From: Pseudomonadota bacterium
Lineage (GTDB): Bacteria; Pseudomonadota; Alphaproteobacteria; Rhodospirillales; Magnetospirillaceae
Assembly: GCA_021847015.1 (NCBI GenBank)
Contig: JAJZVW010000016.1
Span: forward strand, 1-64,000
Direction of reading: 5' to 3'
DNA: 64,000 bases
Shown here: in pieces, positions 1 to 64,000 of the stretch
Layout of the letters: the number at the start of each line of letters is the position of its first letter
Numbering within the stretch: the first letter of the stretch is position 1
Notes under the pieces: model-generated
What the model was told of the DNA's origin: nothing
The model's input: only the letters and a program-made list of their open reading frames with translations
The model's database searches: none
Made by a program: the position numbers and the translations under genes

Positions 1-21
1 CTGTCAGCCCGATCCGATGGC

Positions 22-59
22 GAGGGATCTTTCAGGCACTTTCGCGTGAAGGATCCCTC
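22..59. repeat. Hairpin-forming intergenic element upstream of argD
   Basis: Arms at 22-34 and 47-59 pair over 12 of 13 positions around a 12-base loop. The following 24 bases carry a related purine/pyrimidine block (CCGCTCCCTCGGGATGAC). This resembles short dispersed palindromic elements seen between genes in alphaproteobacteria. It could also be a terminator for a gene to the left of the window. No coding potential is evident. Confidence 0.45.
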
Positions 60-245
60 TGTCGCTCCGCTCCCTCGGGATGACAACATGCCCTGATGCC
101 GCATAATGAGAACCGCTGGCCAAAGCCCGCGACGGTTGACATTCGCAAGCCGGACGAGGATATTCCCTGCTTTCCTTCAGCGCGCCGGCATGCTTCGTCC
201 GTTGGACGGGGGCCCGCGCCTTTGGAGCACAGTGGAGAGCGAGCC

Positions 246-1418
246 GTGTTTCCTGTCGTGATGCCGACCTATGCGCGGGCCGATGTCGCCTTTGAACGGG
301 GCGAGGGTGCGTACCTCTGGTCGAGCGATGGGCGACGATTCCTCGATTTCGGTTCGGGCGTGGCCGTGACCGCGCTGGGCCATTGCCATCCCCGGCTGGT
401 GGCGGCCCTGCGGGAACAGGCGGGCAAGCTCTGGCACACCTCCAACATGTACCGCATCCCCGGCCAGGAGCGGGTGGCGGCCAAGCTGGTCGAGCGGACC
501 TTCGCCGACACGGCCTTCTTCTGCAATTCCGGCGCCGAGGCGGTCGAGTGCTGCCTCAAGATGGTGCGCAAGTACCATGACGCCACCGGCAACCCCGGGC
601 GCTACCGCGTCATCTGCGCCACCGGCGCCTTCCACGGCCGCACCCTGGCCACCATCGCCGCCGGGGGCCAGGAAAAGCATCTCAAGGGATTCGACCCGGT
701 GGTGGACGGCTTCGACCACGTCCCCTACGGCAACCTCAATGCCCTGCGCGCAGCGATCGGGCCCGAAACCGCCGCCATTCTGGTCGAACCCGTCCAGGGT
801 GAAGGCGGGATCGTCGCCGGCGACCCCGATTATCTGCGCCGGCTGCGCGCCACGGCCGACGAATACGGCCTTCTCCTCGTGTTCGACGAAGTGCAGACCG
901 GAATCGGCCGCACCGGCCGGCTGTTCGCCCACGAGCATGCCGGGGTCGCGCCCGACGTGATGGCGGTCGCCAAGGGTTTGGGCGGCGGTTTTCCGGTCGG
1001 CGCCTGCCTGGCGACGGCCAAGGCCGCGCAAGCGATGGTGGCCGGCAGCCACGGCTCGACCTTCGGCGGCAACCCGCTGGCCATGGCGGTGGCCGAAACC
1101 GTGCTGGAGGTGGTTCTCGAACCCGGCTTCCTGGCCGAGGTCGAGCGGATCGGCACCGCCCTGCGCGCCGGGCTCGACCGGCTCCAAGCCGCCTTCCCCG
1201 CCGCCATCGAGGAGGTGCGCGGCACCGGCCTGATGCTGGGGCTGAAATGCCGCATGGCCAACACCGACCTGATGGCCCGGCTGCTGGCCAACGGGCTGTT
1301 GACCGTAGCCGCCGGCGACAACGTCGTCCGGATTCTGCCGCCATTGATCGTCCGGGAGGCCGAGATCGAGGAAGGGCTCGACATCCTCTCGCGCACCCTG
1401 TCGCAGGTAACGCCATGA
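246..1418 (+). CDS. argD: Acetylornithine aminotransferase
   Basis: PLP-dependent class III aminotransferase, about 390 aa, the usual length. It makes N-acetylornithine from N-acetylglutamate semialdehyde in arginine synthesis and may also act on succinyldiaminopimelate. Visible family features are the N-terminal [16 protein letters not shown] stretch, CNSGAEAVE (cofactor phosphate site), [19 protein letters not shown] (aspartate binding the PLP ring nitrogen) and AKGLGGGFP with the Schiff-base lysine. The frame is open back to 96, but homology begins at [10 protein letters not shown] chose GTG at 246, which has GGAG eight bases upstream; ATG 261 is the alternative. The stop overlaps the argF start (ATGA), so the two are translationally coupled. 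Confidence 0.93.
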
Positions 1419-2350
1419 ATGCCGCTCCCCGTGAGGGCCGCAACGGCCCCGTCCGCCACTTTCTCGATCTGGACCGGTTCGACACGCCGACCCTGCGCCG
1501 TGTTCTCGATCTCGGCGCCGCCTACAAGCGCGGTGAATGTCCGCACGGCGACAAGCGTCCCCTGGACGGCCGCACCCTGGCGATGATCTTCGAGAAGCCG
1601 TCCACCCGCACCCGGGTGTCGTTCGAAGCGGGCATGAAGCAACTGGGCGGCGACGTCATCATGTTGAGCCGGGTCGACACCCAGTTAGGCCGGGGCGAAA
1701 CCATTTCCGACACGGCGCGTGTGCTGTCGCGCTACGTGGACGCCATCATGATCCGCACCGACGATCCGGCGAAGCTGTCGGAACTGTCCAGCCACGCCAC
1801 GATTCCGGTTATCAACGGGCTGACCGATCAATCCCATCCGTGCCAAGTGATGGCGGACATCATGACCTTCGAGGAGCATCGCGGCTCGCTCGACGGCAAG
1901 GTCGTGACCTGGAGCGGCGACGGCAACAACGTCGCCGCGAGCTGGATTCAGGCGGCCGCCCATTTCGGATTCGAAATCCGCATCGCCTGCCCGCCGTCCC
2001 TGCGCCCCGCCGAAGGCGCGGTCGCCTGGGCGCGGGCCAAGGGCGGCAAGGTCGTCGTCATGGACGACCCCAAGGCCGCCGCCCTGGGCGCCGACCTGAT
2101 CGTCACCGACACCTGGGTCTCCATGGGCTGCCAGGACAAGAACCGTCCGGCCCTGCTCGCACCCTATCAGGTCAACGAGGCGCTGATGGCGCTGGCCGCC
2201 CCCGGGGCCCTGTTCATGCATTGCCTGCCCGCCCACCGGGGCGAGGAAGTCACCGACGCGGTGATGGACGGTCCGCAATCGGTGGTGTGGGACGAGGCGG
2301 AAAACCGCCTGCACGTTCAAAAGGGCATTCTCACCTGGTGCTTGTTGTGA
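1415..2350 (+). CDS. argF: Ornithine carbamoyltransferase
   Basis: Cytosolic enzyme joining carbamoyl phosphate and ornithine to give citrulline, the sixth step of arginine synthesis. The 311 aa length is normal. It carries the carbamoyl-phosphate site STRTRVSFE, the HPCQ motif and the ornithine-site [11 protein letters not shown] motif near the C-terminus. ATG 1415 overlaps the argD stop, and the TGA overlaps the GTG of hslO. The three genes argD-argF-hslO therefore form one tightly coupled operon, an arrangement familiar in alphaproteobacteria. Confidence 0.95.
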
Positions 2351-3270
2351 GCGGCGGCGAGCCGGACGTTCTGGTTCCTTTTCATATCGGTGGCGGTGCG
2401 GTCCGGGGGCGCCTGGTCCGCCTGGGACCCGCGGTCGACGCCATCCTCGGCGGGCACGGCTATCCGCCCGAGGTGGGCCGGCTCCTGGCCGAAGCCTTGG
2501 CGCTCGCCGCCGTTCTGGCGGGTTCCCTCAAATACCAGGGCGTCTTCACCGTGCAGGCGCAGGGAGACGGCCCGGTTTCTCTGGTCGTCGCGGACGTCAC
2601 CAGCGGCGGGCACATGCGCGGCTATGCGCGTTTCGACGAGGCCCGGCTGGCCCAGGCGGTGTCCGCGGGCGGGGTTTCCCTGTCCGTCCCCGCCCTCCTC
2701 GGCTCGGGCTACCTCGCGTTCACCGTCGACCAGGGCCCCAACACCGATCGCTACCAGGGCATCGTCGAGCTGGCCGGTACGACCCTGGCCGAATGCGCCC
2801 ATCGTTATTTTGCCAAATCCGAGCAGCTCGACACCGCCGTGATGATCGCCGCCCGCCAGCCCGCGGCGGGCGAGGGTTGGCTCGTGTCCGCCCTGATGGT
2901 GCAACGGATGCCGGGCGACATGCCGGGCAGCCCCATCCTTACCGCCGAGGAGGCCGAAGACGGATGGCGCCGCGCCCAGATCCTGATGGCCAGCCTCGCC
3001 ACCGCCGAGATGCTGGACCGAACCGTCGCGGCCGAACGGCTGTTGTGGCGGCTCTATCACGCGGAAGGCCTCCACGTTTCCGCCCACCGCCCGCTTGAGG
3101 CGAAATGCCGGTGTTCGCGCGCCAAAGTCGCCGGAACCCTGCGCTCGTTCCCGCGGGAGGAAGTGGAGTCGCTGGCGGAGAAGGATGGAGAAGTCGCCGT
3201 CACCTGCGAGTTCTGCAAGACCGTCTACCGGTTCGACCGCAGCGGCCTCGACGAGGTCTATTCGGCTTGA
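2347..3270 (+). CDS. hslO: Redox-regulated molecular chaperone Hsp33
   Basis: Cytoplasmic holdase chaperone activated by oxidation. The 307 aa protein matches the Hsp33 fold, with the substrate-binding domain over roughly residues 1-235. The C-terminal zinc switch shows as CRC (near residue 255) and CEFC (near 290), the CxC...CxxC cysteine set that releases zinc on oxidation. The GTG start at 2347 overlaps the argF TGA; no better start lies downstream before the conserved N-terminus. Coupling a redox chaperone to arginine genes is a conserved neighbourhood rather than evidence of shared function. Confidence 0.92.
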
Positions 3271-3329
3271 CGCCTACGGCGCGCGTGCCAGAATACGCCC
3301 TTGATTTCCACTGGACCCACGAGAACCCG

Positions 3330-3926
3330 ATGACCGCACGTCCCATCCGGCTGGTGATGGCGCTGGCCGCTGTGCTCGCGCTGGGCGCTTGCGAAAGCAA
3401 GCCGCCGGTACAGAAGCTTCCTCCGATCAGCTTTGCCGGCAAGGCGCCGATCCAGCTCGACGTCGGTCAGTTGGAAATCGTGTCGGAATACCAGCCTCCC
3501 GGCCACGCCCCCAATTACGAGCACCTGATGCAGATTTCGCCGGGAGCGGCGGCAGTGCAATGGGCCAAGGACCGGCTTAAGCCGATGGGCCGCACCGGCT
3601 ACGCCCATGTCGTCATCCGGGACGCCAGCGTCATCCGGACGGCCCTGAAGACCGACAAGGGCATCACCGGCCTCTTCAAGGAGGAGCAGGGCGAGCGTTA
3701 CGACGGCTCCCTCGACGTGGTCATCCAGATCCAGGACGAACGTCACATGACCTTGGGCGAGGTCGAAGCCCGCGCCACCCGCTCGCGCACCGTGCCCGAG
3801 GGCGCCACGGTCAACGAGCGTGACCGCGACCTCTACGAAATCACCGAAGGGCTGGTCCGGGACGTCGATTCCCAGATGGACGGGCTCATCCACGGCTATC
3901 TGGCCCGCTGGGTTCTGCAACAATAG
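3330..3926 (+). CDS. Predicted lipoprotein of unknown function
   Basis: 198 aa protein with a lipoprotein signal: basic N-terminus, hydrophobic run and lipobox LGAC (cysteine near residue 21), so it is probably anchored in the outer or inner membrane facing the periplasm. The mature part is soluble and charged, without a motif I can name. ATG 3330 is chosen because the signal peptide starts there; the upstream open frame only reads out of hslO. It faces trkH tail to tail across a strong hairpin. Confidence 0.75.
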   Translation: MTARPIRLVMALAAVLALGACESKPPVQKLPPISFAGKAPIQLDVGQLEIVSEYQPPGHAPNYEHLMQISPGAAAVQWAKDRLKPMGRTGYAHVVIRDASVIRTALKTDKGITGLFKEEQGERYDGSLDVVIQIQDERHMTLGEVEARATRSRTVPEGATVNERDRDLYEITEGLVRDVDSQMDGLIHGYLARWVLQQ

Positions 3927-3934
3927 GCCGCCGC

Positions 3935-3969
3935 CGGTCCGCGCGGTGCCTTGGGCTTCGCGCGGACCG
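3935..3969. terminator. Bidirectional hairpin terminator between convergent genes
   Basis: Perfect 11-bp arms CGGTCCGCGCG (3935-3945) and CGCGCGGACCG (3959-3969) with a 13-base loop. It sits exactly in the gap between the lipoprotein stop and the convergent trkH stop. There is no T-run, so termination may depend on Rho or on the stem alone. Confidence 0.6.
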
Positions 3970-3971
3970 TC

Positions 3972-5420
3972 CTATTGCTTCCAGAAGGTCGGCACGAACA
4001 GGACGAGCAGCGGAAAGATTTCCAGGCGGCCGAAGATCATCCCGGCGGCCAGCAGCCATTTGGCCGCATCGGGGAGCGCCGCCAAATTGCTGCCGGGACC
4101 GACCGCCGCCCCCAAGCCTACGCCGAGATTGGCGATGGCGCCGACGGCGCCCGAAATGGCGCTGATGAAATCGAGGCCGACCAGCCCCAGGCCCATGGCC
4201 AGCGCCGCGAACGCCATCGCGAAGACGAACAGGAACCCCATCACCGATTCGGGGATGTCGTCGGCGATGGGCCGGCGGTTGAAACTGGCGATCAGGATCG
4301 CATGGGGGCGCAGCAGACGGCGCATCTGCACCAGCGCTTCCGTCAGCAGGAGCTGGAGGCGGAAGACCTTGATCCCGCCCGTGGTCGAGCCGGCGCACCC
4401 GCCGAGAAAGGCGAGAAAGAGCAGGACCGCCGCGGGGATGCCCGTCCAGCCGCCGTAATCGATCGTCGTGAACCCGGTCCCCGTCATCACCGACGCCACG
4501 GTGAAGGTGCCGTAGCGCAGGGCCTCGCCGGCCGTGAAATGACGGCTGACGGCCAGCCAAAGGGAAACGGCCAAGGCGCCGGCCAACATCACCCCCAGAT
4601 ACCAGCGCACCTGCGCATCGCGGAACAAGGCCCCCACGTTCCCGCGCACGGCGCGGAAAAAGAGCAGAAAAGGCAACCCGCCCAGAACCATGCCGGCAGT
4701 GACGATCGCGTCGATGGCCGCGCTCCGGTAATGGCCGACGGAGGAATCCCAGGTGGAAAAGCCCCCCGTGGAAATGGTCGCCATGGCGTGAATCCAGGCG
4801 TCGAAGCCGGTCATCCCCGCCAGCCACAACAACAGCCCAAGCACCGCCGTGATCGCCGCGTAGACACCGATCAGGGTGCTGCCGATGCGGGCCGCCCTGG
4901 GCGCCATCTTTTCCACCGGCGAGAGCATTTCGATACGGAAGATCTGCATGCCGCCGATCCGCAGCGCCGGCAGGATCGCGGTCGCCATCGCCAGGGTGCC
5001 GACGCCCCCCAGCCATTGCAGGACACCTCGCCACAGCAACAGGCCGGGAGGCAGGCGTTCGAGCGGCGCCAGCATGGTGGCGCTGGTGGCGGTCACGCCG
5101 CAGGTGGCCTCGAAAAAGGCGTCGGCCGCCGGCAAATGGGCGTCGCCGAAAGCGAACGGAAGCGCGGCGAAGACGCACGGCATCAGCCAGCCCAGGGCGA
5201 TGGCCAGGTAGGCCTGCCGCACCGTCAAGTCCGCCCAGCGGGACCGCATGCCGAGCACGAAGGCCAGTCCGACGAACACGGTGAGGCCCGCCGACAGGAC
5301 GAACACCCTCCACTCGCCGAATCCGGCCACCGCATCGGCCACGGCGGGCGCCCCCATACTGGCGGCCAGCACCACCAGCACCCAGCCGACAACCTGAAGG
5401 ACGGGACGGAAATCGACCAT
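3972..5420 (-). CDS. trkH: TrkH-family cation uptake subunit (copy 1, atypical filter)
   Basis: 482 aa polytopic inner-membrane protein of the SKT family with four membrane-pore-membrane repeats, ending in the typical RLEIFPLLVLF segment. Pore loops are visible as CGVTATSATM (P1), ISTGGFST (P2), MTGTGFTT (P3) and AIANLGVGLG (P4). Known TrkH proteins carry glycine at the key filter position of each loop (TTxGAT in P1). Here that position is Ser113 (codon 5082-5084, AGC), while the adjacent paralogue keeps Gly117 in a gap-free alignment. It lies three bases downstream of copy 2, so the two are co-transcribed and may form a heterodimer. The regulatory subunit TrkA is not in this window. Ion selectivity cannot be stated from sequence alone. 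Confidence 0.88.
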   Translation of the reverse strand: MVDFRPVLQVVGWVLVVLAASMGAPAVADAVAGFGEWRVFVLSAGLTVFVGLAFVLGMRSRWADLTVRQAYLAIALGWLMPCVFAALPFAFGDAHLPAADAFFEATCGVTATSATMLAPLERLPPGLLLWRGVLQWLGGVGTLAMATAILPALRIGGMQIFRIEMLSPVEKMAPRAARIGSTLIGVYAAITAVLGLLLWLAGMTGFDAWIHAMATISTGGFSTWDSSVGHYRSAAIDAIVTAGMVLGGLPFLLFFRAVRGNVGALFRDAQVRWYLGVMLAGALAVSLWLAVSRHFTAGEALRYGTFTVASVMTGTGFTTIDYGGWTGIPAAVLLFLAFLGGCAGSTTGGIKVFRLQLLLTEALVQMRRLLRPHAILIASFNRRPIADDIPESVMGFLFVFAMAFAALAMGLGLVGLDFISAISGAVGAIANLGVGLGAAVGPGSNLAALPDAAKWLLAAGMIFGRLEIFPLLVLFVPTFWKQ

Positions 5421-5423
5421 CGC

Positions 5424-6881
5424 CTATTCCCGCCAGAACGTCTTGGTGAACAGGACCAGCACCGTGAACACCTCGAGGCGGCCGACCAGCATCTCGAAGG
5501 CCAGGACCCATTTGGCGGCGTCGGGCAGCCTTCGGTAACCGGAGCCTCCCCCGGTCAGGTCACCCACACCGGGACCGCCATTGCCGAGCGCCGAGGCCGA
5601 TCCCGAAAGAGCCGTCACCAGATCCACCCCCGTCATGGTCAGCAGGACGACGTGAACGGCGAAGATGACGATATAGAGAATCACGAAGGCCAGCACCGAA
5701 TCGACGACCGGGTCGGTGACGCGGCGGCGGTTGAAGTCGATGACGAAGACCCCGTGCGGGTGGAGGAGGCGCTTCACCTGCACCTTGGCCATCTGGAACA
5801 GGACTTGCCAGCGGAAGATCTTGATCGCGCCCGATGTCGATCCGGTGCAGCCGCCGACGAAGGCGAGAAGAAAGAACGCCACATGGGCGAAGCTGCCCCA
5901 CCGGGTGACGTCGCCGGTGACGAAACCCGTGGTGGTGACGACGGAAACCACGCCGAAGGCCGCTTCGCGCAGGCTGTCGCCCAGCGACCAATCGCTGGAC
6001 GCCCAGCGCCAGACACCAAGAAGCACGGCGAAGAACGCCAACAGGCCGAGGTAGGTGCGGAACTGGCTGTCCTCGAGAAGAACCGTGCGGCGCCGGCTCC
6101 AGACGGTGACGAACAGGGGAAACGGCGAACCGCCCAGCACCATGGACGCGACCGCCACCCACCGCGCGCCCGAGCCCCAATGCCCCAACGATTCGTCCGA
6201 GGTGGAAAATCCGCCTGTGGACAAGGCGGACATGGCGTGGCACAGGGCGTCGAACCGCCCCATGCCGGCCGCCCAGAACGCCACCGCCGACAGGCCGGTC
6301 AGGAGCGCGTAGACGGCCACCACCGACATCGCCACCTGGGAAACGCGGGGGCCGATCTTTTCCGTCTTGTCGGAGCTTTCCATCTTAAAGAGCTGCATGC
6401 CGCCGATGCGCAGCAGCGGCAGGATGGCCACGGCCATGACGATGATGCCCAGGCCCCCCAGCCAGTTCAGCAATGCCCGCCACAGCAGGATGCCTTTGGG
6501 AGCCGCATCCAGGCCGACGATCACGGTGGCACCCGAGGTGGTAAGACCGCTCATGGCCTCGAACACGCTGTCGGTGAAGGACATGTCCAAGACCGAAAAG
6601 GCGAACGGCAGAGCGGCGCACAAGGCGCCCAGGGCCCAGGCGGAAACGGTCAGAAGGAAGGCGCTGCGGCTTTCCAGCCGGAAACGGCCGCCGGGACGGC
6701 TGCCGAGGATGAGCGTTCCGCCGAGGAACCCGGTGGCCGATGCGCCGGCGAGGAACACTTCCCAATCCAGATTCTCGGACCACGCGTCCACCGCCGCGGG
6801 GATGCCCATCGCCGCGGCGAGAATCAGCAGCAGGAAGCCATTGATGAACAGGACCGGCCGGAGATCGAGCACGTTAGTCAT
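5424..6881 (-). CDS. trkH: TrkH-family potassium uptake subunit (copy 2, canonical filter)
   Basis: 485 aa inner-membrane potassium channel-like subunit of the Trk system, working with the cytoplasmic NAD-binding TrkA. All four filter loops look canonical: LTTSGATV, LSTGGFST, TTTGFVTG and ALGNGGPG. The C-terminus RLEVFTVLVLF is the family signature. It is the first gene of the two-gene trkH unit; its promoter must lie in the gap that carries the two long inverted repeats at 6898-7016. Start MTNVLDLRPV matches the N-terminus of copy 1 (MVDFRPVLQV). Confidence 0.9.
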   Translation of the reverse strand: MTNVLDLRPVLFINGFLLLILAAAMGIPAAVDAWSENLDWEVFLAGASATGFLGGTLILGSRPGGRFRLESRSAFLLTVSAWALGALCAALPFAFSVLDMSFTDSVFEAMSGLTTSGATVIVGLDAAPKGILLWRALLNWLGGLGIIVMAVAILPLLRIGGMQLFKMESSDKTEKIGPRVSQVAMSVVAVYALLTGLSAVAFWAAGMGRFDALCHAMSALSTGGFSTSDESLGHWGSGARWVAVASMVLGGSPFPLFVTVWSRRRTVLLEDSQFRTYLGLLAFFAVLLGVWRWASSDWSLGDSLREAAFGVVSVVTTTGFVTGDVTRWGSFAHVAFFLLAFVGGCTGSTSGAIKIFRWQVLFQMAKVQVKRLLHPHGVFVIDFNRRRVTDPVVDSVLAFVILYIVIFAVHVVLLTMTGVDLVTALSGSASALGNGGPGVGDLTGGGSGYRRLPDAAKWVLAFEMLVGRLEVFTVLVLFTKTFWRE

Positions 6882-6897
6882 CCGCTAGTGGTCCGAT

Positions 6898-6935
6898 CCC
6901 GACAAAAGGTTCATGAGCTTGAACCTTTTGTCGGG
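6898..6935. repeat. Perfect 16-bp inverted repeat upstream of trkH
   Basis: Arms CCCGACAAAAGGTTCA (6898-6913) and TGAACCTTTTGTCGGG (6920-6935) are exact reverse complements around a 6-base loop. It begins 17 bases before the trkH start codon, so on the minus strand it would form a stem in the leader RNA next to the ribosome-binding region, or act as a palindromic operator. Confidence 0.75.
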
Positions 6936-6960
6936 TGAATCGGCCCACAAAATCAATGAA

Positions 6961-7016
6961 TTGTGCACCGACACATTCGGAGGGTCGGTGCACCTTCCGA
7001 ATGTGTCGGTGCACAA
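6961..7016. repeat. Perfect 21-bp inverted repeat with a third half-site in the loop
   Basis: Arms at 6961-6981 and 6996-7016 are exact reverse complements; the 14-base loop contains a further GTCGGTGCAC copy (6984-6993) identical to part of the right arm (7005-7014). The element therefore holds three copies of one 10-mer, two direct and one inverted. It lies between the end of the aldolase operon (7079, minus strand) and the trkH promoter region. It could be a terminator, an operator with repeated sites, or a small mobile palindrome. Confidence 0.75.
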
Positions 7017-7078
7017 GGTGCAAGACCTATGTCCCGGTTCCGCCGGCCTGTCCAGGGGGAATCCATCGCATCGCCCCG

Positions 7079-9133
7079 TCAGCGCAGGCTGGCTTCGATG
7101 TTTCCCCCATCGACGGTCACCGTGCAGGCCGTGGTCTTCGACGCGCGCGCGAGCCACAAGAAGGCATCCGCGACATCCTCGGCGAACACTTCGCGCCCCA
7201 GCAGGTTGCCGCCCATGTAATCCTTTTCGGTCAGCCCGCGCGCCTTGGAGCGGCTGGCGATCATGGCGTCGGTGAGCAGGCCGGAGCGGATGCGGTCGGC
7301 GTTCACCGCATTGGCGCGGATGCCGTCGCGGCCGTGATCGAGGGCATACTGTTTCATCAGGAACAGGGTCGCCGCCTTCGGCAGCCCATAGGGGCCGAAC
7401 GCCTTGCCGGGATTGAGGGCCTGTTTGGACGTGTTGAACAGCAGGCAGCCGCCCGTCCCCTGCGCCATCATCACCCGCACGGCATTCCGGGCGACGGTCT
7501 GGTGGGCGAAGAAGTTCAACTCGAACGATTCCCTCAACACGGAATCGTCCACCTCCCCCACGACCCCTTGCCAGGCCGCCCCGGCATTGGACACCACCAC
7601 GTCGATTCCGCCGAATGCCGCGCACACCGCGTCGAAGACCTCGCGCACCGCCCGCGGATCGGTGACGTCGCACGCAAGCCCAAGGGCGGCGGGGCCGCAT
7701 TCCCTGGCGGTCGCGGCCGCCGAAGCGGGATCGCGGTCGAGCACGGCGACCTCCGCGCCCTGGGCGGCGAAGGCCTTGGCGGTGGCGGCGCCGATCCCGG
7801 ACCCCCCCCCCGTCACCACCACGACCTGGCGGGCGAACGGCTTCTCGCCGCCCTTGCCGAGCTTGGCCTGCTCCAGCGACCAGTACTCCATGTCGAACAA
7901 ATCCGCCTCGGGCAGGGGCTGGAAGGTACCCACCGCCTCGGCGTCGGCGATGGTCTCGGCCGTGTTAAGGGCGATGTCGGCGGCGATCGCCGCATCCTTT
8001 TTCGAGGCGCCGACGCCGAACAGCCCAACCCCCGGCACCAGAACCACCCGCGGCAAGGGATCGAGTTCGGTCTTGGCCGGTGTGGCCGCGGCATTGTTGC
8101 GGGCGAAATAGGCATGGTAGCGGGCCACGTAGGAGTCCACGGCCGCGCGCGCGGCATTCCGCCATTCCTCCAGCCTCCCGGCTTCGGGAGCGGGGAGGAT
8201 GACCGGCCAGTTCTTGGTGCGGATGGTATGGTCCGGCGTGACCACGCCCCGCTGGGAATAGCGCGCCAAATCCCGCCCGTCCACATAGGCGCGGACGGCC
8301 GCGCCGCCCCGGAAATCCAGCACCCAGCGCCGCCAAGCCCCGTCGCCCCGATCCTCGGCCAGCAGCCCGCGCACCAGCGGCGCGATGTCCGCGACGCCGG
8401 CCGGCCGTTCCGGCAGCGCCGCCGGAACGAAGGCGGGCTTGCGGTTCCGTTTCAACCGCTCCTCGGCCAGGGTGACCATGGCGGCCATCCGCTCGTAAGC
8501 CTCGCGGGCGGTGGCGCCGAAGGTGAAGATGCCGTGCTTGACCAGGATCAGCCCCTCGACCGAGGGGTCGCGCTCGAACACCTCGGCGGCCTTCTTGGCG
8601 AGCTGGAAGCCGGGCATGATGTAAGGCACGTAGCCCATGCGCGCGCCATAGACGTCGCGGCACAGGGCCTCGCCGTCGGGCTGGTCGGTGAGCGACAGCA
8701 CCGCGGTGGAATGGGTGTGGTCGATGAATTTATGGGGCAGGAAGGCGTGGAGCAGGGTCTCCACCGAGGGATTGGGCGCCGTCGCGTCCAGCAGGTTGCC
8801 GCGCTGGAAATTCACCATGTCCTCATCGGACAGCCTCTCCAGCCGGCGCAGCTTGAGCAGCGGCGCGAGGCGTACCGCCGGCAGACCGGCCGGCTCGATC
8901 CGCCCCATGTCCCAGCCCGATCCCTTCACGCACAGGACGTCGACCGGCTCGCCGAGAAGGTCGGGAATGGCCGTCTTGACCGATGTGTTGCCGCCGCCGT
9001 GCAACACCAGCCGGGAATCGGCGCCCAGCAGCCGCGTGGTGTAGACCCGGAGCGCCACGTCGCGGTTGACGCCCTCGGCGGCGTACCGGGCGGCGAAAGC
9101 GTCGGCTTCGATGTCGGACCACTGGGACTTCAT
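7079..9133 (-). CDS. Bifunctional class II aldolase / short-chain dehydrogenase
   Basis: 684 aa fusion. Residues about 1-390 are a class II (zinc) sugar-phosphate aldolase domain: GGGNTSVK phosphate site, HTHST (zinc histidines near 140) and KHGIFTFG (third histidine near 208). Residues about 430-684 are an [11 protein letters not shown] nucleotide site, NAG, FNTS serine and YGLPK (Tyr and Lys of the catalytic set). Family members are often annotated rhamnulose-1-phosphate aldolase/alcohol dehydrogenase, but no rhamnose gene is nearby. It is coupled to mtnA by a 4-base overlap and is last in mtnP-mtnA-aldolase. Context suggests cleavage of 5-deoxyribulose-1-phosphate or 5-methylthioribulose-1-phosphate to DHAP plus an aldehyde, with the SDR acting on the aldehyde. 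Substrate is inference. Confidence 0.85.
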
Positions 9134-10238
9134 CGGTATTCTCGCGCCTTTTCGGGGAACAACGCCGCCAATCCGTCACGGCTGGCGGGACATGAGCCCC
9201 GCTCGGTGATGAGGAACGTCACCAGCCGTGCGGGGGTGACGTCGAAGGCGTAGTTGGCGGCCGGCGATCCGTCGGGAGTGAGTTGAACGGTAGCCGGAGC
9301 GCCGTTGCCGGCCTTGCCGGCGATATGGGTGACTTCGGCGGGGTCCCTCTGTTCGATGGGGATTTCCGCCAGGCCGTCGGCGACGGTCCAGTCGATGGTC
9401 GGGCTGGGCAGGGCGACCGCGAACGGCACGCCGTTGTCCTTGGCCGCCAGAGCCTTCAGGTAGGTGCCGATCTTGTTGCAGACGTCGCCGTTGCGGGTGG
9501 TGCGGTCGGTGCCGACGATGACGAGATCGACCATCCCGTGCTGCATCAGATGGCCGCCGGTATTGTCGGAAATGACCGTATGCGGCACGCCGTGCCAGTT
9601 CAGCTCGCGCGCCGTCAGCGATGCGCCCTGATTGCGCGGGCGGGTCTCATCCACCCAGACATGGATGGGCAGACCGGCATCGAATGCCTTGTAGATAGGG
9701 GCGATCGCGGTGCCCCAATCCACCGTCGCCAGCCAGCCGGCGTTGCAATGGGTCAGCACGTTGATCCGCTCCGCGCCCTTGGCCTTCCTTTCGGCCCAGA
9801 TGCGTTCGATCAGGCGCAGGCCGTGATCGCCGATGGCCGAATTGATGGCCACGTCCTCGTCGGCGATGGCCGCGGCGCGGGCATAGGCCGCGCCCACACG
9901 CTCAGGCACCGGCACCGGCAACAGGGCCGCCATCATCCCGTCGAGCGCCCACTTCAGATTGATGGCGGTGGGACGGGTGGCATGGAGCACGGCATAGGCC
10001 GAGCGCAGCGCGACGTCCGAGGCGTCGGCGCGCGCCGCCAGGGCCATGCCGTAGGCGGCGGTCGCGCCGATCAGCGGCGCGCCGCGCACCCACATGTCCT
10101 TGATGGCGCGGGCGGCGTCCTCCAAGGAGCGCAGCGTCACCGTCACGAACTCGTGAGGCAGCCGCGTCTGGTCGATGATCTCCACCCCCCATCCGTCGGC
10201 GGCCAGCCAGATGGTGCGATAGGCCGTGCCGTTGATCT

Positions 10239-10242
<4 letters not shown>
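9130..10242 (-). CDS. mtnA: Methylthioribose-1-phosphate isomerase (MtnA family)
   Basis: 370 aa, related to eIF2B alpha/beta/delta, cytosolic. It converts the aldose 5-methylthioribose-1-phosphate (or 5-deoxyribose-1-phosphate) to the ketose. Visible motifs: [13 protein letters not shown] near the N-terminus, [15 protein letters not shown] (catalytic cysteine), [10 protein letters not shown] and [11 protein letters not shown] (catalytic aspartate). ATG 10242 overlaps the mtnP stop, and its stop overlaps the aldolase start, so the three enzymes are coupled in order of the pathway. No mtnB, mtnC or mtnD homologue of the classical methionine salvage route is in the window. Confidence 0.93.
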
Positions 10243-11135
<893 letters not shown>

Positions 11136-11171
11136 GATGTCCTCCATGATCGTCCCCGGCGGTGTTAGACG

Positions 11172-11202
11172 AAAAAGGCCGCCGTCGCAAGCGACGGCGG
11201 CC
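11172..11202 (-). terminator. Rho-independent terminator of the petABC operon
   Basis: On the minus strand a perfect 12-bp GC-rich stem (11191-11202 with 11177-11188) closes a 2-base loop and is followed by TTTTT (11172-11176). It lies 26 bases after the cytochrome c1 stop codon. This is the clearest intrinsic terminator in the window. Confidence 0.9.
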
Positions 11203-11227
11203 CAGATCGACGATCGGGAACGTATTC

Positions 11228-11995
11228 TTAGTGCACGTTCTTCCAGATCTGGCGCTTCAGCGCATAGAACAGCGCGGTCAGCACCGCCAGGAACCCGAGA
11301 ACCTTGAGGCCGAGGCTCTTGCGGGCGTCCAGCTCGGGCTCGGCGGCCCAGTTCAGGAACGTGGCCACGTCGTGAGCGATCTGCGCCTTGGTCGCCTTGG
11401 TGCCGTCGGCATAGGTGACGGCGTCGTCCTGGATTGGCGGCGGCATGCTGATGGCATTACCGGGGAAGAACTTGTTGTAGAACTTCCCGTCGGGAATATG
11501 CACGCCGTCCGGCGGCGTATCCTCGAAGCCCAGCATCAGGCTGTAGATGTAGTTCGGTCCGCCATGACGGGCCTTCGCCATCAACGACAGGTCCGGCGGA
11601 GCGGCGCCGCCATTGGCGACGGCCGCGGCCTTCTCGTTGGGGAACGGCGGGATGTAATGGTCCGAGGGCCGCCCCGGGCGGTTGAACATCTGCCCTTCGT
11701 CGTTGGGGCCGGCCTGGATTTCGCGCTCGGCCGCGACCGCCTTGATCTCGTCCTCGGTGAGGCCGATCGCGGCGAGGTTGCGGTACGCCACCAGACTGAG
11801 CGAATGGCAGTTCGAGCAGATTTCGTGGAAGACCTGGAAGCCGCGCTTCAGGGCAGCCGGATCATAGCGGCCGAACACGCCGTCGAAGGAGAAGCCGGGC
11901 TTCATCAGCTCGGGCCCGCCTTCGTTGGCAAGGGCGGCCGGGGCGGCGCCGGCGACGAGCGCCGCCGCCAGCACGTTACGAATGAGCTTCTGCAT
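11228..11995 (-). CDS. petC: Ubiquinol-cytochrome c reductase, cytochrome c1 subunit
   Basis: 255 aa c-type cytochrome of complex III. A Sec signal peptide ends near ALANE (residue 24). The heme motif CSNCH covers residues 60-64 and is followed by the LVAYRNL stretch typical of cytochrome c1. The C-terminal hydrophobic helix (LGLKVLGFLAVLTALFYAL) anchors the heme domain on the periplasmic side. ATG 11995 overlaps the cytochrome b stop by one base (TGATG). It passes electrons from the Rieske centre to soluble cytochrome c. Confidence 0.95.
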   Translation of the reverse strand: MQKLIRNVLAAALVAGAAPAALANEGGPELMKPGFSFDGVFGRYDPAALKRGFQVFHEICSNCHSLSLVAYRNLAAIGLTEDEIKAVAAEREIQAGPNDEGQMFNRPGRPSDHYIPPFPNEKAAAVANGGAAPPDLSLMAKARHGGPNYIYSLMLGFEDTPPDGVHIPDGKFYNKFFPGNAISMPPPIQDDAVTYADGTKATKAQIAHDVATFLNWAAEPELDARKSLGLKVLGFLAVLTALFYALKRQIWKNVH

Positions 11996-13251
11996 CACGC
12001 CTTCTCCATCGGCTTGGCGGTAGCACCGGCAGCCATCCCGCCGCCGCGCAGAACGGGAGCGGAAATACTGGCGGGCAGCGGCTTCGGCTTCTCGATCTTG
12101 CCCAAGAGCGGCAGGAGAATCAGGAAGTGGAAGAAGTAGTACGCGGTGGCGATGCGCCCGATCAGGGTGATGGTGTCCGCCGGAGGCTGCGATCCCACAT
12201 AGCCCAGGACGACGCAGTCGATGATGAAGAGCAGGAACGCCTGCTTGAAGATCGGGCGGAACCGGCCGGACCGGACCTTGGAGGTGTCGAGCCACGGCAG
12301 GAACAGCAGCACGACGATGGCGCCGAACATCATCAGAACGCCGCCGAGCTTGTTCGGAACCGCGCGCAGGATCGCGTAGAACGGCAGGAAGTACCATTCC
12401 GGAACGATATGCGGCGGGGTCACCATCGGATTGGCCGGGATGTAGTTGTCCGGCTCGCCGAAGAAGTTGGGCGCGTAGAACACGAAGGCCAGGTAGACCA
12501 TCATGAACACGCCGATCCCGAACAGATCCTTGATCGTGAAGTAGGGATGGAACGGGATGGTGTCCTGCGGGGACTTCACGTCGATGCCCAGCGGGTTGTT
12601 CGACTTCACCGTGTGCAGCGCCCACAGGTGGATGAAGACCAGCGCGAAGATGACGAACGGCAGCAGGTAGTGCAGCGAGAAGAACCGGTTCAAGGTGGGG
12701 TTGTCCACCGAGAAGCCGCCCCACAGCCAGGTCACGATGTACTGGCCGACCACCGGGAAGGCCGAGAACAGGTTGGTGATCACGGTGGCGCCCCAGAAGG
12801 ACATCTGGCCCCAGGGCAGCACGTAGCCCATGAACGCGGTCGCCATCATGGCCAGGAAGATCACCACGCCGACCCACCACAGAAGCTCGCGCGGAGCCTT
12901 GTAGGAACCGTAGTAGAGGCCGCGGAACATATGAGTGTACACCAGGACGAAGAACATCGAGGCGCCGTTCATATGCAGGTAACGCAGCAGCCAGCCGTAG
13001 TTCACGTCACGCATGATGCGCTCGACGGAATTGAAGGCCATCGTGGTATGCGGGGTATAGTTCATCGCCAGGAAGACCCCGGTGAGGATCATGACGACCA
13101 GCATGAATCCCGCAAGCGAGCCGAAATTCCACCAGTAATTCAGGTTCTTCGGCGTCGGATATTCCACAGCGCTGTGCTGCAGCATTGAAAAGATGGGCAG
13201 CCGCTCTTCGATCCAGCCGACCATCTTGTTGTTCGTCTTGTAGGCGCTCAT
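11995..13251 (-). CDS. petB: Ubiquinol-cytochrome c reductase, cytochrome b subunit
   Basis: 418 aa integral membrane subunit with eight predicted helices that binds two b hemes and holds the Qo and Qi quinone sites. The paired heme histidines and the PEWY motif of the Qo site ([13 protein letters not shown]) are visible, as is the N-terminal amphipathic region ending in YWWNFGS. The length fits undivided bacterial cytochrome b, unlike the split b6/IV form. It lies 14 bases after the Rieske gene within petA-petB-petC. Confidence 0.96.
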
Positions 13252-13265
13252 TGGCGCATCCCCTC

Positions 13266-13820
13266 TCAGCCGATACGGATGGTGGTGTCGCTGGTAAAGG
13301 CGTAGGGCGGAACCTCGAGGTTCAGCGGTGCAGGGCCCTTACGGATGCGGCCGGACGTATCGTATTGCGACCCGTGGCACGGGCAGAACCAGCCGCCGAA
13401 TTCCCCCTTGGGATCGGAAGGCTTCTGACCCAGCGGCACGCAGCCCAGGTGAGTGCAAACACCGATCAGGACGAGCCATTCGGGCTTCTTGACCCGGTCG
13501 GCGTCCTTCTGGGGATCGCGCAGATCCGCGCTGTCGTCCTTCCGCGCCTGCGCAATCTCTTCGGGAGTGCGGTGGCGGATGAAGACGGGTTTGCCGCGCC
13601 AGACGACCGTGATCGCCTGACCGACTTGGACAGCGGAAAAATCGACGTCGGTGGTGGAGAGCGCCAGCGTGTCGGCGGCAGGGTTCATGCTATGCACGAA
13701 CGGCCAGAGGGCGAGGCCCGTACCGACCACGCCGACGGCAGTGGTGGCATAAAGCAGGAAATCCCGCCGGGTCTGCCCGTCCGTCGACGCGGGCTGGGCG
13801 TGCGATGCCGAATCAGCCAT
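13266..13820 (-). CDS. petA: Rieske iron-sulfur subunit of cytochrome bc1
   Basis: 184 aa periplasmic [2Fe-2S] protein held by an uncleaved N-terminal helix. A twin-arginine motif TRRDFLLY (residues 18-25) precedes the hydrophobic segment, as expected for Tat-dependent export. Cluster ligands are in CTHLGC and CPCHGS. Translation start is supported by AAGAGG upstream of ATG 13820. First gene of the bc1 operon; a good sigma-70-like promoter lies 35 bases upstream. Confidence 0.95.
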
Positions 13821-13854
13821 GACTTTACCTCTTGTTGGCCCGCGGAAGCGGCAC

Positions 13855-13883
13855 TAATAACCACATTGGCGCGACCGATTCAA
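13855..13883 (-). promoter_or_regulatory. Predicted promoter of petABC
   Basis: On the minus strand TTGAAT (13883-13878) is followed after exactly 17 bases by TTATTA (13860-13855), a good match to a housekeeping promoter. The transcript would start roughly 30 bases before the petA ATG. Confidence 0.55.
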
Positions 13884-13929
13884 CAGGCGAATCAAACTAG
13901 TTTAGGTCCTACTAATTCTAGACGAGGAT

Positions 13930-14445
13930 TTGTTGCAACGCACATCCCACCCGGAAGGGGGAACTAAGCCGCGAGTCGGTGGATTGCCGCGTCTGGCGCT
14001 CTACCAGCCGGACATTCCCCAGAACGCGGGCACGCTTCTGCGCCTGGCCGCCTGCCTGGGGCTGGCGGTCGACGTCATAGGACCGTGCGGTTTCCTTTGG
14101 GACGACAGGCGCATGCGGCGTGCCGGCATGGATTACGCCGCCGCGGTCCGGGTCCGCCACCACTCGTCGTTCGCGGTGTTCGAAACCGTCCGTGCGGGTA
14201 GTTCCCAGCGGCTTGTGCTGCTCACCACGGCAGGGGATCGGCGCCTTGACGATTTCGCATTCGCGGAAGGCGACATCGTCATGGTGGGCCGCGAAAGCGC
14301 GGGCGTCCCCGACGACGTCGCGGCGGCCGCCGACATCGGGTTGCGCATCCCGATGATCCCCGGCGTCCGCTCCCTCAACGTGGCTCTCGCGGCGACGCTG
14401 GCCATCGGCGAAGCGTTGCGGCAGATGAGGGCCTTCCCCGCCTGA
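13930..14445 (+). CDS. trmL: tRNA (cytidine/uridine 34-2'-O)-methyltransferase
   Basis: 171 aa SPOUT-class methyltransferase that modifies the wobble base of tRNA-Leu isoacceptors using SAM. Signatures: LALYQPDIPQNAGTLLRLA at the N-terminus, VMVGRESAGVP and IPMIPGVRSLNVA (trefoil-knot SAM site). No ATG precedes the conserved region. A TTG start at 13930 or 13933 after GAGGA is likely; TTG 13984 would remove 18 poorly conserved residues. It is divergent from petA. Confidence 0.85.
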   Translation: MLQRTSHPEGGTKPRVGGLPRLALYQPDIPQNAGTLLRLAACLGLAVDVIGPCGFLWDDRRMRRAGMDYAAAVRVRHHSSFAVFETVRAGSSQRLVLLTTAGDRRLDDFAFAEGDIVMVGRESAGVPDDVAAAADIGLRIPMIPGVRSLNVALAATLAIGEALRQMRAFPA

Positions 14446-14578
14446 CCGGGCCCCGACGGACGGCCGTGGCCCGTGGGGCGCGAGCCGCGCGACGGCCGAA
14501 AAAATTGCCCCTGCCCGCGGCCGTCAAATTGGGTATGATTTGCCCGCAATCGCGTACCGCCAGGGGAAAGGCGCAACG

Positions 14579-15322
14579 ATGAGCCAAACAGCGACCGATG
14601 GGGGCGGCGGGACGGGCTCCCTGCGCTCCTCACGCATTGAAACACGCGCCAACGCCCTGCTGGGGGATTGCCGCCGCGCCTTCCACGCGTTCGGCGAGTT
14701 GGACGAACTGGCGGAAAACCTGCGCATCCTTTCCCTCAACGCGGAACTGGCGGCGGGCCGGGCCGGGGAAATGGGGCGCGCCGTTCGGGCATTGACCCAG
14801 TACACCCGCGAACTCGTCAACCGCCTGGCGCAGATCCAGGGAGAAATGAACTCTCTTCGAGCGCGAACCTATTCGCTGTCCTCGACCATTCTGCGCGGCC
14901 TGCTCAATTTGCAGTTGTTCGAACGGGCGGCCGAGCTCATCAATGCCGGCAGCCACGACGGCGCGACGCGGACCGCCGCCAACCGGGCGTTCGCCGAAAC
15001 CATGCGAACGCTGGTGGAAACCCTGGGAGACATGGCCAGCAGCGTCGAGGACTTGTCGCGGCGGGCCCACGGTATCGAAGAAGTGGTCAGCCAGTCGGAT
15101 TCCATCGCCACCAACATCGCCATCGAGGCGTCGGCGGCGGGCGTCCACGAGAAGGAATTCCGCACCGTTTCCGACACCATGCGCCACTACGTCGACGACT
15201 TGCGCAAGATGATCGACGAAGCCTCGGATTCGGTGCGCCGCGCGCTGGAAAAAGGCGAGTCGCTGCGGCGGGTGGGATTGGAGAACCTTCAGACGCTGCG
15301 CAGCAACGGCTTTTTGGAGTGA
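14579..15322 (+). CDS. Soluble chemoreceptor-like coiled-coil signalling protein
   Basis: 247 aa, no membrane segment and no HAMP domain, mostly helical. Residues about 41-83 resemble the hairpin tip of methyl-accepting chemotaxis proteins (LSLNAELAAGRAGEMGR against the family LALNAAIEAARAGExGR). Residues about 170-210 repeat the pattern in weaker form (IATNIAIEASAAGVHEKEF). The protein may thus contain two tip-like helices folding against each other. Start ATG 14579 follows AGGGGAAAGG. The next gene begins 6 bases downstream and encodes an ODP-type di-iron protein. Chemoreceptor/ODP fusions are known oxygen or iron sensors, so this is plausibly the signalling half of a split version. Binding to CheA/CheW is not shown by the sequence, and the tip is divergent. 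Confidence 0.6.
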   Translation: MSQTATDGGGGTGSLRSSRIETRANALLGDCRRAFHAFGELDELAENLRILSLNAELAAGRAGEMGRAVRALTQYTRELVNRLAQIQGEMNSLRARTYSLSSTILRGLLNLQLFERAAELINAGSHDGATRTAANRAFAETMRTLVETLGDMASSVEDLSRRAHGIEEVVSQSDSIATNIAIEASAAGVHEKEFRTVSDTMRHYVDDLRKMIDEASDSVRRALEKGESLRRVGLENLQTLRSNGFLE

Positions 15323-15328
15323 GCGACG

Positions 15329-16087
15329 ATGAACTGTGTCACGCTGTTCCGACGGGAAGGCCATCGCTGGCTGGCGTTCAGCAATGACGGCGGCAAGCCC
15401 GATGCCGTGATCGACACCAACCAGTACGTCGTCTGCGCCGACGACGGCGGAGCGATGCTTCTGGACCCCGGCGGGATGGAGGCGTTCCCTCCCATGCTGG
15501 CGGCGCTGACCCAGGAGGTCGCGGTGGAAAACGTCCGCGGCATCTTCTTCAGCCACCAGGATCCCGACGTCAGCTCGTCCCTGCCGCTGTGGCGCCGGGT
15601 CTGCCAACCCGAGACCAGGATTCACGTGCCGGCCCTGTGGGTCAGCGTTCTCACCCACCTGGACCGCGAGGCGACCTTCGCCCCCATCCCGGACGAGGGC
15701 ATGGAGGTGACGGTCGGCGGGCAGGTCAAGCTGCGCCTGATCCCCGCCCATTACCTTCACTCGCCGGGAAATTTCCACGCCTACGACCCCAAGGCCCGTA
15801 TCCTGTTCAGCGGCGACATGGGCGGCGCGCTGGTTCCCGCCCAGGCCAAATCCGGCCTGTTCGTCGAGAATTTCTCCAGCCATGTCGCCTACATGGAGAC
15901 CTTCCACCGGCGCTGGATGGGCTCGCCCCGCGCCCGCGACCTTTGGGTGGAAACGGTATCGCGGCTGGACATCGACATCATGGCGCCCCAGCACGGGCTC
16001 GCCTTCAAAGGCGACGACGTCAAGCGCTTCCTGGATTGGATTTCCCGCCTGGAATTGGGGAGCGGCTGCGCCGCCATGGCCAAATAG
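15329..16087 (+). CDS. Oxygen-binding di-iron protein, ODP/FprA-like metallo-beta-lactamase fold
   Basis: 252 aa cytosolic protein with the metal ligands of the flavodiiron/ODP branch: HQDPD (His76, Asp78, Asp80, where hydrolases have HxHxDH and FprA has HxExDH), HYLHSPGNFH (His144), SGDMGG (Asp163) and APQHG (His222). There is no flavodoxin or rubredoxin domain, so it cannot be a complete NO/O2 reductase. ODP domains in chemotaxis proteins bind O2 or Fe(II) and report redox state. The 6-base spacing to the chemoreceptor-like gene makes a joint sensory role likely. Alternative: an orphan peroxide or oxygen reductase using an outside electron donor. Confidence 0.8.
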   Translation: MNCVTLFRREGHRWLAFSNDGGKPDAVIDTNQYVVCADDGGAMLLDPGGMEAFPPMLAALTQEVAVENVRGIFFSHQDPDVSSSLPLWRRVCQPETRIHVPALWVSVLTHLDREATFAPIPDEGMEVTVGGQVKLRLIPAHYLHSPGNFHAYDPKARILFSGDMGGALVPAQAKSGLFVENFSSHVAYMETFHRRWMGSPRARDLWVETVSRLDIDIMAPQHGLAFKGDDVKRFLDWISRLELGSGCAAMAK

Positions 16088-16150
16088 CCGTTTAATGGCC
16101 CGCTAACCCCGCCCGCCGCACTCTCGCCCGGCAACCGCAAGGAACCGACC

Positions 16151-17728
16151 GTGGCCGACGCGTGGTGGCGGGGAGCCGTCATCTATCAGATCTATCCCCG
16201 CAGCTTCCGGGACGCGAACGGCGACGGCATCGGCGACCTCGGCGGCATCGCCGAGGCCCTGCCCTATGTCGCCAGCCTGGGCGTCGATGCGGTATGGCTG
16301 TCGCCGTTCTACCGCTCGCCGATGATGGATTTCGGCTACGACGTCGCCGACCATCGCGACGTGGACCCGCTGTTCGGCACCCTGGCGGATGCCAAGCGGG
16401 TGATCGGGCGCGCCCACGATCTGGGTATGAAGGTCCTGCTGGACATGGTCTGGGGCCACACCTCGGACCGCCATCCCTGGTTTGCGGAAAGCCGCGCATC
16501 GCGGGCCAACGCCAAATCCGACTGGTACGTCTGGGCCGATCCCAAACCGGACGGCACCCCGCCCAACAACTGGCTGTCGGTCTTCGGCGGCCCGGCCTGG
16601 ACATGGGAGCCCCGGCGGCGGCAATACCGGCTCCACCATTTTCTGCCGTCGCAACCGGCGCTGAACTGGCGCAATCCGGCCGTGGTCGAGGCCCTTGCGG
16701 CGGTGGGCGAGCACTGGTTGTCTCTGGGTGCGGACGGCTTGCGCCTGGACGCCGTCGATTTCCTCATCCACGACCTCCGCCTCCGCGACAATCCTCCGCA
16801 GCGCCTGGCCGAAATCCCACCTCGGCCGTTCGGCATGCAGGACCATCGGCGCGACATGATGCAGCCGGAGACCGCCGATGCCCTGGCGCGGATTCGGGCG
16901 CTTACGGACCGCTTTCCCGGCACGGTGACGATGGCCGAATTGTCGAGCGCCGGCGACCCTCTGGCGCGCGTGGCGGAATATTGTGCGCCCGGCGGCCTGC
17001 ATCTGGCCTACTCCCTGGGACTCATGCGGCGGCCGGCCTCGGCCGCCGCGCTCAAGGCGACCATCGCCGAAATCGAGGCCAAGGCGCCTGGCGGCGCGTT
17101 CGCCTGGGCGCTGTCGAACCATGACGTCGAACGGGCGGCCAGCCGTTGGGGCGACGGCTCGCCCGCCTCGGCCAAGATGCTGTTGGCGCTGCTGCTGTGC
17201 TTGCGCGGGACGGTGTGCCTGTACCAGGGGGATGAATTGGGGCTGCCCGAGGCCGAGGTGCCCTTCGACCGCCGGCGCGATCCCTTCGGGCTGGCCTTCT
17301 GGCCCGAATTCAAAGGCCGCGACGGCTGCCGCACGCCGATGCCATGGCGGGGCGACGGCCCGGCGGCGGGATTTTCGGCGGCCGAACCCTGGCTGCCGGT
17401 GCCCGAAAGCCATCGGCGGCTGGCGGTGGCCGTCCAGGAAGCGGACGGGGAATCGGTGCTCAACACCCTCCGCCGCCTCATCCGCTGGCGCCGCCGCCAC
17501 CCGGCCTTGACCGAAGGGGGGCTGACCCTGGTGGAGATGTCGCCCGATATCGTCGCCTTCGAGCGGACCGGCGGCGGCCAGGACATCCTGTGCCTGTTCA
17601 ATCCGTCCGCAGCACACCACCGCCTGACGCCGCCCCCTGGGCGCAAGCCCGCCGAGGGCGTGGGCTACCGGATCGTGGGCGGCGAGTTGATGCTGGAGCC
17701 CTGGGGCGCGGTCTTCCTGGTCCCGTGA
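16151..17728 (+). CDS. GH13 alpha-glucosidase (oligo-1,6-glucosidase type)
   Basis: 525 aa alpha-amylase-family enzyme, predicted cytosolic because no signal peptide is present. Conserved regions: VIYQIYPRSF at the start, GLRLDAVD (nucleophile Asp), TMAELSS (acid/base Glu) and SNHDVERAASRW (transition-state Asp). The HDV/E pattern and DGIGDL are typical of alpha-glucosidases and isomaltases of this family. The GTG start at 16151 follows AAGGA. It lies 63 bases after the ODP gene and converges on lpdA with a 3-base gap. Exact linkage specificity cannot be assigned by eye. Confidence 0.88.
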   Translation: MADAWWRGAVIYQIYPRSFRDANGDGIGDLGGIAEALPYVASLGVDAVWLSPFYRSPMMDFGYDVADHRDVDPLFGTLADAKRVIGRAHDLGMKVLLDMVWGHTSDRHPWFAESRASRANAKSDWYVWADPKPDGTPPNNWLSVFGGPAWTWEPRRRQYRLHHFLPSQPALNWRNPAVVEALAAVGEHWLSLGADGLRLDAVDFLIHDLRLRDNPPQRLAEIPPRPFGMQDHRRDMMQPETADALARIRALTDRFPGTVTMAELSSAGDPLARVAEYCAPGGLHLAYSLGLMRRPASAAALKATIAEIEAKAPGGAFAWALSNHDVERAASRWGDGSPASAKMLLALLLCLRGTVCLYQGDELGLPEAEVPFDRRRDPFGLAFWPEFKGRDGCRTPMPWRGDGPAAGFSAAEPWLPVPESHRRLAVAVQEADGESVLNTLRRLIRWRRRHPALTEGGLTLVEMSPDIVAFERTGGGQDILCLFNPSAAHHRLTPPPGRKPAEGVGYRIVGGELMLEPWGAVFLVP

Positions 17729-17731
17729 CCG

Positions 17732-19138
17732 TCAGGCGTGGATGGCCCGCCCGTCCACCGCCAGCGCCGCCTCCTTGATCGCCTCGCCCAAGGCGGGATG
17801 GGCGTGGCAGGTGCGGGCGACGTCCTCGGCGGCGGCGCTGAATTCCATGGCCAGCACCAGTTCGGCGATCAGGTCGCCCGCCTCCGGGCCGACGATGTGG
17901 GCGCCGAGAATGCGGTCGGTGGCGGCATCGGCCAGGATCTTGACGAAGCCGTCGGTGTCGTCGTTGGCCCGTGCACGGGAATTGGCGGTGAAGGGGAACT
18001 TGCCGACCTTGTAGGCAATTCCGGCGGCCTTCAACTCTTCCTCGGTCTTGCCGACCTGGGCCACTTCCGGCCACGTATAGACCACGGACGGGATCGCCTC
18101 GTAATTCACATGGCCATGCTGGCCGGCGAGGATCTCGGCGATGGCGACCCCCTCGTCCTCGGCCTTGTGGGCGAGCATGGCGCCGCCGACGACGTCGCCG
18201 ATGGCATAGATGCCGGGAACGCTGGTCCGGAAGGTCTCGTCGATCCGGATGAAGCCGCGCTCGGTCATGGCGACCCCCAGCGCCTCCAGCCCCAGTCCCT
18301 CGGTATAGGGACGCCGGCCGATGGCCACCAGCACGACGTCTGCCGGGATGTCCTCGGCCGCCCCGCCGGCCGCGGGCTCCACCGTGACGGTGACCCCGCT
18401 TTTGCCGGCCGTCACCTTGGAAACCTTGGCGGACAGCTTGAAGATCATCCCCTGCCGTTCGAGGACGCGGCGCGTGTGTTTCGACACCTCGCCATCGAAC
18501 GGCGGCAGCACGCGGTCGAGGTATTCGACCACCGTCACCTGGGCGCCCAGGCGGCGCCAGACGCTTCCCAGCTCAAGGCCGATGACGCCGGCGCCGATCA
18601 CAACCAGCTGCTTGGGGACGGCCGGCAGCGACAGGGCGCCGGTGGACGACACGACGCGCCGCTCGTCGATGGCCACGCCGGGCAGCGGGGTGACGTCGGA
18701 ACCGGTGGCGATGACGATGGATTTGGCCGACAGCGACCGCTCGGCCCCCTCGCAGGCGACGACGACTTGGCCCGGCGCCGCGACACGGCCGGAGCCGACC
18801 ACATAGGCGACCTTGTTCTTCTTGAACAGCAGCTCGATGCCCTTGGTGAGGCCGGCGACCACCTTGTCCTTACGGCCCATCATGGCGGCAAGGTCGAGAT
18901 CGAGCCCCCCGACCCGGATGCCGTGCTGAGCGAAATCCTGCCGCGCCTCGGCGAACTTGTGGGAGGATTGCAGCAGGGCCTTCGACGGAATGCAGCCGAC
19001 ATTGAGGCAGGTCCCGCCCAGGGCCCCCCGCTTCTCCACGCAGGCGGCCTTGAGGCCGAGCTGCGCGGCACGAATGGCGGCAACATAGCCCCCGGGCCCG
19101 CCGCCGATGATCACCACGTCGAAATCGTCGTCAGCCAT
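17732..19138 (-). CDS. lpdA: Dihydrolipoyl dehydrogenase (E3)
   Basis: 468 aa flavoprotein disulfide reductase that reoxidises lipoamide with NAD. FAD site [15 protein letters not shown] at the N-terminus, redox-active disulfide [16 protein letters not shown], second nucleotide site [12 protein letters not shown], and His-Glu pair CHAHPALGE at the C-terminus. Last gene of the mdh-sucCD-sucAB-lpdA cluster, so it most likely serves the 2-oxoglutarate dehydrogenase complex. Confidence 0.96.
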
Positions 19139-19192
19139 GGTCGTCCGTCATCCCCGTTCGTCCGTCCTGCTCCCGCCGTGGAGAGGATATTC

Positions 19193-20395
19193 TCAGACCC
19201 CCAACAATATCCGGCTGGGGTCTTCAATGCATTCCTTGACGCGGATGAGGAAGCTGACCGCCTCGCGCCCGTCGATGATGCGGTGGTCGTAGGAAAGCGC
19301 CAGATACATCATCGGCCGGGCCTGGATGGAGCCGTCCGGCATCACCACCGGACGCGGCTGGACCTTGTGCATCCCGAGGATTCCCGATTGCGGCGGATTG
19401 AGGATGGGCGTGCTGAGCAGCGAGCCGTAAACGCCGCCATTGGAAATGGTGAAAGTGCCGCCCTGGAGGTCTTCCATGGCCAGTTTGCCGTCGCGGGCCT
19501 TGCGTCCGAGGTCGGCGATCGCCTTCTCGACCTCGGCGAAGCCCAATTGGTCGGCGTCGCGCACCACCGGCACCACCAAGCCCTGGGGCGTGCCGACGGC
19601 GACCCCGATATCGTAGTAATTCTTGTAGACCAGATCGTCGCCGTCGATCTCGGCGTTGACCGCCGGCCACTCCTTCAGCGCGGTAACGCAAGCCTTCACG
19701 AAGAACGACATGAAGCCGAGCTTCACGCCGTGCTTCTTCTCGAAGCCGTCCTTGTACTGCGCCCGCAAGGCGTTGAGCGCGGTCATGTCCACCTCGTTGA
19801 AGGTGGTCAGCATGGCTGCGGTCCGCTGGGCCTCCTTCAGCCGTTCCGCGATCCGCCGGCGCAGGCGGGTCATGCGAACCCGTTCCTCCAGCGGCGCCTT
19901 CGCGCGGGGTTGGGCGGGCGACGGCGCCTCTTCCCTCAGCAACGATGGCGCCGGGCCCGGAGCCGGCGCGGGCTTGGCCGGGGGGCGGACGGCTTCCAGG
20001 ACATCGGCCTTGGTCACCCGCCCTCCCTTGCCGGTGCCGCCCAGGGCGGCGGTGTCGATGCCGGCGTCGGCGGCCAGCTTGCGGGCGGACGGCATGGCCG
20101 GGGCGGGCGGCTTGGCGGCCTTTGCCGCTGCGGGCGCGGCCGACGGGAACGCCAGCGCGCCTTCGGCGATCGCGCCCAGGACGGCGCCGACGCCGACCGA
20201 TTCGCCCGAGCCGGCGACGATTTCCGACAGAACGCCGGCCGCCGGTGCGGGCACTTCGACGGTCACCTTGTCGGTTTCCAGCTCCACCAGCGGCTCGTCG
20301 GCCATCACCGCTTCGCCCACGGCCTTGAACCATTTGGCGACGGTGGCCTCGCTCACCGATTCCCCCAGGGCGGGCACCTTGATCTGCGTGGTCAT
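19193..20395 (-). CDS. sucB: 2-oxoglutarate dehydrogenase E2, dihydrolipoamide succinyltransferase
   Basis: 400 aa. Order of parts: lipoyl domain (residues 1-75, lipoylated lysine in [13 protein letters not shown]), Ala/Pro-rich linker, peripheral subunit-binding domain ([26 protein letters not shown] is the region near 105-130), second linker, and the catalytic domain ending in [13 protein letters not shown], which contains the active-site His and Asp. Core enzyme of the complex, placed between E1 and E3 genes. Confidence 0.96.
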
Positions 20396-20445
20396 GCGGA
20401 CGGTTCCTTTTTCTTAGCCTGAATGTCCCACATAGGAAATCCAGG

Positions 20446-23385
20446 CTATGCGGTCAGGCGCGACAGCTTGGTCGCCCTCCGGAAGGGTTGTGCCAGATCG
20501 GAGGTATTGCCGGAAAGCGCCATCTCGCAGATCCACGCCTGCTCGGCCGCATGGGTCTTGTACAGGCCGGTCGCCGGCGACGCGGCGGCGCGTCGCCCGC
20601 AATAGACGGCGCGCTTGGCCCTGGTCTCGATTTCGCCGCAGATGTACTCGATGCGGCGATCGACGAAGGTCCAGGGCCCCATATTGGCCGGCTCCTCCTG
20701 GACCCACAGGATTTCCGCCTTGGGATAGCGCGCCAGCTCGTTCTTGAGCGTGTCCTTGGGCCAGGGATAGAGCTGTTCCACACGGATGATGGCGACGTCG
20801 TCGATGCCCCGCTTCTGCCGCTCCTCGAACAGGTCGTAATAGACCTTGCCCGAGCACAGGATCACCCGCCGGATGCGTCCATCGGCCGCCAGCCGTTCGG
20901 TCTCGGGCAGGATGCGGCGGAAATGGCTGCCGCTGGCCATGTCCGCCAGATGGGACACCGCCAGCTTGTGGCGCAGCAGGCTCTTCGGCGTCATCAGCAC
21001 CAGCGGCTTGCGGAAGTTGCGCATCAACTGGCGGCGCAGGACGTGGAAGTAATTGGCCGGGGTGGTGACGTTGCAGACCGACCAATTGTCCTCGGCGGAC
21101 AACTGGAGATAGCGTTCCCAGCGGGCCGAGGAATGCTCGGGCCCCTGGCCCTCGAAACCGTGGGGCAGCAGCAGCACCAGGCCCGACATGCGCAGCCACT
21201 TCGACTCGGCCGAGCTGATGAACTGGTCGATGACGACCTGGGCGCCGTTGGCGAAATCGCCGAACTGCGCCTCCCACACCGTCAGCCCGTCGGGGTCCGC
21301 CAGGGAATAGCCGTATTCGAAGCCCAGCACGGCTTCCTCGCTCAAGGGGCTGTCGATCACCTCGAAGAAGCCCTGGCCCTCGCGGATGTGGTTGAGGGGG
21401 ACGTAGCGTTCCTCGGTGTCCTGGTCGATCAGCACCGCGTGGCGGTGCGAAAAGGTTCCCCGGCCGACATCCTGGCCGGACAGCCGCACCCGCCGCCCGT
21501 CCACCAGCAGCGTGCCCAACGCCAGGGCCTCGGCGGTGGCCCAGTCGATGCCGGCGCCGCTCTCCATCATCTCCCGCTTGGCCTCAAGCTGGCGGACGAT
21601 CTTGCGGTTGGCGTTGAACCCCTGGGGCGTGACGGCAATGGCGGTGCCGATCCGTTTGAGAAGATCGCTGTCCACGCCGGTGGTTTCCTCGCGGAACTCC
21701 TCCTCCTCCTCGAGCTGGACGAAGCCGTGCCAGCGGCCTTCGAGCCAGTCGGCGTGGTTGACCTTGTAGGAGGCCGTCGCCTCGAACTCCTTTTCCAGCA
21801 TCGCCTGGAACCCGGTGACCATGCCGTTGGCCTCGGCCTCGGTCACCGTGCCCTCGGTGACCAGCTTGCGGGCATAGATGGCGCGCGTGGTCGGATGGGC
21901 GGCGATCTTGCGGTACATCAAGGGCTGGGTGAAGGCCGGCTCATCCGCCTCGTTGTGGCCGTGGCGGCGGTAACAGACCAGGTCGATGACCGCGTCGGCC
22001 TTGAATTCCTGGCGGAATTCCGTGGCGATGCGGGCGACATGGACGACCGCTTCGGGGTCGTCGCCGTTGACGTGGAAGATCGGCGCCTGGACGCTCTTGG
22101 CGATATCCGAGCAATAGGGGCCCGACCGCGAATATTGCGGCGCGGTGGTGAAGCCGATCTGGTTGTTGATGATGACGTGGATGGTTCCGCCGGTGGCGTA
22201 ACCCTTGAGCTGCGACAGCAGCAGAGTCTCCGGCACCACGCCCTGACCGGCGACGGCGGCGTCGCCATGGATCAGCACGCCCAAGACCTTGACCCGCTCG
22301 CCATCGCCCTTCTGGGTCTGTTTGGCGCGGACCTTTCCCACCACCACGGGGTCCACGACCTCCAGGTGGGACGGATTGGCGGTAAGGGAGAGGTGGACCA
22401 CCTCGCCGTCGAAATCGCGGTCGGCCGATGTGCCCAGATGGTATTTGACGTCGCCGGACCCTTGGAAATCCGACGGGTTGGCGGGATTGCCCTGGAATTC
22501 CGAGAAGATCGCCCGATAGGGCTTCTTCATGAAGTTGGCGAGAATGTTGAGACGGCCGCGGTGCGCCATCCCCATCACCACTTCCTCGATGCCGATCTGG
22601 CTGCCGCGCTTGACGATCTGCTCCAGCGCGGGAATGACGCTCTCGCCGCCCTCCAGGCCGAAGCGCTTGGTTCCCGTGTATTTCAACTGAAGAAAGCGCT
22701 CGAACCCCTCGGCTTCGGTCAGGCGTTCGAGGATGGCGCGCTTGCCGCGCTGGGTGAAATCGGTCTGGTTGCGCACGGATTCGATGCGCTTCTGAATCCA
22801 GGCCTTCTGGTCCGGGTCCTGGACATGCATGAACTCGACGCCGATCCGGCCGCAATAGGTCGCCTGAACGATGGCGAGGATGTCGCGCAAAGTGGCGTTT
22901 TCCCGCCCCAGCACGTTGTCGATGAAGATGGGACGGTCGAAATCGGCGTCGGTGAAGCCGTAGGTCCGGTAATCGAGTTCCGGATGAACGCCCCGCTTGG
23001 CCAGGCCAAGCGGATCGAGGTCGGCCATCAGGTGGCCGCGCACCCGGTAGGCCCGGATCAGCATCAGCGCCCGCACCGAATCGAGTACGGCTTGGCGGGA
23101 CATGGCGGGCGCCGTCGGCGGAACCGGCTCGCCCGCCGGCTCCCCGGCGGCGGCGGGCGCCGAAACCGCATCGCCGGCACCGATCACCCGCCCGTCGCGC
23201 GGACCCCAGCGCGTGCCCTTGAAGTCCCGCTGAACCGCTCCCCCGTCATCGGCCAGTTCCCGGAAGAACCGTCCCCACGAGGGGTCGACCGAAGCGGGGT
23301 CTTCGAGATAGCGGGTGTAAAGCTCGGCCAGGAAGACCGCGTTGCCACCGGACAGGAAGGACGTCTCGTCGAATTCTTTCGTCAT
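20446..23385 (-). CDS. sucA: 2-oxoglutarate dehydrogenase E1 component
   Basis: 979 aa thiamine-diphosphate enzyme that decarboxylates 2-oxoglutarate. The N-terminus FLSGGNAVFLAELYTRYLED is the family signature. MGMAHRGRLN and CYRRHGHNEADEPAFTQP mark the cofactor and substrate regions, and the C-terminal half has the transketolase-like pyrimidine domain. The ATG at 23385 lacks a strong Shine-Dalgarno (only GGAT nearby). A 141-base gap with a hairpin separates it from sucD, so the 2-oxoglutarate dehydrogenase genes may be partly uncoupled from sucCD. Confidence 0.97.
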   Translation of the reverse strand: MTKEFDETSFLSGGNAVFLAELYTRYLEDPASVDPSWGRFFRELADDGGAVQRDFKGTRWGPRDGRVIGAGDAVSAPAAAGEPAGEPVPPTAPAMSRQAVLDSVRALMLIRAYRVRGHLMADLDPLGLAKRGVHPELDYRTYGFTDADFDRPIFIDNVLGRENATLRDILAIVQATYCGRIGVEFMHVQDPDQKAWIQKRIESVRNQTDFTQRGKRAILERLTEAEGFERFLQLKYTGTKRFGLEGGESVIPALEQIVKRGSQIGIEEVVMGMAHRGRLNILANFMKKPYRAIFSEFQGNPANPSDFQGSGDVKYHLGTSADRDFDGEVVHLSLTANPSHLEVVDPVVVGKVRAKQTQKGDGERVKVLGVLIHGDAAVAGQGVVPETLLLSQLKGYATGGTIHVIINNQIGFTTAPQYSRSGPYCSDIAKSVQAPIFHVNGDDPEAVVHVARIATEFRQEFKADAVIDLVCYRRHGHNEADEPAFTQPLMYRKIAAHPTTRAIYARKLVTEGTVTEAEANGMVTGFQAMLEKEFEATASYKVNHADWLEGRWHGFVQLEEEEEFREETTGVDSDLLKRIGTAIAVTPQGFNANRKIVRQLEAKREMMESGAGIDWATAEALALGTLLVDGRRVRLSGQDVGRGTFSHRHAVLIDQDTEERYVPLNHIREGQGFFEVIDSPLSEEAVLGFEYGYSLADPDGLTVWEAQFGDFANGAQVVIDQFISSAESKWLRMSGLVLLLPHGFEGQGPEHSSARWERYLQLSAEDNWSVCNVTTPANYFHVLRRQLMRNFRKPLVLMTPKSLLRHKLAVSHLADMASGSHFRRILPETERLAADGRIRRVILCSGKVYYDLFEERQKRGIDDVAIIRVEQLYPWPKDTLKNELARYPKAEILWVQEEPANMGPWTFVDRRIEYICGEIETRAKRAVYCGRRAAASPATGLYKTHAAEQAWICEMALSGNTSDLAQPFRRATKLSRLTA

Positions 23386-23490
23386 CGGGCGATCCGACGC
23401 GGGTTCGATCCCGCATCCCTTTCAGGGAGTGAACGCGGGGCGGCGCCACCGGACGCCACCGACCGCGGCGCAAACGAATGAGGATGGAAA

Positions 23491-23520
23491 CGGCCCGGCT
23501 CCCGGCGGCGCACCGGGCCG
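23491..23520. repeat. GC-rich hairpin between sucD and sucA
   Basis: Arms CGGCCCGG (23491-23498) and CCGGGCCG (23513-23520) pair perfectly around a 14-base loop, starting 6 bases after the sucD stop on the minus strand. There is no T-run. It may attenuate or stabilise transcript between sucCD and sucAB. Confidence 0.5.
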
Positions 23521-23526
23521 CGAACA

Positions 23527-24402
<876 letters not shown>

Positions 24403-24404
24403 GG

Positions 24405-25601
<1,197 letters not shown>

Positions 25602-25629
25602 GGGGACGTTTCTCTCCCGCTCTTGGATC

Positions 25630-26625
<996 letters not shown>

Positions 26626-26657
26626 TCAAAAGAGTAGGGCGCACCCGCACATAAGCA

Positions 26658-26675
26658 TAGGCCACCTGTGGCCTA
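26658..26675. promoter_or_regulatory. Palindromic site upstream of mdh
   Basis: TAGGCCAC (26658-26665) and GTGGCCTA (26668-26675) are perfect inverted repeats with a 2-base centre, 65 bases before the mdh start. Size and symmetry fit a dimeric repressor site; a leader hairpin is also possible. The regulator is unknown. Confidence 0.45.
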
Positions 26676-26808
26676 GGTAACGCGTTTCCCAGCAGAGGGC
26701 AAGGATTTTGGCGTCCGGCGGGAGACCACCCTCGTCCCTTTATATGTCGCGCCCATCCTCGCATTGCACCCCGGCTTTTGCATCTTTCGGATGATTTGGC
26801 GCATCATT

Positions 26809-27972
26809 TTAACCCTGTCCGGCGTAATGCCTCGCCAAGTATTCCGCGCTCTGCATTTCCATCAGGCGGGACACGGTTCGCTGACATTCCCCCGTCGCCG
26901 CGCCGTCGGGCCACAGCATGTCCGCAGGCGCCGCCGCCGAGCAGACCAGCGTCACCCTGTTGTCGTAGAGCACATCCACCAGGGTGACGAAACGTCGGGC
27001 GTGATCGCTTTCGGCCGCCGGCATCGTCGGGATGCCCGCCAGCACCAGCGTGTGGTAGCGCCCGGCCAGGGCTAGGTAATCGGCCGGCCCCAGCGCCGCT
27101 TGGCAGAGTTCGGCGAAGGAGAAGCGCGCCACCCCGGCGGCCGCAAGCGGCACGGCCAGCGTGCGGCCGTTCACCGCCATCCGGTCGGGATGGGGAAACG
27201 CCCCTTCCGTAAGATGGGCGAAGGCTCCGTCGAGCGCCGCGTCCGCATCGGCGCCAAGAGGGCTGTGGTAGACCCGCATCCCCTTCTTGCGGCCCATCCG
27301 GTAGTCGTAGCGGGCATCCAGATGCAGAAGATCGAGGCGCTCCTCGATCAGGTCGATGAAGGGCAGGAAACGTTCCCGCTGCAAACCGTCGCGGTAGAGG
27401 TCCCGCGGTTCCCGGTTGGATGTCGTCACCAGGACGGCTCCTTCGTCCATCAGGCATTGGAACAGCCGGCCGACGATCATGGCGTCGGCGATGTCGGCGA
27501 TGTCGAGTTCGTCGAGGCAAAGCAGCCAGGCGTCCTCCGCGATCGTCCGGGCCAGTCCGGGAATGGGATCGGCCTGTCTGGGATGTTCGGTGCGCCAGTC
27601 GTGCAGCGCGGCATGGATGCCTTGCATGAACTGGTGGAAGTGAACCCGCCGCTTGGCCTCGATCGGCGCGGTGGTGAAGAACATGTCCATCAGCATGGAT
27701 TTGCCGCGCCCGACCTGGCCGAAAATGTAAAGCCCATGGCGGGGCAGCGGATGCAGGCCGTCCTCGGCCATGGCCGCCCACCCGCCCCGGTTGGATTTCG
27801 TCCCGAAACCGAATCGCGCCAGCCAACCGGCGCGCCCGTGCGCGGGCCGGTAACCGGCCACCGCGTTGGACAGGCTCTGCAACTTCTCGACCGCCAGATT
27901 CTGCGCGGGGTCCGGCCTGAGTTCGCCGGCGGCCACCTTGGCGCGGTACGCGTAGAGAGGTCCTTCAGGCAT
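26809..27972 (-). CDS. zapE: AFG1/ZapE-family P-loop ATPase
   Basis: 387 aa AAA+-like ATPase associated with cell division (ZapE in E. coli) and respiratory-chain quality control (Afg1 in mitochondria). Walker A FGQVGRGKSMLMD, Walker B LLCLDELDIADIADAM and the sensor TTSNREP are clear. Start is uncertain: ATG 27972 gives the family N-terminus MPEGPLYAYR, while ATG 27987 adds five residues; neither has a good Shine-Dalgarno. It lies upstream of mdh on the same strand, a common alphaproteobacterial order. Confidence 0.88.
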   Translation of the reverse strand: MPEGPLYAYRAKVAAGELRPDPAQNLAVEKLQSLSNAVAGYRPAHGRAGWLARFGFGTKSNRGGWAAMAEDGLHPLPRHGLYIFGQVGRGKSMLMDMFFTTAPIEAKRRVHFHQFMQGIHAALHDWRTEHPRQADPIPGLARTIAEDAWLLCLDELDIADIADAMIVGRLFQCLMDEGAVLVTTSNREPRDLYRDGLQRERFLPFIDLIEERLDLLHLDARYDYRMGRKKGMRVYHSPLGADADAALDGAFAHLTEGAFPHPDRMAVNGRTLAVPLAAAGVARFSFAELCQAALGPADYLALAGRYHTLVLAGIPTMPAAESDHARRFVTLVDVLYDNRVTLVCSAAAPADMLWPDGAATGECQRTVSRLMEMQSAEYLARHYAGQG

Positions 27973-28038
27973 GGTGCGGCGCAGCATAATCCAACCGTTC
28001 CGCCGCGCCAAGCATCCCGGAGCGGCTCGCCCGTAAGA

Positions 28039-28968
28039 TCAGCCGTCGGCGACGATGCGGTCCGCGAGCTCCCCCAGCAGCCGCTCGGCATCGTCGTTGC
28101 CGACCTGGCAGGTACCCGCCTTCTCGTGGCCGCCACCGCCATGCTCCAGGCACAGCAGGCCGACATTGGTCCTCGATGTCCGGTTGACGATGGACTTGCC
28201 GATGGCGAACACGGTGTTCTGCCGCTTCAGGCCCCACATCACATGGATCGAGATGTTCTGGTCCGGGAACAGCGCGTAGATCATGAACCGGTTGCCGGCG
28301 AAGATGGTTTCCTCATTCCTCAGGTCGAGGACCACCAGATTCCGGCGGACGGTCGCGCACCGGCGCAACTGCTCCTTGAACTTCTCGTGGTGCTCGAAAT
28401 AGAGATCCACCCGTTCCTTCACGTCCGGCAGGGCGAGGATGTCCGCGATGGTGTGGTTTCGGCAGTAGTCGATGAGGTCCATCATCAACTGGTAGTTCGA
28501 CACCCGGAACTCGCGAAAGCGGCCGAGGCCCGTCCGCGCGTCCATGAGGTAGTTCAGCAAAGTCCATCCCTTGGGATCGAGGATGTCGTCCAGGGTGTAC
28601 CGGGCGGAATCGCCCTGGTCCACCGCCGCCATCATGCCGTCCCAGGCGGCGGGAAAGCGCACCGCGCCGCCGAAATAATCGTAAACCACGCGCGCCGCCG
28701 ACGGCGCCTCGGGGTCGATCACATGGTTCTCGCGCTTTCCGACCCGCACGGTCTCGGAAAGATGGTGGTCGAAGGCGAGATGGACACCGTCCACATAAGG
28801 AAGGTTGGTGGTGATGTCGCCGTCGCCGACCGCGATCAGACCATCCTGCATGTCCTTGGGATGGACGAATTTTATCTCGTCGATCATGTCGAGCTGCTTG
28901 AGCAGCACCGCGCACACCAACCCATCGAAGTCGCTGCGCGTCACCAGACGGTATTTCCTGCCAGGCAT
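28039..28968 (-). CDS. DHH-family phosphoesterase (exopolyphosphatase-like)
   Basis: 309 aa with DHH-superfamily motifs: SDFDGLVCA (motif I, residues 12-20), FDHH (residues 66-69, the DHH box) and the C-terminal DHHA1 glycine motif GGGGHEKAG. Such proteins hydrolyse phosphodiesters, short RNA, cyclic dinucleotides or inorganic polyphosphate using manganese; the substrate here cannot be told. ATG 28968 is chosen because GGAGG precedes it by six bases, although the frame is open to 29022. Divergent from the lipoprotein at 29104. Confidence 0.78.
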   Translation of the reverse strand: MPGRKYRLVTRSDFDGLVCAVLLKQLDMIDEIKFVHPKDMQDGLIAVGDGDITTNLPYVDGVHLAFDHHLSETVRVGKRENHVIDPEAPSAARVVYDYFGGAVRFPAAWDGMMAAVDQGDSARYTLDDILDPKGWTLLNYLMDARTGLGRFREFRVSNYQLMMDLIDYCRNHTIADILALPDVKERVDLYFEHHEKFKEQLRRCATVRRNLVVLDLRNEETIFAGNRFMIYALFPDQNISIHVMWGLKRQNTVFAIGKSIVNRTSRTNVGLLCLEHGGGGHEKAGTCQVGNDDAERLLGELADRIVADG

Positions 28969-29103
28969 GATCCTGCCTCCCGTTTCCACCGAAAGGATAG
29001 CGGTGCGGATCGTAAGAGACAATGCGGCCAGGAGTATGCGCTTTCCTGCCGAAGCCCCCTGGGATAAACAGGGACCCGGTCAGCCTCTGCCGAGAGGACG
29101 TTC

Positions 29104-29595
29104 ATGCGCCGCCTCATCCTCCTCGCTCCGCTCGCCGCCGTCGCGGCGTGCAGCCCGGAGAAGCCCTTCGTCGACCTGCCCCCCGCCCCCCTCGGCTACA
29201 CGGTCATGAAGCAGCCCGATGTGGTGCGCCAGACCGGACACTTCACCATATGCTATGCGGATCGGGACGCCGCCGAGGTGCCGGGCCTGGCGCAGGAAAC
29301 CTGCAATCGCTACGGGCTACAGGCGAAGGTCATATCCACGCTTCGCTACCAATGCCGGCTGACGGCGCCGCATCAGGCGAACTATTCGTGCATCGACCCC
29401 AACAAGCGCATGCCGGACGGCACCTACATCAATCCCTTGAATCCCCAGCAGGTGCTGGCCTGGAAAAGGGCCACCGGCCAGATGCCGGACGGCCAGGGAT
29501 CGCCAACCGCCGTCGCGCCGCCCCCGGCTTCGGTATTGGGGGCTCCGCCCCCGGCGCCGGTACCGGCAACGCTCCCCGAATCGCCCGCGCCCTGA
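29104..29595 (+). CDS. Predicted lipoprotein with proline-rich tail
   Basis: 163 aa. Signal MRRLILLAPLAAVAA followed by a cysteine at residue 16 (lipobox VAAC). The central part has four further cysteines (near ICYA, ETCNRY, QCRL and SCID) that could form disulfides in the periplasm. The last 35 residues are rich in Pro and Ala. I do not recognise a family. It converges on sdhB with a 38-base gap. Confidence 0.7.
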   Translation: MRRLILLAPLAAVAACSPEKPFVDLPPAPLGYTVMKQPDVVRQTGHFTICYADRDAAEVPGLAQETCNRYGLQAKVISTLRYQCRLTAPHQANYSCIDPNKRMPDGTYINPLNPQQVLAWKRATGQMPDGQGSPTAVAPPPASVLGAPPPAPVPATLPESPAP

Positions 29596-29633
29596 CGAAA
29601 GCGCGCAACACCGCTCGGCGGAACCGCAGACGG

Positions 29634-30416
29634 TCAGAACCGCCTCTGGAGCAGCATCTCCTTGATGCTGCCGATAGCCTTGGCCGGGTTGAGGCCTTTC
29701 GGGCAGGTGGAGGTGCAGTTCATGATGGTGTGGCAGCGGTAGAGCTTGAACGGGTCCTCCAAGGCGTCGAGCCGCTCGCCGGTGAACTCGTCGCGACTGT
29801 CGTGGATCCAGCGTGCCGCCTGCAACAGGATGGCGGGGCCCAGATAGCGCTCGCCGTTCCACCAGTAGCTCGGACAACCGGTCTGGCAGCAGAAGCACAG
29901 GATGCACTCCCACAGCCCGTCCAATGCCTCCCGCTCCTCCGGCGATTGCAGGCGTTCGCTGTCCGGGGGCGTGGGTGATTTGGTCTGGAGCCACGGCTCG
30001 ACGGACTGGAGTTGCGCATAGGGCAGGCTGAGGTCGGGGACGAGGTCCTTGATCACGGGCATGTGGGGCAGAGGGTAGATCTTCACGTCGCCCGGAATGT
30101 CGGCGATGGGTTTGAGACACGCCAGCGTGTTGGTCCCGTCGATATTCATGGAACACGAGCCGCAGATGCCCTCGCGGCACGACCGCCGGAAGGTGAGCGT
30201 CGAATCCATCTCGTTCTTGATCTTGATGAGGGCGTCCAGAACCATCGGCCCACAGGTGTCGAGATCGACCTCGTAGGTGTCGAGCCGGGGATTGCCCTCC
30301 GCGTCGGGATCGTAGCGGTAGATCTTGAACCGCTTGACGTTGGTGGCCCCGGATGGCGCCGGATGGAACGTGCCGGGCTGCACGCGGGAATTGGCCGGCA
30401 GCGCGAATTCGACCAT
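29634..30416 (-). CDS. sdhB: Succinate dehydrogenase iron-sulfur subunit
   Basis: 260 aa. The [2Fe-2S] ligands are in CREGICGSC (near residue 70) with a later cysteine in NTLAC. The C-terminal domain has [16 protein letters not shown] and [15 protein letters not shown] for the [4Fe-4S] and [3Fe-4S] clusters. Links the flavin of SdhA to quinone at the membrane anchor. ATG 30416 starts the conserved MVEFALP. Last gene of sdhCDAB. Confidence 0.96.
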
Positions 30417-30441
30417 GTCTGTCCTCCTTCCCCGGCCCGGC

Positions 30442-32226
30442 TCAGTACACGCGCTTTCGCGGCGTGATGTATTCCACGTCGCTGGTGAGCGTGTAGGTAT
30501 GCACGGGCCGGTAATCGAGGCGCACACGCCCCGAATCGACCCAGGCCAGGGTATGCTTCATCCAGTTGGCATCGTCCCGCTGGGGATGGTCCTCGTGGGC
30601 GTGGGCGCCCCGGCTTTCCTCGCGCGCCTCGGCGGAGGTGATGGTGGCCAGGGCGCAATCCATCAGGTTCTCCAGTTCCAGGGCCTCCACCAGGTCCGAA
30701 TTCCAGATCATCGAACGGTCGCTGAGGCGGATCTCGGCCAGGGAACCGGCGATCTCGCCCATCTTGCGCACGCCGTCCTCCAGGGATTTCGAGGTGCGGA
30801 AGACCGCGGCGTCGCCCTGCATGGTCTTTTGCATCGCCAGACGGATGTCGGCGGTCCGCAGGCGGCCGTCGGCATGGCGCAGCCGGTCGAGACGGGCGAT
30901 GGCGCGCTCGCCCCCGTCCTTGGGAAGCGGCCGATGGGCCGCGCCGGGGTGCAGGGTCTCGGCGGCCCTGAGCGCGGCGGCCCGGCCGAAGACGACGATG
31001 TCGAGCAGCGAATTCGTGCCCAGCCGGTTGGCCCCGTGGACCGACACGCAGGCGGCCTCGCCGATGGCCATCAATCCGGGCACGACGGCGTCGGGATCGT
31101 CGGCGGTTGGGCGCAGCACCTCGCCGTGGAGGTTGGTGGGAATGCCGCCCATGTTGTAATGGGCGGTGGGCAGAACCGGGATCGGTTCCCGCGTCACGTC
31201 GACGCCGGCGAAAATCCGCGCGGTCTCGGTGATGCCGGGCAGCCGCGATTCCAGCGTTTCCACCCCCAGATGTTCGAGATGCAATTCGATGTGGTCGCGC
31301 TCGGGGCCGATTCCGCGGCCTTCGCGGATTTCCATGGTCATGGCGCGCGAGACCACGTCGCGGCTGGCCAGATCCTTAGCGTTCGGCGCATAGCGTTCCA
31401 TGAACCGCTCGCCGGCCGAATTGGTCAGATACCCGCCCTCGCCGCGCGCGCCCTCGGTGATCAGGCAGCCGGAGCCGTAGACGCCGGTGGGGTGGAACTG
31501 CACGAACTCCATGTCCTGCAAGGGCAGCCCTGCGCGCGCCACCATGCCGTGGCCGTCGCCGGTGCAGGTATGCGCCGACGTGCAGGAAAAATAGGCGCGT
31601 CCATAGCCGCCGGTGGCCAGCACCACCCGGTGGGCGCGGAACCGGTGCAGGGTGCCGTCCTCCAGGTTCCAGGCCACGATCCCGCGGCACGACCCGTCGG
31701 CATCCATGATCAGGTCGAGGGCGACGTATTCCACGAAGAATTCGCAGTTGTGCTTGAGGCTTTGCTGGTAAAGCGCGTGGAGAATGGCGTGGCCGGTGCG
31801 GTCGGCCGCCGCGCAGGCGCGCTGGACCGGCGCCTCGCCATAGTTGCGCATGTGCCCCCCGAAGGGGCGCTGGTAGATCTTGCCCTCCTTGGTCCGCGAG
31901 AAGGGCACGCCGAAATGCTCCAGCTCGTAGACGGCGGGAATCGCCTCGCGGCACATGTATTCGATGGCGTCCTGGTCGCCCAGCCAGTCCGACCCCTTGA
32001 CGGTGTCGTACATGTGCCATTGCCAGCTGTCCTCGGCCATGTTGCCGAGCGCCGCGCCGATGCCGCCCTGGGCCGCCACCGTGTGGCTGCGGGTGGGAAA
32101 GACCTTGGTGACGCAGGCCGTCTTGAACCCCGCCGCCCCCATCCCCAGCGTGGCGCGCAGGCCGGCGCCGCCGGCGCCGACGATGACCACGTCGTAGGTG
32201 TGGTCGACGATCTTGTAGCCAGGCAT
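30442..32226 (-). CDS. sdhA: Succinate dehydrogenase flavoprotein subunit
   Basis: 594 aa. FAD site [16 protein letters not shown], covalent-flavin histidine in [13 protein letters not shown], substrate arginine region and [13 protein letters not shown]. The C-terminus shows MKHTLAW and [10 protein letters not shown]. It oxidises succinate to fumarate on the cytoplasmic face of the membrane. ATG 32226 lies 5 bases after the sdhD stop. Confidence 0.97.
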
Positions 32227-32231
32227 GGCGC

Positions 32232-32615
32232 TCAGCCTCCGAAGGCGACTTTGAGGACCGACACCGCCATGAAGACGGCCAGAAACGCGCCCAGCAGGCG
32301 GGTGCCGATCAGCCCGATCCATTTGCCGACCGACCCGAGGACGTAATCCTCGATCACCACCTGGACGCCCAGCACGCCGTGCCACAGGGCGACGCTGACC
32401 GTCAGCAGCATCATGGTGGCGTTGAGGGGCTTGGCCATCCACGCCTTGGCCACGGCGTAATCGACCCCGCTCAGGCGGATCACCGATACGGCGAACCAGA
32501 GCGCCAGCGGCACCAGGGCGATGGCGGTGATCCGCTGCTGCCAGAAATGGCCGACCCCGGTTTTGGCGGAACCCAATCCACGCGCGCGGCCAAGAGGAGT
32601 GCGCAGTTCCATCAT
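32232..32615 (-). CDS. sdhD: Succinate dehydrogenase membrane anchor subunit
   Basis: 127 aa with three predicted membrane helices; it helps bind heme b and quinone. The pattern [16 protein letters not shown] in helix II contains the likely heme-ligand histidine. ATGATG at 32615-32610 overlaps the sdhC TGA; GGGGAGG lies upstream of 32615, which I chose over the longer start at 32627. Confidence 0.9.
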
Positions 32616-33004
32616 CGACCTCCCCACACGGAAGCCGCGATCCAGGCGGCGATGGTCAGGATCACGGTGGCAGCCAGCACGACGCGCCCCGAACGGTAGG
32701 CCCGCGGCAGTTCATACCCCCACCCGGCATCCCACAGCAGATGACGGATGCCGTTGGCGAGGTGATAGAACAGCGCCACGGTGAAGCCCAGCAGCACCAG
32801 CCGGCCGATGACGGAACCGAGGAATCCCTGCACGGCGGCGTAGGCATCGGGACCGGTGGCGATGGCGCCCAGCCACCAGGCCAGAAGGACGATGCCCAGC
32901 GCCAGCGCCACGCCGGCCCCGCGGTGGGCGATGGACATCAGCGCCAGAAGCGGAAGGCGGTAAACCTGGAGGTGCGGCGACAGCGGCCGGTTGCGCGGTG
33001 ACAT
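32612..33004 (-). CDS. sdhC: Succinate dehydrogenase cytochrome b556 subunit
   Basis: 130 aa, three membrane helices. The N-terminus [26 protein letters not shown] (positions 6-31) holds the family SPHLxxYR motif and the quinone-site SIxHRxxG pattern. [12 protein letters not shown] in helix II contains the heme-ligand histidine. First gene of sdhCDAB; a good promoter lies 55 bases upstream. Confidence 0.94.
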
Positions 33005-33058
33005 TGGCGACGACTCCCCGCTGCGGACATGGGCGCGGTTTGCGGCAGTGCAAAAAAT

Positions 33059-33087
33059 TTCTTATCCCGTTGGCCGCAACAAGTCAA
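33059..33087 (-). promoter_or_regulatory. Predicted promoter of sdhCDAB
   Basis: Minus strand TTGACT (33087-33082), 17-base spacer, TAAGAA (33064-33059). The -35 box matches five of six consensus bases. The transcript start would fall about 45 bases before the sdhC ATG. Confidence 0.55.
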
Positions 33088-33195
33088 TGCGGCGGCCCCA
33101 CCCCTTCTGGCAGGAAAAAACCTTCATCTCCTACCCATGCCGGGCATGGCGGCCGCCCAATAGCAGCGGCTTGCCCCTCTTTGGGCAATAGATTG

Positions 33196-33987
33196 TCATT
33201 CTTTTGCGCACGCCCCCCGCGGGCGTTCCCGGCCGTCGCCGAGCAGCGCCTGCGCCACCGCCAGGGCGGCGATGGCCGCGGTTTCCGCACGCAGGATGCG
33301 CGGACCCATGGAGACCGGCCGAACGAAGGGAAGGGCAGCCAACATCCGCTGTTCCTCGGGCGCGAAGCCGCCCTCGGGGCCGACCAGGACGGCGAGCGGC
33401 GGCACGCTCCCCTGGGCCTCGTCCGCCAGGGCGGACAACGCCGCGGCGATCGGCATCCCGCCGCCCGTCTCGTCGAGGAAAAGCAGCCGGCGGCGCGCAT
33501 CCCAATCCCCCAGCGCCCTCTCCAACGGCATCGGCTCGCGCAGCACCGGCACGCTCAGGCGCTCGCATTGCTCGGCGGCTTCGACCATGTGGGCCGCCAG
33601 CCGGTCGGTGTTGACCCGGCTCATCGCCGTGCGGCGGGTAAAGACCGGCCACAGGGCCGAGACCCCCAGTTCCGCGGCCTTTTCGGCGACCAGATCGATG
33701 CGCTCCCGCTTGATGGGCGCGGCCAGCAGCCAAAGGTCGGGTTCGGGCGCCTGCGGGCGGGTGCGCGTCTCGGCCACCAGCGTCGCCCCGTTCTTGGCGA
33801 TGGCGCGGATGATCGCGCGCCATTCGCCGTCGCGGCCATTGAACAGAAGCACCGCCTCGCCCGGCTCGGCCCGCATGACCGCGCCGAGGTAATGGGCCTG
33901 CTCGCGCGGCAGCAGGACGGCGGCGTCCGGTCCGAGATCGGCGCCCACGAACAGGCGCAGCCGCGGCCGCGAAGCCGGCTCCGTCAT
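33196..33987 (-). CDS. rsmE: 16S rRNA m3U1498 methyltransferase
   Basis: 263 aa SPOUT methyltransferase that methylates U1498 of 16S rRNA with SAM. Family features: RLFV near the start, VLVGPEGGFAPEE, and the C-terminal LGPRILRAETAA-type knot region (here MGPRILRAETAAIAAL). ATG 33987 overlaps the stop of the NfeD gene by four bases. A 6-bp hairpin (33171-33188) follows the stop on the minus strand. Confidence 0.92.
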   Translation of the reverse strand: MTEPASRPRLRLFVGADLGPDAAVLLPREQAHYLGAVMRAEPGEAVLLFNGRDGEWRAIIRAIAKNGATLVAETRTRPQAPEPDLWLLAAPIKRERIDLVAEKAAELGVSALWPVFTRRTAMSRVNTDRLAAHMVEAAEQCERLSVPVLREPMPLERALGDWDARRRLLFLDETGGGMPIAAALSALADEAQGSVPPLAVLVGPEGGFAPEEQRMLAALPFVRPVSMGPRILRAETAAIAALAVAQALLGDGRERPRGACAKE

Positions 33988-34418
33988 GGTTCCTCCGCTT
34001 TCTCGACGGTGAGGACGATGCCCTCGGCGCCCGTCACGATCACCTTCGTCCCCGCCGCCAGATCGGGACCGGCCACCTTCCACGTGGTGTCTCCCACCGT
34101 CACCCGCCCCGATCCCCCGACGATGGGGGTCGCCAGGGCGTGAACGGTGCCGATGTAACTCCGCGCTCGCCGATTGAGGTCCGGCTCGTCGGAAGGCACG
34201 CGCAGACGGGAATAGACCCTGCGGCCGAGGATGGCCGACGCCACCGTGAGGCCGGCGAACACCAGCGCATGGGTTTCCCAGCCCAGGCCGGGAGCCATAT
34301 AGGCGAGCATGCCGGTAAGCACCGCGGCGATGCCCGGCCACAGCAAAAAGCTTCCCGGCACCATGATTTCGAAGGCGATCAGAAGGATGCCCAGGGTGAG
34401 CCAATGCCAGAAGACCAT
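33984..34418 (-). CDS. NfeD-like membrane protein
   Basis: 144 aa. Two or three membrane segments fill residues 1-70; the C-terminal 70 residues form the OB-fold domain of the NfeD family (IGTVHALATP, GSGRVTVGDTTWKVAG, GTKVIVTG). These proteins partner stomatin-like SPFH proteins in membrane microdomains. That fits its position 16 bases after the SPFH gene and overlapping rsmE. Confidence 0.85.
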   Translation of the reverse strand: MVFWHWLTLGILLIAFEIMVPGSFLLWPGIAAVLTGMLAYMAPGLGWETHALVFAGLTVASAILGRRVYSRLRVPSDEPDLNRRARSYIGTVHALATPIVGGSGRVTVGDTTWKVAGPDLAAGTKVIVTGAEGIVLTVEKAEEP

Positions 34419-34434
34419 GGTGGCAGCCCCGTTC

Positions 34435-35400
34435 CTAGCCCGCCGACGGGACGCTGCCCGCTTTCCGGCCCGACGGCGGATGATCGCCCGATGCCAGCGC
34501 GTCGCGGGCGATCTGGGCGATGCCGCCGATGGCGCCGATGACCCCGGCCGCGTCCAGCGGCATCATCACCAGCTTCTGGTTGGGGGCGGACGCGACGGCC
34601 TGCAACGCGTCCACATAGCGCTGGGCGACGAAGTAATTGACGGCGGCGATCTCGCCCCCGGCGACCGCTTCGGACACCACCTGAACCGCCTTGGCCTCGG
34701 CGGCGGCCTGCCGCTCGCGGGCCTCGGCGGCCCGGAAGGCCGCCTCCCTGTGCCCTTCGGCGACCAGGATCAGGCTCTGCTTTTCGCCTTCGGCCTTCAG
34801 GACCTGCGCCTGTTTCAGCCCCTCGGCCTCCAGGATCGCCGCGCGCTTGTCGCGCTCGGCCTTCATCTGCCGGGCCATGGCGTCGATCAGGTCGCGCGGC
34901 GGCGCGATGTCCTTGATCTCGATGCGGGTGCATTTGATGCCCCACGCCTGGGTGGCCTCGTCCACGACCGCCAGCAATTGGGCGTTGATGCGGTCGCGCT
35001 GGGACAGCAATTCGTCCAGGTCCATGCCGCCCATCACCGTGCGGATGTTGGTCATGGTGAGATTGAGGATGGCGAGCTGGAGATTGGCCACCTCGTAGGC
35101 CGCCTGGGGGGCGTCGATCACCTGGAAGAACACCACCCCGTCCACGGTCACCATGGCGTTGTCGCGGGTGATGATCTCCTGGCTGGGAACCGCCAGCACC
35201 TGTTCCATCATGTTGAGACGCCGCCCCACCTGGTCCATGCCGGGGATGATCAGGTGCAGCCCGGGCGTCAAGGTGCGGATGTAGCGGCCGAAGCGTTCGA
35301 CGGTGTATTCGTGGCCTTGCGGCACCACCTTCACCCCGAGGGCGACGGACAGGAATCCGAGAACGACCACGGCCAGCACGAAAGCGGTAAAGGCAGTCAT
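34435..35400 (-). CDS. qmcA: SPFH/stomatin-family membrane protein (QmcA-like)
   Basis: 321 aa. One N-terminal membrane helix (residues 3-25), then the band-7/SPFH domain ([44 protein letters not shown]), followed by an Ala/Glu-rich coiled coil (residues about 190-250) for oligomerisation. It likely scaffolds membrane microdomains and modulates membrane proteases such as FtsH. Paired with an NfeD protein in the usual way. ATG 35400 begins directly at the membrane helix. Confidence 0.9.
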
Positions 35401-35565
35401 GGCTCCCTCCCATCCGCGGGCGACACCCCATGAAGGATAGACGCGCGGGACCGGTTTGTCGCGTCGGCTGTGGCGGGAAACCGGGCGACGATGGCGACGG
35501 GAGATGCCGAGGGGGTTGCCGCTGACGCCGAGGCCGGTTATGAGCTTGGGACCATGGGAAACAAG

Positions 35566-36567
35566 ATGCCGGGCATGAACAGGATCGGTATCGTCGGCGC
35601 CGGCGCATGGGGCACCGCGCTGGCGGTTACGGCACGCCGCGCAGGCCGCGACGTGGTGCTGTGGGCGCACGAGCCCGACGTGGCGGGCGCCATCACCGCG
35701 ATGCGCGAAAACGCGGCCTATCTTCCCGGTGTGCGCCTGGATTGCTGCGTGCGGGCCACCATCGACGTGTCCCAGGCGGCCGAGGCCGACGCCGTCCTGC
35801 TGGTCACGCCCGCCCAGCATCTGCGCGCGGTCTGCCGCCAACTCGCCCCCTCGTGGCGGCCCGGGACTCCGGCGGTGATCTGCGCCAAGGGCATCGAGGT
35901 CGCCACCGGCGCCCTGATGGCCGAGGTGGTCGCCGAGGAACTGCCGGGCGCGGTTCTCGCCGTGCTTTCGGGGCCGACTTTCGCCATCGAGGTCGCCAAC
36001 GGCCTGCCGACCGCCGTGACGCTGGCCTGCGCCGACGCCGACATCGGCCGCGCCCTCGTCGATGCCATCGGCACCACCACCTTCCGCCCCTACCTGTCGG
36101 ACGATCTGATCGGCGCGCAGGTGGGCGGCGCGGTCAAGAACGTGCTCGCCATCGGCTGCGGCATCGTCGAGGGACGCCGCCTCGGCGACAACGCCCGCGC
36201 GGCGCTGATCACCCGCGGCCTTGCCGAATTGATGCGCTTCGCCGCCGCCAAGGGCGGCAAGGCCGAGACGCTGATGGGCCTGTCGGGCCTCGGCGATTTG
36301 ATCCTCACGGCTTCGTCGGCGCAGTCGCGCAACTACTCGCTGGGCTTCGCGCTCGGCGAAGGACGGACGCTGGCCGAGGTTCTGGGCAGCCGCAAGAGCG
36401 TGACCGAAGGCGTGTGGACGGCCGGCATCGTCGTGCGCGCCGCCGAACGGATGGGCATCGAGATGCCCATCTGCGCCGCCGTGGACTCGGTGATCGACCA
36501 GGGCGCCAGCATCGACGACGCCATTCAGGCGCTGCTGTCACGGCCCTTCCGCACCGAGGGGATATGA
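35566..36567 (+). CDS. gpsA: Glycerol-3-phosphate dehydrogenase [NAD(P)+]
   Basis: 333 aa cytosolic enzyme making sn-glycerol-3-phosphate from DHAP for phospholipids. NAD site [31 protein letters not shown], the catalytic-lysine region [11 protein letters not shown] and [12 protein letters not shown] are all present. Several ATGs precede the Rossmann motif. I prefer 35566, which has GGGAA seven bases upstream; 35575 is equally close to the homologous start. Followed by YciI and EVE genes. Confidence 0.93.
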
Positions 36568-36614
36568 CGTCCCGGCGGCATCACGACGAACGGAACGCGA
36601 GGAGGGACTAGACG

Positions 36615-36890
36615 ATGTTCGCCGTCCATTGCAAGGACCGCCCGGGTGCGCAATCGGTGCGGGCCGACAACCGGGCACGCCATCTGGCCTATCTGAAGGC
36701 CAACAGCGACAAGGTGGTGATGGCCGGGCCGGTGCTGGACGACGACGGGCAAGCCATGCTGGGCAGCCTGCTGGTGCTCGACGTCGCCGGCCGCGCCGAA
36801 CTCGACGCTTTCCTCGCGGGCGACCCCTATGCCCAGGCGGACCTGTTCGAAAGCGTCACGGTGCTTCCCTTCCGCAAGGTTCTGCCCTGA
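36615..36890 (+). CDS. YciI-family protein
   Basis: 91 aa small alpha/beta protein of the dimeric ferredoxin-like YciI family. Seen: HLAYLKAN (conserved His), AGPVLDDDGQAMLGSLLV and the C-terminal DPYAQADLFESVTVLPF. Enzymatic role is poorly defined in the family. Starts 47 bases after gpsA and overlaps the EVE-domain gene by one base; the three form one unit. Confidence 0.85.
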   Translation: MFAVHCKDRPGAQSVRADNRARHLAYLKANSDKVVMAGPVLDDDGQAMLGSLLVLDVAGRAELDAFLAGDPYAQADLFESVTVLPFRKVLP

Positions 36891-37303
36891 TGGCCCATTG
36901 GCTGATCAAATCCGAACCGTCGGCCTGGTCGTGGGACGACCAGACCCGCACCGACAGCGAACCATGGTCGGGCGTCCGCAACCACCAGGCCGCAAAATTC
37001 CTGAAGGGCATGCGGCGGGGAGATACCGCGTTCTTCTACCATTCGGTCGAGGAAAAGCGGATCGTCGGCATCGTCGAGGTGATCCGCGAGGCCTATCCCG
37101 ACCCCACCGATGCCGGCGGGCGCTGGGTGGCGGTCGACGTCCGGGCGGTGCGTCCGCTGCGCCGTCCGGTCACCCTGGCCGACATCAAGGCCGACCCGCG
37201 CCTGGCCGATCTGCCGCTGATCCGCCAATCCCGCCTGTCGGTCATGCCCATCGACCATGAGTCCTGGGCGCTGCTGTGCCGGCTGGGAGGGGTTGCCGCT
37301 TAA
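36890..37303 (+). CDS. EVE-domain protein (thymocyte nuclear protein 1-like)
   Basis: 137 aa PUA-like EVE domain that probably binds a modified base in RNA or DNA. Family signatures: MAHWLIKSEPSAWSW, WSGVRNHQAAKFLKGM, GDTAFFYHS and GIVEVIREAYPD. ATG 36890 overlaps the YciI TGA. Its TAA shares four bases with the convergent stop of the mesaconyl-CoA hydratase gene. Confidence 0.9.
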   Translation: MAHWLIKSEPSAWSWDDQTRTDSEPWSGVRNHQAAKFLKGMRRGDTAFFYHSVEEKRIVGIVEVIREAYPDPTDAGGRWVAVDVRAVRPLRRPVTLADIKADPRLADLPLIRQSRLSVMPIDHESWALLCRLGGVAA

Positions 37304-38367
37304 AGCGACGGCAGCCGGCGCGGCATCAGCGCGGTGTAGTCGAAATCCAGGACCACGTCCCCTTCGTATTCCTTGCCGTCGGCCGTCTTGAGCGGAAATC
37401 CGGCGGCCGAGCGGTTCTTGACGGCCACTAGGCGCAGCCGCAGCGCTCCGACGTCGCGCCGGTCGGGAATCGCGATCCTGTCCAGAACCTCGGACCATGC
37501 GTAGATCGTATCTCCGGCGAAGACCGGGTTGGCGTGCCGCCCGCCGTTGATGGCGGCCACCTTGAAGGTGTTGGCGAGACCATTGAAGGACAGCGACCGC
37601 GCCAGGCTGATGACATGGCCGCCATAGACCAGCCGCCGCCCGAACCGGCCTTGGGCCTCGGCGTGCCGGTTGAAATGGACCCGGGCGGTGTTCTGCCACA
37701 GGCGGGTGGCCATCATGTGCTCCGCCTCCTCGATGGTCACCCCGTCGACATGGTCGATCCTTTCGCCGACCGCATAATCCTCCCAGCGGTGGGGCGAACC
37801 GGCGAGGACATCGTCGTAACCGGCGAAATCGATGGGATAGGGCACGACCAGATCGCCGGCCGCCACGGCCGGGGGAAGTTGGGGGACGTCCTGGGCCGGC
37901 ACGCGCGCCTCGGGATCGCGCTTACGCACCATCACCCAGCGCACGTACTCGACCACCATCTCGCCCCGCTGATTGGTGCCGACCGTCCGCACCCACACCA
38001 CGCCGGTCTGCCGGCTGGAGTTCTCCTTGAGGCCGATGACCGTCGATGCCGCGCTCAGGGTGTCGCCGGGAAAAACGGGTACGCCGAAGCAGCCGTCCGC
38101 ATAGCCCAGATTGGCCACCGCATTCAGGGAAATGTCGGGGACGGTCTTGCCGAAGACGACGTGAAAGACGATGAAATCGTCGAGCGGCGCGGCCGCCAGG
38201 CCCAGGCTCTGCGCGAAGGCGTCCGATGCGTGGAAGGCGAAGCGGCTGCCGTACAGGCTGGTATAAAGGGCCGCATCCCCCACCGTCACCGTGCGCGGCG
38301 TGGCATGGCGGATGTCCTGGCCCAGGCGGAAATCCTCGAAAAAATTCCCCACCGCGGTCTTGGTCAT
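37300..38367 (-). CDS. mch: Mesaconyl-CoA hydratase (beta-methylmalyl-CoA dehydratase)
   Basis: 355 aa double hot-dog MaoC-type hydratase. It interconverts beta-methylmalyl-CoA and mesaconyl-CoA in the ethylmalonyl-CoA pathway for acetate assimilation. The N-terminus GNFFEDFRLGQDIRHATPRT, followed by DAFAQSLG, FHVVFGKTVPDISLNAVANLGYA and VFPGDTL, matches this family closely. The second half repeats the hot-dog fold (YAVGERIDHVDG, VYGGHVISLARS). It overlaps the following lyase-family gene by four bases. Crotonyl-CoA carboxylase/reductase and the mutases are not in the window. Confidence 0.88.
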   Translation of the reverse strand: MTKTAVGNFFEDFRLGQDIRHATPRTVTVGDAALYTSLYGSRFAFHASDAFAQSLGLAAAPLDDFIVFHVVFGKTVPDISLNAVANLGYADGCFGVPVFPGDTLSAASTVIGLKENSSRQTGVVWVRTVGTNQRGEMVVEYVRWVMVRKRDPEARVPAQDVPQLPPAVAAGDLVVPYPIDFAGYDDVLAGSPHRWEDYAVGERIDHVDGVTIEEAEHMMATRLWQNTARVHFNRHAEAQGRFGRRLVYGGHVISLARSLSFNGLANTFKVAAINGGRHANPVFAGDTIYAWSEVLDRIAIPDRRDVGALRLRLVAVKNRSAAGFPLKTADGKEYEGDVVLDFDYTALMPRRLPSL

Positions 38368-39266
38368 GCCGTGGGCCCTCCCTTGGCCAGATCGGCCTCC
38401 AGCGCGCGAATCTGCTCGGCGAGAGCGACCAGGCGCCGGGCGTTGGCGACATGGAGATTTTCCACCAATTTGCCGTCCACCACCACCACCCCCTTGCCCT
38501 CGCGCGCGGCATCGGCATGGGCGGCGATGATCTTTCGCGACCACGCCACCTCCTCGTCCGACGGAGCGAAGATGCGGTTCGCGGCATCGATGGTCTTGGG
38601 GTGGATCAGGGTCTTGCCGTCGAACCCGAGGTCCAGCCCCTGGCGGCAGGCGGCTTCGAACCCCTCCGTGTCGTCGAGATCGAGATGGACGCCATCGACG
38701 ATGGCCAGCCCAAAGGCCCGCGCCGCCAGCAGACACAGCGACAGCGGGGCGAGCATCGGCAGGCGCAAAGGAGTGTGCCGGGCGTGGAGGTCCTTGGCGA
38801 GATCGGACGTGCCCATGACGAAACCCGCCAGCCGGGGCGTGGCCTGGGCGATCTCGGACGCGGCCAGGATTCCGCGCGGCGTTTCCATCATGCACCACAG
38901 CGCCATGGTGTCGGCGGCACCCGCCGCCGCCATCACCGCTTCGACCTGGCGGACCGCGTCGGCGCTTTCGACCTTGGGGATGAGAATGGCGTCCGCCCCG
39001 GTCCGGGCGGCCGCCGCCACATCGGCATGGCCCCAGGGCGTGGCCAGGGCATTGACGCGGATCAGCACCTCGCGGCGCCCGTAACCGCCGGCCGTCGCCG
39101 CATCGCAGACCATGCGCCGCGCCGTGTCCTTGGCGTCCAGCGCCACGGCGTCCTCCAGATCGAGGATCAGGGCATCGGCCGCCAGGGTCCTGGCTTTTTC
39201 CAGAGCGCGGGCATTGGACCCCGGCATGTAGAGCACGCTGCGGCGAGGACGGGCGAGCGCGGCCAT
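38364..39266 (-). CDS. CoA-ester lyase, HpcH/CitE family (malyl-CoA thioesterase/lyase candidate)
   Basis: 300 aa TIM-barrel protein of the CitE-like family. Motifs: RSVLYMPGSNARALEKAR, DALILDLEDAV (metal-binding region), REVLIRVN (Arg), METPRGIL (metal Glu) and GFDGKTLIHPKTI. The length and N-terminus fit Mcl2-like (3S)-malyl-CoA thioesterases better than Mcl1. The hydratase gene mch starts inside its stop codon, which links it to the ethylmalonyl-CoA pathway. ATG 39266 has GGAGGG upstream; the longer reading from 39305 is unlikely. Confidence 0.82.
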   Translation of the reverse strand: MAALARPRRSVLYMPGSNARALEKARTLAADALILDLEDAVALDAKDTARRMVCDAATAGGYGRREVLIRVNALATPWGHADVAAAARTGADAILIPKVESADAVRQVEAVMAAAGAADTMALWCMMETPRGILAASEIAQATPRLAGFVMGTSDLAKDLHARHTPLRLPMLAPLSLCLLAARAFGLAIVDGVHLDLDDTEGFEAACRQGLDLGFDGKTLIHPKTIDAANRIFAPSDEEVAWSRKIIAAHADAAREGKGVVVVDGKLVENLHVANARRLVALAEQIRALEADLAKGGPTA

Positions 39267-39481
39267 GTCATCCCTCCCAGGCTTGGAGGCGGGGAAGCCT
39301 ATCAACTCCGCCGCAATGCGGCAAGGGTGACGCGCAACATTCGTTCGGACGGGAGGCGCGTGCGATTTCAGATGTTACCAACACCCCATGGCGCAGAGCG
39401 GAAAGGGCAATCCACCTTGACCAAGGGTGTTGTCCCACCTCGCGCTTTCTGATTTCTTCTGCGCTCGCCACGAACCGGGGG

Positions 39482-40126
39482 ATGATGGAGAGCGGGCCGG
39501 TGGATTTCCTGTACGTGCGCGGCTTAGCCATCGGATTCGCGATCGCCGCCCCCATCGGGCCGGTCGGCATCCTGTGCATCCGCAGGGCCCTGGCGGACGG
39601 GCGGTTCGCCGCCGTCGTCGCGGGACTGGGCGCGGCCTGCGCCGACACCATCTTCGGCGCCGTGGTCGGGTTGGGCCTGGGCGCGGTGTCCCATTTCCTT
39701 ACCGGCCATCAGACCGCGCTGAAGCTCGTCGGAGGAACCTTCATGGCGGCGCTCGGCCTGCGCACCTGGATGGCCGCCGCCTTCGCCATCGACGCGCACA
39801 AAGGCGCCGGCCCCGGCCTGTGGCGGGATTTCGTCTCCACCTTCGTCATCACCATCACCAATCCCGGCACCATCCTGGGGGTCATGGGGGTTTTCGCCGC
39901 CATGGGGGCGGCGGCGCATCCGGCGGATTTGGCGCAATCCTGGCTGCTGGTGGTGGGCATCTTTTCGGGATCGGTCCTGTGGTGGCTGGTGCTGTCCACC
40001 CTGGCTTCGGCCGCTCGGGCCCGCCTCACGCCCGAGCGGATGCGTTTCTTCAACCACGTATCGGGCGCGCTGCTGATGATCTTCGGCGCGGCGGCCTTGG
40101 GCAGCCTGCTGCTGCCGTTCCGGTAG
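39482..40126 (+). CDS. LysE/RhtB-family amino acid exporter
   Basis: 214 aa inner-membrane protein with six predicted helices. The LysE signature appears in the first helix as GFAIAAPIGPVGILCIRRAL, followed by GLGAACADTIFGAVVG. Substrate is not deducible. ATG 39482 (or 39485) follows GGGGG. It converges on the GNAT gene with a 4-base gap. The preceding 215-base gap shows no gene. Confidence 0.87.
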   Translation: MMESGPVDFLYVRGLAIGFAIAAPIGPVGILCIRRALADGRFAAVVAGLGAACADTIFGAVVGLGLGAVSHFLTGHQTALKLVGGTFMAALGLRTWMAAAFAIDAHKGAGPGLWRDFVSTFVITITNPGTILGVMGVFAAMGAAAHPADLAQSWLLVVGIFSGSVLWWLVLSTLASAARARLTPERMRFFNHVSGALLMIFGAAALGSLLLPFR

Positions 40127-40130
40127 GACG

Positions 40131-40622
40131 TCAGAGGCGCCGGCGCAACAGCACTTCGTCGAAGCCGGCCGTCACCAGATCGGGCAGCGTCGCGGTCTCG
40201 ATGAAGCCCACCCGGCCGTAGAACGCGCGGGCGCGGGCGTTGAACGCCGATACGCACGCCCAGAGATTGGACGAGGTGGCCGCGGCCTGGCCGGCCGCCC
40301 ATTCCACCATCCGCCGGCCCAAGCCGGAGCCTTGCGCACCGGGCAGCACCGCCAGCAATTCGATATAGGGACCGCGCAGCCACGGCGACCGCACTGCCAG
40401 GATTCCGGCCGGCGCCCCGCCGCTTTCCAGGACGAAGCGCGCCAGCGCATCGTCGCCGCGGGCGAGATAGCGGGCCAGGGCGTCCGCCTGGAAGCCGAGC
40501 GTCTGCCAGGGATCGAGGGTGACGAGGATTCCGGCCAGGGACGCGCATTCGCCCTCGTCCAGCGGCCGCAACCGGTCGGAACCGATGGCGTGAGGCTGGC
40601 GGGCGAAGGGCGCCCCGGTCAT
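40131..40622 (-). CDS. GNAT-family N-acetyltransferase
   Basis: 163 aa. The acetyl-CoA loop is visible as GAQGSGLGRRMVEWA (near residues 95-109), preceded by beta-strand ELLAVLP and followed by NARARAFYGRVGF, the usual GNAT layout. Substrate unknown. ATG 40622 overlaps the stop of the polysaccharide deacetylase gene, so the two are co-translated. Confidence 0.85.
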   Translation of the reverse strand: MTGAPFARQPHAIGSDRLRPLDEGECASLAGILVTLDPWQTLGFQADALARYLARGDDALARFVLESGGAPAGILAVRSPWLRGPYIELLAVLPGAQGSGLGRRMVEWAAGQAAATSSNLWACVSAFNARARAFYGRVGFIETATLPDLVTAGFDEVLLRRRL

Positions 40623-41302
40623 TTGAGCATCTCGTCCAGCCGCACGAAGCGGTAACCCCGCGCCTTGAGGCGGGCGACGATGACCGGCAACGCCGTGCCG
40701 GTGGCCGGAGCCCGGCCGTTGATGTGAAAAATCAGGATGTCGCCGGGGCGCACCTTGCTCAATACCCATTCCTCAAGGTGCTGGGGGGAAAGCCCCCTGA
40801 TCGGATCGCCCGAGGCGAAGGTCCAATGGACCACCCGGTGACCGGAGGCTTCCACCTCGGCCAGGGTCGCGGCGTCGTAATTGCCGGCGGGAAACCGGAA
40901 GAAGATGGGCTTGCGGCCGGTGATGGACTGGATCAGCCGGTCCGTGGCCGCGATCTCGCTGGCGACGCGGTCGGGAGGCAGCCGCTCCATGTGCATGGGG
41001 TGGCTGAAGGAATGATTCTCCACCTCGACCAGGGGCGAGCGGGAAACCCGGGCCAGCTCCTGCGCGTTGCGGCGGGCGAACAGCCCGGTCGGGAACATGG
41101 TGAAAGGCAGACCTTCCTTTTCCAGGTAGTCCAGGATCGTATGGTCGAAATAGGCCGCCTTGTTGGGCGCCTCGCAGGCGTCGAAGGTCAGGGCCACGAC
41201 CTTGTCCGAGGTCGGCAGCTTGGTCACCACTTGCGCGGAGACCGGCAGCGCCCAGAACGCCAAGCCCAGCACCGCCGCAAGCACCGTCCGCATCGCGGCC
41301 AT
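40619..41302 (-). CDS. Secreted polysaccharide deacetylase-family protein
   Basis: 227 aa NodB-domain protein with a signal peptide ending at VSAQ (near residue 25), hence periplasmic or secreted. Metal-site motifs: TFDACEA (catalytic Asp; the usual second metal Asp of TFDD is replaced by Ala-Cys), HSFSHPMHMERL (metal histidines), RFPAGNYD and ILIFHINGR. The altered TFD motif is common in one chitooligosaccharide-deacetylase-like subgroup. Start 41302 or 41293. In a minus-strand run with the GST gene 1 base upstream. Confidence 0.83.
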   Translation of the reverse strand: MAAMRTVLAAVLGLAFWALPVSAQVVTKLPTSDKVVALTFDACEAPNKAAYFDHTILDYLEKEGLPFTMFPTGLFARRNAQELARVSRSPLVEVENHSFSHPMHMERLPPDRVASEIAATDRLIQSITGRKPIFFRFPAGNYDAATLAEVEASGHRVVHWTFASGDPIRGLSPQHLEEWVLSKVRPGDILIFHINGRAPATGTALPVIVARLKARGYRFVRLDEMLK

Positions 41303-41303
41303 G

Positions 41304-41975
41304 TCAGAAATCCAGGTCGGCGTAATGCCTGGGGGGCGGCACGCCCGGCAGATGGTCGGCCAGCAGGGTGCGGAAGGACGGACGCGACTTGACCCGCGCA
41401 TACCAGTCCTTGGCCGCCGGATGACCTTCCCAGGGCACGTCGCCGATATAATCGACGCACGAGATTTGCGCCGCGGCGGCAATGTCGGCCAGGGTGTAGC
41501 CGGACCCCGCCAGCCAGGTGCGCCGTTCCGTGAGCCAGCCGATATAGTCGAGATGGGCGTGAATGGCCGCGTAACCCGAGCGGATCATGCGCGAATCGGG
41601 CTCGGCCTGGCCGCCGGACAGCCGCTTGAACACCTTCTCGCCCACCAGGCAGGCCGTCACCTCGCGGTGGAACTTCCCGTCGAACCAGCCCACCAGCCGG
41701 CGGACTTCCGCCCGTCCCGCGGGGTCTTGCGGGAACAGCGGCGGATCGCGGTACAGCTCTTCAAGATATTCGGCGATGGCGCAGGAATCGGCCAGGACCG
41801 TGCCGCGCTCTTCGACCAGCACCGGAACCTCGCCGGCGGGGTTCATCGCCAGGAATTCGGGCCGCGCCTCCCAGAAGCGTTCGACGGAAGCCTCGAAATC
41901 CAGCTTCTTTTCGGCCAGGAGGATGCGCAACTTGCGCGAGTAGGGGCAGAGCGGGTGATGGTAAAGTGTCCTCAT
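41304..41975 (-). CDS. Glutathione S-transferase family protein
   Basis: 223 aa. N-terminal thioredoxin-like domain with LYHHPLCPYSRKLRILLAEK and the glutathione-site segment NPAGEVPVLVE followed by ADSCAIAEYLEE; C-terminal all-helical domain with YTLADIAAAAQ. The CPYSRK motif resembles the beta/omega-like bacterial classes with a cysteine near the active site. Substrate unknown; cytosolic. Confidence 0.86.
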   Translation of the reverse strand: MRTLYHHPLCPYSRKLRILLAEKKLDFEASVERFWEARPEFLAMNPAGEVPVLVEERGTVLADSCAIAEYLEELYRDPPLFPQDPAGRAEVRRLVGWFDGKFHREVTACLVGEKVFKRLSGGQAEPDSRMIRSGYAAIHAHLDYIGWLTERRTWLAGSGYTLADIAAAAQISCVDYIGDVPWEGHPAAKDWYARVKSRPSFRTLLADHLPGVPPPRHYADLDF

Positions 41976-42045
41976 GCGCCCTTTCTAACGTGTTTTGCCG
42001 CGCGGGGACAGGGGGCAGACCGTCGGGCGGAACCTGTCCGAAGGA

Positions 42046-42510
42046 TCAGGCGGCACGGCTGGCGGGGGATTCGGTGAGCAGCGCATAGAGGGCGTCGGCG
42101 CTGTCGCTGCCGCGCAGTTTCTCGCAGACACCTTTGTCCCTCAGGAGGCGCGAGACCCGGGCCAATGCCTTCAGATGATCGGCCCCGGCGGATTCGGGGG
42201 CAAGGAGCAGGAAGATGAGATCGACCGGCTGCTCGTCGATGGATTCGAAGCCGATGGGCCGTTCCAGCCGGGCGAACAGTCCATACAGGCGATCGAGGCT
42301 GGCCAGCTTGCCGTGAGGGATGGCGATGCCGTTGCCCACGCCGGTGGTTCCCAGGCGCTCGCGCTCGAGCAGAACGTCGAAGACGCCGCGCTCTTGAAGA
42401 CCGGTCAGCTCAGCCGCCCGTTTCGCCATTTCCTGCAATGCCTGCTTCTTCGACGTGGCCCTCAGGTTGGGAATAACCGCGGCAGGCGTGATGAGATCGG
42501 CGATTTCCAT
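42046..42510 (-). CDS. ptsN: PTS-Ntr regulatory protein EIIA(Ntr)
   Basis: 154 aa EIIA protein of the nitrogen PTS; it is phosphorylated on a histidine by the NPr/EI-Ntr relay and regulates potassium transport, kinases and stringent response in related bacteria. The phospho-site is in TTGVGNGIAIPHGKL (His near 67). ATG 42510 starts MEIADLITP. It follows rpoN on the same strand with a 227-base gap, where many relatives carry the hibernation factor gene hpf. Confidence 0.93.
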   Translation of the reverse strand: MEIADLITPAAVIPNLRATSKKQALQEMAKRAAELTGLQERGVFDVLLERERLGTTGVGNGIAIPHGKLASLDRLYGLFARLERPIGFESIDEQPVDLIFLLLAPESAGADHLKALARVSRLLRDKGVCEKLRGSDSADALYALLTESPASRAA

Positions 42511-42737
42511 GGAGATCAAACCCTGTGTTGCGGAGCCTGGCCTGCCGAGGCTTGTGCCCGCCCCGTAATCGGCCCGTAACGGGCGGATCCATGTCCGCCT
42601 CTCGGTCAATGCGATCGGCTCCCACCCCTTGAGAGTCCCCTTCGCAACCGGCCCAAGGGAGGGCCGGAACATAGTTCCGGTTCGGAACCAAGTCAAGCAC
42701 GCCCATGGCCCGGCGCCCAGGACACGGCCCCGGCATG
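42511..42737. other. Non-coding gap between rpoN and ptsN
   Basis: 227 bases with no credible frame. It contains GTTCCG and CGGAAC in inverted orientation (near 42677-42691), next to GGAACATAGTTCC, an imperfect palindrome. These could be a promoter-proximal operator for ptsN or a weak terminator for rpoN. There is not enough room for an hpf gene. Confidence 0.5.
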
Positions 42738-44234
42738 TCACAGGCCGAGCGATCGTTCGCGGCGGCGCTGAACCGAGGAGGGTATGTTCATCCCCTCCCG
42801 GTACTTTGCCACCGTTCGTCGGGCGATGTCGATCCCTTCCGCTTTCAAGATATCGACCAGCCGGTCGTCGGAAAGCACATCGCGCCCCTCCGCCTCGATC
42901 AGGGCCTTGATGCGGTGGCGCACCGCTTCGGCGGAATGGGCGTCGCCGCCTCCGGCCGAGCCGATCGCCTGGGTGAAGAAATATTTCAGCTCGTAGATGC
43001 CCCTCGGCGTGGCGATGTATTTGTTCGAGGTGACCCGGCTGACCGTGCTTTCGTGCATGCCGATGGCCGAGGCGATGTCGCGCAAGACCAGCGGCTTCAA
43101 TTGCCGGATGCCGTGGCGGAAGAAGGCGTCCTGCTGACGCACCAGTTCGGTCGCCACCTTCAGGATGGTGGTGGCCCGCTGGTGAAGGGATTTGACCAGC
43201 CAGTTGGCGGATTGAAGGCGGTCGGAAATGTAGGTCTTGTCCTCGCGGGTTTTCGCGACGCCGGCGATCTTGGCGTAATAGCGGGTATCGATCAGCACCC
43301 TTGGCAGGGTCTCGGAATTGAGCTCCACCAGCCAGCCGCCGTCCTGCCCACGGCGCATCAGCACGTCCGGCACGACGGTCTGGGCGACCACCGACTCGAA
43401 CCGCAGCGCCGGCTTGGGGTCGAGAGCCTTGATCTCCCCGATCATGTCGCCGAGATCCTCGGCATCCACGCCGCACACCCGCATGAGGCCGGCAAGGTCC
43501 CGCCGCGCCAGCATCGGCAGGTTGTCCAGAAGCGCCTGCATGGCGGGATCGAGGCGGTTGCGCTCGGCGAGCTGCAAGGCCAGGCACTCTTTCAGCGACC
43601 GGGCGAAAATGCCCACGGGGTCGAAGCGCTGCATGCGGCGCAGCACCGTTTCCACCCTGTCGGGGGAACAGCCCAGCGTCGCCGCCACGTCGGCCGGATC
43701 GCCGGCCAGATAACCCGACTCGTCCAGCAAGGCCATCAGGTGCAGGCCGATCAGGCGGTCCGCGGGATCGGCGATGTCCATGTTGAGCTGGGCCAAAAGG
43801 TGTTCCCGCAGGTTCACGACCTCGGCCAGCGTTTGCTCCAGATTGGATTCGCCGTCGTCGAAATCGTGGCTGCCGCCGGCGGACCGGTTCCACTGGCCCG
43901 CGGCATCGCCCTCCGCCGAATCGGAAGGGCCGTCGCCGTCGTAGACATCGCCGTAATCGGCATCCAATGCCTCGGCGGCGTCGCCGTTGCCCATGCCGTC
44001 GAGCACCGTCCCCTCGGCCTCGGCGGCCGGCGCGGCGGCCGGCGCTTCCCCTTCGGGAGCATCGAACCGGTAGGAATCCTCGCGTTCGAGAAGGGGATTG
44101 CGTTCAAGCTCCTGGTCGATGAATACCGCCAGTTCCAGATTGGACAATTGCAGCAGCTTGATCGCCTGCTGCAATTGCGGCGTCATCACCAAAGACTGTG
44201 TCTGCCGAAGATCCAACCGGGGTGCGAGCGCCAT
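42738..44234 (-). CDS. rpoN: RNA polymerase sigma-54 factor
   Basis: 498 aa. Region I is glutamine-rich (QSLVMTPQLQQAIKLLQLSNLEL), region II acidic (residues about 50-115), then the core-binding domain, the helix-turn-helix (LRDIASAIGMHESTVSRVTS) and the RpoN box ARRTVAKYRE near the C-terminus. Needs AAA+ enhancer-binding proteins to open promoters. Twenty bases after lptB in the lpt-rpoN-ptsN order typical for proteobacteria. Confidence 0.96.
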   Translation of the reverse strand: MALAPRLDLRQTQSLVMTPQLQQAIKLLQLSNLELAVFIDQELERNPLLEREDSYRFDAPEGEAPAAAPAAEAEGTVLDGMGNGDAAEALDADYGDVYDGDGPSDSAEGDAAGQWNRSAGGSHDFDDGESNLEQTLAEVVNLREHLLAQLNMDIADPADRLIGLHLMALLDESGYLAGDPADVAATLGCSPDRVETVLRRMQRFDPVGIFARSLKECLALQLAERNRLDPAMQALLDNLPMLARRDLAGLMRVCGVDAEDLGDMIGEIKALDPKPALRFESVVAQTVVPDVLMRRGQDGGWLVELNSETLPRVLIDTRYYAKIAGVAKTREDKTYISDRLQSANWLVKSLHQRATTILKVATELVRQQDAFFRHGIRQLKPLVLRDIASAIGMHESTVSRVTSNKYIATPRGIYELKYFFTQAIGSAGGGDAHSAEAVRHRIKALIEAEGRDVLSDDRLVDILKAEGIDIARRTVAKYREGMNIPSSVQRRRERSLGL

Positions 44235-44254
44235 TGTCGGAACCCCAGCCGCCG

Positions 44255-45055
44255 CTACAGACTGAAGCGCTCGCCCAAATAGACCCGCCGCACGCCTTCG
44301 TGGGCGACGATCTCTTCGGGATTGCCCTCCATCAGGACCTTGCCGTCATGCAGGATGTAGGCGCGGTCGATGATCTCGAGGGTTTCACGCACGTTGTGGT
44401 CGGTGATCAGCACACCGATGTCGCGATGCTTCAGATGGGCGACCAGATCGCGGATGTCGGCCACCGCGATGGGATCGATGCCCGCCAGCGGTTCGTCGAG
44501 CAGGACGAAGTGCGGCCGGCTGGCAAGGGCGCGGGCGATCTCGCAACGCCGACGCTCCCCGCCCGACAGCGCCATCGCCGGAGCGCGCCGCAGATGGGTG
44601 ATGGAGAACTCGGCGAGGAGGCTTTCCAGCGTGTGTTCCCGCTTATCGGGATCGGTCTCGACGACCTCCAACACGGCCATGATGTTGCCTTCGACCGTCA
44701 GCCCCCGGAAGATCGAGGCCTCCTGCGGCAGATAGCCGATGCCCATGCGGGCGCGTCGGTACATGGGCAGGCCGGTGATGTCGTGGCCGTCCAGGGTGAT
44801 GGTGCCGAAATCGGGGTCGATCAGGCCGGTGATGCAGTAGAAGCAGGTGGTCTTGCCCGCCCCGTTCGGCCCCAAAAGCCCCACCGCCTCGCCCCGCTGC
44901 ACCGAAATGGACACATCGCGCAGAACCGTGCGGCGCTTGAACCGCTTGCCGATTCCGTGCGCCGCCAACCCGGCCGCCGGACCCGGCAGGGGCGTCGCGC
45001 GCAGAGGATCGTCGCCGGCCGCGACCGCGCTGTAGGCCATCGGCTTCATGCTCAT
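44255..45055 (-). CDS. lptB: LPS export ABC transporter ATP-binding protein
   Basis: 266 aa ATPase driving LPS extraction with LptF/LptG. Walker A GPNGAGKTT, Q-loop YLPQEASIFRGL, signature LSGGERRRCEIARAL and Walker B HFVLLDEPLAGIDP. About 25 residues longer at the N-terminus than E. coli LptB, common in alphaproteobacteria; start may be 45055 or 45049. Overlaps lptA by four bases. Confidence 0.95.
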   Translation of the reverse strand: MSMKPMAYSAVAAGDDPLRATPLPGPAAGLAAHGIGKRFKRRTVLRDVSISVQRGEAVGLLGPNGAGKTTCFYCITGLIDPDFGTITLDGHDITGLPMYRRARMGIGYLPQEASIFRGLTVEGNIMAVLEVVETDPDKREHTLESLLAEFSITHLRRAPAMALSGGERRRCEIARALASRPHFVLLDEPLAGIDPIAVADIRDLVAHLKHRDIGVLITDHNVRETLEIIDRAYILHDGKVLMEGNPEEIVAHEGVRRVYLGERFSL

Positions 45056-46050
45056 TTCGCGCCCTCGCCGGCATCGGACGCGGAGTCCGGATGCGTCGGC
45101 GCGGTACCCCGGAAGACGGCTCGCTGCTGGTCCATGTCCTTCTTCTGGGGCACGAAGGTGCCGGTGACCCTGCGGCTGTCGGGAACGTCGCCGGGCGGAT
45201 TTCCGAAAAGGGTGCTGATGCCGGTGTTGAGGTTCACGTGCGCGTAGCCGCCGTTGAGTTCATTCCCCTGTCTGACGATCTTAACCGCACCCGAGATCGT
45301 GGCGATACCGGTATCGACATCGTAATGGCCCCGGTCGCCCGTGACGACCTCCGTTTCCGTGGTCAGGATGACGTGACCGTAGGCGTCGGTGTATTGCAGG
45401 TCGAGGTTGCCCTGGTCGCCGCTGGCGGGAGCGGCGGTCTTTTTCGCCGGGGCCTCTTTGGCTCCCGCTTTGGCCCCGGAGGCCCCCTTGCCTCCACCAT
45501 TGGTCCCGGTGGAATCGTCCCTTTCCTTGAAATGGGCGGTCAAGACATCGCCTTGCAGCTTCTTCTCCTTCTGGATCGCCACGGCGTTGCCGCGCAGCAC
45601 CGCCATGTGCTGGAGTTCCCAGTATTCGAGGGTGTCGTCGGCGGTGAACGTCTCGGTGGGCGTCACCAGGCGCGCAGGCGTCCCGTGAAGGATGAAGATC
45701 GCTTTGTCGAGGTCGTAGATGCCCTTGTATCCGGTCGCCGTGTCGGTCGGATTGGAGATGGTGACGTTTCCGTCGGCGTCGATCCTCCAAATCTCGTTAG
45801 AACCGCCTGGACCTTGGCGATAATAGGCGGTCAGAGTGTCGGCCGTCACCGTCATGTCCCCGCGCACGGCCTTGGCGTTGCCCCGGGCGATCACCCGGCT
45901 GGATTGCGATGCCCACTCGATGCCGTTGTCGGCGTATATCTGGATGGGCGTGTCGCCCCCGCCGGCCATATTGAAGCCCTGGGCGGCGGCCGGCCGCATC
46001 GCCGTCAGCAAGACCAGCGCACACACGAGCGCGACCAGGACCGCACGCAT
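45052..46050 (-). CDS. lptA: LPS transport periplasmic protein LptA (long form)
   Basis: 332 aa, clearly longer than E. coli LptA (about 185 aa). A signal peptide ends at PAAAQ (residue 24). OstA-type beta-jellyroll repeats occur at about 38-165 (IQIYADNGIEWASQS start) and 210-300 (DLQYTDAYGHVIL). They are joined by a Gly/Ala/Lys-rich linker at about 180-208, which looks flexible and low in complexity. It probably bridges LptC to the outer-membrane LptD. It is preceded immediately by lptC (adjacent stop and start). Confidence 0.9.
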   Translation of the reverse strand: MRAVLVALVCALVLLTAMRPAAAQGFNMAGGGDTPIQIYADNGIEWASQSSRVIARGNAKAVRGDMTVTADTLTAYYRQGPGGSNEIWRIDADGNVTISNPTDTATGYKGIYDLDKAIFILHGTPARLVTPTETFTADDTLEYWELQHMAVLRGNAVAIQKEKKLQGDVLTAHFKERDDSTGTNGGGKGASGAKAGAKEAPAKKTAAPASGDQGNLDLQYTDAYGHVILTTETEVVTGDRGHYDVDTGIATISGAVKIVRQGNELNGGYAHVNLNTGISTLFGNPPGDVPDSRRVTGTFVPQKKDMDQQRAVFRGTAPTHPDSASDAGEGAK

Positions 46051-46749
46051 CTAGGGACCCGCCTTTTTCCGATCGGCGCCCCCACTTCCCTGGGCCGCCG
46101 AGGCACCCCGCAGCACCAGAGTCGACTTCCCGGTGACCGTTATGTCGCCGCCCTTGTCGGTGAGCACGAAACCGGCCCCCTCCAGATGGCCCTGGGGCCC
46201 CTGGCCCTGAACCGGCCGCTCGCCGTGGGCGCTGTCGGTCTTCAGATCCACATGGGCCTCGTCGGTGTGCATCTCGTAGCCGTTCTCGTGGTACAGGTCC
46301 ACGTGTCCATACAGGTCCAGGAACTGTTCCTTCTGGTGGAAATAGCCAAGATCGGCATCGACCATCACGGTCGCGCCGTCCTTGCTGGTGAAGTCCGCCT
46401 TGGGGGCCTGCAAATCGATTATCCCCGTTTGGGAATCCTCCTGGGTGGCGACATCGGCGGTCACCGTGTAGGGATGGTTGTTCTGGTCCACCCCGAAGTA
46501 GCGGGCATTGATCATCGACAGGGTCTGCACGGCTTCGGGCGAGAGTTTGGCGAAGCCTATGGAGAAACGGTCGTCGTGCATCGCCAGCCGGGGCCAGATC
46601 ACCACCAGCACAAGCAGGACCGCCGCGAGCGACGGCAACAGCACCTTCATCAGCCGGACGAATCGCGAATAACGCCGGTAGGCGGGCAACGCCAGATGCT
46701 GATGCCAAAGGCTGCGCAGGAGCTTCACTTGGCCCACCGCGAATTCCAT
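46051..46749 (-). CDS. lptC: LPS export protein LptC
   Basis: 232 aa bitopic membrane protein: short cytoplasmic N-terminus, one helix (VLLPSLAAVLLVLVVIWP) and a periplasmic jellyroll that receives LPS from LptBFG. The frame stays open to 46800, but that would overlap kdsD by 35 bases; ATG 46749 leaves a 16-base gap with GAGGAG upstream, so I chose it. Middle gene of kdsD-lptC-lptA-lptB. Confidence 0.88.
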   Translation of the reverse strand: MEFAVGQVKLLRSLWHQHLALPAYRRYSRFVRLMKVLLPSLAAVLLVLVVIWPRLAMHDDRFSIGFAKLSPEAVQTLSMINARYFGVDQNNHPYTVTADVATQEDSQTGIIDLQAPKADFTSKDGATVMVDADLGYFHQKEQFLDLYGHVDLYHENGYEMHTDEAHVDLKTDSAHGERPVQGQGPQGHLEGAGFVLTDKGGDITVTGKSTLVLRGASAAQGSGGADRKKAGP

Positions 46750-46765
46750 CGGGTCGACGAACTCC

Positions 46766-47749
46766 TCAAGCCACCCCGGCGCGCAGGCAGTCGTGGACAT
46801 GCACCACCCCCACCGGAACCCGGTCCTCGACCACGAACACGCTGGTGATGCTCTTGGCGTTCATGATCCGCACCGCCTCGGCGGCCAGCATGTTGGGGGG
46901 CACGGTCTTGGGGTTTTTGGTCATCACGTCGCATGCGGCAAGGGCAAGCAGGTCCGCCCGCATGTGACGGCGCAAATCGCCGTCGGTGATGATGCCCGCG
47001 AGCGCTCCGTCCGTCCCCACCACGCCGGCACACCCCAGGCTCTTGGCGGTCATCACCAGAATGACCTCGGCCATGGGGGCGCCACTCCCGACCAGCGGCA
47101 GGGAATCGCCGCCATGCATCAGGTCGCCGACCTTGAGGAGCTGCGTGCCGAGCTTGCCGCCGGGATGAAAGACCTTGAAGTCGGCCGCGGAAAAATTCTT
47201 GCGCTCGAGCAGCGCCACCGCCAGGGCGTCGCCCAAGGCCAGCATCATGGTGGTCGAGGTGGTGGGCGCCAGACCCATGGGGCAGGCTTCGGCGATGGGC
47301 GGCAGGATAAGCGCCACGTCGGCCGCCTGCGCCAACGCGCTTCCCGGCCGGGAGGTCATCGCCACCAGGGGGATGGCGAAGCGCCGGGTATAGGCGACGA
47401 TGTCGCCGAGTTCCGACGTCTCCCCGGAATTGGACAGCGCGACCACGGCATCGTCGGCCGTGATCATGCCGAGGTCGCCATGGCTGGCCTCGCCGGGATG
47501 GACGAAAAAGGCGGGGCGTCCGGTGGACGCCAAGGTCGCGGCGATCTTGCGCGCCACATGCCCGCTCTTGCCCATGCCGGTGACGATGACGCGGCCGGGC
47601 GCCGAGGCAAGCCGTTCCACCGCCTGGCCGAAATCGTCGCCCAGCGACTGGGCCAGCGCCGTCAGCGCTTCGGCCTCGGTGGTCAAGACCCGGCGGGCGG
47701 AAGCGATGTCGGACGCGGCGGACCTGCCGGCGCGGACGTCGATGGTCAT
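46766..47749 (-). CDS. kdsD: Arabinose-5-phosphate isomerase
   Basis: 327 aa. SIS domain at about 40-175 (VIVTGMGKSGHVARKIAATLAS, HPGEASHGDLGMI, ALSNSGETSEL) and two CBS domains at about 205-327. Converts ribulose-5-phosphate to arabinose-5-phosphate, the first step to KDO of LPS. ATG 47749 follows AGGACG; the longer frame to 47836 is not supported. An extended -10-like TATAGT at 47815-47810 may belong to its promoter. Confidence 0.93.
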   Translation of the reverse strand: MTIDVRAGRSAASDIASARRVLTTEAEALTALAQSLGDDFGQAVERLASAPGRVIVTGMGKSGHVARKIAATLASTGRPAFFVHPGEASHGDLGMITADDAVVALSNSGETSELGDIVAYTRRFAIPLVAMTSRPGSALAQAADVALILPPIAEACPMGLAPTTSTTMMLALGDALAVALLERKNFSAADFKVFHPGGKLGTQLLKVGDLMHGGDSLPLVGSGAPMAEVILVMTAKSLGCAGVVGTDGALAGIITDGDLRRHMRADLLALAACDVMTKNPKTVPPNMLAAEAVRIMNAKSITSVFVVEDRVPVGVVHVHDCLRAGVA

Positions 47750-47869
47750 GGGTTCGTCCTGCTGCACTTTTGCAAATTCCGCTCCACCCGGCGCGGAAGC
47801 ATTACTATACGAAACAGTGTGGTGATCGGAAGGCAAAATGCGCAGGGCCGCGCCCTGGGGGCACCGCGA

Positions 47870-48481
47870 TCAGTGCGCGAAGACGTCCTCGTTTTCCCAG
47901 CCCGCGAGGTCGAGCGCGGCGCGGACGGGAAGGAACCGGAAGCACGCCTCGGCCAGATCGCGGCGGCCTTCCCGGTCCAGAAGCCCCTCCAGCCTGGCCT
48001 TGAGCTGATGGAGGTGGAGAACGTCGGAGGCGGCGTAGGCCTGCTGGTCGGCGCTGAGATCCGCCGCGCCCCAATCCGACGTCTGCTGCTGCTTGGAAAT
48101 TTCCACGCCGATCAGATCGCGGCAAAGATCCTTGAGGCCGTGCCGGTCCGTGTTGGTCCGCGTCAGTTTCGAGGCGATCTTGGTGCACCACACCGGCGCG
48201 CAGCGGACACCGAGGTGCCGTTGGACCATGGCGACGTCGAAACGGGCGAAATGGAACAGCTTGACCACGCCCGGATCGGCGAAGAGCCGCTTCAGGTTCG
48301 GCGCGTCGTAACGGGGTTCGGGGAAATGGACGAGATGGGCGTCGCCGTCGCCGGCCGACAATTGCACGACGCAAAGCCGGTCGCGCTGGAGGCTAAGCCC
48401 CATGGTCTCGGTATCGACCGCTACGACTTGGCCGAACGCGACACCGTCGGGAAGATCGTAGCGATGATAGAAAACCGACAA
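47870..48481 (-). CDS. rnd: Ribonuclease D (short form)
   Basis: 203 aa DEDD-family 3'-5' exonuclease domain without the HRDC domains of E. coli RNase D, a short form usual in alphaproteobacteria. Motifs: VAVDTETMGL (Exo I), the HFARFDVAM region (Exo II) and YAASDVLHLHQL (Exo III, Tyr-x3-Asp). The only in-frame ATG (48577) would read through tRNA-Leu. I therefore choose TTG at 48481, where GGGGAGGG sits just upstream and homology begins (SVFYHRYDLPDGV). Confidence 0.88.
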   Translation of the reverse strand: MSVFYHRYDLPDGVAFGQVVAVDTETMGLSLQRDRLCVVQLSAGDGDAHLVHFPEPRYDAPNLKRLFADPGVVKLFHFARFDVAMVQRHLGVRCAPVWCTKIASKLTRTNTDRHGLKDLCRDLIGVEISKQQQTSDWGAADLSADQQAYAASDVLHLHQLKARLEGLLDREGRRDLAEACFRFLPVRAALDLAGWENEDVFAH

Positions 48482-48536
48482 ACCGTCCCTCCCCGCAATT
48501 CCCCGCGCGTCAGGTCCACGCGGGAAGGGAAGATGG

Positions 48537-48620
48537 TGCCCAGGAGAAGACTCGAACTTCCACGGCCTTGCGGCCACTAGAACCTGAATCTAGCGCGTCT
48601 ACCAATTCCGCCACCTGGGC
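48537..48620 (-). tRNA. tRNA-Leu(CAG)
   Basis: 84-base class II tRNA on the minus strand: acceptor GCCCAGG/CCTGGGC, D-arm with TGGTAGACGC, anticodon stem CTAGA/TCTAG with loop TTCAGGT (anticodon CAG), long variable arm TGGCCGCAAGGCCGT and T-loop GTTCGAGTC. CCA is encoded (48536-48534). It lies just upstream of rnd. Confidence 0.95.
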
Positions 48621-48656
48621 AGGTGACCGGACGGGGTTCCGTCCGAGGCGGTGAGG

Positions 48657-48683
48657 GATATACGAGGCCGGGCGCGCTGTCAA
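48657..48683 (-). promoter_or_regulatory. Predicted promoter of tRNA-Leu
   Basis: Minus strand TTGACA (48683-48678), a perfect -35, followed after 15 bases by TATATC (48662-48657). The spacer is short, but the tRNA begins about 37 bases downstream, as expected. A small GGACGG/CCGTCC leader hairpin lies between. Confidence 0.6.
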
Positions 48684-48711
48684 CGGGTCGCCCGCGTTTT
48701 TTTTCGGCCGT

Positions 48712-48843
48712 TCAAGGCGGCCCGGTTTCGCCGGACCGGCGTCCCTGCGCCTCGTCGTCCATGTGCATCTCCAGCCACATGCCGTTGAGGATTCCGGCGG
48801 TGCAGGCCAAGCTGACTCCCAGCGCCCAGGCGAAATACCACAT
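48712..48843 (-). CDS. cydX: Cytochrome bd oxidase small subunit CydX
   Basis: 43 aa, one membrane helix. The protein begins MWYFAWALGVSLACTAGILN, the CydX/YbgT signature, followed by a charged tail (EMHMDDEAQ). It starts 10 bases after the cydB stop and stabilises the heme d region of CydA in known bd oxidases. Confidence 0.92.
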   Translation of the reverse strand: MWYFAWALGVSLACTAGILNGMWLEMHMDDEAQGRRSGETGPP

Positions 48844-48853
48844 GGTGCGTCCC

Positions 48854-50005
48854 TCAGTACATGCTCTGCCCGTGCCGCTCGATGTGCCCCGCCGTCACCT
48901 TGCCCCGCAGCGTGCGGTAGACGAAGACCGTGTAGCTGGCGACGATGGGCAGCACCACCACCGTCGCCACCAGCATGATGAACAGAGTCAACTGGCTCGA
49001 CGACGCATCCCAAAGCGTCAGGCTGTCGGAGGGCACGTCCCGCGACGGCAGGAGGAACGGGAACAGCGACAATCCCGCGGTGGACACGATCCCGAACACG
49101 GCCGCCGCGCTGCCCAGGAACGCCAGCCCTCGCCGGCCGAGGACGGTGAAGCCGGCCGCGGCCAGGGACCCGGCGTAGCCGAGCGCGGGGCCGGCGATCA
49201 TCCAGGGGTGGATGCGGTAATTCTCCAGCCAGGCGCCCGCCCGCAGGACGACCTCCTTGGTCAAAGGGTTGGACGGGGCGTCGTGGGGCGGCGCCGCGAC
49301 CACGGCGTAGCCGTCGATGGCGGTCGCCACCAGCCAGCCGGCCAACGAGAACAGCACGATCACCGCCGCCGCCCCGCCATACACGGCCAGCCGGGACCGG
49401 CGCTCGACGGCCCCCTCGGTCTTCAGTCCCAGATAGGCGGCGCCATGCATGACCAGCATCGCCAGGCTGACCAGCCCGACCAGAAGCGGGAACGGCGTCA
49501 GCAGGTCGAACAGGGCGCCGCCCGTGTAGATGGGGCGCAATTCCTCACTCAGGCGGAACGGCACGCCCAGGAGAAGGTTGCCGATGGCCACCCCGAACAC
49601 CAGCGTGGGAACCAGCCCGCCGAGGAACAGCGCCACGTCCCAGCCCAGGCGCCAGACCGGACTGGCGACCTTGTTGCGGAAGTCGAAGCCCACCGGCCGC
49701 AGGATCAATGCCGCCAGCACCAGCAGAAGCGGGATGTAGAAGCCGGAAAAGGCGGCGGCGTAGAGCGGCGGAAAGGCGGCGAAGGCGGCGCCGCCGCCCA
49801 GGATGAGCCACACTTGGTTGCCGTCCCAGACCGGCCCGATGCTGTTGATCACGACCCGCCTCTCCACGTCCCCGCGCGCGACGAACGGCAGCAGGATGGC
49901 CACGCCCAGATCGAACCCGTCCATCACCGCGAACCCGATCAGCACCAGCCCCAGCAGCAGCCACCAAGCCAGGCGCAGGATCTCGTAGGGGATGGGAACC
50001 GCCAT
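48854..50005 (-). CDS. cydB: Cytochrome bd ubiquinol oxidase subunit II
   Basis: 383 aa, about eight membrane helices. GFAVMDGFDLGVAILLPF near the N-terminus and INSIGPVWDGNQVWL are family signatures. Partner of CydA; the quinol oxidase has high oxygen affinity and supports microaerobic growth. ATG 50005 overlaps the cydA stop by one base. Confidence 0.95.
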   Translation of the reverse strand: MAVPIPYEILRLAWWLLLGLVLIGFAVMDGFDLGVAILLPFVARGDVERRVVINSIGPVWDGNQVWLILGGGAAFAAFPPLYAAAFSGFYIPLLLVLAALILRPVGFDFRNKVASPVWRLGWDVALFLGGLVPTLVFGVAIGNLLLGVPFRLSEELRPIYTGGALFDLLTPFPLLVGLVSLAMLVMHGAAYLGLKTEGAVERRSRLAVYGGAAAVIVLFSLAGWLVATAIDGYAVVAAPPHDAPSNPLTKEVVLRAGAWLENYRIHPWMIAGPALGYAGSLAAAGFTVLGRRGLAFLGSAAAVFGIVSTAGLSLFPFLLPSRDVPSDSLTLWDASSSQLTLFIMLVATVVVLPIVASYTVFVYRTLRGKVTAGHIERHGQSMY

Positions 50006-51582
50006 CACTCTTGCTCCGGCATCAGCGCGTCGGCGCCGGCGCGCCGGGCCCGGGCGGCGGGCGGTTCTCCGGTCGCGGACGGCCCCAGACGAGCGAATTT
50101 GACCATCAGGAAGAGCTCGATGACGAGCAGGGCGCTGTAGAAGGCGACGAAGACGGCGAGGCTGGTCCACACCCGCGCCGGCCCCACGGTGGACCCGCCC
50201 AGGAAGGTCGGCATCACCCCTTCGATCACCCACGGCTGGCGGCCGTATTCGGCGACGAACCAGCCCAACTCGGACGCCAGCCACGGCAGCGGCAGGCTGA
50301 GCAGCGCCGCCCACAACAGCCAGCGCCGGTCGAACGCCCGCACGCTCGCCGCCCACACCGCCATGGCGAACAGGACGATGAACCACGCGCCGAACAGCAC
50401 CATGACGCGGAAGGCGAAGAACAGCGGCAGCACGCCGGGAACGGTGGATTGGGCGGCCTTGTCGATCAGTTCCGGCGTGGCGGCGCGGGGATCGTCGATC
50501 CAGCGGCGCAGCAGGAAGCCGTAGCCCAGATCGTGGACGTGGCGGGCCAATTGTTCCCTTGCCTGCGGGTCCGCCGGATCATGACGCAGCCGGCGGACGG
50601 CGTCCCAGGCGATCAGCCCGCTGGCGACCCGCTCGCGGTCGTGGGCGACCAGTTCCCGAATCCCCGGCAATTGCTGATCGAGGGAGCGGGTGGCGATCAG
50701 CCCCAGCACCCAGGGGATCCTGACGGCGTAACGGGTGATCCGCGCCTCGGTATCGGGAATGCCGAACAAAGTGAAGGCGGCGGGAGCCGATTCGGTGTCC
50801 CACATGGCCTCGATGCCGGCGATCTTCATTTTCTGATGTTCGGTGGCGACATAGCCGCTCTCGTCGCCCAGCACCACCACCGACAGGGCCGAAGCCAGGC
50901 CGAACGCGGCGGCAACGGCGAATGAACGCTTGGCGAAGGCCACGTCCCGTCCGCGCAAGAGATACCAGGCGCTGATGGCCAGCACGAATACCGAGCCGGT
51001 CACGTAGCCGGCGCTGGCGGTATGGACGAATTTGGCCTGCGCCACAGGATTGAAGATCACGTCCCACAGTGACGTCAGCTCCATCCGCACCGTGTCGGGA
51101 TTGAACGCCGAGCCCACCGGGTTCTGCATCCAGCCGTTGGCGATCAGGATCCACACCGCCGACAGGCTGGAGCCGAAGGCCACCAGCCACGTCACCGCCA
51201 GATGGGTCACCGGCCTGAGGCGGTCCCATCCGAAGAAGAACAGACCGACGAACGTGGATTCGAGAAAGAAGGCGGTGAGCCCTTCGAGCGCCAGCGGCGC
51301 CCCGAAAATATCCCCGACGAAGTGGGAGTAATAGGCCCAGTTCGTGCCGAACTGGAATTCCATGGTGATGCCGGTGGCCACCCCCATGGCGAAATTGATG
51401 CCGAACAGCTTGCCCCAGAAGCGGGTCATGTCCCGCCATACGGTGCGGCCGGTCATCACCCATACGCTTTCCATGATCGCCAGCAGGAACGACAGCCCCA
51501 GCGTCAGCGGCACGAAAAGGAAATGGTACATCGCGGTCAGTGCGAATTGCAGCCGCGACAGTTCGATCACGTCCGCGTTCAC
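50005..51582 (-). CDS. cydA: Cytochrome bd ubiquinol oxidase subunit I
   Basis: 525 aa (E. coli 522). Binds hemes b558, b595 and d. N-terminal LSRLQFALTAMYHFLFVPLTLG holds the heme-ligand histidine; GWFVAEYGRQPWVIEG is the GRQPW motif of the quinol-oxidising bd type. The Q-loop is of long E. coli-like size by length. Start is GTG 51582 with GGGGAGG upstream; the frame to 51627 is unsupported. First gene of cydABX. Confidence 0.95.
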   Translation of the reverse strand: MNADVIELSRLQFALTAMYHFLFVPLTLGLSFLLAIMESVWVMTGRTVWRDMTRFWGKLFGINFAMGVATGITMEFQFGTNWAYYSHFVGDIFGAPLALEGLTAFFLESTFVGLFFFGWDRLRPVTHLAVTWLVAFGSSLSAVWILIANGWMQNPVGSAFNPDTVRMELTSLWDVIFNPVAQAKFVHTASAGYVTGSVFVLAISAWYLLRGRDVAFAKRSFAVAAAFGLASALSVVVLGDESGYVATEHQKMKIAGIEAMWDTESAPAAFTLFGIPDTEARITRYAVRIPWVLGLIATRSLDQQLPGIRELVAHDRERVASGLIAWDAVRRLRHDPADPQAREQLARHVHDLGYGFLLRRWIDDPRAATPELIDKAAQSTVPGVLPLFFAFRVMVLFGAWFIVLFAMAVWAASVRAFDRRWLLWAALLSLPLPWLASELGWFVAEYGRQPWVIEGVMPTFLGGSTVGPARVWTSLAVFVAFYSALLVIELFLMVKFARLGPSATGEPPAARARRAGADALMPEQE

Positions 51583-51761
51583 GCCTGCCTCCCCGCGGGA
51601 CGGAGCGCCGGCTAATCCGCTCCGCACTGTTGGAGGATGTTACATGGCGAACATTCGGGCCAGGGGAACGGTCTCGGAGGGAGCGCCCCCATAAGGGCCA
51701 AAGGGCCACCGAAAGCACGGCGGCCCATCGCCATTCCCCCCTTTTCCAAATGCCGGGCGCG

Positions 51762-52106
51762 TCACTCGGCGACGTTCTGGTCGTAGGCTTCCAGCGCCAG
51801 GGCGCCGTACATCAGCGACGGACCGCCGCCCATGTAAACCGCCATGCCGATGACCTCCATCACCTCCTCCCGGGTGGCGCCCAGTTCGGCCAGGGTGCGG
51901 CAATGGAAGGCGAGACAGCCGTGGCAGCGGACGGCAATGCCGATCGCCAGGGCGATGAGCTCCTTGGTCTTGGTATCCAAGGCCCCGGCCGCGGTGGCGG
52001 CCTTCGCCATGGCGGAAAAGCCCTTCATCACCTCGGGTATACCGCCGCGAACCTGCCCGACCAGACGGCCGAGACCTGCCGCCATTTCATCCCAATCTTC
52101 GACCAT
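51762..52106 (-). CDS. Carboxymuconolactone decarboxylase/AhpD-family protein
   Basis: 114 aa all-helical protein. The redox-type motif RCHGCLAFH (CxxC plus His) is that of AhpD-like peroxidase partners, so a thiol-disulfide or peroxide role is more likely than decarboxylation. KTKELIALAIG and ATREEVMEVIGMAVYMGGG complete the family pattern. ATG 52106 has GGAGG upstream, which rules out the longer frame. Confidence 0.88.
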   Translation of the reverse strand: MVEDWDEMAAGLGRLVGQVRGGIPEVMKGFSAMAKAATAAGALDTKTKELIALAIGIAVRCHGCLAFHCRTLAELGATREEVMEVIGMAVYMGGGPSLMYGALALEAYDQNVAE

Positions 52107-52375
52107 CCTGACCTCCGCAGCAAAAGATTTCGCTAATGAAGCCTCCGGACATCTTGACGTCAAGCCATGACGTGGTTGCAGTTCCGTTACTAAAAAGTAT
52201 AAGTCCGATCCGTTTTTCTTTTTGACCGCCGCCACCCTCGCCGGCCGCGAATTCGGATGGACGCCGCGCAATGCCGCAGAAGCCGCGGGAATCCCCGGCG
52301 CGGCCACCTGATGCCGAACGGCGCCGCTCCCCACATCGCCTTTTGCCCGACGAGGCCAATTTTCAGGACACGCCC

Positions 52376-52792
52376 ATGAGATGGTCCCGGATCATACCCC
52401 CGGCGGCGGCGCTATCCGTAGCCCTGGCGGGGTGCCAAGGCGCTTCCGCGGCCGCACCCGGACCGTGTGCGCGCCAAGCGGACGCCCGCGGGGGGATGTC
52501 GTACGCCCACCCCTACGCCTGGGGGCAGACGCCCTTCGCCTATGCCCGGGGCCAAGCCTCTGGGGGGAACGCGCCCAATGTCGGGGGGCCGCCGCCCATT
52601 GCGCCCGCCCCCACCGCGCCGACGATTATGGTGACACCGCCCGCGCCGCCAGCCTATCCGCCGGCGCCGGAACCCGGCATTGCCCCGCGAGCGCCGGCAC
52701 CGCCGCCGCCAGCGGTAGCGACGCCACCGCCTCCGATGGAGGGCCCGGCGCCTACGGCACCGGAGATACGGATCACTCCGACGCAACCCTAG
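52376..52792 (+). CDS. Proline-rich predicted lipoprotein
   Basis: 138 aa. Signal peptide with lipobox LAGC (cysteine near residue 20). The rest is dominated by Pro, Ala and Gly, including runs such as APPPPAVATPPPP, so it is probably extended and may span the periplasm or bind the cell wall. No family recognised. Divergent from the AhpD-like gene across 269 bases in which I see no gene. Confidence 0.65.
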   Translation: MRWSRIIPPAAALSVALAGCQGASAAAPGPCARQADARGGMSYAHPYAWGQTPFAYARGQASGGNAPNVGGPPPIAPAPTAPTIMVTPPAPPAYPPAPEPGIAPRAPAPPPPAVATPPPPMEGPAPTAPEIRITPTQP

Positions 52793-52822
52793 CCGCGGCC
52801 GCGCAGGCGGCCGCGGCGGCGA

Positions 52823-53185
52823 TTATCGGGAACCGTGCCCGTGCGCCGATATTTCCCGGCCGAATTCCCGGGCCAGTTCGGCCGGCAGAGCCTCTTCCTC
52901 GATCGCGGAGAGGGCGCGGTAATGGCCCTGCATCTTCAGGAAGCGCCGCACGCCGACCACGAACACGAGCAGGCCCAAGGCGACGAAGCCCCACCCGCTC
53001 ATGACGGCATCGTGGGAGATGTTGAACAGCTTGACGATGGTCAGGCCGGACAGGATCAACCCGAGCGCGGTGCGCCCATAGGCGAGGAAGGTCCGTTCGT
53101 TGGCCAGCACGGTGCGGTCCAGCGCAAGCCAGTCGCGGACGATGAATTCGTGGGGTTTGAAATTATCGTAAGGGAGTCGTCTCAT
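52823..53185 (-). CDS. DUF202-family membrane protein
   Basis: 120 aa with two or three membrane helices. LALDRTVLANERTFLAYGRTALGL is the DUF202 (YidH-like) signature covering residues about 21-44. Function unknown in the family. Its upstream region contains an AT-rich palindrome (AATATCATAATATT) unlike the surrounding GC-rich DNA. Confidence 0.83.
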   Translation of the reverse strand: MRRLPYDNFKPHEFIVRDWLALDRTVLANERTFLAYGRTALGLILSGLTIVKLFNISHDAVMSGWGFVALGLLVFVVGVRRFLKMQGHYRALSAIEEEALPAELAREFGREISAHGHGSR

Positions 53186-53311
53186 TTCATTGGCGCTTCA
53201 CGGGCTGGTCGAACGCCGCTCAATCTGCGGCGCGCGGGAAGATAGCGCCGTTCCCCCTTTCGCGCCACCGTGAATATCATAATATTGTCATGTTTCCAAA
53301 ACCACCCTGGC

Positions 53312-53629
53312 TTACGGATGTCGCCGAAGGGTGCGGAGATACGCCACGAGGTCCCCGATGTCCGGCTGGCTGAGATCGAGCGGAGGCATGTAGGCATGGT
53401 GGGGACTGGCGGTCGCCAGCCGCAGGGACGCGTCGGACTTTTCCCGCGCGAGCGCCGCCAAGGTGGGCGCGGCGTCCGTGCCCGCCCCCTCGACCACGTG
53501 GCAGGACACGCAGAGACGCTGGGCCAGCACCCGCCCGTGCGCCGGGTCGGGCTCGGCGGCCGACACCGGCCGGGCCGCGGCCAAGCCGAGCCCCAATGCG
53601 ATGGCCGCGAACAAGACTCTGTTCCGCAT
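53312..53629 (-). CDS. Small periplasmic c-type cytochrome
   Basis: 105 aa. Signal peptide ends near VSAAE (residue 25). One heme motif CVSCH at residues 40-44; a distal methionine is likely in HHAYMPPLDL, followed by DIGDLVAYLRTL, the C-terminal helix of class I cytochromes. ATG 53629 with GGAGG upstream is chosen over 53644. Electron partner unknown; it may serve bc1. Confidence 0.88.
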   Translation of the reverse strand: MRNRVLFAAIALGLGLAAARPVSAAEPDPAHGRVLAQRLCVSCHVVEGAGTDAAPTLAALAREKSDASLRLATASPHHAYMPPLDLSQPDIGDLVAYLRTLRRHP

Positions 53630-53935
53630 GCTACCCACCTCCATTCGAGGGGCGCGTGGCGTCCCGCAGTGGTTGAAGATGATAACTGGTCGGCGCGGCT
53701 CTGCCCCTAACTTTTTCGTTCTGCGGGATTGCAGGAAGCCACCGTCCGCGCCGGTGACGAGACGTTAGCGCCACCGCTCGGGGGGGACGCGCAGGAAGGT
53801 GAGAGCTTCTGGCCGGTTCCTTCCATGCCTTCTGCCGCCGGAATACCGCACCAGCACCAGCTGCGTGGCGCCGCTCTCTACCTTCCTGGTGATCCAGACA
53901 GCCATCACTGGTGCCATCGCCCCCGAGCAGAGACT
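53630..53935. other. 306-base gene-poor gap at the left edge of the RuBisCO cluster
   Basis: No convincing gene. It contains a tRNA-Arg-like direct repeat (53657-53672). A minus-strand frame of 46 codons (53905-53765, starting MAVWITRKVE) has no clear ribosome site and no family I know. This may be the worn remains of an integration or transposition junction. Confidence 0.5.
53657..53672. repeat. Possible attachment-site copy of the tRNA-Arg 3' end (left)
   Basis: TGGCGTCCCGCAGTGG matches the end of tRNA-Arg(CCT) at 60800-60815 (TGGCGTCCCGGAGAGG) at 14 of 16 positions, the first ten exactly, in the same orientation. The match begins at the CCA end, as attachment cores often do. It could be chance in GC-rich DNA. 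Confidence 0.4.
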
Positions 53936-54574
53936 TTATATTTTCAAAATTTCGAATTGTTCGCGGCCCGAGTCATAGGCCCACAATTCCCCTTTCTCTA
54001 TATCGAACCACCAAGCCTCCAGGGTCAGTTCGCCAGTGTCCACGCGCTCCCTGATCCAGGGAAAGGTTTCCAGGTTGCTCAGTGACTGGACGATGGAGGC
54101 GCGTTCGGTGGCGCGGGTGGTTTCGCCTAGGGCCTCCTCTCCGGTTTCAGGGCCGGCGTGGCAGGCGCAGGCGGCGAGGGAGATCCACTGGGCGACGTAT
54201 TCCCGCTCCAGCTTCTGTCCCATCCGCGAGCGGCACAGGGCCTGGATGCCACCGCAAAGGGAATGGCCGAGGACAAGGATGTGGCGAACCTTCAGGTCCC
54301 GCACCGCGAACTCGATGGCGGCACTGGTGCCGTGATAGTGCCCGTCCGGCTGATGGGGCGGGACTAAATTGGCGACGTTGCGGACCACGAACAGTTCGCC
54401 GGGTTCGGCGTTGAGCAGCAAGGCGGGGTCCACGCGGGAATCGGAGCAGGCGATGACCAGCACCTTGGGATGCTGGCCGCGCGCCACCAGATCCCGGTAC
54501 AATTCGGGACGCTTGTCGAAATAGGTGGCTCGGAAGGCGCGGAAACCGGCCACCAGTTTGTCCATCTCCTCCAT
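53936..54574 (-). CDS. Beta-class carbonic anhydrase
   Basis: 212 aa cytosolic zinc enzyme interconverting CO2 and bicarbonate. Zinc ligands and catalytic pair are visible: ACSDSRVDP (Cys, Asp-Arg), GHSLCGGIQAL (His, Cys). ASIVQSLSNLETFPWI is the usual helix. It is 19 bases after cbbO, so it is the last gene of cbbLSQO-CA and probably supplies CO2 to RuBisCO. Its 3' end is unusually AT-rich for this genome. Confidence 0.93.
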   Translation of the reverse strand: MEEMDKLVAGFRAFRATYFDKRPELYRDLVARGQHPKVLVIACSDSRVDPALLLNAEPGELFVVRNVANLVPPHQPDGHYHGTSAAIEFAVRDLKVRHILVLGHSLCGGIQALCRSRMGQKLEREYVAQWISLAACACHAGPETGEEALGETTRATERASIVQSLSNLETFPWIRERVDTGELTLEAWWFDIEKGELWAYDSGREQFEILKI

Positions 54575-54593
54575 CAGCGGATCCTTTTCACGT

Positions 54594-56921
54594 TCATGCC
54601 GTCAGCTCGACGAACAGCGCCGGCAACCGTTCCGGCAGGCGTTCGACCTTGTCGACGATGGTGTATCCAGTCGCACCGAAGATGCGTTCGACGTAGCGGT
54701 CTGCTTCGGGATCGAGGGTAAGGCAGAAGGTGTGGACGCCGCGGGTCGCCAGTTCTTCCACCGCTTTCTTGGCGTCGTGGCGCAGGTACTGCGGATCCCG
54801 TTCGTCGATGTCGGCGGGCTCGCCGTCCGTCACCAGCAGCAGCAGCTTGCGCCGCTGAGGCTGGTGAAGCAGGTGCGCTCCGGCATGGCGAAGTGCCGCG
54901 CCCATGCGGGTCGAATAACCGCCGGTCATACCAGCCAACCGAGCCTTGGCCATGTCGTCCATGCGCCCGTCGAAATCCTTGAAGCGCAAATATTCGACGT
55001 CGTGCCGCCCCTTCGAGCGGAAGCCGTGGATGGCGAAGGGATCCCCGATAGCCTGGACCGCCGAACCCACCAGGGCGGCGGCCTCGCGAGTCAGGTCGAT
55101 GATGGTCTTGTCGGTGCCGCGCACCAGATCGTTGGTCGACTGAGACAGGTCGAGCAGGACGAGAACGGCAAGGTCGCGCCGGTTCAGCACATAACGCATG
55201 GTGATGCGCGGGTCGTGATCCAAACCGGCGCGCAGGCTGACTATGGCGTCGATGGCGGCGTTGATATCCAACTCGTCGCCGTCCTCCAGCTTGCGCTCGC
55301 GGACCACCCCCTGGGGCCGCAGACGATCGACGATCTGACGTAGCCGCTGGGTGATGGGCTTGTTGGCGCCAAGGATGGCGTCGATTTGACCGGGGTCGCC
55401 GGTTTGGGGACGGTGCTCGAAGACCGTCGCCCAATCCGGCCGGTGCAGTTGAATCTGGTAATCCCATTCGTGATAGGGGAACGGATCCGAGACCGGCGGC
55501 TTGCCTTCCTTTTCGTTGAAGGTGGTGCCGTCATCGTCATAAAGCTCGCCATCCAGAACCCAGATTTCCTGGGCGTCGTCACCCGCGGTCTCGACCTCCA
55601 CTTCGTTGACGAACTCCATCAGCGAGACGCGGCGGCGGACTTGGCTGCGGCCCTCCAGCACCTCAACCCCGCGTTCCCACGAGAATTCCTCGAAAGCCCA
55701 AACGAAGCGGTTGTCGTCGCGGTACGGGATGCGCACTCCCTCCAGCACCCGAAGGGACGGCAAGGCCCGGCGGACGGCGAGCAAATGGTACAGTTCCATG
55801 CCCATGTGCCAGGAAAAGGCATTGTCCAGCCGGTTGGCTTCGATGTTGGCGTGAAATTTGGCGGCCAGGGCGTCAAACTCGCCGTCGCCGGTGGGACTGG
55901 CGGGATCAAGCAGGTGCAGCGCCAGTTGCTCCAGCCTCACCATGGCCTCGTGCTCGGCCGGAACAGCCTTTGGCAGCGCCAGCAGCGCACGCCACAACCC
56001 CTTCAGACCGGGCAATTCCCGAACCGCATTGTATTCGACCCGGGCATCCTCCATGAATCCGATCAGGTTGATCTGGGCCGGATTCAGCTCCTGCGCGGAG
56101 ATGGGCGCGTTGGTATAGGCGATGTGAGCCGCCATGTGCGCGGCGATGGCGCGGAACAGATCCAGCCCTTTGACTTGGGAACCGGGAACGTCGTCAACGG
56201 CATCGGGCAGATGTATCACGAATCCGTCCAGGTAGGGCTTGAACTCGCTGCGATCGGCCGCAGCCGGCCGTAGCCAGAAGTCCCGGCCCCACAGGGCCCG
56301 CAAGGTGGCCGACAGCTTGCGCTGGTGGTTCACGAACAGGATGCCTTTGCGCTCCTTCTGGAGCATCGCTTGGCTGTCGGGGGTCTGAAGGGCGAAATAC
56401 GCGAGCTGGGTCCTGACGTCGGTGCGGTGGGCGTCGGCCCCGAAGAACGCCCAGCGCCGCAACCCGCCCAGGGTCAGCTTGGTCAGAAGCTCGTCCAGCA
56501 CCCCGAACATGGGGCGCAGCCCGCGCGGCGCGCGGGCCGAAAGCTGGTGCAGGAACAGAAGATAGCCGCGGAACAGGCCGATGTCCCCCAGCCGCCGCGC
56601 CGCGACGGGCAGGGTGGCGAAGAACAGGCCGATCACCTCGCCCGAGGTCATCGAGGCCAGCTTGAGGGCGGCGCCGATGGATTCGGAAACGGCCTCCTCC
56701 CCTACCTCGCGCGCCACCTGCGGCATGGTTTCCAGCCAGGTGGCCACCAGGTCGCGGCCCCGGCCAAGACTGCCCAAACCCTTGGCGCCCTCCAGCCAAT
56801 GCCGCAAACCGGTGGGCGTCATCACCCGGGCCGCCTCGTGGAAGCAGGTTTCCAGGATCGGCTGCACCTCGGGCGAGATCTGATCGAAATATTCCCGATA
56901 CGAGTCCAGGCTGACGCTCAT
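54594..56921 (-). CDS. cbbO: RuBisCO activase subunit CbbO
   Basis: 775 aa. The C-terminal third is a von Willebrand A domain with a MIDAS motif (VLLDLSQSTND, near residue 597) and LLLVTDGEPAD. The N-terminal two thirds are the helical CbbO/NorD-type region. With the CbbQ hexamer it forms a motor that removes inhibitory sugar phosphates from form I RuBisCO. It starts 25 bases after cbbQ. Confidence 0.93.
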   Translation of the reverse strand: MSVSLDSYREYFDQISPEVQPILETCFHEAARVMTPTGLRHWLEGAKGLGSLGRGRDLVATWLETMPQVAREVGEEAVSESIGAALKLASMTSGEVIGLFFATLPVAARRLGDIGLFRGYLLFLHQLSARAPRGLRPMFGVLDELLTKLTLGGLRRWAFFGADAHRTDVRTQLAYFALQTPDSQAMLQKERKGILFVNHQRKLSATLRALWGRDFWLRPAAADRSEFKPYLDGFVIHLPDAVDDVPGSQVKGLDLFRAIAAHMAAHIAYTNAPISAQELNPAQINLIGFMEDARVEYNAVRELPGLKGLWRALLALPKAVPAEHEAMVRLEQLALHLLDPASPTGDGEFDALAAKFHANIEANRLDNAFSWHMGMELYHLLAVRRALPSLRVLEGVRIPYRDDNRFVWAFEEFSWERGVEVLEGRSQVRRRVSLMEFVNEVEVETAGDDAQEIWVLDGELYDDDGTTFNEKEGKPPVSDPFPYHEWDYQIQLHRPDWATVFEHRPQTGDPGQIDAILGANKPITQRLRQIVDRLRPQGVVRERKLEDGDELDINAAIDAIVSLRAGLDHDPRITMRYVLNRRDLAVLVLLDLSQSTNDLVRGTDKTIIDLTREAAALVGSAVQAIGDPFAIHGFRSKGRHDVEYLRFKDFDGRMDDMAKARLAGMTGGYSTRMGAALRHAGAHLLHQPQRRKLLLLVTDGEPADIDERDPQYLRHDAKKAVEELATRGVHTFCLTLDPEADRYVERIFGATGYTIVDKVERLPERLPALFVELTA

Positions 56922-56946
56922 GGCTGCCCCCAGGCGGGTGAAGGAT

Positions 56947-57765
56947 CTACGCGAAGAAGGTGGACACGGCAGCGTCCAGCGCCTCGCGCATGTCGGGGTC
57001 GTCGGTCAAAGGCCGCACCAGCGCCAGACGGCAGGCGTCGGGCGCGGGGATGCCGCGGGCGATCAGGGTGCCAGCATAGACCAGCAGGCGGGTGGACATG
57101 CCCTCGTCGAGCCCGTGACCCTTGAGATTGCGCGACCGGGCGGCGATCTGGGTCAGCTTGTCGGCGACCGAACGCTCCACGCCGGATTCATGGGCGACGA
57201 TCTCGGCCTCGACCTCGGGCGCGGGGTAGGAGAAGTCCATGGCCGCGAAGCGCTGCTTGGTCGATTGCTTCAGGTCCTTCATCAGGGACTGATAGCCGGG
57301 GTTGTACGAGATCACCAATTGGAAGTCCGAGTGGGCTTCCACCGATTCCCCCTTCTTATCCAACGGCAGGACCCGGCGGTGGTCGGTCAGGGGGTGAATC
57401 ACCACCGTCGTGTCCTGCCGCGCTTCCACCACCTCGTCGAGGTAGCAGATAGCCCCGATGCGGGCGGCGCGCGTGAGGGGACCGTCCTGCCAGCGGGTGC
57501 CGTCGCGGTCCAAAAGGAAACGGCCGATCAGGTCGGCGGCGGTCATGTCCTCGTTGCATGCCACTGTGATCAGGGGCTTGCCCAGCCTCCAGGCCATGTG
57601 TTCGATGAACCGGGACTTGCCGCAGCCGGTTGGCCCTTTCAGCATCATCGGCAGGCGGGCGTCATAGGCGGCTTCGTATTCCTCGACCTCGCGGCCGGTG
57701 GGGCGGTAATAGGGCTCGGCTTTGACACGGTACTGAGCGGCGATGTGGTCGCTGGTATCGAGCAT
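56947..57765 (-). CDS. cbbQ: RuBisCO activase AAA+ subunit CbbQ
   Basis: 272 aa MoxR/NorQ-type AAA+ ATPase. Walker A KGPTGCGKSRF (residues 43-53), Walker B AICYLDEVVEA, sensor ISYNPGYQ, arginine finger region RSRNLKGHGLDEG. Works with CbbO. AGAGGAG precedes the ATG. A strong hairpin separates it from cbbS. Confidence 0.95.
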   Translation of the reverse strand: MLDTSDHIAAQYRVKAEPYYRPTGREVEEYEAAYDARLPMMLKGPTGCGKSRFIEHMAWRLGKPLITVACNEDMTAADLIGRFLLDRDGTRWQDGPLTRAARIGAICYLDEVVEARQDTTVVIHPLTDHRRVLPLDKKGESVEAHSDFQLVISYNPGYQSLMKDLKQSTKQRFAAMDFSYPAPEVEAEIVAHESGVERSVADKLTQIAARSRNLKGHGLDEGMSTRLLVYAGTLIARGIPAPDACRLALVRPLTDDPDMREALDAAVSTFFA

Positions 57766-57790
57766 GGAACGCTCCTCTGCGGCGGGAGGA

Positions 57791-57821
57791 TCCGGGACGC
57801 GGCCGGTGGCCGCATCCCGGA
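57791..57821 (-). terminator. Stem-loop between cbbS and cbbQ
   Basis: Arms 57791-57804 and 57808-57821 pair at 13 of 14 positions around a 3-base loop. On the minus strand it begins 20 bases after the cbbS stop. It could partially terminate or protect the cbbLS message, giving more RuBisCO than activase. No T-run follows. Confidence 0.65.
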
Positions 57822-57840
57822 CGGGAAGGAACGGTGGCGA

Positions 57841-58197
57841 TCAGACGGCGGCGCCGCGATAGATCACCATTTCAGCGCCTTTGGTCTGCTTGAAATTGTC
57901 GTATCCCACCAGGCGGACATGGTGGCCGGGATTGGCCTTATGGCAGGCCTCGCACTCGGCCAGGATGCGGTCGACGTCGGTCTCGCCGAACAACGGCAGC
58001 TTCCACATGTACCAGTAGTGGCTGGTGGCGTGAGCCGGCTCGGTATGCTCAATGCCGGGGTTCCAGCCCTTGGAAACGATGTATTCGACCTGCTTGCGGA
58101 TGTCCTCGGGGGTCATAGGCGGCAGGTAGGAGAAGGTGCCGAACTTGCGGCTGGCCGGGTCGGACAGGCGCGACTGATAGTCCTGGATCTCGCTCAT
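57841..58197 (-). CDS. cbbS: RuBisCO small subunit, form IAq
   Basis: 118 aa. [20 protein letters not shown] and [16 protein letters not shown] are small-subunit signatures. The N-terminal [11 protein letters not shown] segment is the six-residue-longer form that separates IAq (linked to cbbQ) from the carboxysomal IAc type. No carboxysome genes are near. It lies 37 bases after cbbL. Confidence 0.95.
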
Positions 58198-58234
58198 TTC
58201 TGCTTTCCTTGGTGAATTGAGAGATGCGAGGGGA

Positions 58235-59653
58235 TCACCGGTGAACGGTGTCGAGCTTGTCGACGGTCTCGAACTCGAACTTGATCTCCTTCCAGGTCTC
58301 CATGGCGACCTTCAGTTCAGGGCTGGACTTGGCGGCCTGGGTCAGGATCTCCTTGCCCTCGCGCTCCAGTTGGCGTCCTTCGTTGCGGGCTTTGACGCAC
58401 GCTTCCAAGGCGACACGGTTGGCGGCCGCGCCGGCGGCGTTGCCCCACGGGTGGCCCAGCGTGCCGCCGCCGAACTGCAGCACCGCGTCGTCACCGAAGA
58501 TCGACACCAGCGCCGGCATGTGCCAGACGTGGATGCCGCCCGAGGCCACCGGCATGACGCCGGGCATCTGGCCCCAATCCTGGTCGAAGAAGATGCCGCG
58601 GTCGCGGTCGGCCTTGACGTAGCGTTCGCGCATCAGGTCGACCCACCCCAGTGTTGCCGCGCGGTCGCCTTCCAGCTTGCCGACCACGGTGCCCGAGTGC
58701 AGATGGTCGCCGCCCAGCAGGCGCAGGATCTTGGTGAGAACGCGGAAGTTGATGCCGTGCTTGGGATTGCGGTCGATCACGCCGTGCATGGCGCGATGGA
58801 CGTGCAGGAGCATGCCGTTGTCCCGGCACCACCGCGACAGGGAGGAATGCGCCGCCCAGCCCATGGTTAGGAAGTCGCTCATGACGATCGGCGAGCCGAT
58901 CTCCTTGGCGAATTCGGCACGCTTGTACATCTCTTCGACGTTGGGCGCGGTGACGTTGAGGTAGTGGCCCTTGCGCTCGCCGGTTTCCGCCTCGGCCTTT
59001 TGGATGGCCTCCTGACAGAACAGGAAACGGTCGCGCCACCGCATGAAGGGCTGGGAATTGACGTTCTCGTCGTCCTTGGTGAAGTCCAGGCCACCGCGCA
59101 GGCATTCGTAGACCGCGCGGCCGTAGTTCTTGGCCGACAGGCCCAGCTTCGGCTTGATGGTGCAGCCCAGGAGCGGGCGGCCGTATTTATTGAGGTGGTC
59201 GCGCTCGACCTGGATGCCGTGCGGTGGGCCGTCGCAGGTGGTCACGAACCAGAGCGGCATCCGCACGTCTTCGAGGCGTAGGGAGCGAACCGCCTTGAAG
59301 CCGAACACGTTGCCCACCAGCGACGTGAACATGTTGACGATCGAGCCTTCCTCGAACAGGCCCATGGGATAGGCGATGAAGGCGTAGAAGGACTCGTCGT
59401 CGCCCGGCACGTCCTCGATCGCGTAGGCGCGGCCCTTGTAATAGTAGAGGTCGGTGAGAAGGTCGGTCCACACCGTGGTCCAGGTGGCCGTCGATGATTC
59501 GGCGGCCACGGCCGCGGCGGCCTCTTCGCGCGGCACGCCGGGCTGGGGCACGATCTTGAATACCGCCAGGACGTCCGAGTCCTTCGGCGTATAGGTCGGC
59601 TCCCAGTAGGCTTCGCGGTACTCCTTCACGCCCGCTTGGTACGTCTTGCCCAT
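58235..59653 (-). CDS. cbbL: RuBisCO large subunit, form IA
   Basis: 472 aa, green-like form I by [20 protein letters not shown]. Active-site parts are intact: [26 protein letters not shown] (carbamylated Lys), [22 protein letters not shown] (loop 6) and [15 protein letters not shown]. It fixes CO2 onto ribulose-1,5-bisphosphate. ATG 59653 follows GGAGGAAACCAT. First gene of the cbb operon, divergent from cbbR. Confidence 0.97.
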
Positions 59654-59739
59654 ATGGTTTCCTCCAGGTACTTCGTCGGCCGGCGGCACGACGCGTTCAT
59701 CGGGAGAAACCTTGGCGAGATATTGGAATAAACGTAACT

Positions 59740-59776
59740 TGATAATAATGTGGCCATAAATATACTCTTGTATATG
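59740..59776. promoter_or_regulatory. Candidate CbbR operator in the cbbL-cbbR gap
   Basis: The 120-base divergent gap has an AT-rich block unusual for this genome. TAA-N8-TAA at 59746-59759 reads TTA-N8-TTA on the other strand and fits the TNA-N7/8-TNA pattern of CbbR sites. ATATAC and GTATAT (59760-59775) form a second palindrome over the cbbR start codon, suggesting autoregulation. Confidence 0.4.
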
Positions 59777-60694
59777 GATCGATGGACCCTGCAGCAGTTC
59801 CGGATTTTCGAGGCGGTGGCGCGGCACCGCAGCTACACCCGTGCGGCGGAAGAACTGAACCTGACCCAGCCGGCGGTCTATATCCAGGTGCGGCGGCTGG
59901 AGGAGGCGGTGGGACTGCCCCTGTTCGAGACGGTAGGGCGCCGCATCGTGCCGACCCACGCCGGCGAGGAAACCATGGCGGCGGCGACCGAGGTGCTGGC
60001 CCGCCTGAGACTTCTATCCGGAACCATGGCCCGGCTGAAAGGCACGGTGGGTGGACCGCTCCAGGTGGCGGTAGTGACGTCCGCCAAGTACTTCATGCCC
60101 GAAATCCTGGTGAAATTTCTGCGTCTGCACCCCAACGTCCAGCCGCAACTGACCGTTGCCAATCGCGCCCACATCCTGGAGCGACTGACCGCGCGGCGCG
60201 ATGATTTCTGCATCATGGGCCAGGTCCCCGAAGGCCTGGATCTCGTCGCCCATGCCGTCATGGAGAACCTGCTGGTTCCCATCGCTCCGGCGGGTCATCC
60301 ATTGGCGGGCCACCGGATACTGCCTCTGGAAGCCCTGGCCGCCGAACCGTTTCTGATGCGGGAACCGGGGTCAGGCACCCGCCAGGCGGTGGAGCGCACC
60401 ATGTCCGAACAGGGACTCGCCATCACCACCACCATGGAATTGGGCTCCACCGAAGCCATCAAACGGGCCGTGATCGCCGGCCTGGGAGTCTCCGTCCTTT
60501 CGCTGTCGAGTCTGGATTTTGAACTAGCAAGCGGACGAATCGCGTTATTGAAGGTCGAAGGATTTCCCCTGCGGCGCACATGGTTCGCCGTTCAGCCTAA
60601 CGGGAGGCAACTGGGCCCCACCGCCGATGCCTTCCTGTCCCTGCTGATACAGGAAGGGGAGAGCATCCGCAAAAAGAATAGCGCGGTCAGTTGA
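59774..60694 (+). CDS. cbbR: LysR-type regulator of the cbb operon
   Basis: 306 aa. N-terminal winged helix ([20 protein letters not shown], then [19 protein letters not shown]) and a C-terminal LysR effector domain (residues about 90-300) that in known CbbR proteins senses RuBP, NADPH or ATP. Divergent from cbbL, as expected. ATG 59774 begins MDRWTLQQF. The 3' part uses CTA and TTA codons that are rare in neighbouring genes. Confidence 0.93.
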
Positions 60695-60799
60695 CCGTTC
60701 CCGCGCTGTGTCAACTCGACTGACCTGAAGGAACACAGCCATCTCGCGGGCACTGCCTTCAATGAAAGCAAGCGAAGGTGCCCTGTTTTGCTCAGAATA

Positions 60800-60815
60800 T
60801 GGCGTCCCGGAGAGG
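60800..60815. repeat. Possible attachment-site copy at the tRNA-Arg 3' end (right)
   Basis: The CCA end and acceptor stem of tRNA-Arg(CCT), matching 53657-53672 at 14 of 16 positions. The two copies are direct repeats enclosing precisely the carbonic anhydrase-cbb-cbbR cluster. Confidence 0.4.
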
Positions 60816-60876
60816 ACTCGAACCTCCGACCCACAGTTTAGGAAACTGTTGCTCTATCCTGCTGAGCTACCGGGAC
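60803..60876 (-). tRNA. tRNA-Arg(CCT)
   Basis: 74 bases on the minus strand: acceptor GTCCCGG/CCGGGAC, D-arm GCTCAGCAGGATAGAGC, anticodon stem ACAGT/ACTGT with loop TTCCTAA (anticodon CCT), T-loop GGTTCGAGTCC. CCA is encoded (60802-60800). Its 3' end faces the RuBisCO cluster. Confidence 0.95.
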
Positions 60877-60899
60877 GCATGCCGCGGACGGCGAAGGGC

Positions 60900-60927
60900 G
60901 TTATAGCACCGGCCGGCCCCCGAACAA
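60900..60927 (-). promoter_or_regulatory. Predicted promoter of tRNA-Arg
   Basis: Minus strand TTGTTC (60927-60922), 16-base spacer, TATAAC (60905-60900), 24 bases before the tRNA. Confidence 0.55.
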
Positions 60928-60935
60928 AGCGCCGT

Positions 60936-60967
60936 CGCGGGGAGGCCGGCCGCGCCGCCTCCCCGCG
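60936..60967 (-). terminator. Hairpin after the secreted-protein gene
   Basis: Perfect 11-bp arms CGCGGGGAGGC (60936-60946) and GCCTCCCCGCG (60957-60967) around a 10-base loop, 7 bases after the stop at 60975 on the minus strand. No T-run. Confidence 0.6.
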
Positions 60968-60974
60968 CTTCCGG

Positions 60975-61445
60975 CTATTTGGCGGCGGCCGGATGGCCGG
61001 CTTCGCACAGTTTCCAGTCGTCCCCCTGGAGCGCGTAGAGCATCACCAGCTTCCTGCCCGTGCTGCTGTCGATCACGACCCGGAAACGGCCGCCGTTGCA
61101 GGACCCCGCGATCTTCTCGGGCGGGGTCTTGACGTGCTTGGAACGCAGGCACGCATAGGCCGATTTCGGGATGTCGCCCTCCAGCGGCGCAAGGGCCTGC
61201 CGATCCATCTGGACCCGGTAGTTGGGCTGGCCGTTTTCCTCGGCGCCCAGAACGTCGATGGTGCCGAAACGCGAGGAATAGTGGCCCGCCGTGACCGGAC
61301 TGGCGGTGAGCGGCCCGGCGAACGGATGGAAGGACACCGCCGAGCAGGCGGGCGGCTTTTCGCGGCGGTTGGCGGCGGACGCGGGAAGGACCGGGGACAG
61401 GCCGAGGGCGGCTATGACCCCCAGGGCGAGCGGGGCGCGGAGCAT
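60975..61445 (-). CDS. Secreted protein of unknown function
   Basis: 156 aa. Signal peptide with cleavage near ASAAN (residue 25). The mature protein has four cysteines (PACSAV, YACLRS, GSCNGG, KLCEAG), possibly two disulfides in the periplasm. No family recognised. The 292 bases between it and the GlmS-like gene hold no gene I can support. Confidence 0.7.
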   Translation of the reverse strand: MLRAPLALGVIAALGLSPVLPASAANRREKPPACSAVSFHPFAGPLTASPVTAGHYSSRFGTIDVLGAEENGQPNYRVQMDRQALAPLEGDIPKSAYACLRSKHVKTPPEKIAGSCNGGRFRVVIDSSTGRKLVMLYALQGDDWKLCEAGHPAAAK

Positions 61446-61737
61446 GGACCGTAATCTCCTGACGGTGGGGCGAAAAGCGCATAAGGATATCCCTCACCCA
61501 TCGGCGGCGGACAAGCCTGCCTGGGGGATAGGGTCCATGCGTCGTACCCCATAAAACAGCCGCATTCCCGCGCTTTCCTTCTCCCGATCGGCGTTGACGG
61601 GTGAGGGGGGTTTGCCTACACTCCGACCGGCGAAGACAAGGTGAAATGCCCATCGACGAGGCTGGGGGCGGTCCGGCCCCGTTTCTTCCATTCCTCCGCC
61701 GATCCCGCCGCGACAGCTTCCCGCCAGGCCGAAATAC

Positions 61738-64000
61738 ATGTGTGGAATAGCCGCTTTCCTAAGCAACGAGGCCTGGACCTCTCCGTGTGACTTAACCGCC
61801 TTTCGCGAGATCGACAGGCTATTGGCAACGGCCCAGCCGGGCGGATGGCCCCCGGTCATCGCCGCGCTGGACCGGCTGGCCGGGGAGTTCCTTCCGCTCA
61901 ACGGCTTTTCCGTCCATGCCGAGATCGCCGGCCGGGCCGAGGCGCGCGCCCTCTTCGCCTCCATCGCCGCCAGCCTGGGCGCCTTGCGCCAGCGCGCCGA
62001 GGACGAGATCGCCGCCCAGGGGCGCACCGATCTGGTGGAACAGGCCAAGGAACGGCTGTCGGACTATCTGTGGCAGGTGGAGACCGAGGTTCTGGGGAAT
62101 GTCGGCCGGGTCGGCCGGCTGCTGCCGGTGCCGTTCGGGCAGGCGGACCGCGCCAGCCATTTTCTCGCCTGGTCCGTCGAAGCGGTCCTCCAGGGTCTCG
62201 ACAAGCTGGAGGTGCGCGGCCGGGACTCGGCCGGGATCGGCATCGCCCTGGAGCTTGACGGCGACGCCCCCGTCGAGGCCGCGCTGGCCCCGGAACTGCG
62301 GGCCGAGCTGACACGCCGCCTTGCCCTCGACGAGGCCGCCGCCACGCAGATGCTGGTGCAGCGGACCGCCGAGGGGCGCTGGGCGGTGCGGGCCACCTAC
62401 AAGGTGGCCAATCTGGTCGGCCGCCTGGGCGAGAACGGCGCCGCGCTGCGCTCGGTCATCAACGGCGACGACCTGCTGTGGGCGATTGCGCCGCGCCTCA
62501 AGGCCGTCAGCATCATCAGCCACACCCGCTGGGCGTCCAACGGCCTCATCAACGTGCCCAACTGCCACCCCATCGACGGCCGCATCACCCGCGACGGGAT
62601 CGAGGGGGAAAACGGCGACGCCTGCGCCAGCAGCTTCGTGCTGAACGGGGACGTGGACAATTACCCCACCCTGTTGGCCACCTCGGTGCAGTCCCGCGGA
62701 CTGGCCATCAACCCGGCGGTCAACACCGACGCCAAGATCCTGCCCGTCGTCTTCTCCCTGGACACGCCCCTCGACGATCCCCTGGACAGCCGCTTCCTCG
62801 GCGTCATGCGGCGCTGCCAGGGCTCGTTCGCCATCATCCTCCAGCATCTCGGCCATCCGCGCCGGCTGATGGTGGGACAGAAGGGCAGCGGCCAGGCCCT
62901 CTACATCGGACAAGTGCCGGACGGCTTCGTGGTCGCCTCCGAAGTCTACGGCATCGCCGCCTTGTGCCGCTCGTACTGGCCGATGAACGCGGGCGGGGAT
63001 TTGGGCGTCGCGGTGGAACTGGATGCGCGGGGGAATCCGCGGTTCTCCGGGCATACCCTGGCCGGTTCCGCGGCCTGGACGCCCGCCCCGGAAGCGATCC
63101 AGATCTTCGCCCGCGACATCTTCCGCGGCGACTTCCCCACCTACATCGAGAAGGAAGTGAGCGAGGCACCCGCCAGCGTGCGCAAGACCCTGGCCGGCAA
63201 GTACCGCAAGGAGGAGGGCCGCGTCCGCTTCCTGGTCCAGGGCTTCGGCAACGGCGAATTGCTGATGCGCCGGCTGGTCAGCCGCGACCAGCCGCCGGTG
63301 CGCCGGATCATCGTCTGCGGCCAGGGCACGGCGGCGGTGGCCGCCATGGGCGTGGCCCATCTGATCCGCCGCGCCGTGGCCCCGGCGGGGATCGCCGTCG
63401 AGGCCGGCAAGGCGTCGGAACTGTTCGGCTTCATGGCCGACGGCCGCTTCGACGACGCCATGGTGGTGGCCGTCTCGCAATCGGGAACCACGACCGACAC
63501 CAACCGCATCGTCGACCTGGCGAAGGCGCGCGGCGCCTGGATTCACGCCATCGTCAACCGGCGCAATTCCGCCCTGGTGCAAAAGGCCCATTCGTTCCTC
63601 TACACCTCGGACGGCCGCGACGTGGAGATGAGCGTCGCCTCCACCAAGGCGTATTATTCCCAGGTCACCGCCGGCAAGCTGCTGGGCCTTCTGCTCGCCA
63701 ACCAGCTCGGGACCCTGAACGAACGCCAGATCCTCGACGACGTCGAGGCGCTGGAAGCCTTGCCCGGGTGCATCCAGACGGTGCTGGACCGCCGCGAGCA
63801 GGTGGCCGCCATGGCCGCCCGCACCGCGCCCTACACCCGCAACTGGGCGATCGTCGGCAACGGCGCCAACCGCATCGCCGCCGAGGAGATCCGCATCAAG
63901 CTGAGCGAGCTGTGCTACAAGGGTATTCCCTGCGACGTCACCGAAGACAAGAAGCACATCGACCTGTCCACCGAGCCGCTGACCATCGTCGTCGCCAACG
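61738..64000 (+). CDS. GlmS-like amidotransferase/sugar isomerase with large insertion (partial)
   Basis: Open from ATG 61738 to the window end (754 codons, 3' end missing). MCGI gives the N-terminal nucleophile cysteine of class II glutamine amidotransferases. RGRDSAG (160-166), SHTRWASNG (261-269), CHPID (near 276) and LNGDVDN (302-308) match GlmS motifs RGYDSAG, HTRWATHG and HNGIIEN. About 130 extra, mostly helical residues lie between Cys2 and RGRDSAG, where E. coli GlmS has about 25. Two SIS domains follow: AVSQSGTTTDT and MSVASTKAYYSQ (first), VGNGANRIAAEEIRIKL (second). It probably transfers amide nitrogen to a sugar phosphate; substrate unknown. Confidence 0.8.
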   Translation, partial: MCGIAAFLSNEAWTSPCDLTAFREIDRLLATAQPGGWPPVIAALDRLAGEFLPLNGFSVHAEIAGRAEARALFASIAASLGALRQRAEDEIAAQGRTDLVEQAKERLSDYLWQVETEVLGNVGRVGRLLPVPFGQADRASHFLAWSVEAVLQGLDKLEVRGRDSAGIGIALELDGDAPVEAALAPELRAELTRRLALDEAAATQMLVQRTAEGRWAVRATYKVANLVGRLGENGAALRSVINGDDLLWAIAPRLKAVSIISHTRWASNGLINVPNCHPIDGRITRDGIEGENGDACASSFVLNGDVDNYPTLLATSVQSRGLAINPAVNTDAKILPVVFSLDTPLDDPLDSRFLGVMRRCQGSFAIILQHLGHPRRLMVGQKGSGQALYIGQVPDGFVVASEVYGIAALCRSYWPMNAGGDLGVAVELDARGNPRFSGHTLAGSAAWTPAPEAIQIFARDIFRGDFPTYIEKEVSEAPASVRKTLAGKYRKEEGRVRFLVQGFGNGELLMRRLVSRDQPPVRRIIVCGQGTAAVAAMGVAHLIRRAVAPAGIAVEAGKASELFGFMADGRFDDAMVVAVSQSGTTTDTNRIVDLAKARGAWIHAIVNRRNSALVQKAHSFLYTSDGRDVEMSVASTKAYYSQVTAGKLLGLLLANQLGTLNERQILDDVEALEALPGCIQTVLDRREQVAAMAARTAPYTRNWAIVGNGANRIAAEEIRIKLSELCYKGIPCDVTEDKKHIDLSTEPLTIVVAN

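Follow-up and report, generated by a model that had tools for sequence, protein, structure and literature searches.

Here we describe a conserved tandem pair of TrkH genes, one member of which is still under selection although a filter glycine, invariant elsewhere, has been lost from it repeatedly, a conclusion that sequence comparison across relatives makes solid. The pattern suggests that one twin of the pair has a loosened ion filter and that its partner keeps a strict one. It is more general than the single genome in which it was noticed, and a sodium reading of it is possible, as one among several.

A tandem TrkH pair with unequal filters

The window analyzed is a 64,000-nucleotide stretch of bacterial DNA, to which all positions refer, and it carries the two genes on its minus strand with the following features.

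3972..5420, minus strand: TrkH copy 1 (type A paralogue), 482 aa, intact open reading frame, filter S113-G220-G316-G433
5082..5084, minus strand: Ser113 codon AGC, first filter-glycine position of copy 1
5421..5423, minus strand: 3-bp spacer from the copy 2 stop to the copy 1 start; relatives have the same order and a short spacer
5424..6881, minus strand: TrkH copy 2 (type B paralogue), 485 aa, intact open reading frame, filter G117-G224-G319-G436

Both copies, which share 43% identity, match the Pfam family TrkH (PF02386; copy 1 at 171.5 bits, cut-off 27), and they are the only matches to it in the whole genome. Copy 1 aligns over its full length with Vibrio parahaemolyticus TrkH (VpTrkH; phmmer E 4e-83), and its AlphaFold2 model (mean pLDDT 86, pTM 0.89) has Vibrio TrkH as best PDB match with a TM-score of 0.90, compared with about 0.67 for KtrB and 0.50–0.56 for plant HKT. 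Its closest relatives lie outside the HKT subfamily: its best matches are bacterial TrkH proteins and it sits in the type A TrkH clade. The gate-loop motif GGCxGS...K is present in both proteins (FLGGCAGSTTGGIKV in copy 1, FVGGCTGSTSGAIKI in copy 2), with residues 343–348 of the copy 1 gate loop modeled at low confidence. The conserved filter glycine is found in all four loops of copy 2 and in three of the four loops of copy 1, and because only three are kept, copy 1 is best described as a variant-filter homologue of TrkH, its status as a K+-selective TrkH being unproven.

Two further features of the locus deserve mention. Both copies have an Asp five residues past the third filter glycine (Asp321 in copy 1, Asp324 in copy 2), corresponding in place to Asp327 of Escherichia coli TrkG, a residue near loop 3 that has been linked to Na+ activation (PMC9898762); we take this as a lead only. 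A 135-bp intergenic element at 6888-7022, REP- or MITE-like and containing two perfect inverted repeats (19-bp arms at 6963-6981/6996-7014 and 15-bp arms at 6899-6913/6920-6934), stops 6 bases short of the copy 2 start codon, and about 20 long copies of it occur elsewhere in the genome at 80–97% identity.

The pair is old and its arrangement is fixed

TrkH was found in 52 of the 55 genomes of the window's family (magnetotactic-type bacteria, relatives of Magnetospirillum), and in all 52 both copies are adjacent on the same strand with copy 2 upstream. The spacer measures 3–26 bp in 49 of the 50 family genomes in which both copies are near full length; the 86-bp spacer of the exception, G133, stems from a truncated alignment of the copy 1 start, and copy 1 of G154 is cut short by the contig end. 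The pair is present in named relatives, among them Magnetospirillum, Paramagnetospirillum, Phaeospirillum and Telmatospirillum. The rest of the order mostly has one good TrkH match per genome, and where there is more than one (e.g. G021, G082, G093) the sampled type A and type B copies are non-adjacent.

On the tree, copy 1 groups with the order-wide type A proteins and is the orthologue of the sole TrkH in many other members of the order, and copy 2 groups with type B. This placement in two clades argues that the copies are an ancient paralogue pair; the pair is operon-linked and characteristic of one family. A recent tandem duplication is ruled out by the 43% identity and the age of the two clades. 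Separately, two sequences (L052 40-1484, from G178, and L142 2540-3984, from Magnetospirillum fulvum MGU-K5) show copy 2 broken at an identical point into two reading frames; they may be a single genome present in both collections, or the frameshift may be real, with an intact, Gly-bearing copy 1 next to it.

The window's genome encodes one TrkA, on contig C58 at a locus separate from the trkH pair, flanked by ntrX/ntrY-like response-regulator and sensor-kinase genes and an hflX-like GTPase gene (named by eye from their translations). A single close TrkA homologue per genome was likewise found in 51 of the 52 genomes that have one, and copies 1 and 2 appear to share one TrkA. Because the two copies are invariably paired, in fixed order, with this single close TrkA, a complex containing both is plausible.

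Loss of the first filter glycine is confined to copy 1

In an alignment of 163 TrkH sequences that includes both copies and Vibrio TrkH, Ser113 of copy 1 (codon 5084-5082, AGC) lies opposite Gly117 of copy 2 and Gly113 of Vibrio TrkH, exactly where a preliminary description of this DNA had placed it, and Gly fills the remaining three filter positions of both copies (220/224, 316/319, 433/436), as that description also had it for copy 1. Misalignment is ruled out, the alignment being gap-free around loop 1 with the flanking FEA and T110 kept; so is a sequencing error or pseudogene, given the intact open reading frame, the low dN/dS among orthologues and the presence of Ser in the relative G165 as well.

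Of the 52 copy 1 orthologues, 35 have Gly at position 113 and 17 do not (six Ser, six Ala, five Asn), whereas all 52 copy 2 orthologues have Gly at the first filter position. Loss of this glycine was seen in none of the 43 other type A and none of the 14 other type B proteins from other families of the same order, nor in any of 70 TrkH/KtrB-like proteins sampled across the phylum; in total it is invariant in the 179 TrkH/KtrB-like sequences checked other than copy 1. The preliminary description had noted that a common Ser at this position would count against its reading; in the sequences compared Ser is not common there, and among the TrkH sampled it occurs in copy 1 only.

Parsimony on a tree built without the loop columns gives nine changes between Gly and non-Gly in copy 1 (12 changes in all) and zero elsewhere. 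With tree lengths of 15.1 for copy 1 and 34.1 for all others, the chance at equal rates that all nine fall in copy 1 is about (0.307)^9, or ~2e-5 by our own arithmetic, a figure that, like the trees and counts, rests on the sampled genomes and on family sequences that are related to one another. The changes extend to close relatives, as in the pair G102 (Gly) and G183 (Ser), and G102 may have regained its glycine. G180 is another genome with Ser in copy 1. Since most copy 1 orthologues have Gly and G102 perhaps returned to it, an altered filter is not essential to the role of the pair.

The replacements are narrow in kind. Ser, Ala and Asn are the only residues seen in place of Gly113, and none of the replacements is charged or bulky. 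The Ser codon is AGC in all six genomes concerned, one transition from GGC, and single-base steps from GGC also reach Asp, Val, Arg and Cys. If transitions are given twice the weight, 3/8 of first steps lead to Ser or Ala, so that about seven independent origins would all fall there with a chance of ~0.001, on a rough calculation that assumes no constraint. On this pattern, position 113 of copy 1 is loosened but not free, and the restriction to small, neutral replacements suggests that the filter still works and favors a conducting pore over a dead one.

Relaxation is limited to two pore loops

Copy 1 has dN/dS values of 0.08–0.34 in the 25 closest genome pairs, overall slightly above those of copy 2, and is therefore under purifying selection. 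As reference we took 50 columns at least 99% conserved outside copy 1 and called a column relaxed when at least three copy 1 proteins deviate. By this measure copy 1 shows relaxation in 8 of 12 filter columns, compared with 5 of 38 others (Fisher p 0.0007, a value that ignores relatedness). Mean entropy in loops 1 and 2 is about twice as high in copy 1 as in copy 2. The two copies have similar entropy in loops 3 and 4, at the gate and the C-terminus, and in helices D3M2b and D4M1, which make up the dimer interface of VpTrkH (PMC6987127). Copy 1 is thus full length, with gate, dimer helices and C-terminus retained and relaxation limited to pore loops 1 and 2. Its other filter positions are Gly in 51/51 (220), 50/51 (316) and 50/51 (433) orthologues, the exceptions being Ser at 316 in G150 and Asp at 433 in G151, both long-branch members.

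Scattered changes at or near other filter glycines were also seen. In G165, whose copy 1 has Ser113, copy 2 (L033 2957-4402) has Ala at the fourth filter position and is the sole copy 2 to have lost a filter Gly, and a type B TrkH from another family (L102, in G086) has Ala for the third filter Gly. Copy 1 of seven g4 genomes (L011, L012, L013, L045, L048, L050, L055) reads STSGAST, not STGGFST, in loop 2; in this subclade the residue before the second filter Gly and the Phe after it are changed, mostly alongside a non-Gly residue at 113. It is not a second lost filter glycine, as the filter position falls on the second Gly of the GG (VpTrkH Gly222), which these proteins keep.

A proposed strict pore beside a looser one

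We give an even chance to an account in which the pair is operon-linked and copy 1 remains conducting, with a filter that is weaker and probably more permeable to Na+, beside a strict copy 2. The upstream copy 2 would retain the invariant four-glycine filter, and the downstream copy 1 would continue to fold, gate and presumably conduct, its first pore loop freed from the constraint of a strict K+ filter, with Ser as the outcome here and Ala or Asn as that in relatives. The copy 1 pore would most likely have lower K+ affinity and selectivity and be more permeable to Na+, the direction of the shift being a prediction, and would work beside copy 2 under one common TrkA. The two might perhaps form a heterodimer of one strict and one loose pore.

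Work on homologues bears on this expectation. The first filter position divides plant HKTs into class I (SGGG) and class II (GGGG), with Ser associated with Na+ uniport and Gly with K+/Na+ symport, although exceptions exist (PMC7918770). Of the two E. coli proteins, both of which use TrkA, TrkG imports Na+ and depends on it for K+ uptake, and TrkH does neither (PMC9898762). VpTrkH, whose filter has all four glycines, shows a less than 2-fold preference for K+ over Na+ in patch clamp (PMC6987127). Together these data make it likely that Ser113 would lower K+ affinity and let more Na+ pass, without being all-or-none in effect; as even four-glycine VpTrkH is barely K+-selective, the functional step in copy 1 may be small. 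For the same reason, the earlier suggestion that the tandem pair combines a potassium-type with a more sodium-permeable subunit is too clean. Its alternative, a mixed pore, is unlikely: each TrkH protomer contains all four pore repeats (PMC6987127), so a heterodimer would have two separate, different pores.

Loss of constraint also invites an explanation by redundancy. The window's genome has three Kup matches and one KdpA, and copy 1 may have lost constraint since other K+ uptake systems cover the need. The family genomes that have the TrkH pair and no Kup match (G153, G158, G160, G161, G176) all have Gly113 in copy 1; they are few and related to one another.

The persistence of everything beyond pore loops 1 and 2 while the filter relaxes could also mean that copy 1 is a non- or weakly conducting helper that dimerizes with copy 2 and engages TrkA, its filter decaying without selection for ion passage. 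Copy 1 is never found without copy 2 in the family, and swapping four-residue filters between TrkG and TrkH of E. coli put an end to K+ uptake (PMC9898762), so changed loops can be plainly inactive. A dead pore would, however, be expected to decay in all four loops, and in copy 1 three filter glycines are nearly invariant, loops 3 and 4 are roughly on a par with those of copy 2 in conservation and the replacements at 113 are all small and neutral. We consider a helper unlikely, though worth keeping in view. Slightly less probable is the stronger form of the strict-and-loose proposal, an obligate, TrkA-gated heterodimer of a strict K+ pore and a loose Na+-permeable pore that would have arisen several times through loss of a single Gly.

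The preliminary description likened Ser113 to the Gly-to-Ser change of plant HKTs. The likeness holds in that the change is real, lies at the position of the SGGG/GGGG divide, is confined to this paralogue among TrkH sampled and sits in a protein maintained by selection. Taken further, it would turn copy 1 into a uniporter selective for Na+, next to a copy 2 selective for K+, and residue and position are indeed identical to class I HKT (PMC7918770), with one transition sufficing in all six Ser genomes. However, Ala and Asn are each about as frequent as Ser in the orthologues, which points to recurrent loosening, not convergence on the HKT serine; Ser does not define the pair, as 35 of 52 copy 1 orthologues still have Gly; and HKT and TrkH are distant relatives, the copy 1 model being far closer to TrkH. 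An HKT-type sodium switch is thus improbable. Least probable of all is a functionally silent Ser113 in an ordinary K+ channel whose loop 1 tolerates small residues: position 113 does accept only such residues and the whole of copy 1 is under purifying selection, but Gly is invariant in every TrkH/KtrB-like sequence checked outside copy 1, and changing one KtrB filter glycine to Ala reportedly lowered cation affinity about 100-fold. Some room for silence comes from the plant HKT exceptions, where the Ser/Gly class does not predict selectivity (PMC7918770).

The strict-and-loose pair, if borne out as an obligate heterodimer, would be a natural asymmetric two-pore ion channel.

Comparison with known systems

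To our knowledge, the filter glycines of TrkH and KtrB have been regarded as invariant, and plant HKT has so far supplied the clean natural test of loop 1. The tandem genes add a set from bacteria, about 50 pairs of orthologues, with repeated change at this residue in one paralogue and none in its operon partner. Gly, Ser, Ala and Asn versions in close species allow a direct test of the residue's role in native proteins, and the pairs also allow a test of TrkH as a two-pore heterodimer.

The closest structural counterpart is VpTrkH (PDB 3pjz, 4j9u, 6v4j-l), with which copy 1 shares full-length homology (E about 1e-83), the four-repeat fold, the intramembrane gate loop and a TrkA homologue in the genome; it differs in having Gly113 where copy 1 has Ser, and here two paralogues lie in one operon. 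Plant class I HKTs such as AtHKT1;1 share Ser at the first filter position and Gly at the other three. They are remote from copy 1 (TM 0.50 and 13% identity), and the TrkH-type intramembrane gate loop is reported absent from HKT (PMC7918770). In E. coli, too, two TrkH-type proteins share one TrkA, and the Na+-permeable TrkG provides a precedent for functional division between them (PMC9898762). The E. coli trkG is, however, phage-borne and not in tandem with trkH, and Na+ activation of TrkG was linked by its authors to Asp327, not to a lost filter glycine (PMC9898762).
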